From positions 124,001 through 188,000 of the forward strand of contig DLUH01000005.1 of NCBI GenBank assembly GCA_002742845.1: a DNA stretch of 64,000 bases, in the 5' to 3' direction. The position numbers and the translations under genes are program-made. Origin of the DNA: Sulfurovum sp. UBA12169 (GTDB lineage: Bacteria > Campylobacterota > Campylobacteria > Campylobacterales > Sulfurovaceae). The notes beneath the pieces were generated by a model that was given only the letters and a program-made list of their open reading frames with translations, searched no databases and was not told where the DNA came from. Of the stretch, positions 1 through 64,000 are shown piece by piece. Every line of letters begins with the position of its first letter. The stretch's first letter is position 1.

Positions 1-444
1 ATTTGTTTTGGCCTGGGAAAGATTATGTTCATTAAATAACTTTTGCGCTTTTCTTCGCTTAAGATACATCCATGTGAAGTTTATTGTCATAATAAACCAA
101 ATGATCTCTTTGGCATGAACCATATTATAAATATGCATTGCCGTCTCAGAAATCACCTGCCCATTCTGGTCGACGGCTGCATTTCTAAACCCTAAACCAA
201 CCGCCATCAAAACTGCAGTGACGAGCATCAGCCCAATAAAGGGTATTGCGATAGTAAAAAAATTGCCCGTAATTGCCAAGATGCGGCCCAATTTTACCTC
301 GGGATCTTCTATTCGCTGCAAGTTCGGATGAACTGCCAAACGGATAGCTATCATGCCTCCTATCCAGACAATTGCAGAAAAAACATGTAAAAATACGATC
401 TCATGGGCATAGATGCCAAAAAACTCCACCATTGCTGATTTCAT
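1..444 (-). CDS. Integral membrane protein, CopD/DUF2269-like (partial, 3' end outside window)
   Basis: Reading leftward from an ATG at 444, the frame stays open to the window edge for 148 codons, so the C-terminus is missing. The N-terminus contains a helix with FLHVFSAIVWIGGM around residues 18-31, a pattern seen in CopD-like and related small membrane proteins, then HP, a second hydrophobic segment near residues 56-80 and a third near 113-125. The alaS stop codon ends only four bases upstream of this ATG, so the gene is probably read from the alaS transcript. Histidines in the first and third helices could bind a metal or heme, but that is inference. Family assignment is tentative; existence of the gene is well supported by the long open frame and tight spacing. 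Confidence 0.7.
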   Translation of the reverse strand, partial: MKSAMVEFFGIYAHEIVFLHVFSAIVWIGGMIAIRLAVHPNLQRIEDPEVKLGRILAITGNFFTIAIPFIGLMLVTAVLMAVGLGFRNAAVDQNGQVISETAMHIYNMVHAKEIIWFIMTINFTWMYLKRRKAQKLFNEHNLSQAKTN

Positions 445-448
445 TTTT

Positions 449-3007
449 TTAGTTCCCGCCTTCTAGTATTTGACTTAAATAGACTTTAGATTCTTCGATT
501 GCCAGAGCGATCTTGCTTGGATCTTTTCCGCCTGCCTGAGCAAAATCAGGCCGGCCTCCGCCTCCGCCCCCTACAATAGGCGCGATCGTTTTGATCCAGT
601 CTCCTGCTTTAATAGGTGCATTTTTCGATCCCGCAGCAAGCATCACTTTGTCTTCTTTTTTCATAAAAAGCATCACAGCAATATTTTCATATCTATTTTT
701 AATTTCATCGATCATTGCTTTGATATCTCCGCTTTCAACCTCTTCTACTATGATATTAACCTCATTTATTTTAACAGCTTTAAGTTCTTTTTGGTTGCCG
801 CTCGCCGCCGAGGCAAGTTCACTCTTGAGAGATTTGATTTGCTCTTTGAGTTTAGTGATACCCGCTATCGGATTTTGGTTTTTAACCTCTTCTTTGATTT
901 GACCCAATTCGTTTCTAATCTCTCTTACTGACCTAATCGCTTCAGCCCCGCAAATAGCTTCTATACGACGTACTCCGGCGCTCACCCCGCTCTCTTTGGT
1001 AATCATAAAAAGTCCGATCTCAGAAGCGTGGTGCACATGGGTTCCACCGCAAAGTTCAACAGAAGCGCCGGCCATACTTACTACACGCACTTCATCGCCA
1101 TACTTCTCACCAAAAAGCGCCATAGCTCCTGACTTTTTGGCTTCTTCAATTGGCATTACTTCCGTTTGGGTAGAAATGTTTCTGTCTATCTTATCGTTCA
1201 CCCAAGTTTCAACCGTTCTGATCTCTTCGGTACTCATCGCTTTGGGATGAGAAAAGTCAAAACGAAGCCTGTTTGCTTCTACCAAAGAACCTGCCTGGGA
1301 AATATGATCCCCCAAAAGTTCACGCAAAGCAGCATGAAGCAAATGCGTAGCCGAATGATGTTTTGCTATCTGTGCACGAGTACTATCTACTGCCGCTTTT
1401 ACTTCTTCGCCAACACTCAGCTTACCTTTAAATTCTGAAAGATTCATCTCTAAAAATTTTTTTGTATCAAGCACCTTGGCCTTACCGACTATCTCTCCAA
1501 TATCTCCGGCCTGTCCGCCTGACTGGGCATAAAAAGGTGTTCTCTCAAGTAAAACCCAGCCTTTGCCTTCTACACTTTGTGTCTGATGAAAATTTTCATC
1601 CAAAAGAGCTAGCACCCTGGTATCTTCTTCGGTCTTTTCATATCCCACAAATTCATTCACTCCAAATTGTTCTTTGAGTGCTTTGAAATCTCCTGTGGCT
1701 ACGGCATCTCCTGTTCCTTTCCAGGCTGCTTTGGATTGTGCTTTTTGTGCTTCCATCTTCGCATCAAACACATCTGTATCCAATCTAATACCTTTTTCGC
1801 GCAACATATCTTCTGTCAAATCAAGCGGAAAACCAAACGTATCATAAAGTCTGAATGCCACTTCGCCGTTAAACACATCGATGGTAGTTTCCAGCTCTTT
1901 GTTAAATAGTGCGATTCCCGCTTCAATCGTATCAAAAAAACGCTCTTCTTCAAGCCTCATAGAGGTTTTAATCGCTTCTGCTTTTGTTTTTAAATACGCG
2001 TAATGCCCACCCATCACCTCAACAAGCGCATCAACAAGTTCACACATAAAAGGTTCGCGCAGGCCAAGTAAATAGCCGTGACGAATCGCACGGCGCATAA
2101 TGCGGCGCAGCACATATCCGCGTCCTTCTTTATCGAAATTAACTCCTTGTGCAAGCAAAAATGCCGTAGAACGCAAATGATCGGCAATAACTCGATAACT
2201 TGCAGAATTTGGCGCATCATAATCGTATGGCGTTCCTACACGTTTTTCTATCGCATCGAGCAAGGGCTTAAAGAGTGAAGAGTGATAATTGTTGCGTTTT
2301 CCTTCTTTGATGGCAACCACCCTTTCGAGTCCCATACCTGTATCGATACTTGGCTGTGGCAAAGGATGCAATATGCCATCTTCATCTCTTTCGTACTGCA
2401 TAAAAACCAAGTTCCAAATCTCTAAAAATCTATCTCCGTCTCCGCCCATTACATCTTCATCAGAATGAAAATATTCTTCGCCTTGATCATAAAAAATCTC
2501 GCTGCACGGACCGCACGGACCTGTGTCTCCCATTTGCCAAAAGTTGTCCTTATCGCCAAAACGCATGATATGTTCCTCGCGGACATATTTTTTCCAGATC
2601 CCATACGCTTCATCATCATTCTCATGCACAGTCACCCAGATCTTTTCCACAGGAAGCGCCAAATACGCTTTGCTTGTTACAAACTCCCATGCATAGGCGA
2701 TTGCTTCTTCTTTAAAATAGTCGCCAAAAGAAAAATTTCCCAGCATTTCAAAAAAAGTATGGTGTCTTGCCGTATACCCTACATTATCAAGATCGTTATG
2801 TTTTCCGCCCGCTCTGATACATGTCTGAGAAGAAGTGGCCCTCGGAATATTTGGGATAGGCGCATTCCCTGTAAAAATCTCCTTAAACTGTACCATTCCT
2901 GCATTGGTAAAAAGCAACGTCGCATCATCAGGCACCAGCGGAGAGCTTTCCACCAATTGATGATCTTTGCTTTGAAAAAAGTCCAAATATGCTTTTCTAA
3001 TATCCAT
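449..3007 (-). CDS. alaS: Alanine--tRNA ligase
   Basis: Class II synthetase that charges tRNA-Ala in the cytoplasm; 852 residues, normal for the family. The N-terminal catalytic core is intact ([10 protein letters not shown] near residue 33; [19 protein letters not shown] near 81-99). The editing domain carries the zinc-site motifs HHSATHLLH near residue 546 and CGGTH near 651, and the C-terminal domain ends with the glycine-rich [15 protein letters not shown] segment, so aminoacylation, editing and C-Ala modules are all present. Start [11 protein letters not shown] is the family-typical beginning. The gene is followed after four bases by a membrane protein gene and separated from murG on its other side by about 160 bp. 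Confidence 0.98.
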
Positions 3008-3166
3008 TGAAAACTATCCTCTTTTAAATTGAAGATATTTTATCGAAAATGTGGTTATTGGACGATAAAGAAAACTTTCAAATCGCTTTAGCTCGCAAAA
3101 GCAGGAGCATATCGGTCAAAAAAGAAGCAAAAATATAACAAATTCAAACCATTTGAAAAAAATAAA

Positions 3167-4174
3167 TTAAAACTGCAAAAGAAGTTCTGCTATCTTTTTG
3201 CTGCCATCTTTTTGGATCATTTGCATCAAGCCTCTACTTTTCACTTCCATGTCTTCATCCAGCAATGTCAAGACTCTGATTACATCAATTTGATCTTCAC
3301 GCATTACCCATGCCAACTCTTTTTCAACTAAAAATTGCGCATTGTAGTACTGATGATCGCTGGCGGCATACGGATAAGGGATAAAAAGCGCAGGCAATGC
3401 TGTAGCCGAAAGCTCCCATAACGTAGAAGCGCCTGCTCTTGCAATGGCCAAATCCGCCTCCTTCATGTACTCTGCCAGCCGTGTTGTAAATCCGAAGACT
3501 TCTGCTTCGATTCCCAATGCTTCATATGCCTCCTGAACATCCTTTACATGTTTTTCACCGGCTTGGTGAATGATTTTTATTCTTTTTTTGTGCAACTGAG
3601 GGGCTATTTGGAGCGCTAAAGTATTGATCGCTTTTGCACCTTGTGATCCCCCCAGAAAGATGATTGTTTTAACGTGTTTTCTTGTGCGTGCATTTTCAAA
3701 AAATATTTCTTTTACGGGATAGGCCTTAACAGGACTCTCTTGAAGATAAGAGGAGATAAACGAAGCAGCATAAGGCTTAAGCAACCTGTTTAGAGATCCC
3801 AGTGCTGCATTTTGTTCATGGATCACTAAAGGAATACGCAGAATCTTAGCTGCAAAAGCTGTTGGTGCAGACGAAAATCCTCCTACAGAAAAAACTACTC
3901 TTGCATTATGTTTTTTCAATAAACCTACTGCCATTTTGGTTGCCTTAAGCATCATCCAAAGCGATTTTGCTTTGCCCAATATGCCCTGATTGACCACCCC
4001 CTGGGTAGATAAAAAATATTTTGCTCCAAATGCCTCGTCTGCTTCAAACCACTGCTTATCCTGCCCTCTGGTTGAACCGATGTAAATAAGTTCTTCCTTT
4101 TTTAGCTGTTCTTTGACTGCCCTGACAATAGCAAGATGTCCGCCTGTTCCGCCCCCCGTCATCGCTATACTCAT
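3167..4174 (-). CDS. murG: UDP-N-acetylglucosamine--N-acetylmuramyl-(pentapeptide) pyrophosphoryl-undecaprenol N-acetylglucosamine transferase
   Basis: Adds GlcNAc to lipid I to make lipid II at the inner face of the membrane. The glycine-rich GGGTGGH signature lies at residues 7-13, SVGGFSSAP follows near residue 95, HEQNA near 120, GGSQGA near 175 and the donor-site stretch IARAGASTLWEL near 245. Length 335 residues, slightly short but typical for Campylobacterota. I chose the ATG at 4174 rather than the GTG two codons upstream because the GAGGAG ribosome site ends five bases before the ATG and would abut the GTG. It follows ftsW by 25 bp on the same strand, a conserved division/cell-wall pairing. 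Confidence 0.96.
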   Translation of the reverse strand: MSIAMTGGGTGGHLAIVRAVKEQLKKEELIYIGSTRGQDKQWFEADEAFGAKYFLSTQGVVNQGILGKAKSLWMMLKATKMAVGLLKKHNARVVFSVGGFSSAPTAFAAKILRIPLVIHEQNAALGSLNRLLKPYAASFISSYLQESPVKAYPVKEIFFENARTRKHVKTIIFLGGSQGAKAINTLALQIAPQLHKKRIKIIHQAGEKHVKDVQEAYEALGIEAEVFGFTTRLAEYMKEADLAIARAGASTLWELSATALPALFIPYPYAASDHQYYNAQFLVEKELAWVMREDQIDVIRVLTLLDEDMEVKSRGLMQMIQKDGSKKIAELLLQF

Positions 4175-4199
4175 TAACACTCCTCTTTATAGCGACACG

Positions 4200-5381
4200 C
4201 TATAGCATGTCGCCATTTTCTTTCCTGGATACTTTTTTGGAAATCATTAAAATCATTCCTATAGCAATACAAGAAGCCAATATATGAGAGCCCCCGTAGC
4301 TTAAAAAAGGTACAGCTATCCCTTTGATGGGCGTAATTCCGGAAATACCATAACTGTTCAATATAAAAGCAAACGCCATAAGCAATCCTACCCCTATAGA
4401 AAAAAGATAATAGACGGGGTTTTGCACCTTTGAAGCAATCTTAAAGATACGGTAGACAATAAACAATAATGTCAATGCCACCAAGGAAACGCCAAAAAAA
4501 CCAAACTCTTCCGTAATGCCCGCCAAAATAAAGTCTGTATGCACCTCACTGAGATACCCCAGTTTAAATTGTCCATTTCCAAGCCCCTGCCCCCAAAAAC
4601 CGCCATTATGTATGGCGTTGAGCGAATTGGAAATCTGATAGGGCTCTTTGCCTACTTCAACACGAAGATTTTGCATCGATTCAAAAGGAAAAATCGAAAG
4701 CACACTGTCCTGCACCGTTCCCCACCAGCTCTTAATCCTCTCCATACGGTGGGGTGCAATAAAAATCAAGGCCACAAGAGCCGCAAATGAGCCTCCCACC
4801 AAAGTAAAAAAGAATTTCAAACTACTCCCCGCAAACAAAAAAAGTACCAAAAGCGTTGCTCCCAGCACGACAACCTGACCCAAATCTTTTTGCAAAATAG
4901 CAATCAGCAGTACAGCGACCAAAAATACACCCAAATAGGGCGAAAAGGTTTTAATTTCCTCTAAAAAATTCATCTCATTTTTATCCAATAATTTTCGAGA
5001 AAAACTCCATGCTAAAAAAAAGACAAACCCTACTTTAAAAAACTCAACAGGCGCGATAGACATAGGCCCTATATGTATCCATCGTTTAGCTCCCCCTACA
5101 GCATTCACCAATGAGTGCGGCAAAAACTGCATGACAATCATCAAAAGAAAGAAAGAAACAAAAATAAACAATCCTGTAGGAACAAACCACTTATCCGGAT
5201 CCAGCTTGCTTAAAATCACCATAAGAATAAATCCTAAAAAAACTGCGATACCTTGTCGTATAAAAAAATGAAAATCACTATAATCAAAATAAAGCACCGT
5301 ATATACGGAAAGAGAATAGCTCGCAACCAAAGAAAAGGTCAACAGCGCCATTACCGCAGCCAAAAGAGGTTTATCTATCAT
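4200..5381 (-). CDS. ftsW: FtsW/RodA-family lipid II polymerase (probable FtsW)
   Basis: SEDS-family membrane glycosyltransferase of 393 residues with about ten hydrophobic segments. Diagnostic stretches are GGAKRWIHIGPMSIAPVEF in the first half, the N-GGFWGQGLGNGQFKLGYLSE-TDFI region, and FPFLSYGGSHILA near the C-terminus. In this family the enzyme polymerises lipid II together with a class B penicillin-binding protein. FtsW rather than RodA is inferred from the adjacent murG downstream and the divergently oriented FtsI-like gene upstream. A charged tail (KKVSRKENGDML) ends the protein. A 87-bp AT-rich gap separates its start from that of ftsI. Confidence 0.9.
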   Translation of the reverse strand: MIDKPLLAAVMALLTFSLVASYSLSVYTVLYFDYSDFHFFIRQGIAVFLGFILMVILSKLDPDKWFVPTGLFIFVSFFLLMIVMQFLPHSLVNAVGGAKRWIHIGPMSIAPVEFFKVGFVFFLAWSFSRKLLDKNEMNFLEEIKTFSPYLGVFLVAVLLIAILQKDLGQVVVLGATLLVLFLFAGSSLKFFFTLVGGSFAALVALIFIAPHRMERIKSWWGTVQDSVLSIFPFESMQNLRVEVGKEPYQISNSLNAIHNGGFWGQGLGNGQFKLGYLSEVHTDFILAGITEEFGFFGVSLVALTLLFIVYRIFKIASKVQNPVYYLFSIGVGLLMAFAFILNSYGISGITPIKGIAVPFLSYGGSHILASCIAIGMILMISKKVSRKENGDML

Positions 5382-5468
5382 ATAAAATCACTTTGTTTCA
5401 AGATTAAAAGCTATTTTATCCAATTTATAGATAGATTTTAATAAAATTACACATCAAGTGGAGCATAG
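5382..5468. promoter_or_regulatory. Divergent promoter region between ftsW-murG and ftsI
   Basis: An 87-bp AT-rich segment separates two divergent start codons and must contain promoters for both directions. On the plus strand a TAATAAAAT-like -10 candidate sits about 25-30 bp before the ftsI ATG, and a GGAG ribosome site lies six bases before it. No operator-like inverted repeat is obvious. Assignment rests on gene arrangement. Confidence 0.5.
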
Positions 5469-7535
5469 ATGTATAAAGAAATTAATAACAAAGCGATCAA
5501 ACAAAGAAGTTTAAAGATCTTGCTTCTCTTTTTATTGTTGGCAATCGCTATCATTGTTTTTTTATTTTCCATTCTTACAACCATTACTGCCCAAAGACGC
5601 ATTCCCAGTCACGATACCGTTCTTCATGACAGGTCATTACGCGGAGCTATCATCTCTGCTGACGGCTTTACGCTCGGCCGTTCCCAAAAAATCTATCAAG
5701 CTGTCATTCGCGGCGCAAGCATTAACCCTCACAAAAAAGCTCTTTTTATTAAGCTTTTCAGCATCTATAGCGGCATCCCGGAAAAAGAGATAGAAGATAA
5801 ATTCAAAGACAGTAAAGGCAACGAGAAAAAAGGAAACATAGTTATCTCTAAAACTATCAATGCCAAATCCGCAATGCAGCTTAAATCTCTCGCTTATAAA
5901 CTTCGGCAAATGGGTGTCTTTCGTTCAATCAAAAATGCAAATGGAATTCAAGTTCTTTATGGACTTGATATTATTGAAATTGGCGAGCAAAGATATTTTC
6001 CTCTGGGAGAGATCCTAAGTCCTATTCTTGGCTATGTAGGCGAAAAAAATGAAAACAGGTATGTCAGACCTGAGGGGAAAAAAGGGCTTGAAAGACAATA
6101 CGAAAAACATATTACCTCTAAAAAAAATGGATACTTTAAAGGCAAAAGAGATGTGTTGAGTGCCGTCATACATGACAAAAATAGTATGAAAATACACCGT
6201 GTTGACGGCTTGGATCTGCATCTGAATATTCCTTTGGCTCTGCAAAGAAGAGTCGAACTTATGCTTGATCAAATGAAAGAAGAAATTGATGCGGATGAAA
6301 TTATTGTAGCCGCAATGGAAAGCAAAACAGGCAAAGTAGTCAGTCTGGCCAGCACAGAACGTTTCAATCCTTCATGTATTACACAAAAAGATATCCCTGC
6401 GCTCAATCCAAAATTCAGCGAATATCCTTATGAAGCCGGCTCTGTCCTAAAACCCATTTCTTTGGCCATTGCTCTCAATCATAATCTTGTTACACCCGAT
6501 ACCGTATTCAATACTTACAACGGAAAGTTTCAAATCGGAAAAAGACGCTGGATCACCGATGATGAAAAATTTGACTCACTTACCGTTAGGGATATTATTG
6601 TTCATTCATCCAATATAGGTATCTCGCAAATTAGCTGGAAACTTACCGGTAAAGAGTTTAGAGACGGCTTGCTTGGTTTTGGTCTAGCCAGACCCTCGGG
6701 CATCGATCTTTCTCGTGACTTGCCAGGGCAAATAAAACCTCTGTCTTTACTGGATCATCCTATGCATAGAGCAAACAGTTCTTATGGGTACGGGATGATG
6801 GTTACATTTATGCAACTTTTCAAAGCATACAGCGCATTTAACAATGACGGTATTGCTGTTACCCCTCGTATTGTTAATTACCTTGAGGACGCCAAAGGCA
6901 ACCACTACAACCCTCCAAAGCCTAGAGTGGAAAATCTGCAAGCCATCACTCCTAAAACAGCCGAGCAGATCCATGATATTTTGGTTGAAGTAGTCAACAG
7001 AGGAACCGGCGTCAAAGCGCAATATCCCGGATTAGAGATCGGAGGGAAAACCGGAACAGCGCATATTGCCAAAAACGGGCGATATGTACGGGAATACCAC
7101 AGCAGTTTTTACGGGTTCGCCAATGATGCAAGGGGGAATAAATACACCATCGGCGTTTTAGTAATACGTGCCAAAAAATATCTTAAATATTTTGCTTCTC
7201 TCTCCGCAGTTCCTACCTTTAAAAATATGGTGGGCATTTTGGTAGATCAAGAATATCTTAAACCCGAAATACAAGAAGTAATTGACAAAGAAGGTTTACC
7301 TTCTGGCACAAAACCAACACCTCCTTTGGCAAAAACCAAACAAAAAGTGCCTCCGGCACAAAAAACAACTATCAAGGCCGGTTCGCCCGCTTCTCAGAAA
7401 AAAACAGTAAAAGAGCTTTTCGATATCGAAAAAAAACCTAAACCTATCAAGCAGCCCGAACCCATCAAAACAAATACACAACCCAAACCGGCCAAAAACA
7501 AATCAACCCATGAGCTTTTTCATGATCTATTTTAA
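5469..7535 (+). CDS. ftsI: Class B penicillin-binding protein, peptidoglycan D,D-transpeptidase FtsI-like
   Basis: Bitopic periplasmic transpeptidase that cross-links septal peptidoglycan. One membrane helix spans about residues 17-38, followed by a dimerisation domain and a penicillin-binding domain with all three active-site motifs: S325-V-L-K328, S380-S-N382 and K527-T-G-T. The division role is inferred from the divergent ftsW-murG pair. Length is 688 residues, longer than the usual ~600, because of a Lys/Pro-rich C-terminal tail from about residue 610. The tail holds two similar short motifs, TVKELFDIE and THELFHDLF, the second at the very C-terminus. An A8 run near 7430 lies in the tail coding region. 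The 3' end overlaps panC, on the opposite strand, by four bases. Confidence 0.95.
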
Positions 7536-8356
7536 ATCCAAATATTATCAATCAGTCTCGGTTTTCCAATGCGTGCAGCCACCAAAATAATAGTATTGCC
7601 TATTTCTATTTTTTTTAAGCCATTAAACTTTCTGTCAACAATGGCAATATATTCAACCGTATCTGTCTCTCTTAAAACTTCCAGCATCTTACTTTTTACT
7701 GTTTCCGCATCTAACTCGCCGGACATAATGCATTTTGTAGCACGCTTTAAAGATTTAGAGAGCGATAATGCTCTGCATTTTTCCTCTTCGTTCAGATAAA
7801 TATTTCGGCTGCTAAGAGCCAAACCGTTTTCATCACGAACAATATCGCATGGAACTATCCGCACATCCATAAAATAATTTTTGACCATCTGCATAATCAG
7901 CACCAGCTGCTGTGCATCTTTTTTTCCAAAATAGGCTTTTTGGGCTCCGGAGAGATTAAGCAGCTTCATTACTACTTGCAGCATACCGTCAAAATGCCCG
8001 GGACGCTTTTCCCCCTCCAGTATATATCCTCGCACTGCGGGTGCACCTATGGCAAGCTCATCTTTTTCATACATTTGATCAGCGCTTGGCATAAAGAGTA
8101 TATCTACCCCGGCAAGTTCACAAATTTTTCTGTCTGCCTCTTCTTTGCGCGGATAGCTTTCCAGGTCCTCCCCTTCTAAAAACTGGGTAGGATTAACAAA
8201 AACGGAAACAATAACATGTTTATTTTCTTTTTTTGCCTGCTGTATCAAGGAAAGATGTCCTTTGTGTAATGCTCCCATGGTGGGCACAAAACCTATGCTT
8301 CCAAATAAATTTTTTTTTGCTTCTTGTAAAGCATCTATTGTTCGCACAACTCTCAT
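7532..8356 (-). CDS. panC: Pantothenate synthetase
   Basis: Condenses pantoate and beta-alanine with ATP in the cytoplasm, the last step to vitamin B5. The N-terminal [16 protein letters not shown] segment contains the nucleotide-binding H-x-G-H motif, followed by [10 protein letters not shown] near residue 50, FGKKDAQQL near 142 and the KMSKS-equivalent ALSSRN near 175. At 274 residues it is full length. A GAGG ribosome site precedes the ATG. The gene is convergent with ftsI (four-base overlap) and divergent from prfB. No panB or panD is seen in the window. Confidence 0.97.
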
Positions 8357-8516
8357 CTCTAACCTCGAATTTCACAATATTTTGATAAAATCTTACCAGA
8401 ATAATTAACAATTAAAAAGTATAAACCAAAAAGGTATTTTAAATTAAATATCTATACATGTTTATATTATATTAAAAAAATAATTTTAAATTTTAATTTG
8501 TAAAAGGATTTTTTAC

Positions 8517-9611
8517 ATGGACGCATACGAATACGGTGAATTACTTAAAACACTTTCTACTAAAATAAACAATATTAAGAATATTGTCAAGCCGGATCTG
8601 CTGCAAAAAAGACTCGAAGAGATAGAACAGATGCAGCATGAAGCCTCTTTTTGGGATGATGCTGCAAATGCCGGAAAAGTATCTCAAGAAAAAACAAAAA
8701 CAGAACGTATTTTGGCAACCTACAATAACGCGGCCGATGCGTTGGCCGATGCAAATGAGTATTTTGAGCTCTCAAAGGCTGAAAATGATGAAGAAACTCT
8801 TGAGATGCTCTATATGGAATCAGACAATCTTCAAAAAAACATTCAATCACTTGAAGTGCAAATGATGCTTAGCGGTCCGCACGATGGCAGCAGCGCCATA
8901 GTTTCTATTCACCCCGGGGCAGGAGGTACCGAATCCCAAGACTGGGCAAGTATGCTCTATCGCATGTATCTGCGCTGGGCAGAGAGACATGGTTTTGGCG
9001 TGGAAGTGCTTGATTATCAAGCAGGAGATGAGGCTGGCATAAAAGATGCTTCTTTTATCATCAAAGGAGAAAATGCCTACGGCTACCTCAAAGTAGAAAA
9101 TGGAATTCACAGACTTGTACGCATCTCTCCGTTTGACAGCAACGCTAAACGTCATACCTCTTTTAGCTCTGTCATGGTTTCGCCTGAAATTGATGACGAT
9201 ATTGACATTGGTATTGAGGATAAGGATATCCGTGTTGATACGTATCGTGCCTCGGGCGCAGGGGGACAACACGTCAATAAAACAGAATCAGCCATCCGCA
9301 TCACACATATTCCCACGGGCATCGTAGTTCAATGTCAGAACGACAGAAGCCAACATAAAAATAGAGCTGCAGCAATGAAAATGCTTATATCTCGTCTTTA
9401 TGAATATGAAATGGCAAAAAAACAAGCCGTCATAGACGGTGTAGAAAAATCTGAAATAGGCTGGGGTCACCAAATACGCTCTTATGTTCTTGCTCCCTAT
9501 CAGCAGATCAAAGACACAAGAAGCAATCAGGCTTTCTCAAACGTGGAAGCCATACTTGATGGTGATATTGATAAAATTTTAGAAGGCGTACTGATTGCCC
9601 AGGCAAGATAA
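8517..9611 (+). CDS. prfB: Peptide chain release factor 2
   Basis: Recognises UGA and UAA stop codons and triggers peptide release. The stop-codon tripeptide S204-P205-F206 (the RF2 version) and the peptidyl-transferase-centre motif G249-G250-Q251 sit where they do in other RF2 proteins. Length 364 residues. The whole protein is encoded in one uninterrupted frame from the ATG at 8517, so the autoregulatory +1 frameshift known in E. coli prfB is absent. A good AAAGGA ribosome site lies eight bases before the start. The upstream 160 bp, shared with divergent panC, is very AT-rich. Confidence 0.98.
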
Positions 9612-9625
9612 AGCGGACTTTAGTC

Positions 9626-9745
9626 TTATTTTTCTTTTCTTTTTTCTATCCATTTTACAAATATTTTTGTGAGAATCAAAGCAGCAGCAAAAGCCGATAG
9701 CACCATAGAAGTAGTGTAAACTGCTGACATTATATCTATCTTCAC
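9626..9745 (-). CDS. 39-residue single-pass membrane peptide, coupled to the ABC ATPase
   Basis: A short frame not normally called: GTG start at 9745, TAA stop ending at 9626. The GTG overlaps the stop codon of the upstream ABC ATPase gene in a GTGA arrangement, and a GGAGG ribosome site lies seven bases before the GTG, inside the ATPase coding region; both are hallmarks of translational coupling. The peptide has a short N-terminus, a hydrophobic stretch of about 20 residues (SAVYTTSMVLSAFAAALIL) and a basic tail ending KWIEKRKEK, so a single membrane helix with a cytoplasmic basic end is predicted. An internal ATG at codon 6 is an alternative start. Function unknown; it may be a membrane partner of the ATPase. 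Confidence 0.65.
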   Translation of the reverse strand: MKIDIMSAVYTTSMVLSAFAAALILTKIFVKWIEKRKEK

Positions 9746-10392
9746 GCTTTAACCTCCAATTCTCTGTTCTCTAAGGCATATATTTTATCACACCGAGCAG
9801 CCATTTGCGCATCATGTGTCACAAGAAGCAATCCTGCCTTTGTCTCTTTAATATACTCTAATAGTACATCCATCACCAATCCTGCTGTCTCTTTATCAAG
9901 ATTTCCAGTGGGCTCATCGGCAAATATAATACGAGGTTTTTTGCTCAAAACCCTTGCTATAGAAACGCGCTGCTGTTCCCCCCCCGAAAGTTCGGAAGTC
10001 TTATGGCTCATCAAGTGATCTATCTCTAATTTTTTTAATATTTCCTCGTCCAACTCCTCTCCTGAGAGCATTGTCGCTACACTGATATTTTCCAACGCGC
10101 TCATTCCCTTAAAAAGATAATGAAATTGGAAAATAATTCCTATCTCATAACGGCGCAATGCCTCTATTTCATGATCTCTCAGCGCATAAAGCGATTTGCC
10201 TAGAAAAACCACCTCCCCTTCTTTTGGCTTTAAAAAGGTAGAAAGAATATGCAGAAATGTCGATTTCCCGCTGCCGCTTCGTCCGACTATTGCCACACTT
10301 TGTGCGGGCTTTAAAGAAAAATCAATATGAGAAAAAAGAGGATAATCAAAACTATGTGAAATATTTTTTGCTTCCAAAAGTGATTGTGGCAT
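9742..10392 (-). CDS. ABC transporter ATP-binding protein, LolD/MacB type
   Basis: A 216-residue nucleotide-binding subunit with Walker A GRSGSGKS at 37-44, the signature LSGGEQQR at 135-142, Walker B IIFADE at 155-160 and the D-loop GNLD. The size and the EQQR signature place it in the LolD/MacB/FtsE group, which power lipoprotein release, export or mechanotransmission rather than uptake. No FtsX-like or LolC-like permease gene lies nearby; the only partner in sight is the 39-residue membrane peptide overlapping its stop codon. In Campylobacter a similar ATPase gene lies beside tsf (recalled, not checked). Substrate unknown. Confidence 0.9.
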   Translation of the reverse strand: MPQSLLEAKNISHSFDYPLFSHIDFSLKPAQSVAIVGRSGSGKSTFLHILSTFLKPKEGEVVFLGKSLYALRDHEIEALRRYEIGIIFQFHYLFKGMSALENISVATMLSGEELDEEILKKLEIDHLMSHKTSELSGGEQQRVSIARVLSKKPRIIFADEPTGNLDKETAGLVMDVLLEYIKETKAGLLLVTHDAQMAARCDKIYALENRELEVKA

Positions 10393-10472
10393 AGCGTATT
10401 GCCTTTAAATAATTTAATATATCATAGCATAAAAAAATAATGAAGAAAAAGAAAAGTAGGTAATTAAGTGGG

Positions 10473-10497
10473 AAAAGACTCCAGAATGGAGTCTTTT
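10473..10497 (-). terminator. Rho-independent terminator after rpsB-tsf
   Basis: A perfect 10-bp inverted repeat, AAAAGACTCC and GGAGTCTTTT around a five-base loop, begins two bases beyond the tsf stop codon. Read in the tsf direction the right arm ends in a U4 run. Because the arms are A/T-tailed on both sides it would also work on the opposite strand. Confidence 0.8.
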
Positions 10498-10498
10498 T

Positions 10499-11560
10499 TT
10501 ATGCCATTTGTTTGGCAACTTCCGCTGCAAAATCTTCTTGTTCAACCACAATACCTTCGCCAACTTCAAGTCTAACAAACGTCACGATCTGTGCTGTGCC
10601 GCCGGCTGCTTTTGCTTTATCTTGAATATACTCGGCAACAGTTTTGCTATCATCCATTACGAATTTTTGATCAAGCAAACACTGCTCTTGATCCAATGTC
10701 GTATTGTCTGATATAAATCTTGAGAGTTTGCCGGGAAGAATTCTGTCCCAGATCTGTTCAGGCTTGCCTTCTGCTCTAAGCTCTTCTTTGAGCATAGCTT
10801 CAGCCTCTGCCATAATCTCTTCCGTCAACTGTGCCATAGAGATATATTGGGGAATATTTTTAAGAGGCTTGCCAAGACGAGCAAGTTCTTCATTCTCTTT
10901 TTCGATTGCAACGATTCTTCCTTGTGTTTCTTCAGCAACATACGAAGGATCAAAATCTTTGTAGCTTAATGTTCTTGGTCTCATTGCCGCTGCATGCATT
11001 GCAACATCTTTGAGTACCGGAGTCATTGCTTCAGCTGTTTTAGAAGAATCGCATTTTGCTGAAATAATTACACCTACTTGATTATTTGCATGGACATACC
11101 CATTGATAGCGGTTGTCTCATCTCCTTCAATAAATGCTGATCTTCTCACCACAAGATTTTCGCCGATTGTAGCAATTTGAAGTGAAAGATATTCAGAAAA
11201 AGGCTGTCCTTTGATTGTTGAAGCATTGATTGCCTCCGCATCTGCTAACTCATTAGCAAATGTGTGTTCTACCACATCTTTCATGACAGCTTTAAATTTT
11301 TCATTTTGGGCAACGAAATCAGTTTGGGAGTTAATCTCAACAATAATCGCTTTATGTCCCTCTACTTTTACACCAATAGCGCCTTCTGCCGCTACTTTCC
11401 CTGCTTTTTTAGCAGCTGCACCTATCCCTTGGTCACGTAGCCACTCTACAGCTTTATCCATATTTCCGTCAGCCTCAGTCAATGCTTTTTTGCAGTCCAT
11501 CATCCCTGCGTCTGTCATCTCTCTGAGTTTTTTGATATCCTGTGGTCCAAAGTTTGCCAT
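10499..11560 (-). CDS. tsf: Translation elongation factor Ts
   Basis: Guanine-nucleotide exchange factor for EF-Tu. The N-terminal UBA-like domain (IKKLREMTDAGMMDCKKAL) and the TDFVAQNEKF dimerisation motif near residue 80 are intact; 353 residues is at the long end, as usual in this phylum. The start at 11560 (MANFGPQDIKKL) is chosen because a GGAGG ribosome site lies nine bases before it and it falls four bases after the rpsB stop; the longer open frame upstream overlaps rpsB and lacks family similarity. rpsB-tsf is the conserved operon, closed by the hairpin at 10473-10497. Confidence 0.98.
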   Translation of the reverse strand: MANFGPQDIKKLREMTDAGMMDCKKALTEADGNMDKAVEWLRDQGIGAAAKKAGKVAAEGAIGVKVEGHKAIIVEINSQTDFVAQNEKFKAVMKDVVEHTFANELADAEAINASTIKGQPFSEYLSLQIATIGENLVVRRSAFIEGDETTAINGYVHANNQVGVIISAKCDSSKTAEAMTPVLKDVAMHAAAMRPRTLSYKDFDPSYVAEETQGRIVAIEKENEELARLGKPLKNIPQYISMAQLTEEIMAEAEAMLKEELRAEGKPEQIWDRILPGKLSRFISDNTTLDQEQCLLDQKFVMDDSKTVAEYIQDKAKAAGGTAQIVTFVRLEVGEGIVVEQEDFAAEVAKQMA

Positions 11561-11564
11561 AATT

Positions 11565-12527
11565 TTACGCCTCCGCCAATTCTTTTGCGCTTGCGACAGC
11601 CTCTTTAAAGTCACCTTTAAAGCTATATTTTTCTTCCATTGTTTGAATTTGCTCGTCAGTCATATTGGCTACATCATCATAAGTGTAGAAACCTTCTGCA
11701 TTGAGTTTTTCTTGGTAAACTTTACCGATACCTTTGATTTTGGTAAGGTCATCGCCTTCTGTTATTTCAGCAGTAGCTTCTTCAGCCATCATTTGCTCAA
11801 TCTCTTCGCTTGCAACAGCTGTTTCCACTTCTTGACCATGTGCTTCGGCATAGATCGCTTTGCCTTCATTAATAGCTTCTGCCATCTCTTTACAGAAAAG
11901 CTCTATAGATCTGATCGCGTCATCATTTCCCGGAATCGGATAATCAACCAAATCAGGATCACAGTTGGTATCAAGCGGCGCAACGACTTTCATGCCAAGT
12001 CTTTTTGCTTCATTTACAGCAATATGTTCTTTAACTGTATCGACAACAAACATCATATCCGGAAGTCTTTTCATATGTCTGAAACCTTCAAGGTAAGAGT
12101 TTAGTTTTTCTTTTGTTCTTCTAAGCATCAATGCTTCTTTTTTGGTCAAAAGATTGATTTGACCATTCTCTTCCATCTGCTCAATGATCTCAAGTTTTCT
12201 GATTGATTTTTTCATTGTAGGGTAATTTGTCAACATGCCGCCAAGCCATCTTGTAGATACATAAGGCATACCGCATTTTTCAGCATACTCTTTAATCGCG
12301 CCTCTGGCTTGTTTTTTTGTTCCCACAAAAAGCACTGTTTTGCCTTCAGCCGCTGCATCTCTTACTACATTGTAAGTATACTTGAAGTATCTAAGCGTCT
12401 TTTGAAGGTCGATAATATAGATATTTTTTCTTGCGCCAAAAATAAATTTTTTCATTTTTGGATTCCATCTTCTTGTCTGATGCCCAAAATGCACACCGCA
12501 TTCGAGTAAGTCTTTCATTGTTACCAT
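11565..12527 (-). CDS. rpsB: 30S ribosomal protein S2 with C-terminal helix-hairpin-helix extension
   Basis: Small-subunit ribosomal protein. Residues 1-226 match a normal S2 ([21 protein letters not shown] at the start, FVGTKKQA near 67, [10 protein letters not shown] near 93, [10 protein letters not shown] near 199). The protein then continues to 320 residues: an acidic Ala/Glu linker (about 235-258) followed by a compact domain at about 259-304 with [19 protein letters not shown], a helix-hairpin-helix-like pattern, and an Ala/Glu/Lys tail. The usual length is 230-265, so this is a genuine domain addition. AAGGAG precedes the first ATG by five bases. First gene of the operon with tsf. Confidence 0.97.
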
Positions 12528-12681
12528 TTTTGCTCCTTGGTATAATTATGTTTTTTTGTTTGATGAATCAAATCATCTTAGGTTTTGCCTCTGTAGCCCT
12601 GAACACACAACGTGCAACCTTTCAAGGAATAACTACATGAGTATTTCCAAATCCCAATACAGAATAAGGAGCGCGATTATA
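12528..12681 (-). promoter_or_regulatory. rpsB promoter and ~140-nt leader
   Basis: On the minus strand a TATAAT box lies at 12681-12676, placing transcription start near 12668 and leaving about 140 nt before the S2 ATG. The leader contains possible pairing between GGTT and AACC elements roughly in the middle and a small TTTGA/TCAAA hairpin before the AAGGAG ribosome site. In other bacteria S2 represses its own operon by binding such a leader; whether this one does so is inference. Confidence 0.5.
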
Positions 12682-12711
12682 TCGAACTATTGTTTAAAAG
12701 ATTATAAAAAG

Positions 12712-12734
12712 AAAAAAGAGGTATCGCCTTTTTT
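12712..12734 (-). terminator. Possible terminator after bcp
   Basis: Downstream of the bcp stop, the minus strand reads an A-rich arm plus GG, a five-base loop, CC and a T-rich tail ending in six T. The GC core is only two pairs with a bulge, so the hairpin is weak, but placement between bcp and the rpsB promoter suits a terminator. Confidence 0.35.
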
Positions 12735-12753
12735 GACAATCTCCCTCTCAAAA

Positions 12754-13221
12754 TTATGCCTGGAGTTCTTCAAGTTTGGCTTTAACCTCATCCACATGTC
12801 CCTTTACTTTGACATTGCTCCATGCGGCTGCAATTTGTCCATAAGGATCTAGTATAAATGTGCTTCTAACAACCCCCATATACTCTTTGCCCATAAACTT
12901 TTTGGGTTGCCAGACACCAAAAAGATGGCAGAGTTCTTTGTCTTCGTCTGCCAAAAGTGTGATCCTTAAATCTTTTTTTTCTATAAAATTTCTATGCTTT
13001 TGAGGACTGTCAGGACTCACTCCCAGCACAATCGCATCAAGACCTTCGAAATCGGACAATGCTACTGTAAAATCACACGCTTCCGCGGTGCATCCGGGAG
13101 TATTGTCCTTGGGATAAAAATAAAGTACGATCCAGCGCCCTTTGATATCCCTTAGACAGATCTCTTCCTCATCTTGATTTGGAAGACAAAAATCAGGGAC
13201 ATCCTCGCCAATTTTTAACAT
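12754..13221 (-). CDS. bcp: Thioredoxin-dependent peroxiredoxin (Bcp/PrxQ)
   Basis: Reduces hydrogen and organic peroxides using thioredoxin. The motif NTPGCTAEACDF gives peroxidatic Cys44 and resolving Cys49, the atypical two-cysteine arrangement of the PrxQ subfamily; VLYFYPKD precedes it as expected. Length 155 residues. I take the ATG at 13221 (MLKIGEDVPDF) because AAAGGA lies six bases upstream; the longer open frame adds 14 residues unlike the family. Divergent from the small gene at 13258. Thioredoxin and thioredoxin reductase genes lie about 12 kb away. Confidence 0.97.
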   Translation of the reverse strand: MLKIGEDVPDFCLPNQDEEEICLRDIKGRWIVLYFYPKDNTPGCTAEACDFTVALSDFEGLDAIVLGVSPDSPQKHRNFIEKKDLRITLLADEDKELCHLFGVWQPKKFMGKEYMGVVRSTFILDPYGQIAAAWSNVKVKGHVDEVKAKLEELQA

Positions 13222-13257
13222 TCTTTTTCCTTTAATGCTTTTATGATAGTATAGCAC

Positions 13258-13458
13258 ATGCAAACCAAAGAAGAATTATTAAAAGAAATTGAAGAACTGA
13301 TCGCATACGGCAAAGAAGGACCTACGATCAATCCTTTATTGCTGGCTTACTTGGAAATACAAGAGCTCGAACATATCAAACAAAGGCTGCTTGAAAAAGT
13401 CAATACACTAAGCAACGAAGACAAAGTATGGCTGGAGCAGTTTAAAAAATATAAGTGA
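13258..13458 (+). CDS. Small conserved-looking helical protein of unknown function
   Basis: A 66-residue, charged, strongly helical protein (start MQTKEELLKEIEELIAYG, end EQFKKYK) with leucine-spaced heptads suggesting a coiled coil or helical bundle; no membrane segment, no cysteine. It lies divergently from bcp, only 36 bp from the bcp start. No ribosome site precedes the ATG; instead TATGATAGTATAGC lies immediately upstream, so the mRNA may be leaderless or nearly so. Codon use resembles the neighbours and nothing competes on the other strand. Function not recognised. Confidence 0.65.
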   Translation: MQTKEELLKEIEELIAYGKEGPTINPLLLAYLEIQELEHIKQRLLEKVNTLSNEDKVWLEQFKKYK

Positions 13459-13494
13459 CCTTTTTAACTGTGCTTCATTGATCTATTGGTTAGC

Positions 13495-14942
13495 CTACTT
13501 ATTTTCCCGCAAATCTGCAGACCTGTCAAATTCAATATTGTATTTTTTTAAAATCTCATTCTGCTTGCCCAACGCTTCTTGTTTATCTATGGCCACTTTG
13601 ACGCCCTCTTCATCCTCAAGCACAATGTATTGTCCTTCAAAGGATTGCATTTTTTCATAAAAAGTTTTAAAACTGTCAAACGTCTCGCCGTTGATCTTTT
13701 CTATGGGCCACATGGCAAAATTATAATTGCCTCTACTGATATCCGAAGCCAGAACTTTTAAAAGTACCACCACCTCTTTTTTCTTTTCTGTAGGCCACTG
13801 TGTTGCATAATAGCTTAATTTTAATTGATTAACACTCGTAGACAAAAGCAAATTCCGGCTCAGCGGTGAGAAGACATAGCCTCCATAAATAAAATAGCGA
13901 GGTATCACATCATACTGTGTAGTGTCAACAAGCAAAAGATCGTCTGCGGTTTGTTTTAAAACGGCTTCAACCTGCATCTTTTTGTTATCTCTTAAAATAT
14001 CAAGCGTAACACTCTCCCCCATTTGGCGCTGATCAACATAATAATGGTATGAAGTGTACTCATGATCTCTAAACGCAACTGTACCGTCATTTTCTATCTT
14101 ATGCCCGTCTACCGCAGTAAGAATATCTCCCACCTTGAGCACATCTTTCAAGGCAGAGTTATACACTATATAATCAACCAGTTTTCCCGTAGTATTATCA
14201 TCTAGATGATAATAGCGTCTAAGCGTAGGGTTTTCTAGATTTTGCGTCATGATCCCAAAATCTGCAAACCCATTATGCTGCCCGTCTTTCATATCTTCAA
14301 TAAAATGTTTCACCATGGTTACAGGTACGAGATAGCCTATATTTTGGGACTTTCCGATCACCTGCATCACCACGCCGACAATCTTTCCCCCTGAAAGGGC
14401 AGGTCCTCCGCTGTTTCCGGGATTAACAGCCGCATCCACCTGCACAGCCAAAAAAGATTCTCCGCTGTGCGCATAGATACGGTGCTCAATGCGCGAAACT
14501 ACCCCTATAGTTGCACTCAGAGTGTCTCCGCCCATAGGATAACCATAAACAACAATCTGCTGTTCTATCTCAGGAAGTTCTCCAAACTCCAAAGGCTTAA
14601 CCCCTTCAAAAAATTGGCTGTCTTCTACACTTAAAAGTGCTAAGTCTGCCTGATGAGAGACGCTTAGTACTTTTGCGATATAACGTTTTCTTTCACCGTA
14701 GCGCTGCACCTCCAAAAAAGTTTGATTGGCAACAACATGGGCATTCGTTAAAATAAGATTGCCCTCTATGATGGTCCCAGAACCTGTGGATCTCTGCATC
14801 GAACTGTTCCACGGCTCTTGATAATTTGGTACTTTAGATACAGTGTAAATTTTTACAATAGCCTGTTTGGTCCCATCCTCATGTGTCATTCCTGCTGCAT
14901 TCATATACCATGTCAACACCAAAGAAAAAAAACGATTCTCAT
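13495..14942 (-). CDS. Exported trypsin-like serine protease with PDZ domain, frame broken in a T8 tract
   Basis: S1C (DegP/Deg-like) protease. Counting from the first codon of the long frame (14922) the triad is His62 (TNAHVV), Asp93 (ADLALL) and Ser171 (GNSGGP), followed by a PDZ-like region about 250-330 and a C-terminal domain. The long frame has no plausible start: it begins at TTG with no ribosome site. Upstream, an ATG at 14942 with AAGGA in front starts another frame that reads MRIVFF and then stops because of a run of eight T. One extra T would join the frames and give a perfect Sec signal peptide (MRIVFFSLVLTWYMNAAG). So the gene is either a slippage-switchable locus in the off phase, a recent mutation or a sequencing error. 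It follows the DUF523 gene by 10 bp. Confidence 0.85.
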
Positions 14943-14952
14943 CTTTATCCTT

Positions 14953-15402
14953 TTATTTAAATATAACGGGTGAGGCAATATCTTCTGCATCCAATGCGCG
15001 AATGCCTCTTTTTTTTGCTTCTTTTGCCATAAGGCCTGCCTCTTTAGTGCTCAAGAGTTTTTTTTCTTTATCGTACAGTTTTGCAGAGCACACGCCGCAG
15101 CTTGGACTTCTGTCTTTGCCTATAAAAAGATCAATATCGGGATGCATTTTAAAAAATATTTGCACATATTGCTCGATCGGCACAGAGAGATCGGCGCCGG
15201 TTACGCAGGAGATAGCCTGTATGCCCTGTGCTGTTTGCACCAAGTCCATCCTCGCACGGGGTGAACCAAAAGCATAGTCTTCCGGACAAAAAAGAATCAA
15301 TTCACAACCTTTCAATTTTGAAATTAAACGCATGTCGTGATTGTCGTTTCCGTCATAGCGGCATTTTTGGCCTGTAAGGCACGCCGATATAGCAACTTTC
15401 AT
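14953..15402 (-). CDS. DUF523 family protein (TudS-like)
   Basis: A 149-residue cytoplasmic protein with the family hallmarks ACLTGQKCRYDG at the N-terminus (Cys8, Cys14), FCPED near residue 38 and RSPSCGVC near 98. Members of DUF523 include the [4Fe-4S] thiouracil desulfidase TudS, whose cluster is held by such cysteines; whether this one desulfurates thiouracil is not shown by sequence. It is packed between the DUF420 membrane protein gene (directly abutting) and the protease gene, suggesting one transcript. Confidence 0.9.
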   Translation of the reverse strand: MKVAISACLTGQKCRYDGNDNHDMRLISKLKGCELILFCPEDYAFGSPRARMDLVQTAQGIQAISCVTGADLSVPIEQYVQIFFKMHPDIDLFIGKDRSPSCGVCSAKLYDKEKKLLSTKEAGLMAKEAKKRGIRALDAEDIASPVIFK

Positions 15403-15882
15403 CTAATACACAAACAGAAGTAAATAAACCCATATTCCTGTAAGCGATGTAAGGGCAATGGCTATAAATGTGGATATTCCCATCTTTTTATGAAATGCGC
15501 TATTCATGCCGGGCAGTATACATCTTTTTTTGTTATTATGTGCCAACCAAAGTATTGCCGTCCACATAAATAGCGTAATTGAAGCAATGATAATATGAAT
15601 AATCAATACCCATAGGGCATAACTATGAGATACGCTTGTACCCTCAACAAAGGCATCATACCCGCCGCCCAAACGCACACCATATTCAAAATATCCCACA
15701 ACAAGCACAGAAACAACAAATATTACGGTTTGTGCAAATGCATGCAAAGCGTATTTTTTTCTTTTTGCAAACAGTATAACTACTGCAACCAGTAAAGGCA
15801 GCAGTGTCACTATTAATGTCACAGCATCCATAAAAAAAGGTGCTCTTGTCCCTAAAAATCCTGCTTCAAACATATATTTCAT
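15403..15882 (-). CDS. DUF420 family membrane protein
   Basis: A 159-residue protein with four or five hydrophobic helices and histidines near helix ends (HAFAQ, SHSYALWVLIIHIIIA, FHKKMG). The pattern fits DUF420, a family often encoded near cytochrome oxidase assembly genes in other bacteria; no oxidase gene is near here. Role not established. The stop codon abuts the DUF523 start; the 100-bp upstream gap before the aldehyde dehydrogenase carries its likely promoter. Confidence 0.75.
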   Translation of the reverse strand: MKYMFEAGFLGTRAPFFMDAVTLIVTLLPLLVAVVILFAKRKKYALHAFAQTVIFVVSVLVVGYFEYGVRLGGGYDAFVEGTSVSHSYALWVLIIHIIIASITLFMWTAILWLAHNNKKRCILPGMNSAFHKKMGISTFIAIALTSLTGIWVYLLLFVY

Positions 15883-15982
15883 TTTTTTTATTACCTTATT
15901 TGTATTATTCTTAATTTGTTTAAATCAATGATTTATTTTGTATCGCTATCATACCCTTTAATCAGATTCTAAAGAAACGACC

Positions 15983-17428
15983 TTAGCATATCACAACCGA
16001 CTTAATTTCGGTAAACTCTTCGAGTGCCCACCTTGGCCCTTCTCTGCCTATACCTGATAGCTTTGAACCTCCATAGGGCTGAACATCAAACCGTAAGGTA
16101 GGAATGTCATTGATTACGACTCCTCCGCACTCGGCCTCATCGATAAACTGCTGCGAACGTTTTAAATCATTTGTGAAGATAGAAAACTGTAGCCCAAAAG
16201 GTGAATCGTTCATCTTTTGGATAGCTGTCTCATAATCAGGAACACGAACCAAACTGACAATGGGGGCAAAAACCTCTTCGCAAATAATTTTCATCTCATC
16301 TGTTACCTCTGCCATGACCGTAGGAGGGAAAATGCCCTCTCTCTCTTCTCCTCCGACTATGGCCCTTGCCCCTTCTTTTTTTGCTGAAACAACCCATGCC
16401 TGGGCTCTGTGTTTAGCTTCATCATCAATCAGCGGCCCTATAAAAGTCTCTTCTTCGTAAGGAGAACCTGCTTTAAGCTTTTTTGTTTCTTCAACCATAA
16501 GTGCGGCAAACGCTCCATAGACTGTCTCATTGACGTAGATGCGCTGCAAAGAGATGCACACTTGTCCGGAGTTATAAAATGCGCCAAAAGCACAACGTGC
16601 TGCAGCCAAAGCCAAGTCTGCGCTTGCATCGATATAGGTTGCTGCGTTCCCGCCCAGCTCTAAACTTACTTTTTTAATTCCGGCTTGTTTGGTGATGATG
16701 CTGCCTACAGAGACAGATCCTGTGAAGCTGATCGTTCTTGGAATGGAACTTGAAACCAGAGCAGAGCCCACCTCTGCGTCTCCATAGACCACACTAAGCG
16801 CATCTTTGGTTGCATACTTTGACTCTATAAAAAGTTTGGCGAACATATAGGCCGTCGCGGGAGCTTCAGGGGTGGGCTTAAGAACGACGCAGTTCCCTGC
16901 ACCGAGTGCCGGCGCAATCTTGTGCGCCACAAGATTTAAAGGAAAATTAAAAGGAGTGATACATACTACCACCCCCACGGCTTCACGACGGAAAAAAGCT
17001 AATGTCTTTTTGCCGCTTGGCATCACATCGGTAGGTATTGTCTCGCCATGCAAACCGGCCAATTCCATTGCAGTCAGCTTGACCGTCTCAATACACCTGT
17101 CTACTTCTATTCTTGAGAAAAAGATAGGCTTTGCAATCTCTTTGGTTAACATCGCAGCAAACTCTTCGCGCTGTAAAGATAATTTATTTGCCACATCTTC
17201 AAGCCATAAAATACGTTGTGATAGTGGTACCCTGGCTGCATGAAAGCTTGTTTTTTTGGCGATCTCTAATGCTTTTTGGGCATCTGCAGCGTTGCATACG
17301 GGAGCAGTACTTACAACAGAACCGTCATAAGGACTTTTTCTCTCTTGAATGATCTCTCGACCCTCTTCCTGGGAACCAAAAAATATTTTAGCAACACCTA
17401 TTTTTTTCTTTTCAAATATTCCAAACAT
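15983..17428 (-). CDS. NAD(P)-dependent aldehyde dehydrogenase
   Basis: Oxidises an aldehyde to the acid. At 481 residues it has the whole family set: PFNFPLNLVAHKIAPAL near residue 159, the FTGS nucleotide-binding segment near 230, the general base in LELGGN, and the catalytic Cys near residue 291 in SGQVCIS. The late ICEEVFAPIV and PFGLQFSIFT motifs are also present. The N-terminal RKSPYDGSVV and the general profile resemble lactaldehyde/glyceraldehyde-3-phosphate-type (GAPN-like) enzymes, but substrate cannot be read from the sequence. Stand-alone gene, divergent from ilvE. Confidence 0.93.
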   Translation of the reverse strand: MFGIFEKKKIGVAKIFFGSQEEGREIIQERKSPYDGSVVSTAPVCNAADAQKALEIAKKTSFHAARVPLSQRILWLEDVANKLSLQREEFAAMLTKEIAKPIFFSRIEVDRCIETVKLTAMELAGLHGETIPTDVMPSGKKTLAFFRREAVGVVVCITPFNFPLNLVAHKIAPALGAGNCVVLKPTPEAPATAYMFAKLFIESKYATKDALSVVYGDAEVGSALVSSSIPRTISFTGSVSVGSIITKQAGIKKVSLELGGNAATYIDASADLALAAARCAFGAFYNSGQVCISLQRIYVNETVYGAFAALMVEETKKLKAGSPYEEETFIGPLIDDEAKHRAQAWVVSAKKEGARAIVGGEEREGIFPPTVMAEVTDEMKIICEEVFAPIVSLVRVPDYETAIQKMNDSPFGLQFSIFTNDLKRSQQFIDEAECGGVVINDIPTLRFDVQPYGGSKLSGIGREGPRWALEEFTEIKSVVIC

Positions 17429-17525
17429 TTACAAGCCTTTAAACAATAATATAAATATTTTAACAAAAATTTAGTTAAATTAGTTAAAATGGTTCCTTAA
17501 TTTTAACCTCCTGGAGCAGATAAAA

Positions 17526-18446
17526 ATGAACGAATCAAAATATATTTGGATGGATGGGGGGATGGTACCTTGGCATGAAGCAAAAGTGCATGTTCTCACT
17601 CATACATTACACTATGGCAACGGCGCGCTAGAAGGAACCAAAGCTTACAAAACAGTGGATGGAAGATGTGCTATTTTTAAACTTAAAGAGCACACGCAAA
17701 GACTTCTGAACTCGTCCAAGATGACACTGATGACCGTTCCCTTTACCCTGGAAGAGCTCAATGATGCACAAATCAAACTATTGCAAGAAAATGAACTTTT
17801 TGAAGGCGCCTACATTAGGCCGCTTGTTTATCTTGGGTATGGGGTCATGGGACTTTATCATAAAGATGCACCCGTAAATGTTTCAATCTCTGCATGGGAA
17901 TGGGGTGCTTATCTTGGCGAAGAAGGACTCAAAAAAGGAGTGCGCGCAAAAATAACCTCAGTAACCAAAACAGCAAATACTTCCGGTATGGTTAAAGCCA
18001 AGGCCGTAGCAAATTATCTAAACAGCCAAATGGCAAAATATGAAGCTGTAGAGGCAGGCTACGATGAGGCGTTGCTCAGAGATGACGAAGGGTATATCGC
18101 CGAAGCAAGCGGCGCATCGTTCTTTATCGTACGAGACGGGATACTAATCTCTCCGCCTTGCGACAATACGCTTGAATCCATTACGCAACAAACCGTAATA
18201 GAATTGGCTGAAGAGTTAGGTATCAAAGTAGTAAGACGACGCATCACACGCGAAGAGGTTTATATCGCCCAAGAGGCTTTCTTTGCGGGAACCGCAGCAG
18301 AAGTTACCCCCATTCGCGAAGTAGATGCGCGTATTATTGGCGCAGGAGAAAGAGGCGAAATAACAGAAAAAATCCAAAGTGCCTATTTTGATGCAGTGAG
18401 TGGAAAAAACGCAAAATTTATTAAATATTTAACATATATTAACTAG
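17526..18446 (+). CDS. ilvE: Branched-chain-amino-acid aminotransferase
   Basis: PLP fold-type IV transaminase making Leu, Ile and Val from their keto acids. The PLP lysine is Lys159 in KAKAVANYLNS, the same number as in E. coli; the LHYGNGALEG active-site loop is near residue 36 and EASGASFF near 196. Length 306 residues. CTCCTGGAGC precedes the ATG with GGAG ten bases away. The 97-bp region shared with the divergent aldehyde dehydrogenase contains the tandem TTAGTTAAA, TTAGTTAAA, overlapping a TTAAAAT -10-like box. Followed nine bases later by an SPFH gene, an arrangement I recall from Campylobacter. Confidence 0.96.
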   Translation: MNESKYIWMDGGMVPWHEAKVHVLTHTLHYGNGALEGTKAYKTVDGRCAIFKLKEHTQRLLNSSKMTLMTVPFTLEELNDAQIKLLQENELFEGAYIRPLVYLGYGVMGLYHKDAPVNVSISAWEWGAYLGEEGLKKGVRAKITSVTKTANTSGMVKAKAVANYLNSQMAKYEAVEAGYDEALLRDDEGYIAEASGASFFIVRDGILISPPCDNTLESITQQTVIELAEELGIKVVRRRITREEVYIAQEAFFAGTAAEVTPIREVDARIIGAGERGEITEKIQSAYFDAVSGKNAKFIKYLTYIN

Positions 18447-18455
18447 GAGAAATAC

Positions 18456-19571
18456 GTGCCGGCAGACATGAACGACTATTTTAAGAAAAAAAGACCCAGC
18501 AATACTATGAATACCGAAGGCAATCAAAATAAGGGCGGTCCAGGCGGCTTTGAAAATCCTTTTGGAAATATAGGGAAAGGGGCTTCGTGGATGTTTGTCG
18601 CATTAGCTATTGCTATTGCAATTTTTACACTAAAGCCGTTTACCGTAATCAATTCGGGAGAAGTGGGAATTAAAGTTACCACCGGTAAGTTTCAAACTGA
18701 GCCGCTAAGTGCAGGGTTGCATTTTTACATTCCTGTATTTCAAAAAATCATACCCGTAAATACGCGCATTAGACTCATCGTTTACAGCACCACTGAAACC
18801 AGTATGGTAGGAGACAATTATTCTAAAGGCTTTATTTCGGGAGAAACTTTTGAAGGGGGGCTCAAAAAAAATCCTTCCATTCAAGTTTTGGACAAAAGAG
18901 GATTGACTGTCAATATCGATCTTGCTGTCCAATACAGACTTAAAGCTGAGGCGGCGCCAATGACGATAGAGAAATGGGGTGCGAGCTGGGAAGAAAAGAT
19001 TGTCAACTCCAAAGTGCGCGAAGTGGTACGTGATGTTGTAGGCCAATACACTGCGGAACAACTCCCGGAAATGAGGAATGAAATCGCCTCTTCTATTCAG
19101 ACAAAAGTACAAGAAAGCATTAGCTCCCTTGAAGGGGAGCCGGTTTTGCTCTCCTCTGTTGAGCTCAGAAATATTGACCTTCCTCCAAAAATTAAAGATC
19201 AGATCGAAAGAGTTCAGATAGCAAAACAAGAGGTCACTATTGCCGAACAGCAAAAAGAACAGGCTAAACAAGAAGCTCAAAGAAAAGCAGAAATTGCTCG
19301 GGGCGAAGCGGAAAGAAACCGTATTGAAGCACAGGGCGAGGCAGATAAGATTCGTATTGAAGCACAAGAACAAGCCAAAGCCAATAGATTGATTTCGGAT
19401 TCGCTTACGCCAAGCCTGATTGAACTTGAACAGATCAAAACACAGGCAAAATTCAACGAAGCATTGAAGGTTAACAAAGACGCCCAAATATTCCTTACTC
19501 CCGGGGGTGCGGTTCCCAATATCTGGGTAGACGCAAAGAGTAAAGAAAAAACATTAACCACGCAACAATAA
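18456..19571 (+). CDS. SPFH/prohibitin family membrane protein
   Basis: A 371-residue protein: a Gly/Asn-rich cytoplasmic start, one membrane helix at about 45-65 (SWMFVALAIAIAIFTL), an SPFH/Band-7 domain at about 68-270 (INSGEVGIKVTTGKF ... QYRLKAE), then a long Ala/Glu/Arg/Gln coiled coil with repeated IEAQGEAD-type units, typical of prohibitin/HflK scaffolds. Such proteins form ring assemblies that organise membrane proteases or microdomains; the client is unknown here. The start is GTG at 18456, supported by AGGAG six bases upstream. Same strand as ilvE, nine bases after it. Confidence 0.93.
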   Translation: MPADMNDYFKKKRPSNTMNTEGNQNKGGPGGFENPFGNIGKGASWMFVALAIAIAIFTLKPFTVINSGEVGIKVTTGKFQTEPLSAGLHFYIPVFQKIIPVNTRIRLIVYSTTETSMVGDNYSKGFISGETFEGGLKKNPSIQVLDKRGLTVNIDLAVQYRLKAEAAPMTIEKWGASWEEKIVNSKVREVVRDVVGQYTAEQLPEMRNEIASSIQTKVQESISSLEGEPVLLSSVELRNIDLPPKIKDQIERVQIAKQEVTIAEQQKEQAKQEAQRKAEIARGEAERNRIEAQGEADKIRIEAQEQAKANRLISDSLTPSLIELEQIKTQAKFNEALKVNKDAQIFLTPGGAVPNIWVDAKSKEKTLTTQQ

Positions 19572-19634
19572 AATCGATCTCATTCCTGCAAAAACCGGCG
19601 GGAATGGGCTCATCAATAACAAAGAGGTTATCCT

Positions 19635-20300
19635 ATGCAGATAGATTGGCACAAAAATCCCCTTATCCCGGTAATCGCACAAGATTTTGAAACAAACGAT
19701 GTGTTAATGCTTGCGTATATGAATGAAGAGGCCTATGCCCTTACATTGAACACAGGGTATGCACACTATTTTAGCCGAAGCAAACAGCGGATCTGGAAAA
19801 AAGGCGAAAGTTCCCATCATACCCAAGAGATCAAAGATATATTGATTGATTGCGACGGAGATACCATCATCTTAAAAATCAAACAAAACGGTGTAGCATG
19901 CCACACAGGAAGAAGAAGCTGCTTTTTTACCTCTGTCATACAAGACAAAATCATTTTAAACCAAGAGGTTGATATCGATGCAATTTATGGCGTTGTAGAC
20001 AGCCTTTATCATACAATCTTAGAACGAAAAAATGCTGCAAACCAAACAACATCTTGGACTCAAAAACTTTTGCACGATAAAACGCTCATGCTTAGCAAAA
20101 TCCGCGAAGAGGCTGATGAAGTCTGTGTAGCCATTGATAAAGAAAGTGATGAGCAGGTTATCTACGAGAGTGCTGATTTGCTTTATCATACACTGGTGGG
20201 ACTTGGTCATCGTGAAATTTCACCGGACAGAGTCAAACAAGAACTGGCACGCCGTTTTAATATGAGCGGGATAGAAGAAAAGGAAAGCAGAAAAAAGTAA
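19635..20300 (+). CDS. hisIE: Bifunctional phosphoribosyl-AMP cyclohydrolase / phosphoribosyl-ATP pyrophosphatase
   Basis: Steps 2 and 3 of histidine synthesis in one 221-residue protein. The HisI half (about 1-115) contains YFSRSKQRIWKKGESSHH, DCDGDTIILKIKQ and the metal-binding CHTGRRSCFF. The HisE half (about 120-215) has KIREEADEVCVA and ESADLLYHTLV, the acidic metal-binding helices. AAGAGG lies nine bases before the ATG. Between the SPFH gene and this one, at about 19581-19610, a nine-pair imperfect hairpin (CATTCC / GGAATG core) without a T-run could structure the mRNA. No other his genes are in the window. Confidence 0.97.
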   Translation: MQIDWHKNPLIPVIAQDFETNDVLMLAYMNEEAYALTLNTGYAHYFSRSKQRIWKKGESSHHTQEIKDILIDCDGDTIILKIKQNGVACHTGRRSCFFTSVIQDKIILNQEVDIDAIYGVVDSLYHTILERKNAANQTTSWTQKLLHDKTLMLSKIREEADEVCVAIDKESDEQVIYESADLLYHTLVGLGHREISPDRVKQELARRFNMSGIEEKESRKK

Positions 20301-20386
20301 ATTTTTCTTTTTATTAAATTTCAATTAACCTTCTCATTTTACAATTTCTTTAGTGGTATCAACCAAAATCATTTAAGGAGAATTGC

Positions 20387-21028
20387 ATGAGACCTTCAAA
20401 ATCATTTCCGCTTTTTATCGTTTCAACACTTTTAACCGCATCTCTTTTTGCAGCGCAGACGGATGCTCCTTCTGTACGGCTGATGAGTATTGACGACATC
20501 TTTGAAAGACAAATCCTGCGTATGCAAAAAATGCAAGAACAGATGGATAAAATGTTTGAAGAGTTTGATAGAGATTTTTACAATACCTCATTTCACTCCA
20601 CCCCTTCATACAACAGAATGAAATATTCCAGCAGTTCCTCTTCGGCTTTAAACGATAAGGGGACACACTACGAGATCACCCTTGCGCATCCCAAAGATTC
20701 AAATATCAATATTACCGCCAAAAATCATCAATTAACCGTTCAAATCACACAGGAGCAGCGCACTCAAAATGAAAACAAAAAAGGCAGGATGACAGGCTAT
20801 ACAAGCAGTTCTTCTATCCAGAGCTTTTCTCTTCCTCTTGATGCGGATACGGCGGCCATGAGAAGCAAAATAGAGAAAGAGTATTTGATTATTTCTATTC
20901 CAAAAATATCAAAAACGCAAAATATGGACCCGGTAAACAAACTTAAAGAAGGGAACACCACGCAACCTATGACACCAAAACATCAAGAAACCAACGTCTC
21001 TCAGCCTGCTTCGGCAGCCATAAGTTAA
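20387..21028 (+). CDS. Exported Hsp20/alpha-crystallin-like protein
   Basis: A 213-residue protein with a Sec signal peptide (basic start, hydrophobic FPLFIVSTLLTASLFAA, cleavage near residue 21). After a Met/Glu-rich helical segment (RMQKMQEQMDKMFEEFDRDF) comes a domain of about 95-165 with the small-heat-shock pattern: YEITLAHP, INITAKNHQLTVQI, QSFSLPLDAD, and LIISIPK, i.e. the beta-sandwich strands ending in the I-x-I/P element. The tail is low-complexity. Small heat-shock proteins are normally cytoplasmic, so a secreted one would be a periplasmic holdase; that role is inferred. A strong AAGGAG site precedes the ATG. The 3' end overlaps the convergent radical SAM gene by four bases. Confidence 0.8.
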   Translation: MRPSKSFPLFIVSTLLTASLFAAQTDAPSVRLMSIDDIFERQILRMQKMQEQMDKMFEEFDRDFYNTSFHSTPSYNRMKYSSSSSSALNDKGTHYEITLAHPKDSNINITAKNHQLTVQITQEQRTQNENKKGRMTGYTSSSSIQSFSLPLDADTAAMRSKIEKEYLIISIPKISKTQNMDPVNKLKEGNTTQPMTPKHQETNVSQPASAAIS

Positions 21029-21981
21029 TAAATCAGCCCTTCTTTACGGAGAGCTCGGTCAATATAGATCAGCATCTTATTTTTAGATAACCCGCACCAT
21101 GCGGGTGCAAGCAAACTTTCATCATCGGTACCTGCTGAGATTCGCTGTATGCTTATATGTTCTGGTTTGAGTCTAATTGCTTTAACCAAAGTATCAATAT
21201 ACTCTTCTTTGCTGATGGGCTCAAACTCTCCTTGCAAATATTCATTAGCAAGCAAAGTATGCTTTACTACATACAAAGGATGATACTTAACAGAGTCTAT
21301 TCCCCATTCGTATGCTGCTTTGGCTGAGTTAAGCATCATCTCTTGATTTTCTCCAGGCAAACCAAAAATAAGATGCCCGCACACATTGAGGCCTCTTTGC
21401 TTGGCTTCTTTGATCGCTTTTTCCACATTTAACGCATCATGCCCTCGATTAATACGCTCTAGTGTTTCATTGTAAATAGATTGGATACCATATTCAATCC
21501 ATATCTCTTTAGTGCGACTTAAAAAAACAAGATAGTCAAGTACTTCGGGTGTCACACTGTCGCTTCTTGTTCCGATACTCAGTCCTATTACATCTTCATA
21601 AGTCAGTGCTTTATCATAAAGTGCCTTGAGAGTTTCAAAAGGAGCATACGTGTTGGTGAAGGCCTGAAAATAGACTAAAAATTTTTGCGTACCCCATTTT
21701 CTGCGCATCTTTTCTCTGGTATTTACTATCTGCTCGTCAAGTTCTTGAAGTTGTTTTTCTAAAACAGGGTTGTTTTTGCTTTGCAGATTGAGAAATATTT
21801 TTCCCGCATTTTGTGCAAGATTTGGGCTAAAAGAATCATTCAAACAGAAAGTACAGCCGCCTTTCGCTACCGTTCCGTCAATATTTGGGCAGGTAAATCC
21901 GCTCAGCCCAAGAGGAATTTTGCTTACCTTGGTTTTGAACTTTTTTTTAAGGTACCTTCCAAATGTATTGAGTTGTTTCAA
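21025..21981 (-). CDS. Radical SAM protein, YhcC/TIGR01212 type
   Basis: A 318-residue iron-sulfur protein. The cluster cysteines are Cys31, Cys43 and Cys46, a C-x11-C-x2-C spacing that marks the YhcC-like group rather than the classical C-x3-C-x2-C. KFLVYFQAFTNTYAP, GLSIGTRSD and IEYGIQS are further family stretches. Function in this family is not established. It lies ten bases after purF on the same strand and is probably cotranscribed. Its N-terminal KKKFKTKVSKIPL is basic. Confidence 0.9.
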   Translation of the reverse strand: MKQLNTFGRYLKKKFKTKVSKIPLGLSGFTCPNIDGTVAKGGCTFCLNDSFSPNLAQNAGKIFLNLQSKNNPVLEKQLQELDEQIVNTREKMRRKWGTQKFLVYFQAFTNTYAPFETLKALYDKALTYEDVIGLSIGTRSDSVTPEVLDYLVFLSRTKEIWIEYGIQSIYNETLERINRGHDALNVEKAIKEAKQRGLNVCGHLIFGLPGENQEMMLNSAKAAYEWGIDSVKYHPLYVVKHTLLANEYLQGEFEPISKEEYIDTLVKAIRLKPEHISIQRISAGTDDESLLAPAWCGLSKNKMLIYIDRALRKEGLIY

Positions 21982-21990
21982 ACTTCACCT

Positions 21991-23358
21991 TTAAATATCA
22001 CTGCAACCAGGGCTTTGTGCACTTCCGCCGGCAAAATATTTCCCATCAAAACTCACAAGCGAATAGGTTCTCTCAGTGCCCAGCGATCCCACCAAGCCAT
22101 CAATAGAAAGAAAACCTAAGGTAGTTGCCCCGATTTTTTTTGCTATCTCTTCCACGCTATATCTTGAAGAGATAAGCTCTGCTTGTGTAGGTGTATCAAT
22201 ACCATAGCGGCATGGATATTTAATCTCAGGCGCTGCGATACGCATATGTATCTCTTTTGCGCCTGCTTCCAAAAGCATTTTAACAATCTGCTTTGATGTC
22301 GTTCCTCTAACAAGCGAATCGTCAATAATGGCTATCCGTTTACCCTCTATCAAATGCTTAATGGGGGAAAGCTTCAATTTTACTTTTAGATTTCGTATCT
22401 CTTGCGTGGGCTCAATAAATGTACGTCCCACATAGTGGTTGCGCACGATACCCATCTCAAAAGGAACACCCAACTCCTCTGCATATCCTTTTGCTGCTGC
22501 CACTCCGCTGTCAGGTACCGGCAAGACCAAATCTACATCTGCCGGTGCTTCTTTTGCCAACATCTTACCCATTGCTACCCTGGTTTTATATACATTTTTT
22601 CCATCAATAATTGAATCGGGTCTTGAAAAATAGATATACTCAAAAGCGCACGGATGATAATCAGGTTCAAAAATCTGTTCAGAGAATGGTTCTCTCTCTT
22701 CTTCAAACGTAAGCATCTCTCCGGGCCTGATATCTCGTATAAACTCCGCGCCCACCAAATCAAATGCACAAGTTTCGCTCGCAACGATCCAGCCCCCGTC
22801 TTTGAACTTTCCTAAACTTAAAGGACGAATACCAAAACGGTCGCGAATAACAAACATTTTTGAACGGCTCTGTATCACTAAACAGTATGCCCCTTCTATT
22901 TTCTCAAGCATATCTTTGATACGGTCCACCAGTGCATCTTTTTGGCTCTTGGCAATAAGATGCACAATGTTTTCTGTATCCATTCCTGTTTGAAAGATAG
23001 CACCATTATCTATCAAACGATTGCGCACCTCATATTTGTTCACAAGATTTCCATTGTGGGCAACAGAAATTTCTCCCAGCTTATATTTGGCAAATACCGG
23101 CTGAGCATCCAATACTGAATCGGCCCCTGCTGTAGAATAACGATTGTGTCCAATGGCACAATCCCCTTTTAGAAGCTCAAAAGATGACTCATCAAATACT
23201 TCAGTTACCAATCCCCTTTTTTTAATCAAATGAATTTTATCTCCATTTGCAGTAGAAATGCCCGAAGATTCTTGTCCGCGATGTTGCATCGCAAAAAGAG
23301 AATAATACGCTATTTTTGCCGCATTTCTTGTACCGTATACACCTACAATTGCACACAT
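21991..23358 (-). CDS. purF: Amidophosphoribosyltransferase
   Basis: First committed step of purine synthesis: PRPP plus glutamine to phosphoribosylamine. Cys2 becomes the N-terminal nucleophile of the glutaminase domain (MCAIVGVYG; most homologues have MCGI). HRGQESSG and HNRYSTAG follow. The C-terminal half is a phosphoribosyltransferase with the PRPP loop IAIIDDSLVRGTT near residue 345. Length 455 residues. Clustered with dapB two bases upstream and the radical SAM gene ten bases downstream. Confidence 0.97.
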   Translation of the reverse strand: MCAIVGVYGTRNAAKIAYYSLFAMQHRGQESSGISTANGDKIHLIKKRGLVTEVFDESSFELLKGDCAIGHNRYSTAGADSVLDAQPVFAKYKLGEISVAHNGNLVNKYEVRNRLIDNGAIFQTGMDTENIVHLIAKSQKDALVDRIKDMLEKIEGAYCLVIQSRSKMFVIRDRFGIRPLSLGKFKDGGWIVASETCAFDLVGAEFIRDIRPGEMLTFEEEREPFSEQIFEPDYHPCAFEYIYFSRPDSIIDGKNVYKTRVAMGKMLAKEAPADVDLVLPVPDSGVAAAKGYAEELGVPFEMGIVRNHYVGRTFIEPTQEIRNLKVKLKLSPIKHLIEGKRIAIIDDSLVRGTTSKQIVKMLLEAGAKEIHMRIAAPEIKYPCRYGIDTPTQAELISSRYSVEEIAKKIGATTLGFLSIDGLVGSLGTERTYSLVSFDGKYFAGGSAQSPGCSDI

Positions 23359-23360
23359 AT

Positions 23361-24143
23361 TTATATTCCTAAACAGTCATTGATGGAGTAAAATCCACTC
23401 TCTTGGTTGACTAGCCATTTTGCAGCGCGTATCGCTCCTTTAGAAAATGTTTCTCGACTGGTTGCAGTATGATTAAGCTCTAGATACTCGCCGTCATTAT
23501 AAAAACCTACCGTATGGCGTCCCACAACATCTCCTCCTCGCAAAGCCATTATGGCAATCTCATCTTTTGTTCTTGCGCCTATCTGTCCGTCTCTGCCGGA
23601 GATACGCACCTTCTCAAGATCAAGACCTCTTCCTTTGGCTGCAAACTCACCCAAAGTCAATGCCGTACCGCTTGGTGCATCCACTTTGTGCCTATGATGC
23701 TGTTCTACAATTTCAATATCAAAATCTCTCAATGTGGCAGAAACTTTTTCTACAAGTTGTTTAAGCAAAGCAATACCTGCTGACATATTGGACGCATACA
23801 GCACCGGCATCTCTTTGGCTGCTTCCCTCATCAAATTTTGCTGATGAATATTAAATCCTGTTGTTGCAATTACCAAAGGTTTTGGATTTTCCAAAGCCGC
23901 TTCACAAAGCTCCTGTGTTGCTTCCGGTGCAGAAAAGTCAATGACAATATCACAACTTTCCAACACTGCTTTCATGCTGTTTGTTACTATTACGCTGGCA
24001 GGAAATGTTCTCTCCACTCCGTCAAATACATGCACTGCACTCAAAATAAGTTCCGAATCATTTTCTAAATTATCGATCAGCAAATTGCCTACTCTTCCTG
24101 TACTTCCGACAATGCCTACTCTCGTTTTCTGTAGTTTTGTCAT
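23361..24143 (-). CDS. dapB: 4-hydroxy-tetrahydrodipicolinate reductase
   Basis: Reduces the DapA product towards lysine and diaminopimelate using NAD(P)H. The nucleotide-binding GIVGSTGRVG is at the N-terminus, EQHHRHKVDAPSGTA carries the catalytic His/Lys, and GGDVVGRHTVGF follows. I prefer the ATG at 24143 (260 residues): the AGGAG site ends only one base before the upstream ATG at 24152 but ten bases before 24143. With this start the gene begins one base after the trxB stop. Lies between trxB and purF on one strand. Confidence 0.95.
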   Translation of the reverse strand: MTKLQKTRVGIVGSTGRVGNLLIDNLENDSELILSAVHVFDGVERTFPASVIVTNSMKAVLESCDIVIDFSAPEATQELCEAALENPKPLVIATTGFNIHQQNLMREAAKEMPVLYASNMSAGIALLKQLVEKVSATLRDFDIEIVEQHHRHKVDAPSGTALTLGEFAAKGRGLDLEKVRISGRDGQIGARTKDEIAIMALRGGDVVGRHTVGFYNDGEYLELNHTATSRETFSKGAIRAAKWLVNQESGFYSINDCLGI

Positions 24144-24144
24144 T

Positions 24145-25083
24145 TTATGCATGCTCCTGAATATATGAAATTACTTGTAGTGCAGCCGTTGCGCCATCGC
24201 CTGCTGCACATACTACTTGTTTTGGTGCTTCGATACGCACATCGCCTGCCGCAAAAAGACCGGCCAGTGAGGTGTTCATGCTCAAATCTACAACCACCTG
24301 TCCCCACTCGCTCACTTCACAAATAAAATGGCCATTTTCATCTTTAAGTACTTCATTGTTAACATCATGTCCCACAAATACAAAAACTCCCGGAACATCC
24401 AGTGTAGACACATCACCTTCTTTATTTTTAATTCTTATGCCGCTTACGCCCATAGCATCACCAAAAACTTCTTCTATGGTTGTATCGGTTAACAAATGAA
24501 TATTTTCTTTTCTTTGAACTCTTTCAATTGTTGATGGTGCCGCCCTAAATGTATCTCTTCTGTGAATGACATAAACTTCTGAGCAGATATTTGAAAGATA
24601 GAATGCCTCTTCAAGCGCCGTATCTCCTCCTCCGAGCACGGCCACCGGTTTGTTTTTATAAAAAAATCCATCACAAGTTGCACAGGTACTCACGCCTTTG
24701 CCAAAAAAATCATTTTCCCCTTTGAAGCCGGCTTTTTTTGGAGTACTGCCTGTACATACAATCACCGTATTTGCTTGTATTGTTTCACCGCTTTCAAATG
24801 TTAAAGTAAAATGCCGACCGTTTTTTGTCACACGCCGGATCTTTTTCATCTCATGTTTCAGTCCAAAATGAAAACACTGCTCTTGCCATGTGTCCATAAA
24901 ATCCATACCTGTTTTACCGTGATCGAAAAACCCAGGATAATTTTCTATTTCGGAACTTTGTGTGATTTGTCCCCCAGGCAACCCCATCTCAAAAAGTGTT
25001 ACCTGTTTTAACCCGCCGCGTGTTGCATACAGTCCCGCAGCCAATCCGGCCGGTCCGCCACCAATAATTGCACAATCTAACAT
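24145..25083 (-). CDS. trxB: Thioredoxin reductase
   Basis: FAD enzyme that reduces thioredoxin with NADPH. N-terminal [15 protein letters not shown] binds FAD, the redox pair is Cys134/Cys137 in [16 protein letters not shown] is the NADPH loop and GLFAAGDVR near the C-terminus completes FAD binding. Length 312 residues, normal. It lies in the same direction as trxA, about 185 bp downstream of it, with a stable hairpin between them, so the two may be partly uncoupled. Confidence 0.97.
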
Positions 25084-25225
25084 TTTGTATCCTTAAAATG
25101 ATTAAGCAAATTATACTATTGTAAAACTTGATTCATTATTTTGATAGGAAAATTTTAAAAAGTTATACTACCAAAACGCGGTTAATTGCATAAACCTGCT
25201 CTTTGGCTAGAAAATATTAAGATTT

Positions 25226-25248
25226 CACACGAAGCAAGACTTCGTGTG
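25226..25248 (-). terminator. Nine-pair hairpin between trxA and trxB
   Basis: CACACGAAG and CTTCGTGTG form a perfect 9-bp stem around a five-base loop, 20 bp after the trxA stop codon. The sequence that follows on the minus strand is A/T-rich (AAATCTTAATATTTT) rather than a clean T-run. It is likely a transcription terminator or an mRNA 3'-end stabiliser for trxA. Confidence 0.6.
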
Positions 25249-25267
25249 TTCGTGTCAACTATCAGGA

Positions 25268-25585
25268 TTATAGCTGGGCGTTTAGTTTTTGAGCAAATGC
25301 ATCTTTGGAAGCTGCGCCTACCATTTGATCTACAACCTCACCGTTTTTAAAGAAAAGAATCGCAGGGATTGATCTGATACCGTATTTAACAGCCAAATCT
25401 TGTTGTTCATCAGTATTCACTTTTGCAATAGTCGCCTTACCTTCAAATTCTTCTGCAAGCTCTTCAATTACCGGAGCGATCATTCTACAAGGTCCACACC
25501 ATGGAGCCCAAAAATCTACCATTGTTACACCTTCTGCTACTGTCGCATCAAAGTTTGCTGTTGTCAATTCTACATATTTTGCCAT
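25268..25585 (-). CDS. trxA: Thioredoxin
   Basis: A 105-residue cytoplasmic dithiol reductant with the active site WCGPC (Cys30, Cys33) and the cis-proline region GIRSIPAILFF. Start ATG at 25585 (MAKYVELT) is supported by AAAGGA six bases upstream; the frame extends further upstream without family similarity. The natural reductase is TrxB encoded just downstream, and Bcp in this window is a likely client. Confidence 0.98.
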   Translation of the reverse strand: MAKYVELTTANFDATVAEGVTMVDFWAPWCGPCRMIAPVIEELAEEFEGKATIAKVNTDEQQDLAVKYGIRSIPAILFFKNGEVVDQMVGAASKDAFAQKLNAQL

Positions 25586-25753
25586 ATTACATCCTTTTAA
25601 TTTATTTAAGAAATTATACACTAATGTTAGTTAATGAGCCATTGTTATAACTTATATTTTTTATTTTGTCAATCCTGTATGTCTTCTTTTTTTATATCTA
25701 GCCGGGATAACATTCCCAATATACTCGAGTTTTTCACCAAGACATATAAAAAT

Positions 25754-26095
25754 CTAAAGAGTGATATTTTCGATCAATTCCGCCTTATCTTGACGTATTA
25801 TCATGGCATCGATACTAAAAACAACATGCAAACCTTTGGTTTGCATATAATATTGCGCAGAGTTTATCACCTTGCGTAATTTCACAGGGGTAATATTATA
25901 AATAGGGTCAAAATCAGCTTTGGCGCTTTTGACTTCTATAAAATGAAGTACGTCATCCTTGCTGGCAATGATATCCACCTCTCCTAGTTTTCTGGCAAAA
26001 TAGTTTCGTTCAAGAATTACAAAACCTGCTTGTTCCAAAAAATGTGTCGCAAGAGCTTCACTTTTATCGCCATACTGTTTTGGAAGCTCACGCAT
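25754..26095 (-). CDS. yraN: YraN family (UPF0102) endonuclease-like protein
   Basis: A 113-residue protein with the restriction-endonuclease-like pattern of the family: GDKSEALATHFLEQ at the N-terminus, then GEVDIIASKDD-x-LHFIEVKSA, in which the Glu/Asp/Glu-x-Lys set forms a PD-(D/E)xK-like core. Biological role unsettled. The ATG at 26095 overlaps the formate dehydrogenase stop (TGATG), so translation is coupled; a TTG codon just before is an unlikely start. The 168 bp between it and trxA hold no convincing gene. Confidence 0.93.
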   Translation of the reverse strand: MRELPKQYGDKSEALATHFLEQAGFVILERNYFARKLGEVDIIASKDDVLHFIEVKSAKADFDPIYNITPVKLRKVINSAQYYMQTKGLHVVFSIDAMIIRQDKAELIENITL

Positions 26096-28206
26096 CAACT
26101 ACAGGCAACCTCATCGCCTACAGGAATTACATCAACTTTTACAGATTTAAAACGCGCTGTCATAACCAGCGCATCACACTCATCTCCAAAAAGAGCATTG
26201 ATGCGGCTTGAAGCATGATGAAAAGTGCAAAAGAGTGTTCTTGGTTTTATTTTATCTGTATAGCGCACACTCAATGCTTCACTTTCTCCATAGGGAGTGC
26301 GCAAAATCACTTTATCTCCAAACTTCTCTTCCTCTTCGGTATTTGCCAAAAGCACATCTGCTTCATATTTAGCGTCAAGGATAGTGCTTCTTTTGGTTTG
26401 TGCCGCATTGTTATAGTGTGCGAGTGTTCGTCCTGTTGTCAAATAATATCCATAAAAGCCCTCTTTATAGAAAACTTTATCAAGTATTTCCTGTATCATG
26501 CCTCTGGGCTCATACTGCTTATAGACATATTTGCCCAATCCATCTTCTGTACGAAAATCCAGTAAATGTAAAATAGGCGTATCCTCATGATAGATGGGCC
26601 ACTGCATCCCTCTTTTTCTGTGACGTTCAAGCCTATAGTAGTCTGCGCCGGAAAATCTTCGGGGAGCAACTTTTTTCACTTCATTCCAGACATCTTCGCT
26701 TGTTTTAAAATTAAAATTCTCACCGTCATTAAGCTTGCCTGCCATCTGCGTCAAGACTTCCCAGTCATCAGGCAAATCACTTTGCACCAAAGGCTGCGAA
26801 AGATGCAGCCTTCGCATTGCATTAACATAAACTCCTGTCTTTTCATAGGCACTTTTAACTCCTATGACAATATCTGCTCTTTTGGCGATTTCTGTCATAA
26901 AAAGTTCTTGCACCATGATAAACTCCAGCCTCTCAATAGCTTTATCTATTTTATTGACATTAGGGTGAATATGCATAATATCTTCACCCATATTTAACAA
27001 CGCCTTAATCTTTCCCTCAAGCATAGCATCAATAAGTTGCGGAGTCATCAATCCTTCCACTTTGGGCTGTTGATAATCAGGGGCAAAATAAGGCAGACAG
27101 CCCATATCGCAAGCCCCCTGAACATTATTTTGTCCTCTAAGCGGCATCAATCCTGCTCCGCTCTTTCCTACATTTCCCGTCATCAGCGCAAGATGAGTAA
27201 TTGCCATTACCGCATACGATCCGTCCAAATGCTCCGTGATTCCAAGCCCCCAAAAAATCATCGATTTTTTAACTGCATACTCTCTTGCTATGTTAGGTAT
27301 CATTTTTGCAAGGTACTCATAGCCTTCAATCTCTTTAAAAAAACGAGGATCTGCATAAGGATCATTCAAAATCTTTTCTTTAAACTCTTCAAAACCTTTG
27401 GTGCGATTTTTGATAAAACTTTCATCATACAGTTCTTCATCAATAATCACATACGCCATCATGTTGAGTATCAGAAGATTGGCTTCAAACGGGATAATAC
27501 AGTTATGTTTTGCCAATTTCGCCAATTTGGTTTCTCGAACATCGACCACTGCGAGGTTATTGTGATTTTTTGCCATATCAACAATACGATTTGAAATGAT
27601 AGGGTGCGCCTCTATCGTGTTGGAACCTATAACCACTATAAACTCTGTTTCATAAATATCATTATACGGGTTGGTTGCCGCACCTTCGCCGATCGTTGCC
27701 CTCATCCCTTTAAGGCTCGGAGAGTGGCAGACTCTTGCACAGTTGTCTACATGGGGTGACTCCATTGTCTCCCGACAAAATTTCTGGAAAGCATATGCAC
27801 TCTCACAGGAAGTTCTTGCGCCGCCAATAGCACAAAAGCTATCGCTGCCATACTCTTTCTTGATTTGATCCAATTTCATTGCTGCGATACTTGTAGCCGT
27901 ATCCAAATCGCATGTCATATAATCTGCATCGAAAGGTAAAAGTTTTTGAATAAAAGTTTCTTTAAGAAATGGATTTTTTTCCAAAAATGATTTTTTGATA
28001 CGCGACTCTCTAATACGGTCTTTTGCTTCTACAAAGTCATACCCGTATTTTCCTTTTATGCAAAGTTTTCCCTGAGAAACAATGCCATCTTTTTGGGCAA
28101 ATATTTTAATGATTTTATTATTTTCAACCACGCCGGTAATATCGCACCCCACACCACAGTAGGTACATACACTCTCTATTTCTTGCGTCTCAACTTTTTT
28201 TGTCAC
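26095..28206 (-). CDS. Formate dehydrogenase alpha subunit, cysteine type, cytoplasmic
   Basis: Molybdopterin oxidoreductase of 703 residues. The N-terminus binds one [4Fe-4S] cluster (Cys14, Cys17, Cys21, Cys49) and has no Tat signal, so it is cytoplasmic. The Mo ligand is Cys160 followed by His161 in ARVCHSPSLKGM, where E. coli FdhF has selenocysteine; GLGITEHLDG and LRGQNNVQGACDMG are formate-dehydrogenase signatures distinct from nitrate reductases. The start is GTG at 28206 with AAAGG six bases upstream. No beta, gamma or diaphorase gene is adjacent, so the electron partner is unknown. Downstream yraN is translationally coupled. The enzyme could oxidise formate or reduce CO2; sequence does not decide. 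Confidence 0.88.
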   Translation of the reverse strand: MTKKVETQEIESVCTYCGVGCDITGVVENNKIIKIFAQKDGIVSQGKLCIKGKYGYDFVEAKDRIRESRIKKSFLEKNPFLKETFIQKLLPFDADYMTCDLDTATSIAAMKLDQIKKEYGSDSFCAIGGARTSCESAYAFQKFCRETMESPHVDNCARVCHSPSLKGMRATIGEGAATNPYNDIYETEFIVVIGSNTIEAHPIISNRIVDMAKNHNNLAVVDVRETKLAKLAKHNCIIPFEANLLILNMMAYVIIDEELYDESFIKNRTKGFEEFKEKILNDPYADPRFFKEIEGYEYLAKMIPNIAREYAVKKSMIFWGLGITEHLDGSYAVMAITHLALMTGNVGKSGAGLMPLRGQNNVQGACDMGCLPYFAPDYQQPKVEGLMTPQLIDAMLEGKIKALLNMGEDIMHIHPNVNKIDKAIERLEFIMVQELFMTEIAKRADIVIGVKSAYEKTGVYVNAMRRLHLSQPLVQSDLPDDWEVLTQMAGKLNDGENFNFKTSEDVWNEVKKVAPRRFSGADYYRLERHRKRGMQWPIYHEDTPILHLLDFRTEDGLGKYVYKQYEPRGMIQEILDKVFYKEGFYGYYLTTGRTLAHYNNAAQTKRSTILDAKYEADVLLANTEEEEKFGDKVILRTPYGESEALSVRYTDKIKPRTLFCTFHHASSRINALFGDECDALVMTARFKSVKVDVIPVGDEVACS

Positions 28207-28355
28207 GAAATACCTTTGGAACCATTAATGTGAAAAATTATTTTTATTTTTAGCCTAGTTTAACTTAAAAAACAGCCATAAAACGATTCTAACTCTATTC
28301 TCTACTATTTTTTAGACATTTTTTCCAATATGGCCAAGGCGGTCCCTTGTGCCAT

Positions 28356-28853
28356 TTAATTAAAATTTCCGAACACCAACGGTGCTTTAAGATCAAGTGT
28401 TTTGATCTCTTGCATCACCGCCTGAAGCTCATCTATCTTTTTGCCGCTTACTCTGACTTCATCCCCTTGTATAGAAGGGGTCACTTTGAGCTTGAGGTCT
28501 TTAATTGCTTTGACGATCTTTTTTGCTTCTTCTTTGTCTATCGAGTCAACAATTCTATAGATAACTTTTACATTACCTCCGCTGATACCTTCTGTTTTAA
28601 CTTCTTCAAGTGATTTGCCTGCGATGCCTCTTTTGATAAGCTTGCCAATCAATATATCTTTGAGCGCCTCTATCTTCTGGTCACTAGAGCTGCTCAGACT
28701 AAGTGTTTTGGCCTTTTCATTCAAGTTGATCTCAGCCACAATTCCTTTAAAGTCAAACCTGGTGGCCACTTCTTTTTCTGCCATCACGATAGCATTTTTA
28801 AGTTCCATCATGTCCAATTTTGCTGTAATATCAAAATAGTGGTCTTTTGCCAT
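28356..28853 (-). CDS. yajQ: YajQ family nucleotide-binding protein
   Basis: A 165-residue cytoplasmic protein (UPF0234) recognised by HYFDITAKLDMMELKNA at the start, ATRFDFKG near 35, and the C-terminal half with QGDEVRVSGKKIDELQ. It has two RNA-recognition-like folds; a Xanthomonas member binds cyclic di-GMP, but function here is unknown. Its ATG overlaps the hom stop by one base (TAATG), so it belongs to the hom operon. A 149-bp gap separates its end from the formate dehydrogenase gene upstream promoter. Confidence 0.94.
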   Translation of the reverse strand: MAKDHYFDITAKLDMMELKNAIVMAEKEVATRFDFKGIVAEINLNEKAKTLSLSSSSDQKIEALKDILIGKLIKRGIAGKSLEEVKTEGISGGNVKVIYRIVDSIDKEEAKKIVKAIKDLKLKVTPSIQGDEVRVSGKKIDELQAVMQEIKTLDLKAPLVFGNFN

Positions 28854-30118
28854 TATTGTTCTATCCTTATCATTCCGATTTTTCCGTGCACCACGGCAAG
28901 ATTCTCAAGTGCCGCCATGGCTTCTTGGATTTTTCTCTCTTCGCATTCATGGGTAACAAAAAGCAACTCTACACAGGCATCTTTATCGTCATCCGGCTTT
29001 TGCATCATCGCTTCTATAGAGATATCCAACTCGCTTAATAAATTGGTTACTTGCGCCAAAACACCTTTTTGGTCATCCACACTCATTCGCAAATAATAGT
29101 GTGACCGAATTTCTTCTCTTGGAAGCAATTCCAATCCATCTTCTAAAGGTTTTTTGTAGCCCAGCATCGGCCCACTATTGCCTCGAACAATATCGATAAT
29201 ATCTGCAATAACAGCTGAAGCTGTTGCATTTCCGCCGGCTCCTGGGCCGTAATACATGGTTTCCCCGACACAATCACCATTGACCATTACAGCATTCATT
29301 ACGCCATCAACTTTGGCAAGCATACTCTCTTGAGGGATCATTGTAGGGTGAACCCGCAACTCCACTTTGTCTCCTACTTTTTTGGCGATACCTAAAAGTT
29401 TAATGGCATACTCAAAATCTTTTGCAAATGCCACATCCGTTGGAGTGATATTTTCGATCCCTTCTATCAAAATATCTTCAGGTTTTGCATCTAAACCGTA
29501 GGCAATACTTGCCAAAATAAGCAATTTATGAGAAGCATCAAAACCACCTACATCAAAAGTCGGATCTGCCTCAGCATAACCCAGCATTTGAGCTTCTTTT
29601 AGAATTTCATCATAATGCGCGCCTTCGTTGATCATTTTTGTAAGCATATAATTGCATGTACCGTTCATAATCCCCAAAATAGAGTTAATATGATTCGCTG
29701 ACAATCCGCTTCTGAGCGCCCCAATGATAGGAATCCCTCCGGCAGTACTTGCTTCATACATAAAAGGAATATCTCCCGCAAGTGCCTGAAGCTCATAACG
29801 ATGATAAGCAAGAAGGGCTTTATTGGCCGTCACTACCGGTTTTTTATTTTCAAGTGCTCGTTTGACCAAACTATAAGGCTCTGCCACACCGCCCATAAGC
29901 TCAACAACAATATCAATCTCCGGATCATTTACAACATCATAAGGGTTATCACTAAGAGAGATAGAGATGCTGCGCTCTTTGGAGAGGTCCTTGACGACTC
30001 CTGATTTAACTACAATCTTTTTGCCTGCTCTCGCTTCAATGATATCTGCATTTGCTTCAAGTATCTTTGCGACACTAGCACCTACAGTGCCTACACCCAA
30101 GATGCCTATTTTAACCAT
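28853..30118 (-). CDS. hom: Homoserine dehydrogenase
   Basis: Reduces aspartate semialdehyde to homoserine for Thr and Met. N-terminal GILGVGTVGAS binds NAD(P); GIMNGTCNYMLTKM, ADPTFDVGGFDASHKL and GPGAGGNATASAV are family signatures, and a C-terminal ACT domain (YYLRMSVDDQKGVLAQVTNLL) suggests threonine feedback. Length 421 residues from the ATG at 30118, which overlaps the aminotransferase 3' end by eight bases; the longer open frame above it lies wholly within that gene. Confidence 0.97.
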   Translation of the reverse strand: MVKIGILGVGTVGASVAKILEANADIIEARAGKKIVVKSGVVKDLSKERSISISLSDNPYDVVNDPEIDIVVELMGGVAEPYSLVKRALENKKPVVTANKALLAYHRYELQALAGDIPFMYEASTAGGIPIIGALRSGLSANHINSILGIMNGTCNYMLTKMINEGAHYDEILKEAQMLGYAEADPTFDVGGFDASHKLLILASIAYGLDAKPEDILIEGIENITPTDVAFAKDFEYAIKLLGIAKKVGDKVELRVHPTMIPQESMLAKVDGVMNAVMVNGDCVGETMYYGPGAGGNATASAVIADIIDIVRGNSGPMLGYKKPLEDGLELLPREEIRSHYYLRMSVDDQKGVLAQVTNLLSELDISIEAMMQKPDDDKDACVELLFVTHECEERKIQEAMAALENLAVVHGKIGMIRIEQ

Positions 30119-31343
30119 GCTTCTTTTCCTCTTCCAGGGTCTTGAGGAATTTTTTGATATTTCTAGCCGCCTGACGGATTCTTTTCTCGTTTTCAATCAG
30201 TGCAATACGTACATATTCATCGCCGTACTTACCAAATCCGATTCCAGGACTCACAGCTACGCCTGCTTGAACAAGAAGCTGTTTGGAAAACTCCAAACTC
30301 CCCATATGACGTGCCACTTCAGGTATTTTTGCCCAAATAAACATACTTGCTCTTGGCTTCTCTAGCGGCCATCCCGCTTGCGTAAATGCCTCAATTGTAA
30401 TATCTCGTCTATGTTTATAGCGGGGAAGAACTTCTTCTTCTGGGATATGGCCATATTCATCAAGTGCTACCGTTGCCGCCACCTGAATTGGTGTAAACAT
30501 TCCGTAATCCAGCCATGATTTTATGCTTTGCACGGCTCCTATGAGTTTGCGATTTCCCACAATAAAGCCTACACGCCATCCTGCCATACTATAACTTTTG
30601 CTCAGCGTATAAGACTCGACTGCGACATCTTTTGCGCCCTCCACTTCCAAAATAGACGGAGTTTTATAGCCGTCAAAGGCCAAATCTGCATAAGCGATAT
30701 CGGAAATAATATAAAATCGCTTCTCTTTGGCCAATGCTACGATACGCTTATAAAAGTCCAAAGTTACAGTTGCTGTCGTGGGATTGTGTGGAAAATTAAG
30801 CACCAAAAATTTGGCTCTGGGCACAGAATTTTCCAATGCATCTTCAACATCCGCCAAAAATCGGTCCTCATCCACTTCAAATGTCTTTTCGTCAAACACC
30901 AACTCCATCTTCTCTACATTGGCTCCGGCCAAAATAAAGGCTTGAGAATGGATAGGATAAGTAGGATCTGGAACAATGGCGACATCGCCGGGATTTGAAA
31001 TTGCCTGAACTAAATGAACATATCCCTCTTTGCTCCCCATCGTGGCAACCACTTCAGTGTCAGGATCCAACTCAACATTATATTTTCGTTTATACCATTT
31101 TGTCATTGCAAGTCGCAGCTTATAAATCCCTTTGCTGGCACTGTAGCCGTGCGTCTTGTCGCGATTTGCCGTTTCGCACAGTTTGTCCACGATAGGTTGA
31201 GGCGTTCTTCCGTCAGGATTTCCCATCGAAAAATCGATAATATCTTCACCCGTTCTTCTTGCATTCATTTTTAATTCATTGATTTGTGCAAAAATATATT
31301 TCGGCAATCTATTTATTTTTTCAAATTGTATTTCATCAAACAT
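30111..31343 (-). CDS. Class I/II PLP aminotransferase
   Basis: A 410-residue fold-type I aminotransferase with NPDGRTPQPIV near residue 42, DPTYPIHSQAF near 126, NFPHNPTT near 183 and the PLP lysine Lys249 in YTLSKSYSMAGWRVGF. The profile fits the aspartate/alanine/LL-diaminopimelate aminotransferase group. Position directly before hom suggests a role in the aspartate family of amino acids; the same neighbour pair exists in Campylobacter from memory. The substrate is not decidable from sequence. Confidence 0.93.
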   Translation of the reverse strand: MFDEIQFEKINRLPKYIFAQINELKMNARRTGEDIIDFSMGNPDGRTPQPIVDKLCETANRDKTHGYSASKGIYKLRLAMTKWYKRKYNVELDPDTEVVATMGSKEGYVHLVQAISNPGDVAIVPDPTYPIHSQAFILAGANVEKMELVFDEKTFEVDEDRFLADVEDALENSVPRAKFLVLNFPHNPTTATVTLDFYKRIVALAKEKRFYIISDIAYADLAFDGYKTPSILEVEGAKDVAVESYTLSKSYSMAGWRVGFIVGNRKLIGAVQSIKSWLDYGMFTPIQVAATVALDEYGHIPEEEVLPRYKHRRDITIEAFTQAGWPLEKPRASMFIWAKIPEVARHMGSLEFSKQLLVQAGVAVSPGIGFGKYGDEYVRIALIENEKRIRQAARNIKKFLKTLEEEKKHG

Positions 31344-31391
31344 GCTTTCTCTCTTTCACGCTTTTATTTTTTATTGTTATTTTTGTTTGCT

Positions 31392-31949
31392 TTATGGCAT
31401 CTGTGTTGCATTTGTCTCATCTGGCACTTTTGTCTCATCTGGCACTACAGTAGATAGTTCATTTTTCTTATCTGCTTCTTCTTTTGCTACCGAAGCGATC
31501 ACCGTTTCAATGCTTAATTCATCGGTTGTCTTCACATCCCTTGTTGCCTCTTCTTGTGAGATTTTATTTTCCATAAAAGGAAGAATGTTTTTTAAATGTT
31601 TTTTGTCAAACTGTGTAAAAAAATACCAAGAAACATAGACGAGCAACCCGAACACTAAAATCAAGAGCCATTTTGATTTTCCTCGTTTTTGGTGCACCAC
31701 AGGAATACCTACTGTTCTTTTTCCTTGGGGTTCCGTGTGCTGAGCATAATACTCCTGCGCTTCTGCTCTGAGTGAATCCAAGTCGGCATGGTACTCTCTC
31801 TCGATGATAGAGATAAATCCCAAAGCTTTTGTTTTTTGCAAAGCGCCAAAATCAGCGACAAAAAGTCGTTCAAGGGTGTCTTTAGCAATATTGGTTTTTT
31901 TGCTGATACCATCGAAGCTATTTGTTTCAAGTATCTCATTTAACTGCAT
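31392..31949 (-). CDS. Bitopic membrane protein with helix-turn-helix-like N-terminus (RodZ-like architecture)
   Basis: A 185-residue protein: a helical N-terminal domain (residues 1-70, TNIAKDTLERLFVADFGALQ resembling a helix-turn-helix), a basic linker, one membrane helix at about 94-112, and an acidic periplasmic tail. The order cytoplasmic HTH - helix - periplasmic tail resembles RodZ, but similarity is only architectural. The tail contains the tandem VPDETK-VPDETN, from an exact-but-three 18-bp duplication at 31413-31448. Overlaps the rRNA methyltransferase start by 14 bp. A positional equivalent exists in Campylobacter (recalled). Confidence 0.8.
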   Translation of the reverse strand: MQLNEILETNSFDGISKKTNIAKDTLERLFVADFGALQKTKALGFISIIEREYHADLDSLRAEAQEYYAQHTEPQGKRTVGIPVVHQKRGKSKWLLILVFGLLVYVSWYFFTQFDKKHLKNILPFMENKISQEEATRDVKTTDELSIETVIASVAKEEADKKNELSTVVPDETKVPDETNATQMP

Positions 31950-32622
31950 AACTCATCCTGTGTATTAATATTGCTGCTGCTGCACTCACATTTAAAGAGT
32001 TAAACGCATGCTTCATTTTTATGGAAACCATTTGGTTTATTTTGGATTTTGCCTTCTTCGAAAGTCCTTCGCCTTCGCTGCCTAATACCAACACGCGCTT
32101 AGCTGCAAAGGTGGCAGATTCAACAGCATCCCCCTCCATAGAAGCCCCATAAAATGTGAATCCTACCTGCTCCAATTCATTAAAAACATCCAAAATATTG
32201 GGCGCAATCATTAGCGGCATATCCAATAGCGCACCCGAACTTGTGCGTGCAATACCTGCGAAATTGAGCTGCTTTACTCCTGCGGCAATGACTGCATCTG
32301 CTCCAAGCGCATAAGCACTTCTTATGATTGCTCCAATATTTCCTGTGTCCGTTAGGCTATCGAGCATCACAATAAAATCAGTTTGCTTTATCGATGAAAG
32401 CAAACTTTGCTCAAAATCATCAATTTCAACTAAAATCCCTTGATGATTTCCTCCCTTGCTCATAGATTGAGCCCACTTTTCCTCTAAGAATTTTATCTTC
32501 GGCTTAAAAACATCAAAAAGTTTTTGACTAAGCAAACCTTTTTTGGCCAAATAAACTGTCTGTACCGATTTTGGGTGATGCTCTAAGGCATAGAGACATA
32601 CTTGTTTTCCATAAATTATCAT
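31936..32622 (-). CDS. rlmB: TrmH/SpoU-family RNA 2'-O-methyltransferase (RlmB-like)
   Basis: A 228-residue SPOUT methyltransferase with an N-terminal substrate-binding segment (IYGKQVCLYALEHHP) and the three knot motifs: MLDSLTDTGNIGAIIRSAYALGA, VLGSEGEGLS and HAFNSLNVSAAAAILI. RlmB methylates G2251 of 23S rRNA; substrate is inferred from family. No ribosome site precedes the ATG at 32622; GCTAAAAT lies eight bases before it and could be a -10 box of a leaderless transcript. Confidence 0.9.
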   Translation of the reverse strand: MIIYGKQVCLYALEHHPKSVQTVYLAKKGLLSQKLFDVFKPKIKFLEEKWAQSMSKGGNHQGILVEIDDFEQSLLSSIKQTDFIVMLDSLTDTGNIGAIIRSAYALGADAVIAAGVKQLNFAGIARTSSGALLDMPLMIAPNILDVFNELEQVGFTFYGASMEGDAVESATFAAKRVLVLGSEGEGLSKKAKSKINQMVSIKMKHAFNSLNVSAAAAILIHRMSYAVK

Positions 32623-32691
32623 AAGGATGATTTTAGCGAAGTTTTGCTGTATGAAGGATAAGAAAAAAAGAGGGCAAAATGAAATTTTATT

Positions 32692-33504
32692 TTATTTTTT
32701 CAATAATATCTCATACCACTCTTTTGTGCCTCTGTCACTAAGTTTTGCAAGAAGTTTTGCCTTGGGTTTCGGAGGCAAATCCAAAGCCAGCACTTCATCA
32801 AAGGAGAGACTTTTTTCTTTGTTTTTTTTTGCACCAATCACTACAACCCATTCTCCGCGAATTGTAATATCTTCAAACTGTTCATTGAGGCCCTTGGCTG
32901 TACCCTTATAATATCTCTGAAACTTTTTACTGATCTCTTTAGCCAAAAACAACTCTCTGTCTGCATCGATTGCCACAATCTCTTTTAAAAGTTTTTCCAA
33001 ACGATGCGGCGCCTCATAAAGCACAGTAGCATATCCATTGTGCATCGCTTCGCTTAAAGCACTGCTTCTTGAGCTTCCCTTGTGGGGCAAAAATCCAAAA
33101 AAAAGAAATTTTCCCTCTTCAAATCCCGAAGCAGCGTACGCTGTAGTTACAGCACTGGCTCCTGGTAAAACATCATAATCGATCTCTTTTTGCTGACAAT
33201 ATGCAACCAATAGCTGTCCGGGATCGGAGATCACAGGCATTCCTGCATCGCTTACATAAACAACCTCTTTTGAACTTAAAAGCGGACCAAATTGTGCCAA
33301 ACGCTCTACGCCGTTATGTTCGTTGAAAGAATAAAATTCAGCATCAGGATAATGCATATCAAAACGCTCTTCAAGCAAACGCAACAAATGCTTTGTGTGC
33401 CGCGTATCTTCACATAAAAAAATTTCTGTTTTTTCAAAAAGTCTCATTGCACGCAGGGTAATATCTTGGGGGTTTCCGATAGGGGTGGGAATAAATGTTA
33501 ACAC
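32692..33504 (-). CDS. rsmI: 16S rRNA (cytidine1402-2'-O)-methyltransferase
   Basis: Tetrapyrrole-methylase-fold enzyme recognised by FIPTPIGNPQDITLRAMRLF, CEDTRHTKHLL, YVSDAGMPVISDPGQLLV and GFLPHKG. Length 270 residues. The start is GTG at 33504, preceded by AAGGAG nine bases away; that ribosome site sits in the loop of a five-pair hairpin, AGTTC/GAACT (33510-33524 on the plus strand). A run of nine A (about 32822-32830) in codons for AKKNK is a possible slippage site. rpmE lies upstream on the same strand. Confidence 0.96.
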   Translation of the reverse strand: MLTFIPTPIGNPQDITLRAMRLFEKTEIFLCEDTRHTKHLLRLLEERFDMHYPDAEFYSFNEHNGVERLAQFGPLLSSKEVVYVSDAGMPVISDPGQLLVAYCQQKEIDYDVLPGASAVTTAYAASGFEEGKFLFFGFLPHKGSSRSSALSEAMHNGYATVLYEAPHRLEKLLKEIVAIDADRELFLAKEISKKFQRYYKGTAKGLNEQFEDITIRGEWVVVIGAKKNKEKSLSFDEVLALDLPPKPKAKLLAKLSDRGTKEWYEILLKK

Positions 33505-33619
33505 AGAAAAGTTCTCCTTGAACTGGAGGAAAGCCTGGACTCAACTCCTCTTTCACACTTTGCATACAGCAAAATTTTTATGACAAAGAATCAATCGCCC
33601 AGGCGGGGGGTCTTACAAA

Positions 33620-33820
33620 TTAACCGAGGTTATATTTTTTCTTAAATTTATCAACACGTCCTGCCGCATCAACAATCTTCTCAGAACCGGTAAAGAATGG
33701 GTGACACTCATTACAGATATCAATACTCAATTCAGACTTGTCTGATTTGACTTCAAATGTATTGCCACATGCACAAGTTACCTTGCATTCTACGTATTCG
33801 GGATGAATCTCTTTTTTCAT
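33620..33820 (-). CDS. rpmE: 50S ribosomal protein L31, zinc-binding form
   Basis: A 66-residue large-subunit protein. Cys16, Cys18, Cys36 and Cys39 (CACG and CNECH) form the zinc site of the C+ class, so it should be zinc-dependent; [23 protein letters not shown] is the conserved C-terminal stretch. Preceded by a long structured leader (33821-33972). The 115 bp between it and rsmI contain C/G-rich segments that may fold but no gene. Confidence 0.98.
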
Positions 33821-33972
33821 TTTTGTACCTTTTTAGTTTTTTTAGCGACAGGCAACCAACCTGTTCCGATACGTCATGTACCCTTCCACTATCTAAGATA
33901 ACGGGTCGCTGCAACGCTCTTTGGCGAGACAGCTCTCTTGCGCCCTGCAAGGAAATTCAGAATGGAATTATA
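33821..33972 (-). ncRNA. Structured 5' leader RNA of rpmE with promoter
   Basis: A TATAAT box lies at 33972-33967 on the minus strand, giving a start near 33960 and a 5' UTR of about 140 nt, far richer in G and C than neighbouring spacers. Complementary arms visible by eye: CTTGC/GCAAG (33937-33951), GAGA/TCTC (33926-33937), a long-range AGCGAC/GTCGCT pair (33905-33910 with 33844-33849) enclosing ACCC/GGGT, TAC/GTA and CAGG/CCTG hairpins, i.e. a multibranch fold. It ends about 20 nt before the L31 start. A cis-regulator such as an L31-binding autoregulatory leader, or a processed small RNA, are the likely options. Confidence 0.6.
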
Positions 33973-34016
33973 CCCAAAAAGTTTTAAAAAATTATAAATT
34001 TAAATACCTTGTTGTC

Positions 34017-35360
34017 TTATTTTCCAAAAAACTCCTCATAGCAGGATTTTGCCCAACCCTTAATCATTTTTGCATTTTTTATCCCTGTTTCGCCTTTCCA
34101 AATTTCATTGGTCACAGGTGTTGCAAAACTAAATCTTTGCATTTTTTTATCATAAGCATACTCCGAATGTATAAAAATACCCCTTTCAGGATAGGCAGAA
34201 ACAGCAGAAACACAAATGGTAATCGGGCTTGTCCATTGGGGTTTTGGCTGCTTGTTGATTTTAGCGGCAATATGCCTTGCAACATACTGTCCTTCGGTCA
34301 GCGAGGTATTGCCGGATTTAGAAAATCCCATCGGCCTGGCATCGCCTGAGATATAGATATTGGAATATCCGTACGCCTCATAAGTCTCGACATTAATGTC
34401 TCCTTCGAGCCTGTTATAGACTGAATCTTTAGCAACCCCTGCAATTTCAAGAAGTTTTCCGCCTCTAACATGAGGATAAAAAGATGCATCATCAAAATGG
34501 TATTCATCAAATTCAGTTTTTACAATCTTTTTCTCAAGATCGATACTCTCTATCGCCGCACTAGACTCCAAAACGATATAATCTTTGTACAACTCATCGA
34601 TCGCTGTGTGAAAACCATGCTCTTTGATCGTAATATCATTATTCTCATCAAGCAAAATAATTTTAGCGTTAAGCTTCTTTTGTTTGAAATAGTCTGCGAC
34701 AAGACAAGCCCTTTCATACGGAGCGGGAAGACATCTGTAATTTCCGCCCGGTACCGTCATGAGGAAAGTTCCGCCCTTGAAATTTTTGATCTTCTCTTTA
34801 AGTGTCACATGTTCGGATCCAGGTCTGAAAGCGGCTGGATACTCTTGTCTGAGTCTATTTTCCAGTGCGACATCATCCGTCCAAAAAGAGTAATCATATT
34901 CAATTCCAGGCGCCAACACCAAATAATCATACGGAATATCCCCCTCACTGGTATGCAAAATACAATTTTCTTTATCTACGCCCGTGGCTGTCGCATGAAA
35001 ATAGGTATATTTATGATTTCTGGCTGCTCGCAGATAATCATGTATCAAAAACTCCAGATCAATTTTATCAACCAGCCACTGATTGCTGAGAGGGCAAGAG
35101 ATAAAAATCTCCTCTTGTTCTACCATTACTACATCTGCCGAAGGCGCAAACAACTTGGTATATTTGGCAACACTCAATCCTGACCATCCTCCCCCTACTA
35201 CCACAACTCTTGGGCCTTTGGTCTTTTGAATAGGAGCAAGATTTGTTTTTTTGGCAGGCTGCATATCATCTTTTGTGTCAGAAGCATTGCTTTGCGTAGC
35301 AAACAATGCAGCCGTCAAAGTTGTGGTAAACTTAAGGACATCTCTTCTTGAAATCTTCAT
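34017..35360 (-). CDS. FccB/SoxF-like sulfide dehydrogenase flavoprotein
   Basis: A 447-residue exported flavoprotein with a twin-arginine-type signal (SRRDVLKFTTTLTAALFA), then the FAD-binding RVVVVGGGWSGLSVAKY. It has the flavocytochrome c sulfide dehydrogenase motifs FISCPLSNQWL and NYRCLPAPYERACL, whose cysteines form the redox disulfide, and ISGDARPMGFSKSGNTS near the C-terminus. In the family it oxidises sulfide and passes electrons to a diheme cytochrome (FccA/SoxE). No such cytochrome gene is adjacent, so the partner must be elsewhere or a monoheme cytochrome such as that at 37811. It sits between rpmE and rsmE, interrupting an otherwise housekeeping cluster, suggesting insertion into that locus. 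Confidence 0.88.
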   Translation of the reverse strand: MKISRRDVLKFTTTLTAALFATQSNASDTKDDMQPAKKTNLAPIQKTKGPRVVVVGGGWSGLSVAKYTKLFAPSADVVMVEQEEIFISCPLSNQWLVDKIDLEFLIHDYLRAARNHKYTYFHATATGVDKENCILHTSEGDIPYDYLVLAPGIEYDYSFWTDDVALENRLRQEYPAAFRPGSEHVTLKEKIKNFKGGTFLMTVPGGNYRCLPAPYERACLVADYFKQKKLNAKIILLDENNDITIKEHGFHTAIDELYKDYIVLESSAAIESIDLEKKIVKTEFDEYHFDDASFYPHVRGGKLLEIAGVAKDSVYNRLEGDINVETYEAYGYSNIYISGDARPMGFSKSGNTSLTEGQYVARHIAAKINKQPKPQWTSPITICVSAVSAYPERGIFIHSEYAYDKKMQRFSFATPVTNEIWKGETGIKNAKMIKGWAKSCYEEFFGK

Positions 35361-35382
35361 TCAGTTTTCCTTTTTATTTGAT

Positions 35383-36051
35383 TTATAATAATATTTTACC
35401 CGCAACAGCACAAACCGCACTTTCGCTTTTAAGTATCAACGGTGTATCAAAACCAACGATTTTTTCTGAAGAAAACAAAGCGATTTCATCTTCTGCAAAT
35501 CCGCCTTCACATCCTACCACAATCGTATCTAAAGGAATCTTTTTGTCAAGCATATTGTCTGAAAAATTTAATAAATAGCTCTGGGGATTTTGCGTTAAAA
35601 ATGTTTTTAAATCTTTAGCTGTATCTAGAACCATCATTGTACTTCGTCCTGACTGCTGGGAAGAGTTCAGCAAAATTTTTTGCAAACGGGGAAAATCGAC
35701 TTGAAAACCTTTTTGAGAGCGTGCACAATAGATAAAAGTAATTTTCTCTACTCCCATTTCATTGAGTGAAGTAATATTTTTTTCTATATTTTTAGGATCG
35801 ATAATGCACCAGCCAATGTGCAATGGCCGTCGGGCCCTGATTTCCAAGACTTCACTTTCCTCTAATGCCAGCTCTACACTTTTTTTATCAATTGCATCAA
35901 TACGATAGCGATGAATCAAACCGTCTTGAAGATTTCGCACATAAAGAATATCGTTATTCTTGTGTCTGCGTACCTTAAAAATATAACGATGCTCTTCTCC
36001 AAGAAGAGTCAATTGAGGCTTGCCTGCCTCCTTATGATAAAGATATAACAC
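35383..36051 (-). CDS. rsmE: 16S rRNA (uracil1498-N3)-methyltransferase
   Basis: SPOUT methyltransferase of 222 residues: an N-terminal PUA-like part (GEEHRYIFKVRRHKNNDILYVRN) and a knot domain with GWCIIDPKNIEKNITSLNEMGV, SSQQSGRS, VVGCEGGFAEDEIALF and LKSESAVCAVAG. The start overlaps the 3' end of the small membrane protein gene by 20 bp. Ends 22 bp before the FccB-like gene start. Confidence 0.95.
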   Translation of the reverse strand: MLYLYHKEAGKPQLTLLGEEHRYIFKVRRHKNNDILYVRNLQDGLIHRYRIDAIDKKSVELALEESEVLEIRARRPLHIGWCIIDPKNIEKNITSLNEMGVEKITFIYCARSQKGFQVDFPRLQKILLNSSQQSGRSTMMVLDTAKDLKTFLTQNPQSYLLNFSDNMLDKKIPLDTIVVGCEGGFAEDEIALFSSEKIVGFDTPLILKSESAVCAVAGKILL

Positions 36052-36460
36052 CTTTTACTTCCATTATTTTAAATACAACCATAAAAACCACCAGCAAGAT
36101 TTGCACCGCAGAAATCTTTAAAAAAGCCCCCCTGAGAAGCTTGTTTGTCTGTTCATTTTTCAGATTACCCGTTTTAATCAATTTGTATTTACGTATCTCT
36201 ATATACATCATCGCTACCCAGATCACAATCATCAAAATAATACTCAGCGTCATACCGAATTCACCCATAACCAAAGCAACAATGCCCACAAATGCAATCA
36301 TTGCAATAAGTGCCTGAAAGATCATCGTGTAAATAAAACTTGCTTTTCTAAATCCACCAGGATTTTTTGTGCCCACAAAAGGAATCAATAATCCCCCCAC
36401 TAAAAATCCTAAAAAAACCTTGACCAGAAGAGAGTGCGAAAGTAAAATTTGCTCCACCAT
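36032..36460 (-). CDS. Small integral membrane protein of unknown function
   Basis: A 142-residue protein with four hydrophobic helices (about 10-28, 43-65, 70-90 and 115-135) and a basic loop (IRKYKLIKTGNLKNEQTNK) between the third and fourth. No catalytic motif recognised. Overlaps rsmE by 20 bp, so they are cotranscribed. The 86 bp to the divergent moeA holds a TATAATC box for moeA. I cannot name the family. Confidence 0.8.
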   Translation of the reverse strand: MVEQILLSHSLLVKVFLGFLVGGLLIPFVGTKNPGGFRKASFIYTMIFQALIAMIAFVGIVALVMGEFGMTLSIILMIVIWVAMMYIEIRKYKLIKTGNLKNEQTNKLLRGAFLKISAVQILLVVFMVVFKIMEVKGVISLS

Positions 36461-36546
36461 ACCCCATTGTCCTTTAAACTATTAATATCTCTAATTATAC
36501 TCAAATTTGCTATAATCTATCTCATTTTAAAACAAAGGTTTTTTGT

Positions 36547-37764
36547 ATGGCTATTTCTATTACTGAAGCATTGGATATTATTTATCAGAATACCTCTGCG
36601 GTAAGCACAGAAATTCTTCCTATTGAGGCGGCATTGGGGCGTATTGTTGCAGAAGATTATATAGCAAAGTTTGATTTGCCCGGATTTGACAACTCCGCCA
36701 TGGATGGCTACGCAGTCAAGTGTGCAGATGCAGGCAACACAGTTGACTGCCATGAAGTTCTCTATGCAGGTGACACTCCAAAAACTAATCTTAAGCAAGG
36801 GTATGCCATTAAAATTATGACCGGTGCACCGATTCCAGAAGGATGCGAAGCCATAGTTCCTGTTGAAAAAGCAAAAATTCAAGGCAATCAAGTAGTGCTG
36901 CCTGCACCAATCGAAAACGGTGCACATATCAGGCATGCGGGAGAGGACATCAAAAGTGGAATTCCTTACCTGCATAAAGGTGAAAAAGTAAATGCTTACA
37001 GTATCGCTCTTCTTGCAAGTCAAGGGGTTACACATCTTATGGTCAAACGCAAAATCAAAGTATCGGTATTTGGCACCGGAGATGAACTCCGTTCACATTT
37101 TGAAAAAATCGCACCGCATCAGCTCTATAATTCAAACACCCCCATGTTTCTTGCACGTGCGCAGGAACTAGGTTGTGAAGTGCGGTATATAGGCAATAGC
37201 GGTGACAGCATTGATTCTCTTAAGGAGGTGATTATATCAGCTATTGATTCTGATATCATTCTTACAAGCGGAGGCGTAAGTATGGGGGATAAAGATTTTA
37301 CAAAAGAAGCTTTTGGCGAACTGGGGATGAAAACCTACTTTAGCCAAGTGGATATTAAACCTGGCAAGCCTACTACCTATGGAAAAATAGGAGAGAGCGC
37401 TATCGTTAATTTACCAGGGAATCCTTTGGCCTCAATGGTAAACTATGAAATTTTTGTATGTGCACTCATTGCGAAAATGAGCGGAGCCAATGCCCACTAT
37501 CATGGTACCATAAGTACACAAATCGCACAAGATTATCAAATGCGCGGAGGAAAATATACTGCGTGCCTGGGGTATTTCGACGGAACTTCTTTTGCGCCTC
37601 TGTCCCAGCAGCTTCCGGGTATGGTGTCGCCTATGCATAAAGCCAATGCAATGATTATCACGACTCCAAATCTCAAGTTTCTCCAAAAAGGTTCAGCCGT
37701 AAAAATTATTCCGATTGGATGGAGCATGCATAGATGTCAAAAAGAAGATTTTTTTACAAAGTAA
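36547..37764 (+). CDS. moeA: Molybdopterin molybdenumtransferase
   Basis: Inserts molybdate into molybdopterin-AMP. Family stretches are FDNSAMDGYAV near residue 54, KIMTGAPIP near 96, GTGDEL near 179, LTSGGVSMGDKDF near 239 and VDIKPGKPTTYG; PGNPLAS is near 296. Length 405 residues. AAAGG lies eight bases before the ATG, and a TATAATC -10 box lies about 35 bp upstream. The molybdenum enzyme in the window is the formate dehydrogenase, and moaA is 3 kb away on the other strand. Confidence 0.96.
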   Translation: MAISITEALDIIYQNTSAVSTEILPIEAALGRIVAEDYIAKFDLPGFDNSAMDGYAVKCADAGNTVDCHEVLYAGDTPKTNLKQGYAIKIMTGAPIPEGCEAIVPVEKAKIQGNQVVLPAPIENGAHIRHAGEDIKSGIPYLHKGEKVNAYSIALLASQGVTHLMVKRKIKVSVFGTGDELRSHFEKIAPHQLYNSNTPMFLARAQELGCEVRYIGNSGDSIDSLKEVIISAIDSDIILTSGGVSMGDKDFTKEAFGELGMKTYFSQVDIKPGKPTTYGKIGESAIVNLPGNPLASMVNYEIFVCALIAKMSGANAHYHGTISTQIAQDYQMRGGKYTACLGYFDGTSFAPLSQQLPGMVSPMHKANAMIITTPNLKFLQKGSAVKIIPIGWSMHRCQKEDFFTK

Positions 37765-37778
37765 GAAGAGTTGAAAGA

Positions 37779-37798
37779 TTTCCCGCAGATGCGGGAAA
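37779..37798. terminator. Hairpin between convergent moeA and cytochrome c genes
   Basis: TTTCCCGC and GCGGGAAA form an 8-bp stem with an AGAT loop, 14 bp after moeA and 12 bp after the cytochrome gene stop (opposite strand). It is followed by A-runs on the plus strand and by a short T-rich stretch on the minus, so it could end both transcripts. Confidence 0.6.
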
Positions 37799-37810
37799 AA
37801 AAGATAAAAC

Positions 37811-38431
37811 TTATTTTATATTTGAGATATATGCCGCAATAGCTTTAATATCTTCATCACTTACTGCATTCATTGTACTTTTCATAAGTGCGCCCATGCC
37901 AGATACATTTCTTGTACCTGTTTTGTATTCATTCATTGCTGCTATAAGATTGGCCTCAGATTGTCCTGCAATAATTTCGGATTTACCAAGTGCTTTTGTT
38001 TTACCGTCCTGTCCGTGGCATCCTGTACATTTTGCATAAGCCGCTGGCGCTTCTAGCACTTTTGTTTCTTGGCCTGATGTCTCTGTTGTTTGATTTGCCT
38101 CCAACGTCTCTTGGATTGCTTCAGAAGTTGTTGTATTCTTTTCGTCTGCCAAAGTCTCCGGCGCAACTGATTGTGCTGCTTTAGCGACTGCTTCTTTTGT
38201 TTTTTCTGCCGCTTCTGCCGCTTCTGTTTTAACCGTATCTGCTATCTCTTTTGATGCTTCAACTGTTTTGGATATTGCCTCTTGTGTTGCAACTTTAGTT
38301 TCTTCTACTGCTTTAGATGCTGTTTCTTTTACTGCTGCGGTTGCTTCAGCAGCTGATTTTTTTGTCTCTTCTCCGCATCCTGTAAAAAGTACTGCTGCGG
38401 CCACCAACGAAAATATTGCTATTTTTTTCAT
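37811..38431 (-). CDS. Lipoprotein monoheme cytochrome c with long helical linker
   Basis: A 206-residue exported protein. The signal peptide ends in the lipobox LFTGC, making Cys19 the lipid-modified residue. Residues 20-125 are a repetitive Ala/Glu/Lys/Thr stretch (units like AVEETKVATQEA, AAEAAEKTKEAVAK) predicted to be a long amphipathic helix. The C-terminal 75 residues are a class I cytochrome c domain: heme motif CTGCH at 135-139 and a distal Met in GMGALMKST. The heme domain thus hangs on a membrane-anchored arm, suited to shuttle electrons between the bc1 complex, sulfide dehydrogenases and oxidases; that is inference. Confidence 0.9.
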   Translation of the reverse strand: MKKIAIFSLVAAAVLFTGCGEETKKSAAEATAAVKETASKAVEETKVATQEAISKTVEASKEIADTVKTEAAEAAEKTKEAVAKAAQSVAPETLADEKNTTTSEAIQETLEANQTTETSGQETKVLEAPAAYAKCTGCHGQDGKTKALGKSEIIAGQSEANLIAAMNEYKTGTRNVSGMGALMKSTMNAVSDEDIKAIAAYISNIK

Positions 38432-38465
38432 TTATTATCCTTATAATTTTAGATTAATGATTATA

Positions 38466-39047
38466 CTAAATTTTTTCTGGATTCTCGATTAATGTGCGTT
38501 GGAGTAGCTTATGCCACAGAGTGTCATCGCTCCATTCGTTTTGTATCTGTTTTGAAAAGATAATCTCTTCTAAACGTATTGTGCCCATCAATTCACTATG
38601 GGCATCCTCTCTAAAGCCTTGAGCGTAGCCTGTTTCTGTTTCGTGAACAATGATACTGTGGAGCCTCACATCTCTTTCTCCGTTCACCATGATTGTGCAT
38701 GCCAATATGCGCTCCACTAGCAAATAAATCACACGTGAAAATTGTTCAGCCGAAGGAGAAACGGGGAGTTCTATCCAACGGCTGCTGTGTCTCTTCATGG
38801 CATCCAGATAGACCTTGTCATCTTTGGACCAAAGAGTGATCGCATGATCAAAAGAATCGATCATCTCCTTAATATACTGCTTGGTTAAACCAAAATCATA
38901 TACCATCTGCCCATTGTCAAGATAGTTTGATTCAAACAATACTTCTACTTTGTAGGAGTGTCCATGGACATTTTCACTACATCGTCGTGTACTGCAATTG
39001 CGCACAATATGTGCGTTTTCAAATTTAAAAAGTTTCCGTATCAACAT
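38466..39047 (-). CDS. queD: 6-carboxytetrahydropterin synthase (QueD)
   Basis: PTPS-fold enzyme of the queuosine/7-deazaguanine pathway. Zinc ligands are in FENAHIV and NVHGHSYKVEV, and the catalytic Cys/His/Glu set is represented by NCSTRRCSENVHGH, FDHAITLW and VHETETGYAQ. At 193 residues it is longer than the ~120 of E. coli QueD because of inserts and a C-terminal extension, seen often in this phylum. Start ATG at 39047 has AAGGA seven bases upstream. queE follows 84 bp upstream on the same strand. Confidence 0.92.
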   Translation of the reverse strand: MLIRKLFKFENAHIVRNCSTRRCSENVHGHSYKVEVLFESNYLDNGQMVYDFGLTKQYIKEMIDSFDHAITLWSKDDKVYLDAMKRHSSRWIELPVSPSAEQFSRVIYLLVERILACTIMVNGERDVRLHSIIVHETETGYAQGFREDAHSELMGTIRLEEIIFSKQIQNEWSDDTLWHKLLQRTLIENPEKI

Positions 39048-39130
39048 ATTTCTATCCTTAATAGGAGTAAGTTTATCTGATTTTAACACATCCACCTAAA
39101 ACTAAGATGAAATAAACCCATCGATACTCT

Positions 39131-39889
39131 TTATACTCCCTGGGTTGTATCAAAAACACGTATGTGCAATCGATCACTGTATCTAAAATTATGTGCCATA
39201 CAAAACAAAAAAACAGATTTGTCATTTTTTACAATCGTGTCCCTGCTTTCACCTACAGGCATACAATATATATCAGAATTTGGCAATATCTCTCTGATTG
39301 CATTAATCTCGTCCAATGCGGTTGTTTCTATCAATTGCACATCAATAGTAAATTTCAAAAACGATTCTTTAGCGTAAGACGCAATGGCTCTTAGCGCTGC
39401 GGGATAAATACGCTTCTCTATGGTTTCACCGCTGTTTGTCAACTTAATAGAGAGTGCGAAAACACAGTTTTTATATACAGGATACTTTTCAAAATCTATC
39501 TCAATGGTGCCATTGGTCTCAAATGTTACAAAAATTTTTTGTGTTACCAGCCACGAGATCACTTCATAAAAAGCTTTATCTTTATAGTACAATAGTGGCT
39601 CACCCCCTGTAATCACCACATGAGGTTGATATCCAATCGCCTGAAATTCATTTGTAAGTTTTTCAATCAACTCGGTACTCTGTTCAATCTTTTGCCATGC
39701 TTTTGCAAAATTGGCGTCTACGGCAAAATAGGTATCACATCCGTACCGTGTCTCGCCCTTGACTTCATAATAAGTTCCAAATCCGGGACAGTTAAGGTTA
39801 CATCCCCCTGTTCTTAAAAAATAAGAGGGAACACCCGCGTATCTGCCTTCCCCTTGTATAGAAAAAAATTGCTCGGTTAGATAAAACAA
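39131..39889 (-). CDS. queE: 7-carboxy-7-deazaguanine synthase (QueE), variant cluster motif
   Basis: Radical SAM ring-contraction enzyme acting after QueD. N-terminal [26 protein letters not shown] is diagnostic. The cluster cysteines would be Cys30, Cys34 and Cys51, a C-x3-C-x16-C spacing with an insertion ([15 protein letters not shown]) where the canonical motif is C-x3-C-x2-[12 protein letters not shown] and [11 protein letters not shown] follow. Length 252 residues. The start is TTG at 39889 with AAAGGA five bases upstream; no ATG is available nearby. Located between moaA and queD. Confidence 0.9.
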
Positions 39890-39921
39890 AAATATCCTTT
39901 ATTAGTAATTTTGACGAACAA

Positions 39922-40899
39922 TTATCCTCCTGTTTCATAAAACGCACGTGCAGAGGTTTCCTGCGCTTTTCCACTCTCCTCTTCATTCCATCTGTTTTCT
40001 TTGGGTTTATCCTTAAGTACTTGGGCAAGTACTCCGGCCGCTTTTTCTATATCTCCTTCTTTGACCGCCTCAGCGATGCTCATGGCTTCATCAAAGTAAA
40101 GGCACGGTATAAGATTTCCTTCGGCTGTAAGACGAATACGGTTGCAATTTTCACAAAAATCATGTTTATGCGGATCAATCAATCCAAAATCTGTGCCATC
40201 TTCTAAAAGATAATTAAATGATGGGCTAGCCCCTTCTCTTCCTAGGGCTTTGATTGTGTGCGCCTGTTTAACTTTTGCCAAAATTTCTTTGCCGTGCATG
40301 CCTCTCAGTGCTTGGGATGCATGACGGTTTTCCATATATTCAATAAACCGTACTTTAATGTTGCGCGCTTTACAATACTCTAGAATATCTAAAATCTCAT
40401 CATCGTTAATGCCCTTAAGGGGCACCATATTGATTTTAACCTTAAGCCCTACTTCTAAAGCTTTTTCAATTCCTTTGAGTACACGATCCAACACATCCTT
40501 GCCTGCAATTTTGGCAGCCGTCTCTGCCTTAAGGGAATCCAAAGAGATGTTGACCCTTTTGAGTCCTGCATCTTTAAGGCGCTGCGCTGTTTCGGGAAGC
40601 AAATAGCCGTTTGTCGTCAGTGCCAAATCGATATCAGACTTGTAGTCGCTTATCATTTTGATAAAGGTATCCAGATCTTCTCTAAGCAAGGGCTCGCCGC
40701 CGGTCAAACGGATTTTTGTAACCCCTTCATCTATAGCTACCTTTACAAATAAAAAAAGTTCTTCAAAACTAAGTAAATTTTCTTTAGGCACCCAAGAAAA
40801 AGGTTTTTCGGGCATACAATATTGGCATCGAAAATTGCATCTTTCGGTTACTGAAATTCTCAGATAATTTACTGTTCTACCATATCCATCAATAAGCAT
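39922..40899 (-). CDS. moaA: GTP 3',8-cyclase
   Basis: First enzyme of molybdenum cofactor synthesis. Two [4Fe-4S] clusters: the radical SAM site Cys21, Cys25, Cys28 ([13 protein letters not shown]) and the C-terminal site in [30 protein letters not shown] is near residue 64. Length 325 residues, ending in the conserved Gly-Gly. Upstream 139 bp contains the petABC terminator hairpin, so it has its own promoter. Confidence 0.97.
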
Positions 40900-40999
40900 T
40901 TCAATCCTATATTTTATAAATTTTGCTTAGAGTATCAAAAAGTAGATAAAAATAAGTTAATGCAGATTGAAAATAAGAATAAAAAAATTATAGGAGCGA

Positions 41000-41022
41000 T
41001 AGCACGGAGAAACTCCGCGCTA
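41000..41022 (-). terminator. Terminator after petABC
   Basis: A ten-pair stem with one mismatch (TAGCACGGAG / CTCCGCGCTA) and a three-base loop lies 16 bp after the petC stop. On the minus strand it is followed, about 12 bases on, by TAATTTTTTT. Suits intrinsic termination of the bc1 operon. Confidence 0.65.
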
Positions 41023-41038
41023 TATTAGAAAAATGTTC

Positions 41039-42034
41039 TTAGTGAAGATCTTTCCATTGAGATTTTTTCCAAAGATAAGCTAGCACTGTAAATACTGCAA
41101 AGAAAAGCAATACCCATGGTCCAATAGCTTCTCTTGCGGGCTTGCTTGGATCTCCAACTTCTTCAAGATACGCTTTTATTTTTTCATATCCTTCGTGCGT
41201 CAATCCGACTCTAGGCATAGAAGTTCCCGGAAGCTGTGTTTGAGGATTTTCTACAAACGTTTCCATGAAATGTTCTGATCTTGCTCTCACCATGATAGAA
41301 AGATCCGGCGGTAATTTACCCATATAGGCTTTTACTAAATCTTGCTCCTCAAGCACTTTGACCTTGTGTGCCAACGCATCTTTTTCATACTTAAATGTAG
41401 GAGTATCGCCAAGCTGCGTTGTCTTTGCATATCTCATAGCATGACATCTGGCACATGCTTCGTCAAACGCTTGTTTGTTTGTTACTTCGCCAGCCATTTT
41501 TTCTTGCATATAGGCAACAATATCTGCAATTTGCTGATCATCAGTAATCATCGTTTTGATCGATCCCATCGGATGCGTCATTGTATCTGCATATTTGTGA
41601 TCAACATTAGATGCCATTGCCGGATCTTTAATGACAGCGATCAAATAATTTTTGTCATACAAAGAACCTGCATGGTCAAGATTAGGCGGAATAACGCCTC
41701 CCATATTGATGCCTGCGCCGTTATGGCATCCCAAACAAGTAGCAAACGCTGCCTCTCCGTTTGCAGCATTGCCTTCAAGCTGTGCGACTTTCTCTACATC
41801 GGCCCAAAATGCTTTTTTTGCTTCTACTTTTGCTTGCGCTTCAGCTTCTTTGCTCCCACTCTCTTTGGCTTTGGCCAATGATGCTTCCGCTTCTTTTATA
41901 TCCGCTTCTCCATTATAGGTAAATCCATGACCTTCCACGTGTTTATGCATTTGTGAGTGCGCAAAAGGCTCAACCCCCCAATAAGTAACAAGCGTAAAGA
42001 ATACAACTACTGCTAATATTTTTAGTTCTCTCAT
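41039..42034 (-). CDS. petC: Diheme cytochrome c1 subunit of the bc1 complex
   Basis: A 331-residue protein with an N-terminal membrane helix (4-20), two class I heme domains (C100-L-G-C-H104 and C194-A-R-C-H198) and a C-terminal anchor helix (PWVLLFFAVFTVLAYLW). Diheme c1 is the Campylobacterota type. An Ala/Lys/Glu-rich helical insert precedes the first heme. Start ATG at 42034 (MRELKILAV) has GGGAGA eight bases upstream; the longer frame overlaps only the short gap to petB. Last gene of petABC, 13 bp after petB. Confidence 0.95.
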   Translation of the reverse strand: MRELKILAVVVFFTLVTYWGVEPFAHSQMHKHVEGHGFTYNGEADIKEAEASLAKAKESGSKEAEAQAKVEAKKAFWADVEKVAQLEGNAANGEAAFATCLGCHNGAGINMGGVIPPNLDHAGSLYDKNYLIAVIKDPAMASNVDHKYADTMTHPMGSIKTMITDDQQIADIVAYMQEKMAGEVTNKQAFDEACARCHAMRYAKTTQLGDTPTFKYEKDALAHKVKVLEEQDLVKAYMGKLPPDLSIMVRARSEHFMETFVENPQTQLPGTSMPRVGLTHEGYEKIKAYLEEVGDPSKPAREAIGPWVLLFFAVFTVLAYLWKKSQWKDLH

Positions 42035-42047
42035 TCTTTTTGTCTCC

Positions 42048-43262
42048 CTACAGCTTTTTTTCAAATTTTGTAATCACAATCAATGCAGGTCCCAACAAAA
42101 GGAATATTACTGCTGCAACTGTTCCCAATGTATTAAAGATACCCTCTGGCGGTAATTTACCCAATACCGTCAATACGATCATGTCAACAATAAGGATCCA
42201 GAACCATACAAAGAAAAGACCTCTTTTGTGTGCCGGTGCCACATTCGGACTTCTGTCGATAAACGGAAGGAAGAAAAGTGCTGCTTGGGCAATACCAAAT
42301 GCAATCAAACCTGGATCTTTCGGGAATGGTCTTAATATCTCATATGACCACAAGAAATACCACTCAGGATAAATGTGTGCCGGTGTCATAAGACCGTCTG
42401 CAGGATCAAAATTCACCGGATCCATTGCAAAATTAAAATGATAAAACACCAAATAAAAGAATAAGATAAAATAAACACCCATTACAAAAACATCTTTACT
42501 TAAAAATACCGGATTGAAAGGAATAACTTTTGATTCTTTTTTCTTGCCTGCTTTATAAAGCTCTGCCGCTTCTTCAAAATCAATTTCAGCACCCTCTTGA
42601 TTGTTTACGTGAGGAATACGAAGTGAACCAAAGTGCAAAACAATAAGTCCGATAATCACCAAAGGAATCAACAATACGTGCAACATAAAGAATCTTGTCA
42701 AGAATGCATCGCCGGGAACATAGTCTCCTCTAATCCATTCAACAAGTCCATACGCTTCAAGTGATCCGCCAGAGAATAAATTGGTAATAACCATACCGGC
42801 CCAATAACTCATCTGACCCCATGGAAGCATATAGCCAGAAAACGCTTCTGCTGAGAATGCTACAAAAAGCAACATACCGGACAACCAAATAAGCTCTCTT
42901 CCTTTTTTATACGAACCATAGTAAATACCTGTAAACATGTGGATATAGATAATAAGAAATACTACTGATGCACCCACTCCATGAATATGCCTCCACAGCC
43001 AACCGTATCCGACTTCGCTCATGATGATATAGTTTACACTATCAAATGCCAAATTCGCATCCGGCTTATAGTACATCAATAAGAAGATACCGCTGATTAG
43101 AAGCACTCCAAAGGTTGCTGCCAAAACCATACCCATTGCCCACAAGAAGTTAATATCTTTAGGGATCCAATACTCAGTTGAGAGTACTCTTTTTAGTGTC
43201 TCAACTGCTAGACGTTGGTCTAGCCATTCATTAACACTGTTTGCTTTTTCAAATTTTGCCAT
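42048..43262 (-). CDS. petB: Cytochrome b of the bc1 complex
   Basis: The quinol-oxidising membrane subunit, 404 residues, about eight helices with paired heme-ligand histidines in WRHIHGVGAS and the FMLHVLLIPLVIIGLIVLHF helix. The Qo-site PEWYF motif is in HIYPEWYFLWSYEIL. The cytochrome b6-like and subunit IV-like halves are in one chain. Middle gene of petABC, 16 bp after petA. Confidence 0.97.
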   Translation of the reverse strand: MAKFEKANSVNEWLDQRLAVETLKRVLSTEYWIPKDINFLWAMGMVLAATFGVLLISGIFLLMYYKPDANLAFDSVNYIIMSEVGYGWLWRHIHGVGASVVFLIIYIHMFTGIYYGSYKKGRELIWLSGMLLFVAFSAEAFSGYMLPWGQMSYWAGMVITNLFSGGSLEAYGLVEWIRGDYVPGDAFLTRFFMLHVLLIPLVIIGLIVLHFGSLRIPHVNNQEGAEIDFEEAAELYKAGKKKESKVIPFNPVFLSKDVFVMGVYFILFFYLVFYHFNFAMDPVNFDPADGLMTPAHIYPEWYFLWSYEILRPFPKDPGLIAFGIAQAALFFLPFIDRSPNVAPAHKRGLFFVWFWILIVDMIVLTVLGKLPPEGIFNTLGTVAAVIFLLLGPALIVITKFEKKL

Positions 43263-43278
43263 CGTTTACTCTCCTTCC

Positions 43279-43791
43279 CTATACCGTTAGACCAGCATCT
43301 AACATTTTTTGAAACTCAGGTCCAGCTTCACCAAGTACCAACTTTGTTCCGTCTATTTTAAACGGCGGAACCTCCAGTGGGCTAGGCGGGGGACCAAATA
43401 TTTGATGTCCGCTCGTGTCAAACTCACCGCCATGACAAGCACAAAGGAATTTACGTTTATCCGGCAAATAGGCTGGGATACATCCTAGGTGTGTACACAA
43501 CCCGATAGACACATGATATCTATCAGAACCTATCACTACATCTCTATCATCTGGCTTCATATCTTTGGATTTTTTTAATACAAAGATAGGCTTTCCTCTC
43601 CATTTTTCTACATTTAGCACATTTTCCTGTGCTGCGCTTAGATCAATTATTGTAAAGCCTGCTGCTTTTACGCTTGGTAACGGATCCCAGCTGCGTTTCA
43701 TTGCATATAGTGCACCAAGTCCACCAAGTGCAGTAAAACCACCAAGAGCCATTCCCATAAAGTCTCTACGACCTTGTACGTCTTTTCCCAT
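43279..43791 (-). CDS. petA: Rieske iron-sulfur subunit of the bc1 complex
   Basis: A 170-residue protein with a Tat signal (QGRRDFMGMALGGFTALGGLGAL) that stays as membrane anchor, and the Rieske [2Fe-2S] motifs CTHLGCIPAY and CACHGGEFD, each giving a Cys and a His ligand. GPPPSPLEVPPF is the conserved proline loop. The ATG at 43791 is supported by AAAGGA six bases upstream. First gene of petABC. Confidence 0.97.
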   Translation of the reverse strand: MGKDVQGRRDFMGMALGGFTALGGLGALYAMKRSWDPLPSVKAAGFTIIDLSAAQENVLNVEKWRGKPIFVLKKSKDMKPDDRDVVIGSDRYHVSIGLCTHLGCIPAYLPDKRKFLCACHGGEFDTSGHQIFGPPPSPLEVPPFKIDGTKLVLGEAGPEFQKMLDAGLTV

Positions 43792-43839
43792 ACTTCTTCC
43801 TTTATAAAATTTGGATTGCATATTATAAAGCGTTTATTA

Positions 43840-44703
43840 TTAAAAAGTTATCTTATTTATTATGTTTCTTACAATTATAGAAGCATTTTTTGTCAGATGG
43901 TGTGTTTTTGAATCAGCCCTCTCAAATTTTTCATATAATTTAGTATCCAAATTATCAATTACGCTGATGTTATTCAGAGTTAAATAGTCTGAAATGTTTT
44001 TATCTTTTTCATCTAATTTGAGATAAATTACCTCTGCGCCACTCGCTTTGGCCTCCAATGCTGTTTGAAAAGAAGCTGTAACCACACGACTGGATGTGCG
44101 TATAAGATCTGTGTACTCTTCTGCCTCATGCAATTTAGAAAAAATTTTCGCCAAATCGTCTTCATATTTGACAAAAAAATAGTGGCCCAACAACAGTTCC
44201 ATGCGATTTGCTTCAAAAAAATGTTTATGAGACAAAATAATCTTATCGTAATCTGCATCACCCAAAAAGAAAAGTGTTCTCTCTTTTTTTAAGCAGGGTT
44301 CAAAATAAATATCATCAATAATCACCGCCGGGATACACGATTCATCTTCACAAAATAACTTCAATACTGTTTCAGTATAGCGTGGTCTATCCTCCGAATT
44401 TTGCTCAAAACGAAACACTGCCTTATACTCGATGCAATATTTTTGAAGCCTTCCTCTGTCATTTTCGGGTGAATCAATAATCAAACTGTCACCTATTTGC
44501 GCAACCAAATCAATATCCTGAATTGTCTCAATCGTCACCGAATCCCTGATGCCAAATTCTTTTGCGGCCAATCCTGCACGAAAATCATTGACAAGCAATC
44601 TTGCTTCAACTCCTTGGGTTTGCAGTTCTTTAAGTAGCGCTGCGCCCCTTTTCATGCGATCAAGTCCTATTTTATGCCCCGTATGAGCATAATAGTACAA
44701 CAT
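43840..44703 (-). CDS. Unknown protein, glycosyltransferase-like N-terminus
   Basis: A 287-residue soluble protein. The start [27 protein letters not shown] resembles the His-x-Gly-rich N-termini of GT-B-fold sugar enzymes (PseG/MurG-like) and VTASFQTALEAKASGAEVIYL resembles the donor-binding half of such folds, but the glycine-rich loops are degenerate. I do not recognise a named family. Its ATG overlaps the mnmG stop by one base (TAATG), so it is translationally coupled to mnmG, and it ends 48 bp before petA. A role in glycan or cofactor-sugar metabolism is only a guess. Confidence 0.8.
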   Translation of the reverse strand: MLYYYAHTGHKIGLDRMKRGAALLKELQTQGVEARLLVNDFRAGLAAKEFGIRDSVTIETIQDIDLVAQIGDSLIIDSPENDRGRLQKYCIEYKAVFRFEQNSEDRPRYTETVLKLFCEDESCIPAVIIDDIYFEPCLKKERTLFFLGDADYDKIILSHKHFFEANRMELLLGHYFFVKYEDDLAKIFSKLHEAEEYTDLIRTSSRVVTASFQTALEAKASGAEVIYLKLDEKDKNISDYLTLNNISVIDNLDTKLYEKFERADSKTHHLTKNASIIVRNIINKITF

Positions 44704-46574
44704 TAACGTTTTCCTTTTTGATTTATTTTAATATATATATGTATAATCTCCAGTGCCGCAGGGGTAACACCGGAAACTTGAGAAGCTTCAAAAAGCGTAG
44801 GCGGCGTTGATCTTTCTAATTTTTCGACAATTTCATTGCTTAATCCGGAAACTTTACGGTACACAAAATCTTCAGGGATTTTGATTTTAAGCATATCCTC
44901 CATTTTGTCTATCTGATCTTGCTGCTTTTCAATATATCGACTATATTTGGCTTCTATAAGTATCTGCTCTATTACTTCATCATTATATTTGTCAAATCCT
45001 GGCAAAAGAGTAACAAGTTTTTCCCTATTGAAATCCCCGCGACCTACAACATCTATCCAGCATGTTCTGTCATTGATTTTCACTGCGCCAATCTCTTCTA
45101 GTTTTGCTAAAAAATCTTTTGTCGGTGTCACATAATTGTGACGCATAAAATTTAATGCTTCTTGAATGTTTTGATGTTTCTCTTCTACTTTCTTTATATA
45201 TTCATCGTCAAGCAATCCCAACGTTTTGCCGTAATGCGAAAGTCTTATGTCAGCGTTGTCTTCTCTCAAAAGCAAGCGATACTCTGCACGAGAGGTAAAC
45301 ATACGATAAGGCTCTTTGGTGCCTTTTGTAACCAAGTCATCGATAAGCACCCCAATATAAGCCTCATCCCGTCTAAGAATAAAAGGCTCTTTGCCTTGCA
45401 GGCTAAGCGCGGCATTGATGCCGGCCATCAACCCTTGTGCCGCTGCTTCTTCATATCCCGTTGTACCATTGATCTGCCCTGCACAGTAAAGCCCTTTGAT
45501 TTTTTTTGTCTCCAAAGTATGTTTTAGATCGGTCGGCTGAATATAGTCGTACTCTATAGCATAACCATAGCGTACAATCTTTGCATTTTCCATTCCTTTA
45601 ACCGAACGTATCATATCCAGCTGAACATCTGTCGGCAAAGAGGTGCTCATGCCATTGATATAATATTCTGTCTCTTCTATGGTTTGGGGTTCCACAAAAA
45701 TCTGATGTCTTGGCCTGTCTCTAAAACGATTAATCTTATCTTCAATGCTGGGACAATATCTAGGTCCCACCCCTTCTATCTGTCCCGAAAAAAGCGGTGC
45801 TCTGTAAAAGTTGCTCTCTATAATCTCATGTGTTGTTTCATTTGTATAGGCAATATAGCACGGAAGCTGCTTGGGGTGAAATGTTTTTCTGTCTGTACGA
45901 AAAGAGAACGGAGGAGGAGGCATATCTCCCGGCTGAACTTCCATGACTGATGTATCAACACTTTTAGCATCTATACGGGCACAAGTTCCTGTTTTTAGTC
46001 GTCCGATATTAAGACCTAAACCTCTTAAGTATTCTGCGAGCTTCACCGATGCAAATTCACCTTGCCTGCCTGCTGTTTGTTTTTTTTCACCAATATGGAT
46101 CAACCCGTTTAGAAACGTTCCTGAAGCAATAATCACTTTGGATGCCAGATAGGTGTTGCCCAGCTGTGTAGCAACACCTCTGACTTCATTTTCTTCTACG
46201 ATAAGCCCTTCGGCAATCTCTTGTTTAAGATCCAAATTTTCTGTATTCAACACTACATCACGCATATAAATACGGTATTTATCCATATCTATTTGTGCCC
46301 TGCTTCCTCTGACTGCCGGACCCTTAGAGGCATTTAGCATACGAAACTGGATACCTGTTGCATCGGTACAAAGCCCCATCTCCCCGCCCAGGGCATCAAG
46401 CTCTTTTACCAAATGTCCTTTCGCCAGTCCGCCTATTGCAGGATTGCATGAAGAAGCCCCAATCTGCTCAACAAGTATCGTAATCATGAGTGTCTTGGCG
46501 CCCATGCGCGCAGAAGCAAGCGCAGCTTCTATTCCTGCATGTCCTCCGCCGATCACTATAGTGTCATAATTCAT
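44703..46574 (-). CDS. mnmG: tRNA uridine-5-carboxymethylaminomethyl modification enzyme MnmG (GidA)
   Basis: FAD enzyme that with MnmE modifies U34 of tRNAs. N-terminal [20 protein letters not shown] binds [25 protein letters not shown], the GTFLNG stretch, [10 protein letters not shown], and the C-terminal [29 protein letters not shown] region are all present. Length 623 residues. MnmE is not in the window, but a stand-alone MnmD-like methyltransferase lies 1.1 kb away. Divergent from ribE, with about 200 bp between their starts. Confidence 0.97.
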
Positions 46575-46776
46575 TTAAAAACTCCATTTTGGAGTGAATA
46601 CTGCTTAATGAACAATAAACAGTTAAGTCTATTTTTAAAAAACTTATAATTTTATTGATAGGAATAAAAAGTAAAGCCAACTGCTCATCTTTTTATTGTT
46701 CACTATTATCTATTCACTAATTTTTGGTTATAATAAACGAATTATATCTAAAATTATTAAGGGACAAAGCGCATTC

Positions 46777-47409
46777 ATGTTCACAGGGCTTATACGTGAA
46801 ATTTCAATTGTCAAACGGTATCGCAACAACATTTTAAGCATTCAGTCGAGGCATAAAGCAAAACTCGGAGACTCTATCGCTGTTAATGGTGTTTGTTTGA
46901 CTGTTATCAAAATCAACCCTGACGGATTTGATCTGGAACTCTCTGATGAGACACGTTCCATTATAGAAACAAGCAAATTTAGCGGGAAAGTTCACATCGA
47001 GCCTGCCATGCAGATGAATGACCGTTTTGAAGGGCATATTGTTCAAGGACATGTTGATTGCACGGGAACTGTATCGCAGATTATTTCGCGCGAAAATGCA
47101 ATCGATTACCTTATCCGGGTTGACCCCAAATATATCTCCTATATCGTCCCTAAGGGTTCGATTGCTATAGACGGTGTTAGCCTAACCGTCAATGATGTCC
47201 AAAAAGAGAGTTTTAGACTCACTATTATCCCTCATACTCTCAGAGAAACGCTCATCAGCCAGTACAAAATAGGCACAAAGGTTAATATAGAAACGGATAT
47301 GTTTGCCAGATATATCGATCATATCCTTACACACAGAAATGCTCTCACCAAAAACCCTGATAAACATATAGGCTGGAATGATATCGACAAAATTCAGATG
47401 AGCTATTGA
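46777..47409 (+). CDS. ribE: Riboflavin synthase alpha chain
   Basis: Dismutates two lumazines to riboflavin. Two lumazine-binding barrels are visible: MFTGLIREI with SIAVNGVCLTV in the first half and GHIVQGHVDCTGTV with SIAIDGVSLTVNDV in the second. Length 210 residues. The ATG at 46777 is fixed by the invariant MFTGL start; AAGGGA lies 13 bases upstream, a long spacing. The open frame extends 27 codons further without similarity. The downstream cupin gene overlaps its stop (TGATG). Confidence 0.96.
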   Translation: MFTGLIREISIVKRYRNNILSIQSRHKAKLGDSIAVNGVCLTVIKINPDGFDLELSDETRSIIETSKFSGKVHIEPAMQMNDRFEGHIVQGHVDCTGTVSQIISRENAIDYLIRVDPKYISYIVPKGSIAIDGVSLTVNDVQKESFRLTIIPHTLRETLISQYKIGTKVNIETDMFARYIDHILTHRNALTKNPDKHIGWNDIDKIQMSY

Positions 47410-47705
47410 TGAATTTGTATGACTGCATCATACCGAAAGTTGGTGAAAGCTTTACCACTTTGCTCGAACATAAAAATATTAAAATAGTCCATATTGTAAG
47501 TTCCGACAAGATCGAACCCATTGAGTATATTCAAGAGGAAGATGAATGGATCCTTCTGCTGGAAGGAGAGGCGACACTGCTTTTAAATCAGAAAGAAATA
47601 ACGCTTTTGAAGGGAGAAAGTCTTTTTATTCCTTCAAAAACACCCCATTGTGTCACAAAAACTCAAAAAGGAACACTTTGGCTTGCAGTGCATCTTTACA
47701 AATAA
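47409..47705 (+). CDS. Small cupin-domain protein
   Basis: A 98-residue single beta-barrel: WILLLEGEATLLLNQKEITLLKGESLFIPSKTPHCV matches cupin motifs 1 and 2, although motif 1 lacks the usual paired histidines (Asp-Glu-Trp instead), leaving one His in PSKTPHCV. Metal binding is therefore uncertain. Translationally coupled to ribE (TGATG). Its 3' end overlaps the convergent methyltransferase gene by ten bases. Function unknown. Confidence 0.85.
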   Translation: MNLYDCIIPKVGESFTTLLEHKNIKIVHIVSSDKIEPIEYIQEEDEWILLLEGEATLLLNQKEITLLKGESLFIPSKTPHCVTKTQKGTLWLAVHLYK

Positions 47706-48472
47706 TCCCCGTCTTTCAAGCTTCTAGCCAGGGGGTTTCTTTGAATTTTTAATGTCATATCGATAAGCTCTAAATTTAAATTATGAGGGCTTGCTATCAT
47801 CGAAGAACGCACCTTATCTCCATGATAAGCAAATAACTTGAATCCATTTTCATGCAATCCCAGCCGAACGGCTGCAGCAGTAGAATAGGTCGTGAGTATT
47901 GTATCATCCGTGCAGATGGATCTTAGGTCTGAGAAATACTCTTGGGTCCACAACAAAGGATTGTGTGCCGGACTAAATGCATCTTGGTAGACAATATCGA
48001 TGTTCTCTTTAATCCTAGGGATGCTTTCTCTCGCATCTCCAAGCAGTACTTCTATCTTAAACTGTTCATCTTCATAATAAAACTCCCGACTTAAAATCTC
48101 TATGACGGGTTTAAAATCATCAAAAGCCTTAGGATACTCAAAGCCGGAGAGCGAACGAACAAGCTTTTCATCAAATTCCGGAGAGAGAATGTGTATTTTT
48201 GTTTGAAGTTTTTGCTGTCTGACATAATAAAGTGTTGCCAGCGTATTGTATCCCAAACCAAAACAAATATCCAAAATCGCCAATGATGCTTTTTCTTTTT
48301 GTAGTAAAAAAGCAGGCTTTATATGTTTCTCTAAAGACTCATGAAGTGCACCGTCTTTCGTTGAATGGTAGGCCTCGTCAAATTCACAAGAAAAAAGCGT
48401 AACAGAACCATCCTGAGTGGCAACCAGTCTCTTTTGATCTCTTAAAGATTCATGATATATTTCGTTCTTCAT
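47696..48472 (-). CDS. mnmD: MnmD-like tRNA U34 methyltransferase (stand-alone)
   Basis: A 258-residue SAM methyltransferase of the MnmC N-terminal type: AILDICFGLGYNTLATLYY is the SAM-binding loop, VLLGDARESIPRI follows, and VYQDAFSPAHNPLLWTQEYFSDL is the hallmark of MnmC/MnmD. In E. coli this domain is fused to an FAD oxidase (MnmC); here it stands alone, as in bacteria that reach the methylaminomethyl product by another route. Works downstream of MnmG, encoded nearby. Substrate is inferred. Confidence 0.8.
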   Translation of the reverse strand: MKNEIYHESLRDQKRLVATQDGSVTLFSCEFDEAYHSTKDGALHESLEKHIKPAFLLQKEKASLAILDICFGLGYNTLATLYYVRQQKLQTKIHILSPEFDEKLVRSLSGFEYPKAFDDFKPVIEILSREFYYEDEQFKIEVLLGDARESIPRIKENIDIVYQDAFSPAHNPLLWTQEYFSDLRSICTDDTILTTYSTAAAVRLGLHENGFKLFAYHGDKVRSSMIASPHNLNLELIDMTLKIQRNPLARSLKDGDYL

Positions 48473-48495
48473 TTTTTATTTTTGCCGGAGTTAAT

Positions 48496-48804
48496 TTATC
48501 CTACTCCAATTTCGTCAAGCTCTTTAAATTTAAACGCTTCCATGATCTCTTCAATGCTCTCTTCTTGACGTCTTACTAAAACCATCATACCTTCTTGCAT
48601 AAATTCCATGTAGTTTTCAAATTTATTTTCCAAAATGACAAAATCTATCCATTCTTCTCCGATAGCTGTACGATTTTCAAAAAATTGCACATACTGAATC
48701 TCTCCGTTCTCAAACTTTACCAATGCCCATGCTTTTTTATCTGCAAGAGTAGCAATACGCGATTTTTTATCCATGACGCTTTCTACAGGAATTAAAATCA
48801 GCAT
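48496..48804 (-). CDS. Small NifX/NifB-like (COG1433-type) protein
   Basis: A 102-residue protein whose first half ([41 protein letters not shown]) matches the dinitrogenase-cofactor fold, where a small protein binds metal clusters or nucleic ligands; the second half is acidic. No cysteine is present, so cluster binding is unlikely to be cysteine-based. No nitrogen-fixation gene is in the window. The ATG overlaps the luxS 3' end by seven bases, so it is cotranscribed with luxS. Assignment is by fold resemblance only. Confidence 0.7.
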
Positions 48805-49316
48805 GATAATTCTTTTTTGAATTGTTTTTGGCTAAGTTTTAACTTTTTATTGCTCATGGTTCCTATACCTTTTTGAAGTACATTTTTGGCTATTTGCTGC
48901 GCCTGCTTCAATGAATGCATCCTGCATGTACCGCACTGATAAAGATTTAACTCGGGAATGTCTGCTTTGCTTTTTACATCCAGTATATCTTCCATCGATT
49001 TCTCCCATGCTTTGGCCACTTCTTTTTTCTTTGGAGATCCAAGCAAAGACATATAAAACCCTGTACGACACCCCATCGGAGAAATATCGATGATCTCGAC
49101 ATCCTCAGAATTTAAATGATCTCTCATAAAACCTGCAAAAAGATGCTCCAAAGTATGCATTCCTTTAGAGGACAGTATCTCTTTGTTGGGCATACAAAAA
49201 CGTAAATCAAATACGGTAATATCATCACCGCGTGGCGTGCTCATCTTTTTAGCCACACGTACTGCCGGGGCTATCATTTTTGTATGATCTACAGTAAAAC
49301 TGTCTAATAATGGCAT
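48798..49316 (-). CDS. luxS: S-ribosylhomocysteine lyase
   Basis: Cleaves S-ribosylhomocysteine to homocysteine and the AI-2 precursor. The metal site is H54-TLE-H58 plus Cys128 (YQCGTC), and catalytic Cys83 is in MGCRTGFYM. Length 172 residues. GAGGTG precedes the ATG. In Campylobacterota it mainly serves the methyl cycle; signalling is not implied by sequence. The 238 bp between it and porB contain only a weak GCGAC/GTCGC hairpin (49497-49521). Confidence 0.97.
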
Positions 49317-49554
49317 CTTTTCACCTCTTACTTTTTTTTGATTATAGCAGTTTTAATCAAAAAAAATTTAAAGATTCACAACGTAAATGCATTTAATAAA
49401 AACAATCTATTGATGAATTTGTTTTGGCTTGTATAGGATTTACTTGAAAGATGGAGACAGACTAAAAAACTCATTTAGAGATTAATCCAATACAGTGCGA
49501 CCGCCTTCGAAAGATTGTCGCATAATATTGGTATATAAACTATAGAAGCAAAGA

Positions 49555-50508
49555 TTAGATTCTGGCCTCTTCGCGTCGCTGTAACATCTCCCACTTTTGG
49601 TCAACCTCTTTTTGGATTGATTCAATCACATGTTTGTACTCTGGTTTAAAAAGATGTTTATATCTTCCCTGTGCTGCAAGATACTCTTCTACAGGAATCA
49701 CATTTTTTGGTCTATAAAGAATGTTCAGTTCATGACCGTCTATAATCTCATAAATGGGGAACATTAAAGAATCTGTTGCCAAGTCTGTAATATGAATTGT
49801 ATCTTTTGGATCAAATCTCCATTCTGTAGTACAAGCCGAAACCGTATTGATAAAACATGGACCTTCCGTCCCTAATGCTTTTTGAAAACCTTGCGCCATA
49901 CTTTTCCATTTGTTTGGAGCGAGTTGAGCCACATAAGGAGCACCATGTGCTGCCATAATGGATACAATATCTTTTTTCTTTTCTTTTTTACCATAACTAT
50001 GAGAACCCGCTTGAGCCGTGGTTGTTGTTGCGCCTACCGGCGTAGATGAGGATCTCTGGCCTCCGGTGTTGGCATAGTTTTCATTATCCAAACAGATATA
50101 TGTAAAGTCATGGCCTCTTTCCATGGCACCGCTTAGCCACTGAAACCCGATATCATATGTCGAACCATCACCGCCAAATGCTACAAATTTCACAGGTGCA
50201 TTGGGGTCTTTCAAAGTTCCTTTTCTTTTTCTTGCTTTATACATTGCTTCGGCACCTGAAATCGCGGTTGCTGCATTCTCAAATCCAATATGAATCCAAG
50301 AAGTATCCCAAGATGTGTACGGATACACTGCGGTTGACACTTCTAGACATCCGGTATTTGTACTGATCACAAGATTGTCATCAGTACAATTCATAAGCTC
50401 CCTTACGATCATTGAATGCGCACAACCAGGACAAAGAAGATGCGCGCCTTCAAATCTATCATTATTTGTTGAAAATTCTTTTAAATTTTTTATTGATGTA
50501 ATCGCCAT
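49555..50508 (-). CDS. porB: Pyruvate:acceptor oxidoreductase beta subunit
   Basis: The thiamine-diphosphate-binding subunit, 317 residues. LCPGCAHSMIVREL near the N-terminus supplies cysteines of the proximal [4Fe-4S] cluster, and GGDGSTYDIGFQWLSGAMERG with CLDNENYANTGGQ is the ThDP/magnesium motif. Last of the order gamma-delta-alpha-beta, which I recall for the Helicobacter POR, rather than the OOR order. Separated from porA by three bases. Confidence 0.93.
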   Translation of the reverse strand: MAITSIKNLKEFSTNNDRFEGAHLLCPGCAHSMIVRELMNCTDDNLVISTNTGCLEVSTAVYPYTSWDTSWIHIGFENAATAISGAEAMYKARKRKGTLKDPNAPVKFVAFGGDGSTYDIGFQWLSGAMERGHDFTYICLDNENYANTGGQRSSSTPVGATTTTAQAGSHSYGKKEKKKDIVSIMAAHGAPYVAQLAPNKWKSMAQGFQKALGTEGPCFINTVSACTTEWRFDPKDTIHITDLATDSLMFPIYEIIDGHELNILYRPKNVIPVEEYLAAQGRYKHLFKPEYKHVIESIQKEVDQKWEMLQRREEARI

Positions 50509-50511
50509 CTT

Positions 50512-51744
50512 TTAGCTCCTTTTTGTTTCAAAAAATCCAAGCTTCGGACCTCTAAGTCCACTAAATTGCTGAATAGGTGTTGTAATATGTCCTGCATCGA
50601 CATGTGCCTTTTGTTCCATAAAAATACGTTTTGCCTCTTTAACAGCGAAGTCACGCCCGCCAAGACCATAAATAAAGTTTGTTACCATTGGTCTTGCCTG
50701 CGTGCTGTATAGTGCTGCTGACACCTCATTAAAGAGTGCGCCCATTGCGCCCCCCGGAGATGATCTGTCAAGACAAGCTATGGCTTTAACATCTTTAAGC
50801 GCTTCTCTAATCGCATCGAAAGGAAAAGGCCTAAAACATCTTGGTGCAACCACCCCTGCTTTGATACCTTCAGCTCTTAACTCCTCTGCCGCCAATCTGC
50901 ATGTCTCAACACTTGAACCAAGTGCTACAATAGCGACTTCTGCATCTTCCATAAGATAGCTTTCAACTCTATTGTAGGTTCTGCCTGTCAATTTCCCATA
51001 TTCAGCGAATACCTCATCAATGATTGTACGAGAATCCATCAGTGCTTTGTGCTGTTTTGCTTTATGTTCAAAATGCCAATCTTCTTCAGTCTGTGCCCCA
51101 TAAGTAACAGGTCTGGCGAAATCAAGCATATCGTCTACGCTTTTATAGTCCCCTACAAAGTTATACGCCTCTTCATCGCTCAAAGGATGTATATTTTGAG
51201 CTGTGTGAGAAGTAAGAAATCCGTCTTGATGCACCATCACCGGCAGCCTTACATTCAAATGCTCACCTATTCTAAATGCACAGAGAGTCATATCGTATGC
51301 CTCTTCGGCATTAAATGCATCCAATTGGATCCAACCCGAATCACGCCCCAAATACATATCTGAGTGATCCCCTCGCACATTAAGCGGAGAAGCCAATGCT
51401 CTGTTGGCGACAGTAAGAACGATAGGTAATCTCATGCCTGATGCCTGGTAAAGCACTTCAACCATCAACGCAAATCCTTGAGATGATGTTGCTGTTGCTA
51501 CACGGCCGCCGGCTGCTGCTGCACCAACGCATCCTGACATCGCTGCATGCTCAGATTCTACCATGACAAATTCACCATCAATATACCCATTTGCTACATA
51601 ATTTCCATAATTTTCAACAATAGGTGTTGAGGGCGTGATGGGGTATGCTGCAACCACGTCCACCTGCGCTTGTCTTAACGCCTGAGAAATAGCGTAATTG
51701 CCATCCCAAACTTCTGTCTCTTTGATCTCATATTTTTCTGCCAT
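50512..51744 (-). CDS. porA: Pyruvate:acceptor oxidoreductase alpha subunit
   Basis: A 410-residue subunit with the pyrimidine-binding segment VDVVAAYPITPSTPIVE at the N-terminus, VESEHAAMSGCVGAAAAGGRVATATSSQGFALM, and the C-terminal ACLDRSSPGGAMGALFNEV. Start: two adjacent ATG codons at 51747 and 51744; AAAGGA is four and seven bases away respectively, so 51744 is preferred. The longer open frame overlaps porD. Follows porD by about 11 bp. Confidence 0.94.
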   Translation of the reverse strand: MAEKYEIKETEVWDGNYAISQALRQAQVDVVAAYPITPSTPIVENYGNYVANGYIDGEFVMVESEHAAMSGCVGAAAAGGRVATATSSQGFALMVEVLYQASGMRLPIVLTVANRALASPLNVRGDHSDMYLGRDSGWIQLDAFNAEEAYDMTLCAFRIGEHLNVRLPVMVHQDGFLTSHTAQNIHPLSDEEAYNFVGDYKSVDDMLDFARPVTYGAQTEEDWHFEHKAKQHKALMDSRTIIDEVFAEYGKLTGRTYNRVESYLMEDAEVAIVALGSSVETCRLAAEELRAEGIKAGVVAPRCFRPFPFDAIREALKDVKAIACLDRSSPGGAMGALFNEVSAALYSTQARPMVTNFIYGLGGRDFAVKEAKRIFMEQKAHVDAGHITTPIQQFSGLRGPKLGFFETKRS

Positions 51745-51755
51745 CATGCGGTCCT

Positions 51756-52211
51756 TTATTTCTCTTCTTTTTTTGTTTTCTCTGGCCACCCAGAAAGTGC
51801 TGCATCCAACTCCGTATGTTCCGTAAACATTAAAAGTGATTTTGGATTTGTCGGACATACTTCCACGCAAACTCCGCATCCTTTACAATGATCATAATCA
51901 ATCCCCAACATCTGCTTATCTCTTGAGATAATCGAACTGTCCGGACACCATACCCAACAATTTTGACAATCAATACACACATCGATATTGAACACCGGTT
52001 TTTGTACACGCCATGAGGCTACTGTTGCCGTATAGGAGTTAAAATCCGAATAGAGTCTCTCTTCGGCTTTTTGATGAACGATACCTGTTGCATCTCCGTC
52101 AAAAGAGTTGATTACAACTCCTTGTTGGACCTCATCCCAACCAACAAGCTTTTCAGCCCCAAGTTCTCTAACACCTCTGTTCTCTGCTGCACACAAATCT
52201 TGATCTTGCAT
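51756..52211 (-). CDS. porD: Pyruvate:acceptor oxidoreductase delta (ferredoxin-type) subunit
   Basis: A 151-residue 2[4Fe-4S] protein: Cys79, 82, 85, 89 and Cys109, 112, 115, 119 (CIDCQNCWVWCP and CKGCGVCVEVCP). It carries about 75 residues before the first cluster, longer than in many homologues. The subunit relays electrons from ThDP chemistry in porAB to ferredoxin or flavodoxin. Lies 12 bp after porC. Confidence 0.93.
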   Translation of the reverse strand: MQDQDLCAAENRGVRELGAEKLVGWDEVQQGVVINSFDGDATGIVHQKAEERLYSDFNSYTATVASWRVQKPVFNIDVCIDCQNCWVWCPDSSIISRDKQMLGIDYDHCKGCGVCVEVCPTNPKSLLMFTEHTELDAALSGWPEKTKKEEK

Positions 52212-52223
52212 CTTCTTCCCTTT

Positions 52224-52787
52224 CTACTTAACTTCGTTATACGCTCTTGAAATTGCGTCCATGTTTGAATCGATAATCTTTTGTGGAAATTTTGAAAGTA
52301 CTCTTTTCATACTCTCTAAGAAATAATCAAGCTCAAACATTCCAGAAACTTTTATAAACGCGCCGAGCATAGGAGCATTCGGGACAACTCTTCCGATTGT
52401 ATCAAGAGAAATTTGCATACAATCTACCACAAATACACGATCCTCTTTTCCTGATAGCGAAGGGATTCCTTTGATCAATTCTTCTTTGCTGAGATGTGTT
52501 GTAATAATATAGCATGTTGAAGGCTTGTCATTTTCTGTAATATTGTCCGTAAAAGCCAATGCAGGATCAATGACTAAGACATAATCAGGCAACATAAATT
52601 TCTCATGATTAATAATCTTTTTGTCATCAATTCTATTGTAAGCCCTCATTGCTGCCCCTCTTTTGGCAGATCCATACAGAGCAAAGGCTTGCACCTCTTT
52701 CCCTGTTGTAGAAACAACATCTCCTAACCCTTTGGCTCCTGTCACGGCACCTTGACCTGCACGAGAGTGCCATCTTATTTCTACCAT
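52224..52787 (-). CDS. porC: Pyruvate:acceptor oxidoreductase gamma subunit
   Basis: A 187-residue subunit recognised by IRWHSRAGQGAVTGAKGLGDVV, the CoA-related loop of the family, and ALYGSAKRGAAMRAYNRI. First gene of the por operon. AGGAG lies six bases before the ATG, and the upstream 97 bp hold an AT-rich promoter region. In an autotroph the complex could carboxylate acetyl-CoA to pyruvate, tying into a reductive TCA cycle; direction cannot be read from sequence. Confidence 0.92.
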   Translation of the reverse strand: MVEIRWHSRAGQGAVTGAKGLGDVVSTTGKEVQAFALYGSAKRGAAMRAYNRIDDKKIINHEKFMLPDYVLVIDPALAFTDNITENDKPSTCYIITTHLSKEELIKGIPSLSGKEDRVFVVDCMQISLDTIGRVVPNAPMLGAFIKVSGMFELDYFLESMKRVLSKFPQKIIDSNMDAISRAYNEVK

Positions 52788-52884
52788 AATTTCTCCTCAT
52801 TTAATTTAACACACGATGTTTGCTTTTATTTTAATAAAGCCCGTCTTAAATTGTGCTTGAATTTACAATTTTTTTGACTTTCGC

Positions 52885-53526
52885 TCACGATACGCTAATA
52901 AATTGCACTGCTTTAAATGCATTTTCGCAGACATGGTCTGCAAATGGTGATAAAGTAATTTCATCCGCATATCCGCATTTTACTCCTACAGCACGAATTC
53001 CGGCATCTTTGGCTGCCAAGATATCCATGGGGGTGTCTCCTATCATCCAGCATTTGTTTTTATCACTTTGCAGCTTCAATATGGCTTTAAGTATTGGTTC
53101 TGGATGTGGCTTCGGATAGGTTACATCCTCTCTTCCTATGAGCACTTCAAAATATTTCATTATTCCCATATGCTCTAAAAGTTCTATGGAGTATTTGGCT
53201 GTTTTTGTTGTCACGACACCTAATTTGGCATCCTGACTTGCCAAATGTACTGCTTGTGCGGCCTGCGGAAGCAAAACTGTTTTTTGGCAGCTTATTTGTC
53301 TGTAGTGCATTTTATATGCGTCCACATAACGATCAACCTTCCCTTCTGGAATACCAAGTGTTACAAACATCCTATCTAAAGGGTGGCCTATTTGCCCCTT
53401 AATCATTTCATGGGGCGGAATTTGTTTTCCAAACATATTAAATGCTGCATGAAAACTCTCCAATATAGCATCTGTAGAATCAATCAGTGTGCCGTCTAGA
53501 TCAAAAAGTATTGTTTTTTCTTTCAT
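52885..53526 (-). CDS. gph: HAD-superfamily phosphatase, phosphoglycolate phosphatase-like
   Basis: A 213-residue haloacid dehalogenase-like hydrolase. FDLDGTLIDS gives the nucleophile and acid/base aspartates, VVTTK the motif-2 Thr, YPKPHPEP the motif-3 Lys, and MIGDTPMDILAAKDAG motif 4. A helical cap lies between motifs 1 and 2. Profile resembles Gph/PGP, which clears 2-phosphoglycolate, but substrates in this family overlap. Lies about 100 bp from porC and 22 bp before the MFS permease start. Confidence 0.9.
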   Translation of the reverse strand: MKEKTILFDLDGTLIDSTDAILESFHAAFNMFGKQIPPHEMIKGQIGHPLDRMFVTLGIPEGKVDRYVDAYKMHYRQISCQKTVLLPQAAQAVHLASQDAKLGVVTTKTAKYSIELLEHMGIMKYFEVLIGREDVTYPKPHPEPILKAILKLQSDKNKCWMIGDTPMDILAAKDAGIRAVGVKCGYADEITLSPFADHVCENAFKAVQFISVS

Positions 53527-53548
53527 TTTATTTTCTTTATCCTAAAAA

Positions 53549-55018
53549 TTATTTTTGCATACTGGGATCGGGGTTAAACTTCACTATGGTTACAATGGGC
53601 ACAACAAACCCTATCAGGATAACCGTCCAAAGCAATAAACCCAAATCATCATAATTTGCAGGGGTTATTGTTTGCCCCTCACCCTTTATCTCTCTTGTAA
53701 GTACAAAAATTTGATTAAGATATTTGCTCAAAAGTCCTCCTATGCTCAATGCAATATTCATTAAACTCGCCATTAATGCAAACCAGGTCCCTTTTTTGCC
53801 CGCAGGCGCATAAATTGCCACCAAAGTTAACATTAACACTGTTGCTATATAATCAAAAGGAGAAGCCACCGCAGTATCTATCATTGCAACCGTACGCGCA
53901 TCTATCCCAAGCATGGTATGGATGTCATAATATAATCCAAGGATGGGCAATGATAAAATTGTTCCTGCAATGGTAAGGAAAATGAGTACTTTTCCTATGG
54001 ATTGATTTACGATATATTTGGAACTAATCCACATGCCCACCAATGCCAACGCTGCGCCTATCTGCCCTAGAGTACCAAAAAAAGCTTTATCAAATCCCAA
54101 AATATCAATCTCCCACCATGTAAGAGCCGGCCCTACAGTGGGCACTGCACGATATACAAAAATGACAATCATCGCCATTTGAATATGTCGAATAGTCTGG
54201 GGATCCAAGTCAAACACTAAGGTGCGAAGCATATAAAGCACAACGATCAAAGAAACAAAAACAACAATCTCTTGGGAGTAAGCCACTTCATTATACCCCA
54301 TAAGCACAACAAAAACAGCAAATAAGAATCCACCAAAAAAGATCTTTTTGTTTAAGGGTGAACTTTCTACCGGATTAAGTTTTACCAATGTTACTCCGAC
54401 TACAGACAGTAAAGGAATAAATAAAGAGAGTTTAAACATGGTTTCATAAGAATAAAGCTGGGCCAACCATCCTTTCAGCCCGGCCACTACAAAAACCGCT
54501 ATGCCCAAAGAAAGTCGTGCCAAAACTTGCACCATAGCCAACTCTTTCTTGATCTCCATATCAGTCTGTGTTCTGTCTACGACTTCTGTACTCATAGTAT
54601 CGGCAACAACATCTTGCACCACGAAACCTATCACACTGATTACCGATGCAAGAATATAGACTTTATCTTTTTGAAAAGAAGCTAACCAAGAAGCGTCCGA
54701 AACCAATCCGGTCATGAGCATAATCCCTACTGCGATAAGCAAGGCACCAATGTAAACATAAATTTTTCGATTTGATCCGAACAAAGTAAAAGAATCTACC
54801 ATTTGTCCAAATATCATCTTGATTGTCCAAGGCACAGTAAGCCACACACTTAGTGCAACAAGAGCTTCTGCGCTTAATTTTAAATGTTCTTTGACCCAAA
54901 ATGTTTCTGCCACAGCAGTAAATCCGCTTGCTCCGTATGCAAAATAGATGAGCAGCAAGGGGAGATAGCGCATTTTCATTGCACGAACGGGAGTCATAAA
55001 CATATCAATAAATTTCAT
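53549..55018 (-). CDS. MFS-type permease, BT1/folate-biopterin-like
   Basis: A 489-residue membrane protein with about twelve helices. LSVWLTVPWTIKMIFGQMVDSFTLFGSNRKIYVYIG resembles the loop 2-3 signature (G-x-x-x-D) of BT1-type and related MFS proteins; a further cytoplasmic loop has DTMSTEVVDRTQTDMEIKKELA. Substrate unknown. The ATG at 55018 is chosen for the AAAGGA five bases upstream; two upstream ATGs lack one. A long AT-rich spacer of about 260 bp separates it from the divergent sqr gene and should hold both promoters. Confidence 0.8.
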   Translation of the reverse strand: MKFIDMFMTPVRAMKMRYLPLLLIYFAYGASGFTAVAETFWVKEHLKLSAEALVALSVWLTVPWTIKMIFGQMVDSFTLFGSNRKIYVYIGALLIAVGIMLMTGLVSDASWLASFQKDKVYILASVISVIGFVVQDVVADTMSTEVVDRTQTDMEIKKELAMVQVLARLSLGIAVFVVAGLKGWLAQLYSYETMFKLSLFIPLLSVVGVTLVKLNPVESSPLNKKIFFGGFLFAVFVVLMGYNEVAYSQEIVVFVSLIVVLYMLRTLVFDLDPQTIRHIQMAMIVIFVYRAVPTVGPALTWWEIDILGFDKAFFGTLGQIGAALALVGMWISSKYIVNQSIGKVLIFLTIAGTILSLPILGLYYDIHTMLGIDARTVAMIDTAVASPFDYIATVLMLTLVAIYAPAGKKGTWFALMASLMNIALSIGGLLSKYLNQIFVLTREIKGEGQTITPANYDDLGLLLWTVILIGFVVPIVTIVKFNPDPSMQK

Positions 55019-55280
55019 CCGCATCCTTTGATTTGTCATTCCAATTTTTCAAAAAATTTTATCATAAAATAAAAGACTTACAATAATTCAGATTGATTAT
55101 ATCTCAATTTCATCAATAATCCTTATAATACACAACGATAAAACTATTCATCATGCTTATTATATTAATAATGAAATAAGTATTTTTAATTAAACTATTT
55201 AAATATCTAAAATTAATCTTCATTTAAATATTCTTGAATTAGAATTTAACTTCGATGATATTTTATTATGAAGGAAGATT

Positions 55281-56729
55281 ATGGCACGATTGGTAGTTAT
55301 GGGTGGGGGTGTCTCCGGACACACCGCCGCAACGTTTGCAAAAAAATGGCTTGGCAATGAACATGAAGTGGTAGTTGTTACTCCCAATTCGCAATGGAAC
55401 TGGATCCCGTCCAATATCTGGGTAGGTGTAGGCGAAATGAAAAAAGAGGATGTTGTTTTTCCTCTTGCTCCTGTGTATGAAAAAGCGGGTATTGACTATA
55501 GGCAGGCAAAAGCCGTATCGCTTCATCCAAGCGGCAGCGAAAAGAACGAAAAGGCATTTATTACGATAGAGTATACCGGCCAAGGCAAAGAAGGACAAAC
55601 AGAGGAGGTAACCTATGACTATCTCATCAATGCAACCGGTCCAAAATTAAATTTTGGTGCAACGCCCGGACTGGATCAAGGGTACACTGTTTCTGTTTGT
55701 ACCGCAGACCATGCAGTACATGCCAATGAAGAACTCCAGAAAGTCTTCGAAAAAGCAAAAACCCAAAAACAGAAAATTCTCATAGGCACAGGCCATGGCA
55801 TGTGCACATGCCAAGGTGCTGCATTTGAATATATCTTCAACATTGAGCATGAAGCTAAAAAAGCAGGCATTAGAGATAATCTCGATATAAAATGGATTTC
55901 AAACGAATCATTCTTGGGTGATTTCGGTATGGGCGGGATGCATCTAAATGTCGGCGGCTACACAGCTTCCAGTAAAATATTTGCCGAATCACTATATAGC
56001 GAAAGAAAGCTTGAATGGGTCATCGGAGCACATGTCAATAAAGTAGAAGCCGGAAAAGCACACTATGAAAAATTAGACGGCACCATGGGTGTTGAAGAAT
56101 TTGATTTTGCTATGCTTATTCCTCCGTTTGCAGGGGTCGGCCTTAAAGCATACGATAAAGACGGATCAGATATCACAGATACGGTTTTTGCTCCAAACGG
56201 ATTTATGAAAGTTGACGCCAACTACAACGCGGGCGCCTATGAAAATTGGAAAGCAAGCGATTGGCCTCGTACTCTACAAAACCCTACGTATCAGAATATT
56301 TTTGCAGTAGGCATAGCGTTTGCGCCGCCGCATCCGATATCTAAACCGATGAGCTCACCAAACGGTACTCCTATCACACCGACTCCGCCAAGAACAGGCA
56401 TGCCAAGCGCCATGATGGGTAAAGCAGTAGCGCACAGTATAGCAGATATGATCCATGGCGCAAGCCAGCCAACCCACACTGCGTGTATGTCAGAAATGGG
56501 AGCAGCATGCGTAGCAAGTGCAGGCAAAGGATTTCTTACTGGAACTGCCGCTGCGATGACTGTTTATCCTGTCGTTCCTGATTTTGAAAAATATCCTGGT
56601 GTTGGCAGAGACATCAAGATGACAACCGGGGAGATAGGTCTTGCGGGACACTGGATTAAACATTTTCTACACTTTGCTTTTCTTTGGAAAGCGCAACTTA
56701 AACCGGGCTGGACTTTAATCCCGGAATGA
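55281..56729 (+). CDS. sqr: Sulfide:quinone oxidoreductase
   Basis: Membrane-attached flavoprotein of 482 residues that oxidises sulfide and reduces quinone. The N-terminal MARLVVMGGGVSGHTAA binds FAD. Conserved cysteines are in VCTADHAVH, GHGMCTCQGAAFEY and ACMSEMGAACVASAGKG; the C-terminal GHWIKHFLHFAFLWKAQLKPGW is an amphipathic membrane-binding end typical of SQR. It has no signal peptide. SQRs fall into six types and I cannot assign one securely. GAAGGA lies six bases before the ATG. Followed by repeats and a small protein gene on the same strand. Confidence 0.92.
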   Translation: MARLVVMGGGVSGHTAATFAKKWLGNEHEVVVVTPNSQWNWIPSNIWVGVGEMKKEDVVFPLAPVYEKAGIDYRQAKAVSLHPSGSEKNEKAFITIEYTGQGKEGQTEEVTYDYLINATGPKLNFGATPGLDQGYTVSVCTADHAVHANEELQKVFEKAKTQKQKILIGTGHGMCTCQGAAFEYIFNIEHEAKKAGIRDNLDIKWISNESFLGDFGMGGMHLNVGGYTASSKIFAESLYSERKLEWVIGAHVNKVEAGKAHYEKLDGTMGVEEFDFAMLIPPFAGVGLKAYDKDGSDITDTVFAPNGFMKVDANYNAGAYENWKASDWPRTLQNPTYQNIFAVGIAFAPPHPISKPMSSPNGTPITPTPPRTGMPSAMMGKAVAHSIADMIHGASQPTHTACMSEMGAACVASAGKGFLTGTAAAMTVYPVVPDFEKYPGVGRDIKMTTGEIGLAGHWIKHFLHFAFLWKAQLKPGWTLIPE

Positions 56730-56733
56730 GAAA

Positions 56734-56759
56734 CATAGCAAGCAAATCGCTTGGCTATG
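56734..56759 (+). repeat. Imperfect inverted repeat after sqr
   Basis: CATAGCAAGC (56734-56743) and GCTTGGCTATG (56749-56759) pair over ten bases with one bulged C around a five-base loop, starting five bases after the sqr stop. No T-run follows. The right arm is the start of the 30-bp direct repeat, so its second copy could pair with the same left arm. Confidence 0.7.
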
Positions 56760-56854
56760 AGTTCAAGAAGAAATGATTTTCCTGAGCCAAAGGCGAAGCT
56801 TCAGTGAGATGAATTGAACGAGTAGCTTGGCTATGAATTCAAGAAGAAATGATT
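56749..56854 (+). repeat. Pair of 30-bp direct repeats between sqr and the small gene
   Basis: Copies at 56749-56778 and 56825-56854 begin GCTTGGCTATG and end AAGAAATGATT; they differ at a single base (G/A). They start 76 bp apart, and the segment between is unrelated and GC-richer than its surroundings. The second copy ends 21 bases before the ATG of the 55-residue gene. They may mark a duplicated gene end or an RNA switch region. Confidence 0.8.
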
Positions 56855-56875
56855 AAATAAAAAAGGAGAAATAAA

Positions 56876-57043
56876 ATGGCAACAAAACACATGGAACACA
56901 TTCAACCGTATAGTCCGCAAGCAGGCACTATGATACCAACAAAATTTAGAAAATTTTTACGCACTTGTGTGATATGGCAACTTATAAGATTTATTGCTAT
57001 CAATATCAAAATGACACTTTTGATACTAAAAAGTCATCACTAG
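56876..57043 (+). CDS. 55-residue membrane-associated small protein
   Basis: An ATG at 56876 with a textbook AGGAG seven bases upstream opens a 55-codon frame ending TAG at 57041-57043. Residues 1-22 are polar (MATKHMEHIQPYSPQAGTMI), then a basic segment KFRKFLRT and a hydrophobic helix CVIWQLIRFIAINIKMTLLIL, ending LKSHH. The amphipathic basic-hydrophobic end suggests peripheral or single-span attachment to the membrane. It follows sqr on the same strand after the repeats and precedes a GCAA-loop hairpin, so it may be part of the sulfide-oxidation unit. Function unknown. Confidence 0.7.
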   Translation: MATKHMEHIQPYSPQAGTMIPTKFRKFLRTCVIWQLIRFIAINIKMTLLILKSHH

Positions 57044-57046
57044 CAT

Positions 57047-57068
57047 ATATGTGCCGCAAGGCACATAT
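57047..57068 (+). terminator. GCAA-tetraloop hairpin after the 55-residue gene
   Basis: ATATGTGCC and GGCACATAT form a perfect 9-bp stem closed by a GCAA (GNRA-type) tetraloop, starting three bases after the stop codon of the small gene. The downstream sequence lacks a T-run (GATCCCTTC), so it is either a weak terminator or an mRNA 3'-end stabiliser. Confidence 0.55.
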
Positions 57069-57163
57069 GATCCCTTCAAATATCATTTCTAAAATTATTA
57101 TCTCACCATACAAACAAGATTATAAGCGTATAATTCAGGCTACTAAAACTATCAGAGGATAAT

Positions 57164-57631
57164 ATGACATTAAACATATCAGGCATGGAACAAATAAAGT
57201 TAACGCACTTGGTTCTTGATTACAACGGCACAATCGCTATCAACGGGATCCTCATAGAAGGAGTAACAGAAAGATTAAAAAAACTATCGTCGCAACTTTC
57301 CATACATATTCTAACGGCAGATACCTATGGATCTGTACACGAACAATGCGAAGCTGATTTTTTAAATATTCAAGTCATAGGCAAAGAGAAACAAGATGAA
57401 CAAAAATTATCATTTATAGAATCTTTGGGCATGGAGCATACTGTTGCCGTAGGAAATGGAAAAAATGATGCGCTTATGCTGAAAAGTGCTATTTTAGGAT
57501 TTGCTATTTTGCAAGATGAGGGAATAAATATCCGTACTTTAAACTCAGCAGATGTAATATTTGCTTCAATTATAGATGCTTTAGATGCTTTATTAATCCC
57601 TAATCGCCTAATAGCAACGCTTAGGAATTAA
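57164..57631 (+). CDS. Small HAD-like protein (soluble P-type ATPase-like, COG4087 type)
   Basis: A 155-residue protein with the HAD nucleophile in VLDYNGTIAI (Asp19), motif 2 Thr in HILTADTYGSV, and motif 4 in VAVGNGKNDALMLKSA. The residue two after the nucleophile is Asn (Asp-Tyr-Asn), so the usual acid/base Asp is missing, as in the ATPase-like relatives; phosphatase activity may be weak. There is no cap domain. AGAGG lies five bases before the ATG. Downstream 180 bp to the rpsI end hold small A/T hairpins such as AAAGAGC/GCTCTTT (57780-57799) that may end rpsI transcripts. Confidence 0.85.
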   Translation: MTLNISGMEQIKLTHLVLDYNGTIAINGILIEGVTERLKKLSSQLSIHILTADTYGSVHEQCEADFLNIQVIGKEKQDEQKLSFIESLGMEHTVAVGNGKNDALMLKSAILGFAILQDEGINIRTLNSADVIFASIIDALDALLIPNRLIATLRN

Positions 57632-57814
57632 ATCATCTGATTAATTCTCAAATTTTGAGCAAAGTTCCTTACGCTCTCTTTGAGAAAATTAGGCTTTCTA
57701 TAGACAGTGCTTGCGACTAGATACTCCCTGTTTCTTCAGAGATTCCAATTAAATAATAAAAATAATGAGGGTAGACAACAAAGAGCATAGAAGCTCTTTG
57801 GAAAAGATAAGAGA

Positions 57815-58204
57815 TTATCTTTTTGAGAATTGAGGAGATCTTCTCGCTTTTTTCTTTCCTGGCTTCTTTCTTTCAACCACTCTTGAATCTCTTGTAAGAA
57901 GACCCATTGGTTTTAAAATAGCTCTAAAAGAAGGTTCAAATTCTACAAGCGCTTTTGTAATTCCGTGCTTCAATGCATCGGCTTGAGCAGAATATCCGCC
58001 GCCAAGCGTAGTTGCTTTTACTGTCATAGAGTCTAGTTGTTTGGTTGCCTCAAGAGGAAGTCTTACCTTCATTTTAAGCGTTTCGTGTCCACCGAGCCAT
58101 TGGTCAAGTGTTTTGCCATTGATAAGCATTTCGCCATTACCTGGAGTCAACCAAACTTTAGCAATAGCAGCTTTTCTTTTACCTGTTGCATACATAGTTG
58201 CCAT
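57815..58204 (-). CDS. rpsI: 30S ribosomal protein S9
   Basis: A 129-residue small-subunit protein; [26 protein letters not shown] at the start, [19 protein letters not shown] in the middle, and [24 protein letters not shown] at the C-terminus, ending in the universal Lys-Arg that reaches the P site. Two bases after rplM, the conserved operon pair. Confidence 0.98.
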
Positions 58205-58206
58205 CT

Positions 58207-58632
58207 TTAGTTTCCTTTGTTGATTTGTGCAGTATGAGGATGTTCGCTCCCTGCATATACTTTAAGTTTTTTAAGCATTGTTCTACCGAGTGTTGTTTTT
58301 GGAAGCATACCTCTCACAGCAAGTTTGTAAAGTTTTTCGGTATGATTTTCAAGCATATCCGAAAGCTTTTTGCTTTTAGTAGAGCCGAAGTATCCACTGT
58401 ATGTAAAATACTCTTTATCATCCAATTTAACCCCTGTAAATTTCGCTTTTTGAGCATTTATAATGACTACATAGTCACCGCAATCTACGTTTGGAGTAAA
58501 AGATGGTTTATGTTTGCCTCTAAGAAGTGTTGCTACCTCAGTTAAGATACGACCAAAAGTTTTACCTTCTGCATCGATCAAAACCCAGTCTCTTTGTACT
58601 TCATGAGGCTTAAGAACAGATGTCAATTTCAT
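58207..58632 (-). CDS. rplM: 50S ribosomal protein L13
   Basis: A 141-residue large-subunit protein with [45 protein letters not shown] and [32 protein letters not shown] precedes the ATG by about seven bases. A GGTACAAT -10 box at about 58671-58678 on the minus strand suggests a short leader of roughly 35 nt. First gene of rplM-rpsI. Confidence 0.98.
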
Positions 58633-58711
58633 GATGTTTTCCTTATTAATATAAAAGCTGATGCTCTTTGTGAGTGGGATTGTACCGATATAAACTTAAT
58701 ATTTATTTAAA

Positions 58712-61459
58712 TTAAGATTTATTTAAGTAATTTAGCTCGATTTTATCTTCCAGCAAATAAACAATAACCCCCTCTGTCCTTTTTTGTGTAATTTTCTCTA
58801 TCGCCTTTTGATAAAATTCAACCTGGTTTTGATGTTTAAATTGATATTTTTTCGAGGTTTTATAGTCCACCACCAAGCAATGAGTTTTATACTCAAGCAA
58901 CAGATCTATCTGTTTGACTTCACCCCCAAAACAAAGTGACTGCTCTTGTGTCCATGTTGCATCTGCCAATAATATTTGGAAAGATTCTTCTTCAATAAGC
59001 ATTCGGATTCGACAAGCTATCTGTTCAAGTTGCCCTCGACTTAAGGCTTGACCGTATCGATTTCGTACCGCCTGCATTGCGGACAGAAGAGATGCAGCAT
59101 CAAATTTCTCCAACATTTCCAGACCGTAGTGCAGTGCTGCTCCAAAAAGTATAGCTTCATAATCCTTGGTATCCTCCGTTTGTGGCTCTGTCTTAATTTC
59201 TTGTGTTCCGTAATGTGAAATAGTTACCGGTTTTGTTTCTGCATAGTGAATATCTTCCGGTGTTTGCTTGGCGTTTATTTTAAGTTTTCCCAACCGTAAA
59301 GGAACCATTCCCATCTCATCAAATAGCGATTCTTTTGGTTTTCGTATAACAATCAGCGCTTCAACCGCGCGAGTCAATGCAACATAAAGTATATTTTTAC
59401 GGTCTTTAAGAGAAAAGGTTTTTTGTTCTTTTATAATTCTGGCATAAGTGTTGTCAAAATATTCTCTGTTTTTGCTGCGAAACAGGATATGATCTATTGT
59501 AAGCTGCTCACTATAATGGAAAATCAATGGCGACTTGTTGTTATTTGGGCGAGTAAGCCTGTCAAGAAGTATAACGTACTCAAACTCCAATCCTTTTGAT
59601 CCATGCACTGTCATAATTTTTGCTCCATGCACGGAATGCGCTGCAACCGAAATAGAAGAACTCTCAAATTCTTTCAAAAAAGCAGGAATTTCTGAAAAAT
59701 GTGCTGCAAATTCCAAAAGTTTCAATATGTTTTTATCGTTTTGAAAATATCCAAACTCCCTTATGAGTCTATCTAGTGCTGTCAAAGGTTCCATAAAAGG
59801 TGTAAACCAACTTGTGTCTATTGTCTCCAATGATTGACCTGTTCTCTCCAAAAATGCTTGTGCTTCTATTTTCTCACCAAAAAAAAGATAGGAAAGCATG
59901 GCTGTCAATGCTGCAATTTTCGGAACCGTTTTAAGAGAGCTTGAAGTATAAAGTAAAGTAGGTATGTCTTCATGCTCACAGGCATCCTGTAAACTTAAGC
60001 CGTCTTTATTAGTGCTTACCAAAAAAGCAATATCATCAACCCCGATTCCCAAAGCTAAAAGTTTCTTGGCCTGACTAACCGCTTCCTTGATGGGCTCTTC
60101 TGACTCTACAACCTCCACATATCCTTCATTGGCATCCTTTTTACTTTTTTGTGGAACATACCTCTCCATAAATCCGTCAAACCAACGATTTACCTGCTCT
60201 ACAATATATCTACTGCTTCGATAATTCGTATCCATCTGCTCTACATTCACACCATAACGTTGTGCAACTTTATCAAACAACTCTTCCACACCTCCGCGAA
60301 AACGGTAAAGTGATTGTTTCGTGTCGCCCACGTAAAAAAAACTTTTAAATTCATTTTGCCCTTGCCCGGCAGAAATCTCATCTATTATGGGCTTTAGAAG
60401 CAAAAATTGCAAGGTAGACGTATCTTGAAACTCATCCAAAAGAATATGATTGAACTTGTTGTCTATTTTAAAGTAAAAAAACTCTTTTGAAATGCTTTCA
60501 TGAAGCAGTCTGTAGGTAAAATATCCCAAGTCATCAAAGTTTAATATATTGGACTGTTTCGCATCCATAATTGTGGCATTTTTATAGTAGTCATACACTT
60601 CAAAAAGAAGGTCTAAAACACCGGACTCTTTTGCTCGCATCCAACTTCCCAACAGTAATTTTAATTCCAAGAATGTTTCTTCTATGGAGGGATTTTTTTC
60701 GACATATTTTTTATAATTTTTATGATCTAAAAGGCTTTGTTTTTCAAATACCGTTTTAACTGCGAGTTCCTTGGCAGATTGAGACAAAAAATTGTTAATC
60801 GCACTTTTAGATGCGCCCGATTTGACCACCATTGCATGCAAACGCTTTCTGAATGCATCGATTTTATTTTCGATCTGCCAAAGATCACTGCGCTTATAAA
60901 CATAGGCCGGCAATAAGGGATCAACACGATAAAAATGCTCCATAAGATCAAAAATCTTTCCAAATCGTTTATCTTCAATCTCGATTGCCAATTGAACCAA
61001 AGAGGAAAGCAAGCCTTCCGTGCGAAGTTCTTCTAAAAAATAACTCTCGCGCTTATCGTTTTTCTTCTCTTTGGTAACAAATCCGGGATCAAGTCCCAAT
61101 TCGAGTGATGCAGATCTCAGCACCGATGCAAAAAAGCTATCCAATGTAACGATATAGCTGCTGCTTGAAAGAAATCGTCTCAAGACATCAGGCTGTTTAG
61201 CCTTCAAAGCTTCTTTGCTTAATCCTGTCTGCCTGCAGACTTCATCCATTAACGGATCATCTTCTTTTTCTCCAAGCATTCTCAGCGCATTAAGTACTCT
61301 TTGGCGCATCTCGGAAGCAGCTTTATTGGTAAACGTTGCCGCCAAAATACTGCCGGCAGACTCCCCCATAAACAGTAAAGAAAGATAACGTACAGTGAGC
61401 GCAAATGTCTTGCCGCTGCCTGCACTTGCCGAATAAGCCAAAAAAGGTTTAAAGCTCAT
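58712..61459 (-). CDS. addA: AddA/RecB-like helicase-nuclease
   Basis: A 915-residue superfamily 1A helicase with a C-terminal nuclease. Walker A is YSASAGSGKTFAL near residue 10, motif Ia AATFTNKAASEMRQRVL, motif II LLDEFQDTSTLQ near 345, motif III FYVGDTKQSLYRFRGG, motif V TVHGSKGLEFEYVIL, and motif VI LYVALTRA. The PD-(D/E)xK nuclease core is LLEYKTHCLVVDYKTSKKY near 870-890. With AddB it resects double-strand breaks for RecA. Its ATG overlaps the addB stop by four bases. Confidence 0.94.
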   Translation of the reverse strand: MSFKPFLAYSASAGSGKTFALTVRYLSLLFMGESAGSILAATFTNKAASEMRQRVLNALRMLGEKEDDPLMDEVCRQTGLSKEALKAKQPDVLRRFLSSSSYIVTLDSFFASVLRSASLELGLDPGFVTKEKKNDKRESYFLEELRTEGLLSSLVQLAIEIEDKRFGKIFDLMEHFYRVDPLLPAYVYKRSDLWQIENKIDAFRKRLHAMVVKSGASKSAINNFLSQSAKELAVKTVFEKQSLLDHKNYKKYVEKNPSIEETFLELKLLLGSWMRAKESGVLDLLFEVYDYYKNATIMDAKQSNILNFDDLGYFTYRLLHESISKEFFYFKIDNKFNHILLDEFQDTSTLQFLLLKPIIDEISAGQGQNEFKSFFYVGDTKQSLYRFRGGVEELFDKVAQRYGVNVEQMDTNYRSSRYIVEQVNRWFDGFMERYVPQKSKKDANEGYVEVVESEEPIKEAVSQAKKLLALGIGVDDIAFLVSTNKDGLSLQDACEHEDIPTLLYTSSSLKTVPKIAALTAMLSYLFFGEKIEAQAFLERTGQSLETIDTSWFTPFMEPLTALDRLIREFGYFQNDKNILKLLEFAAHFSEIPAFLKEFESSSISVAAHSVHGAKIMTVHGSKGLEFEYVILLDRLTRPNNNKSPLIFHYSEQLTIDHILFRSKNREYFDNTYARIIKEQKTFSLKDRKNILYVALTRAVEALIVIRKPKESLFDEMGMVPLRLGKLKINAKQTPEDIHYAETKPVTISHYGTQEIKTEPQTEDTKDYEAILFGAALHYGLEMLEKFDAASLLSAMQAVRNRYGQALSRGQLEQIACRIRMLIEEESFQILLADATWTQEQSLCFGGEVKQIDLLLEYKTHCLVVDYKTSKKYQFKHQNQVEFYQKAIEKITQKRTEGVIVYLLEDKIELNYLNKS

Positions 61460-63831
61460 AAATATGGCCCCCTTTCACACGTTAAAGCAAATTCACAGTA
61501 GTTGCATTTTTGCAAATCTTCACACTTCTTGGCCACAAAATGCCTATTTTGTTTAAGATTAACAATATGATCGGCTAAAAGTGCATTTTTCTCATCTAGT
61601 GCCTCAATATCCTCTCTTTGGCCATTTTCCAGTATCTTAATATAAGAAAGTTTGATATTTTGATATCTAGAACCAAGAAGATGATGATAGATACTCATCT
61701 GAAAATCATTGAGCGTTTCTAAGTTTTTAATTTTATTTGCCTCTGCTGTGCTGCCGCTTTTATAATCAAGTATCCATGTAGCTGTCGCATTTTGATCTAT
61801 ACGGTCTATGCGTCCCTTAAAATCCAATCCGCCTATTTTTCCTTTCATTTCTATTTCCCGTGCGACTACCTTCCAATGATCATTAAAATAGCGAACTTCT
61901 GTCTGCATAAATCCTTTGAGTTTCTCTTTCCAAAGTAATTTTTGATACGCAGTTTTTGCATCTTCATACGGCAAAAGTTCATTCAGCAATCCATGAAGTC
62001 TTTTTTCTAAAGCCTCAACGGTGGCAAAAGTGTCATTCTTGGCATATACATGTTCCAACAAAGTATGCAAGAATGCTCCTTCATTGAGTTCTTCTTCTTT
62101 TTTAGCTTCTATTTTTTGAATATATTTGTAATAATATTTTCGCTTACACTCCAAATAGGTTTTGAGCCTTGAGGCTGACCACGTAAAAGCAAAGGCATCA
62201 AACGATTCTATTACCGGATCTTCAAAAGATAATGCAGGTGCGGACGGCTCACCATAAAATATATCAAGTTGTCCGCTTCTTTGTTTTACGTCATAAAGTC
62301 CCAATTCAAAAAGAAATTTTGAAGGAAGTTTATTGTCGCTGCTGCTGTAGAGTATCACGGCCTGCTCGGCTTGATCCAGCAACCGCTTATAGTACTGCTT
62401 CTGAAGCGCTTCTCTATCGTTTTTTGTAGGCAATCCGGCAAATGCTCTTACTGCAGAGTTTAAGAACTGGTCTTTGCTTGAGCTTGCGGGAACAACCCCT
62501 TCATTGAAGTCAACAATAACTACCCCCTCAAAAGAAACTCCCCTGGTTTCAAGCACCCCCATAACAGTTATTTTTCCTCCTCGTACATCATCGATGGTAA
62601 CAGCATCAAGTGTTTTCATCCATAAAAAAAGCCACTCTTTTATGCTTAAGAAGTATGTAGAAAATATTTTTGTAAAATGCAGATAGGCTTCATATACTTT
62701 TTCATTATATTTTGGTTTCATTTCATTCTCTGCCTGAAAGATTGGCGCCAAAGGACAATCAAGCAGTTTTGTCTGATCTAGCAATATAAAAAAATCATCG
62801 GCCTTCACTTTTTTGTTTGGATTAACTCCTTGGAGATTTTGCGTTTCCATCCCATAGTATTTAAGCAAAAGCCATTGCTCTTTTTCAAAACTTTGCCAAT
62901 ACGCATAGAGTGCTGCGAGCATTTTATATTTTTTTTGTTTGTTATAGTCATACCCCATTGCAAAGTTAAGATTGCCAAATCTATCGTAAAGCGCAATACT
63001 CTCTTTTAGCTGCTCATCCGGCAAAATCAAAGCGATCTTTTCAGGATCTATGCCTCCATGCACCATCTCTTCTATTTTTGTAAAAGCGAATGCTATCTGC
63101 TCATGGCGCTCTTCCACGCCTATCACTTCTGCTTCTATTTTATCTTTTATAGCAAAACTCGATAGCATTTTTTTAGCGCTAAAATCTATAATCACATGAG
63201 AGTCATCAGGCAAATGAATCCCATATTTTTCAAAACGTTCTTGCATTTTAATGGTGAACCTACTTGTTGCATAGCGAAGAAGCACTTTTGTTACTTGAGA
63301 AATTTTGTCAATCAGATCAAACTCAAAATGGCTCAGATAACCCTCCAAATGTATCTCTACACATTCATAGCTCTGAACAAATCCTGTATTGACTGCATAT
63401 TGCGTAGGAATAAATGCTTTATCTATAAGATTTTTTTCTTCAAGCAAGTCTTTATAGTTATTCAAAATGGTCTGAAGTATTTGCAAATGCAATTCAAATT
63501 CTGCATAAGCATCCGCACGGCCAAGCGTATTAAAATCTATCTTTTCGGCAGCCAATTCTTCAAAAAATTTAAATACGGCATCACTTCTAGTAAAAAAATG
63601 TACCAGTTCTGAGTGAAGATTTAAATCATTAGTGTCTTCAAAAGAAGCTGCTTCCTTTAAGAGCAAAATGCGCTCCATGGGATCAATTTGGCTTTTATTT
63701 TCAAAAAGCATTGCACGCTTCTCAAACTCATCCATCCGCATAAGTGTAGGCAAAAAACTGTCCTGTTCTTTGAATTGTGCACTTACGGAACGCAAAGCTC
63801 TTGATGTGGGATAGATGTGAAGATTTTTCAT
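61456..63831 (-). CDS. addB: AddB-like helicase-nuclease subunit
   Basis: A 791-residue partner of AddA. The N-terminal part is a degenerate helicase without a Walker A lysine; the C-terminal third is a PD-(D/E)xK nuclease with FKGRIDRID and WILDYKSGST, and an iron-sulfur staple made from Cys in TYLECKRKYYYKY plus KCNYC and the Cys in ALTCERG near the C-terminus. Start ATG at 63831 (MKNLHIYPTSRA) is preferred; no ribosome site precedes it but TATACT lies eight bases upstream, so the transcript may be leaderless. The last ~170 bp of the window upstream of it contain no recognisable gene. Confidence 0.9.
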   Translation of the reverse strand: MKNLHIYPTSRALRSVSAQFKEQDSFLPTLMRMDEFEKRAMLFENKSQIDPMERILLLKEAASFEDTNDLNLHSELVHFFTRSDAVFKFFEELAAEKIDFNTLGRADAYAEFELHLQILQTILNNYKDLLEEKNLIDKAFIPTQYAVNTGFVQSYECVEIHLEGYLSHFEFDLIDKISQVTKVLLRYATSRFTIKMQERFEKYGIHLPDDSHVIIDFSAKKMLSSFAIKDKIEAEVIGVEERHEQIAFAFTKIEEMVHGGIDPEKIALILPDEQLKESIALYDRFGNLNFAMGYDYNKQKKYKMLAALYAYWQSFEKEQWLLLKYYGMETQNLQGVNPNKKVKADDFFILLDQTKLLDCPLAPIFQAENEMKPKYNEKVYEAYLHFTKIFSTYFLSIKEWLFLWMKTLDAVTIDDVRGGKITVMGVLETRGVSFEGVVIVDFNEGVVPASSSKDQFLNSAVRAFAGLPTKNDREALQKQYYKRLLDQAEQAVILYSSSDNKLPSKFLFELGLYDVKQRSGQLDIFYGEPSAPALSFEDPVIESFDAFAFTWSASRLKTYLECKRKYYYKYIQKIEAKKEEELNEGAFLHTLLEHVYAKNDTFATVEALEKRLHGLLNELLPYEDAKTAYQKLLWKEKLKGFMQTEVRYFNDHWKVVAREIEMKGKIGGLDFKGRIDRIDQNATATWILDYKSGSTAEANKIKNLETLNDFQMSIYHHLLGSRYQNIKLSYIKILENGQREDIEALDEKNALLADHIVNLKQNRHFVAKKCEDLQKCNYCEFALTCERGPYL

Positions 63832-64000
63832 AAAAACAAGTATAGCATACATACTGTTTTAAAAATGAAACTATGACAAATTGTAAGATATTTTAAGCTC
63901 CGCACATCAAATCTATCACCCATTCTTTCAAGACGGAGTTAAGACTTTTACTGTGCAGACTTATTGTTTAAGGCTCCAGATAAGCAGGAGTTTGAAGATA

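Follow-up and report, generated by a model that had tools for sequence, protein, structure and literature searches.

The rpmE gene lies on the minus strand of the window, that is, of the whole 64,000-nucleotide stretch of Sulfurovum sp. UBA12169 DNA that was analyzed here, and is followed downstream by rsmI and rlmB (Table 1). It was the only L31 match in this genome, and the named records most similar to it in L31 came largely from Sulfurovum and other Campylobacterota. A sequence-only reading of this DNA had placed a TATAAT box and, behind it, a structured 5'-untranslated region of ~140 nt in front of rpmE, and both were borne out by the sequence; its description of this leader as GC-rich is weak, the G+C content of the element being 45% here and 29-61% in relatives. 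Between rpmE and rsmI, the stretch GGAGGAAAGCCTGGACTC (33531-33560, plus strand) resembles the 5' signature of RNase P RNA, a candidate that was rejected given that the rnpB gene of this genome is located elsewhere (C1:669537-669893), and the look-alike is probably a chance occurrence or a remnant.

Table 1. Features of the rpmE locus, in coordinates of the window
Feature	Position	Strand	Evidence
rpmE, bL31 of the zinc type, 66 aa	33820..33620	-	TIGR00105 and NF000612 above cut-off (NCBIfam)
Shine-Dalgarno region of rpmE, AAAAAGG	33828..33834	-	sequence and conservation
Conserved RNA, P1-P4	33933..33848	-	
P4, ACAGG-UUGGUUG-CCUGU, conserved heptaloop YURGUUR	33848..33864	-	covariation (model alignment, phylogenetic null)
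P3, GGUAC..GUAUC	33868..33882	-	double-sided changes and two significant covarying pairs
P2	33886..33904	-	covariation (model alignment, phylogenetic null, structure-blind alignment)
P1, GCUG-UCU-CGC..GCG-UUG-CAGC, invariant internal loop	33908..33933	-	significant covarying pairs (phylogenetic null, structure-blind alignment)
P0, optional 5' hairpin, CUUGC-AGGGC-GCAAG	33937..33951	-	compensatory changes by eye
TATAAT, -10 box of the predicted rpmE promoter	33972..33967	-	sequence

When the region was compared by BLAST with 100 related genomes, relatives were found within the genus, and conservation was concentrated between position 33934 and the rpmE start. At the 25 loci where the element and a start codon were paired by script, the element was always directly before rpmE (25/25), usually with a TATAAT-like box shortly upstream. 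When 21 of these loci were aligned, the consensus consisted of hairpins that showed compensatory changes. A covariance model (R1) was built from the leader, and 88 sequences were then aligned to R1. The conserved RNA consists of four consecutive hairpins, P1 to P4, located between the TATAAT box and the Shine-Dalgarno sequence of rpmE. The internal loop of P1 carries UCU on its 5' side in all 88 sequences and GUUGCA on its 3' side in 80 of them. P2 is followed by a conserved linker, GGAAG, whose GG closes P2 and which is invariant in the 21-locus alignment. All four consensus pairs of P3 show changes on both sides in the 21-locus as well as in the 88-sequence alignment. The heptaloop of P4 nearly always reads YURGUUR; in this loop (33859..33853 in the window), C as the first base occurs only with A as the last one (12/12) and never with G across 87 leaders, as if the loop might be closed by a non-Watson-Crick pair. 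The additional hairpin P0 is confined to the nearest relatives and to some further genera, where its compensatory changes were recognized by eye (CUUGC/GCAAG, CUCGC/GCGAG and CCCGG/CCGGG; L001-L004, L171 and L168).

The start of the rpmE transcript is predicted near position 33960. Because the -10 box ends 7-9 nt before the element in 59 of the 85 relatives in which such a box could be recognized, the conserved element is very probably carried on the rpmE transcript. In most members it is predicted to begin at about the first nucleotides of the mRNA, and the wider spacing observed in the window, ~30 nt, is due to the presence of P0. No terminator-like site was found in the leader region of the window.

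Support for the four hairpins came from several alignments. In the model alignment of 88 sequences, 94.5% of the cells were paired, compared with 78.4% after shuffling, 21 of the 23 pairs had changed in both partners, and covariation scored 0.524 versus 0.237 for the shuffled controls. Because an alignment made by a model leans towards that model, a phylogeny-aware test was added, in which pairs are evaluated by G-statistics against a null of columns that evolve independently of one another along a FastTree phylogeny, a simplified version of the null used by R-scape. With 86 distinct sequences, seven pairs were significant at E<=0.05, all of them within P1-P4 and every helix being touched (two of them in P3). 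In a MAFFT alignment made without structure, helix pairs likewise gave the strongest signals, six of them reaching E<=0.05 and a further two staying below 0.1. Forcing the four helices on the window sequence gave -45.2 kcal/mol versus a minimum of -45.4 kcal/mol, i.e. a cost of 0.2 kcal/mol. The lone window sequence folded no better than its shuffles (z = -0.68), so that the real evidence for the structure is comparative. The structured leader RNA anticipated from the sequence is thus real, as judged by the covariation in P1-P4, but the multibranched shape drawn for it has to be replaced by four hairpins in a row.

That multibranched RNA, closed by a long-range AGCGAC/GUCGCU helix and perhaps related to the SAH riboswitch, now appears hardly credible. 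The two strands of this helix can pair in the window and partly also in other members, but the proportion of paired cells (63.5%) equals the shuffled mean (63.4%), no excess of covariation was detected, the helix is not among the top covarying pairs of the structure-blind alignment, and its strands share nucleotides with the ends of P1 and P4, both of which are well supported. The segment that had been likened to the SAH riboswitch core is the 3' side of P1, and the Rfam SAH riboswitch did not match even at E<=10. No Rfam family matched anywhere in the window at gathering thresholds. When lax thresholds were applied to positions 33480-34100, the best match was the PreQ1-I riboswitch (RF00522), with 24.2 bits versus a gathering score of 39. 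P4 and the A-rich tail behind it do resemble the stem and tail of that riboswitch, but the loop-tail pseudoknot shows no compensatory change here and the gene context is L31 only; the PreQ1-I identity was rejected on account of the sub-threshold score and the unsupported pseudoknot. The pairing in question, between the P4 loop (UURGUU) and AACUAA beside the Shine-Dalgarno sequence, has a perfect complement in many members of the genus; it was rejected as part of the structure, given the lack of compensatory change and a tail that is not kept in other genera, and it left no signal in the structure-blind alignment. Such a pseudoknot is at most a possibility.

Searches with R1 revealed one strong copy in 73 of the 78 genomes of the Sulfurovum genus, the window genome included. 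Three of the five remaining genomes lack an L31 match in the assembly; in the other two, rpmE lies at the edge of a contig, and in one of them the P4 portion of the leader is still present. The missing strong matches are therefore largely explained by an absent L31 gene or a contig edge. At the family level, R1 matched in 139 of 175 genomes, which belong to 8 of the 11 genera of Sulfurovaceae, and among 399 genomes of the order no match at E<1e-9 was obtained outside this family. All the strong copies examined (88/88) were directly upstream of rpmE, and none of the weak matches (E between 0.001 and 0.1) fetched from places other than rpmE was accompanied by an L31 gene.

The natural variants of the leader point to P1 as its core. 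In a sister genus (g33) that gave no full match to the model, 9 of 10 genomes had a single occurrence of the P1 pattern, in each case 25-34 nt before the ATG of rpmE, and a reversed control pattern was absent from all 10. As judged by sequence, the g33 leader is P1 alone, reduced from P1-P4. Because only P1 is kept there, P1 with its invariant internal loop is the core of the element; it is probably the binding site of bL31, and P2-P4 are additions kept by most genera. With its one hairpin of 23 nt, this naturally reduced form could serve directly as a minimal construct in binding and structural studies. The converse case was recognized by eye at two loci (L174 and L191), where P2-P4 are still recognizable and a different hairpin takes the place of P1. 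Twelve of the 88 leaders harbor inserts between an intact P1-P4 and the start codon, which extend the distance from the P1 start to the ATG to 148-452 nt, versus roughly 100-135 nt in the others. A repeat element with the core TTCAGCAGNAGGCTCA was observed between P4 and the rpmE start at six loci (L083, L090, L093, L119, L122 and L025), inserted at nearly one site in the leaders of several species; its end is often formed by a small inverted repeat (GCAACTAGTTGC, for example) and a T-run, and further copies of the core were seen in L125, L126 and L015.

Leaders that respond to L31 are known from other bacteria. In E. coli, L31p represses the translation of rpmE through a hairpin in the 5'UTR whose inner loop is important (PMC9825181), and five L31 leaders, each a single hairpin, have been predicted in other lineages (Eckert and Weinberg 2020; PMC7247131), in a paper that mentions neither Campylobacter nor Epsilonproteobacteria. 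Like the L31-Gammaproteobacteria leader of E. coli rpmE (RF03157), the Sulfurovum leader is an rpmE 5'UTR that bears, near the Shine-Dalgarno sequence, a hairpin with an internal loop, but it has four hairpins instead of one, and neither matched the other: no Rfam L31 leader family, RF03157 included, was among the matches at E<=10 in 33480-34100, R1 gave no match at the rpmE locus of E. coli, and the same Rfam library did recognize RF03157 in E. coli. Moreover, the repressor shown in E. coli is the paralogue L31p, whereas one L31 gene was found in the Sulfurovum genome. With the leaders of Actinobacteria, Coriobacteria, Corynebacteriaceae and Firmicutes it shares a lineage-restricted distribution, a structured RNA directly before rpmE and a ligand assigned from a single regulated gene (PMC7247131); all of those are described as single hairpins, none has been reported from Campylobacterota, and none matched here at E<=10. 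No earlier report of a Campylobacterota L31 leader was found in the open-licence papers searched. The Sulfurovaceae leader is thus apparently the first L31 leader for Campylobacterota and absent from Rfam 15. By its sequence it appears to be an L31 leader that is specific to its lineage and folds in a new way, the kind of control being already known; its four-hairpin architecture is unlike that of the known single-hairpin L31 leaders, and the finding supports the view that L31 leaders have been invented anew in each lineage.

We consider it likely, by analogy, that the rpmE 5'UTR of Sulfurovaceae is a bL31 autoregulatory leader and thus one of the ribosomal-protein leaders (r-leaders). The strict association with rpmE, the lineage-restricted covarying structure and the lack of an Rfam match make this idea, already raised in the sequence-only reading, the best-supported one, and it is the best inference because of the E. 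coli precedent (PMC9825181) and the five predicted L31 leaders (PMC7247131). From the single associated gene, rpmE, we infer bL31 as the ligand and, by comparison with the known cases, its binding to the leader and the translational repression of rpmE. When bL31 is in excess over the ribosomes that need it, the free protein would bind the leader, contacting chiefly P1 with the invariant UCU/UU internal loop. Once bound, it would reduce the expression of rpmE, most likely because the loading of 30S subunits at the Shine-Dalgarno sequence close by would be blocked, mRNA decay being a possible further route. P2-P4, the conserved linkers and the P4 heptaloop may complete or stabilize the binding fold in most genera, and P1 alone would suffice in one sister genus. 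Since the element is at the predicted 5' end of the mRNA and no terminator-like site accompanies it, regulation is expected at the level of translation or mRNA stability. A simple occlusion of the Shine-Dalgarno sequence by P4 fits poorly because of the leaders with inserts before the start codon, and rpmE may therefore be controlled through mRNA decay. Regarding a possible mimicry of rRNA, a search of this genome's rRNA stretch for the exact P1 motif, as a sequence motif only, gave no match. The replacement of P1 with retention of P2-P4 in L174 and L191 was counted against autoregulation.

The predicted location at the very 5' end of the transcript and the tolerance of inserts before the start codon would also suit a structural element that sets the stability or basal translation of the rpmE mRNA with no specific ligand involved, e.g. 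by protection against 5' nucleases. This explanation seems unlikely to us, since the invariant unpaired bases (UCU/UU in P1 and the P4 heptaloop) exceed the needs of mere stability and the element is found on rpmE only, among 88 copies. Those same invariant loop bases in a compact conserved RNA, together with the fact that the L31 protein is here of the zinc type, might suggest a riboswitch for a small molecule or a metal, for instance zinc, which bL31 binds. It is a rather improbable reading, given that other genes of a pathway would be expected and no gene besides rpmE is associated, that no Rfam riboswitch reached threshold, and that the element is lineage-restricted, as r-leaders are. A small RNA acting in trans, either processed from the rpmE transcript or independent of it, might account for the separation of the element from rpmE by inserts in some genomes. 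Although a processed RNA had been put forward as the alternative in the sequence-only reading, we rate its probability as slight: the region lacks a terminator-like site, the element was never away from rpmE among the copies examined, and the P1-only version keeps a fixed distance to the start codon.

Other conserved elements were noticed next to rpmE in Campylobacterota. In other families of the phylum, a short hairpin of the form CYUGUUAU..AUGCARG is found directly before the Shine-Dalgarno sequence of rpmE (L152, L162, L170, L205, L207, L208, L225, L231 and L234). It shares UGUY/UGCA with P1, the loci tested gave no Rfam match, and judging from its sequence this hairpin may be another L31 leader. 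It is conceivable, although we give the idea rather little weight, that L31 leaders arose several times in Campylobacterota and that the P1 loop (UGUCUC..GUUGCA) and this hairpin share one small L31-recognition motif, UGUY opposite UGCA, as a minimal site kept or repeatedly found. If so, the P2-P4 scaffold would be a lineage-specific elaboration that works even apart from the ribosome-binding site. The Sulfurimonas-like group shows yet another conserved rpmE leader, consisting of a hairpin AUCCGCACCCAUACGGAU, then UAAAAAAUAUAUCG, and then a second, variable hairpin (L183, L197, L206, L210, L211, L242 and L248), which had no Rfam match at the loci tested. A different conserved element upstream of rpmE has a -10 box to itself and comprises CCCCUCCCCCUAUAUAGCAGUAGGCUC and, behind it, the opposite arm of a terminator-like hairpin (L231, L152, L207, L161, L172, L145, L229, L226 and others). 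Absent from Rfam, it looks like a C-rich small RNA of ~60 nt, and a pattern search located it in 6 of 60 genomes of the order, two of which have second copies away from rpmE.
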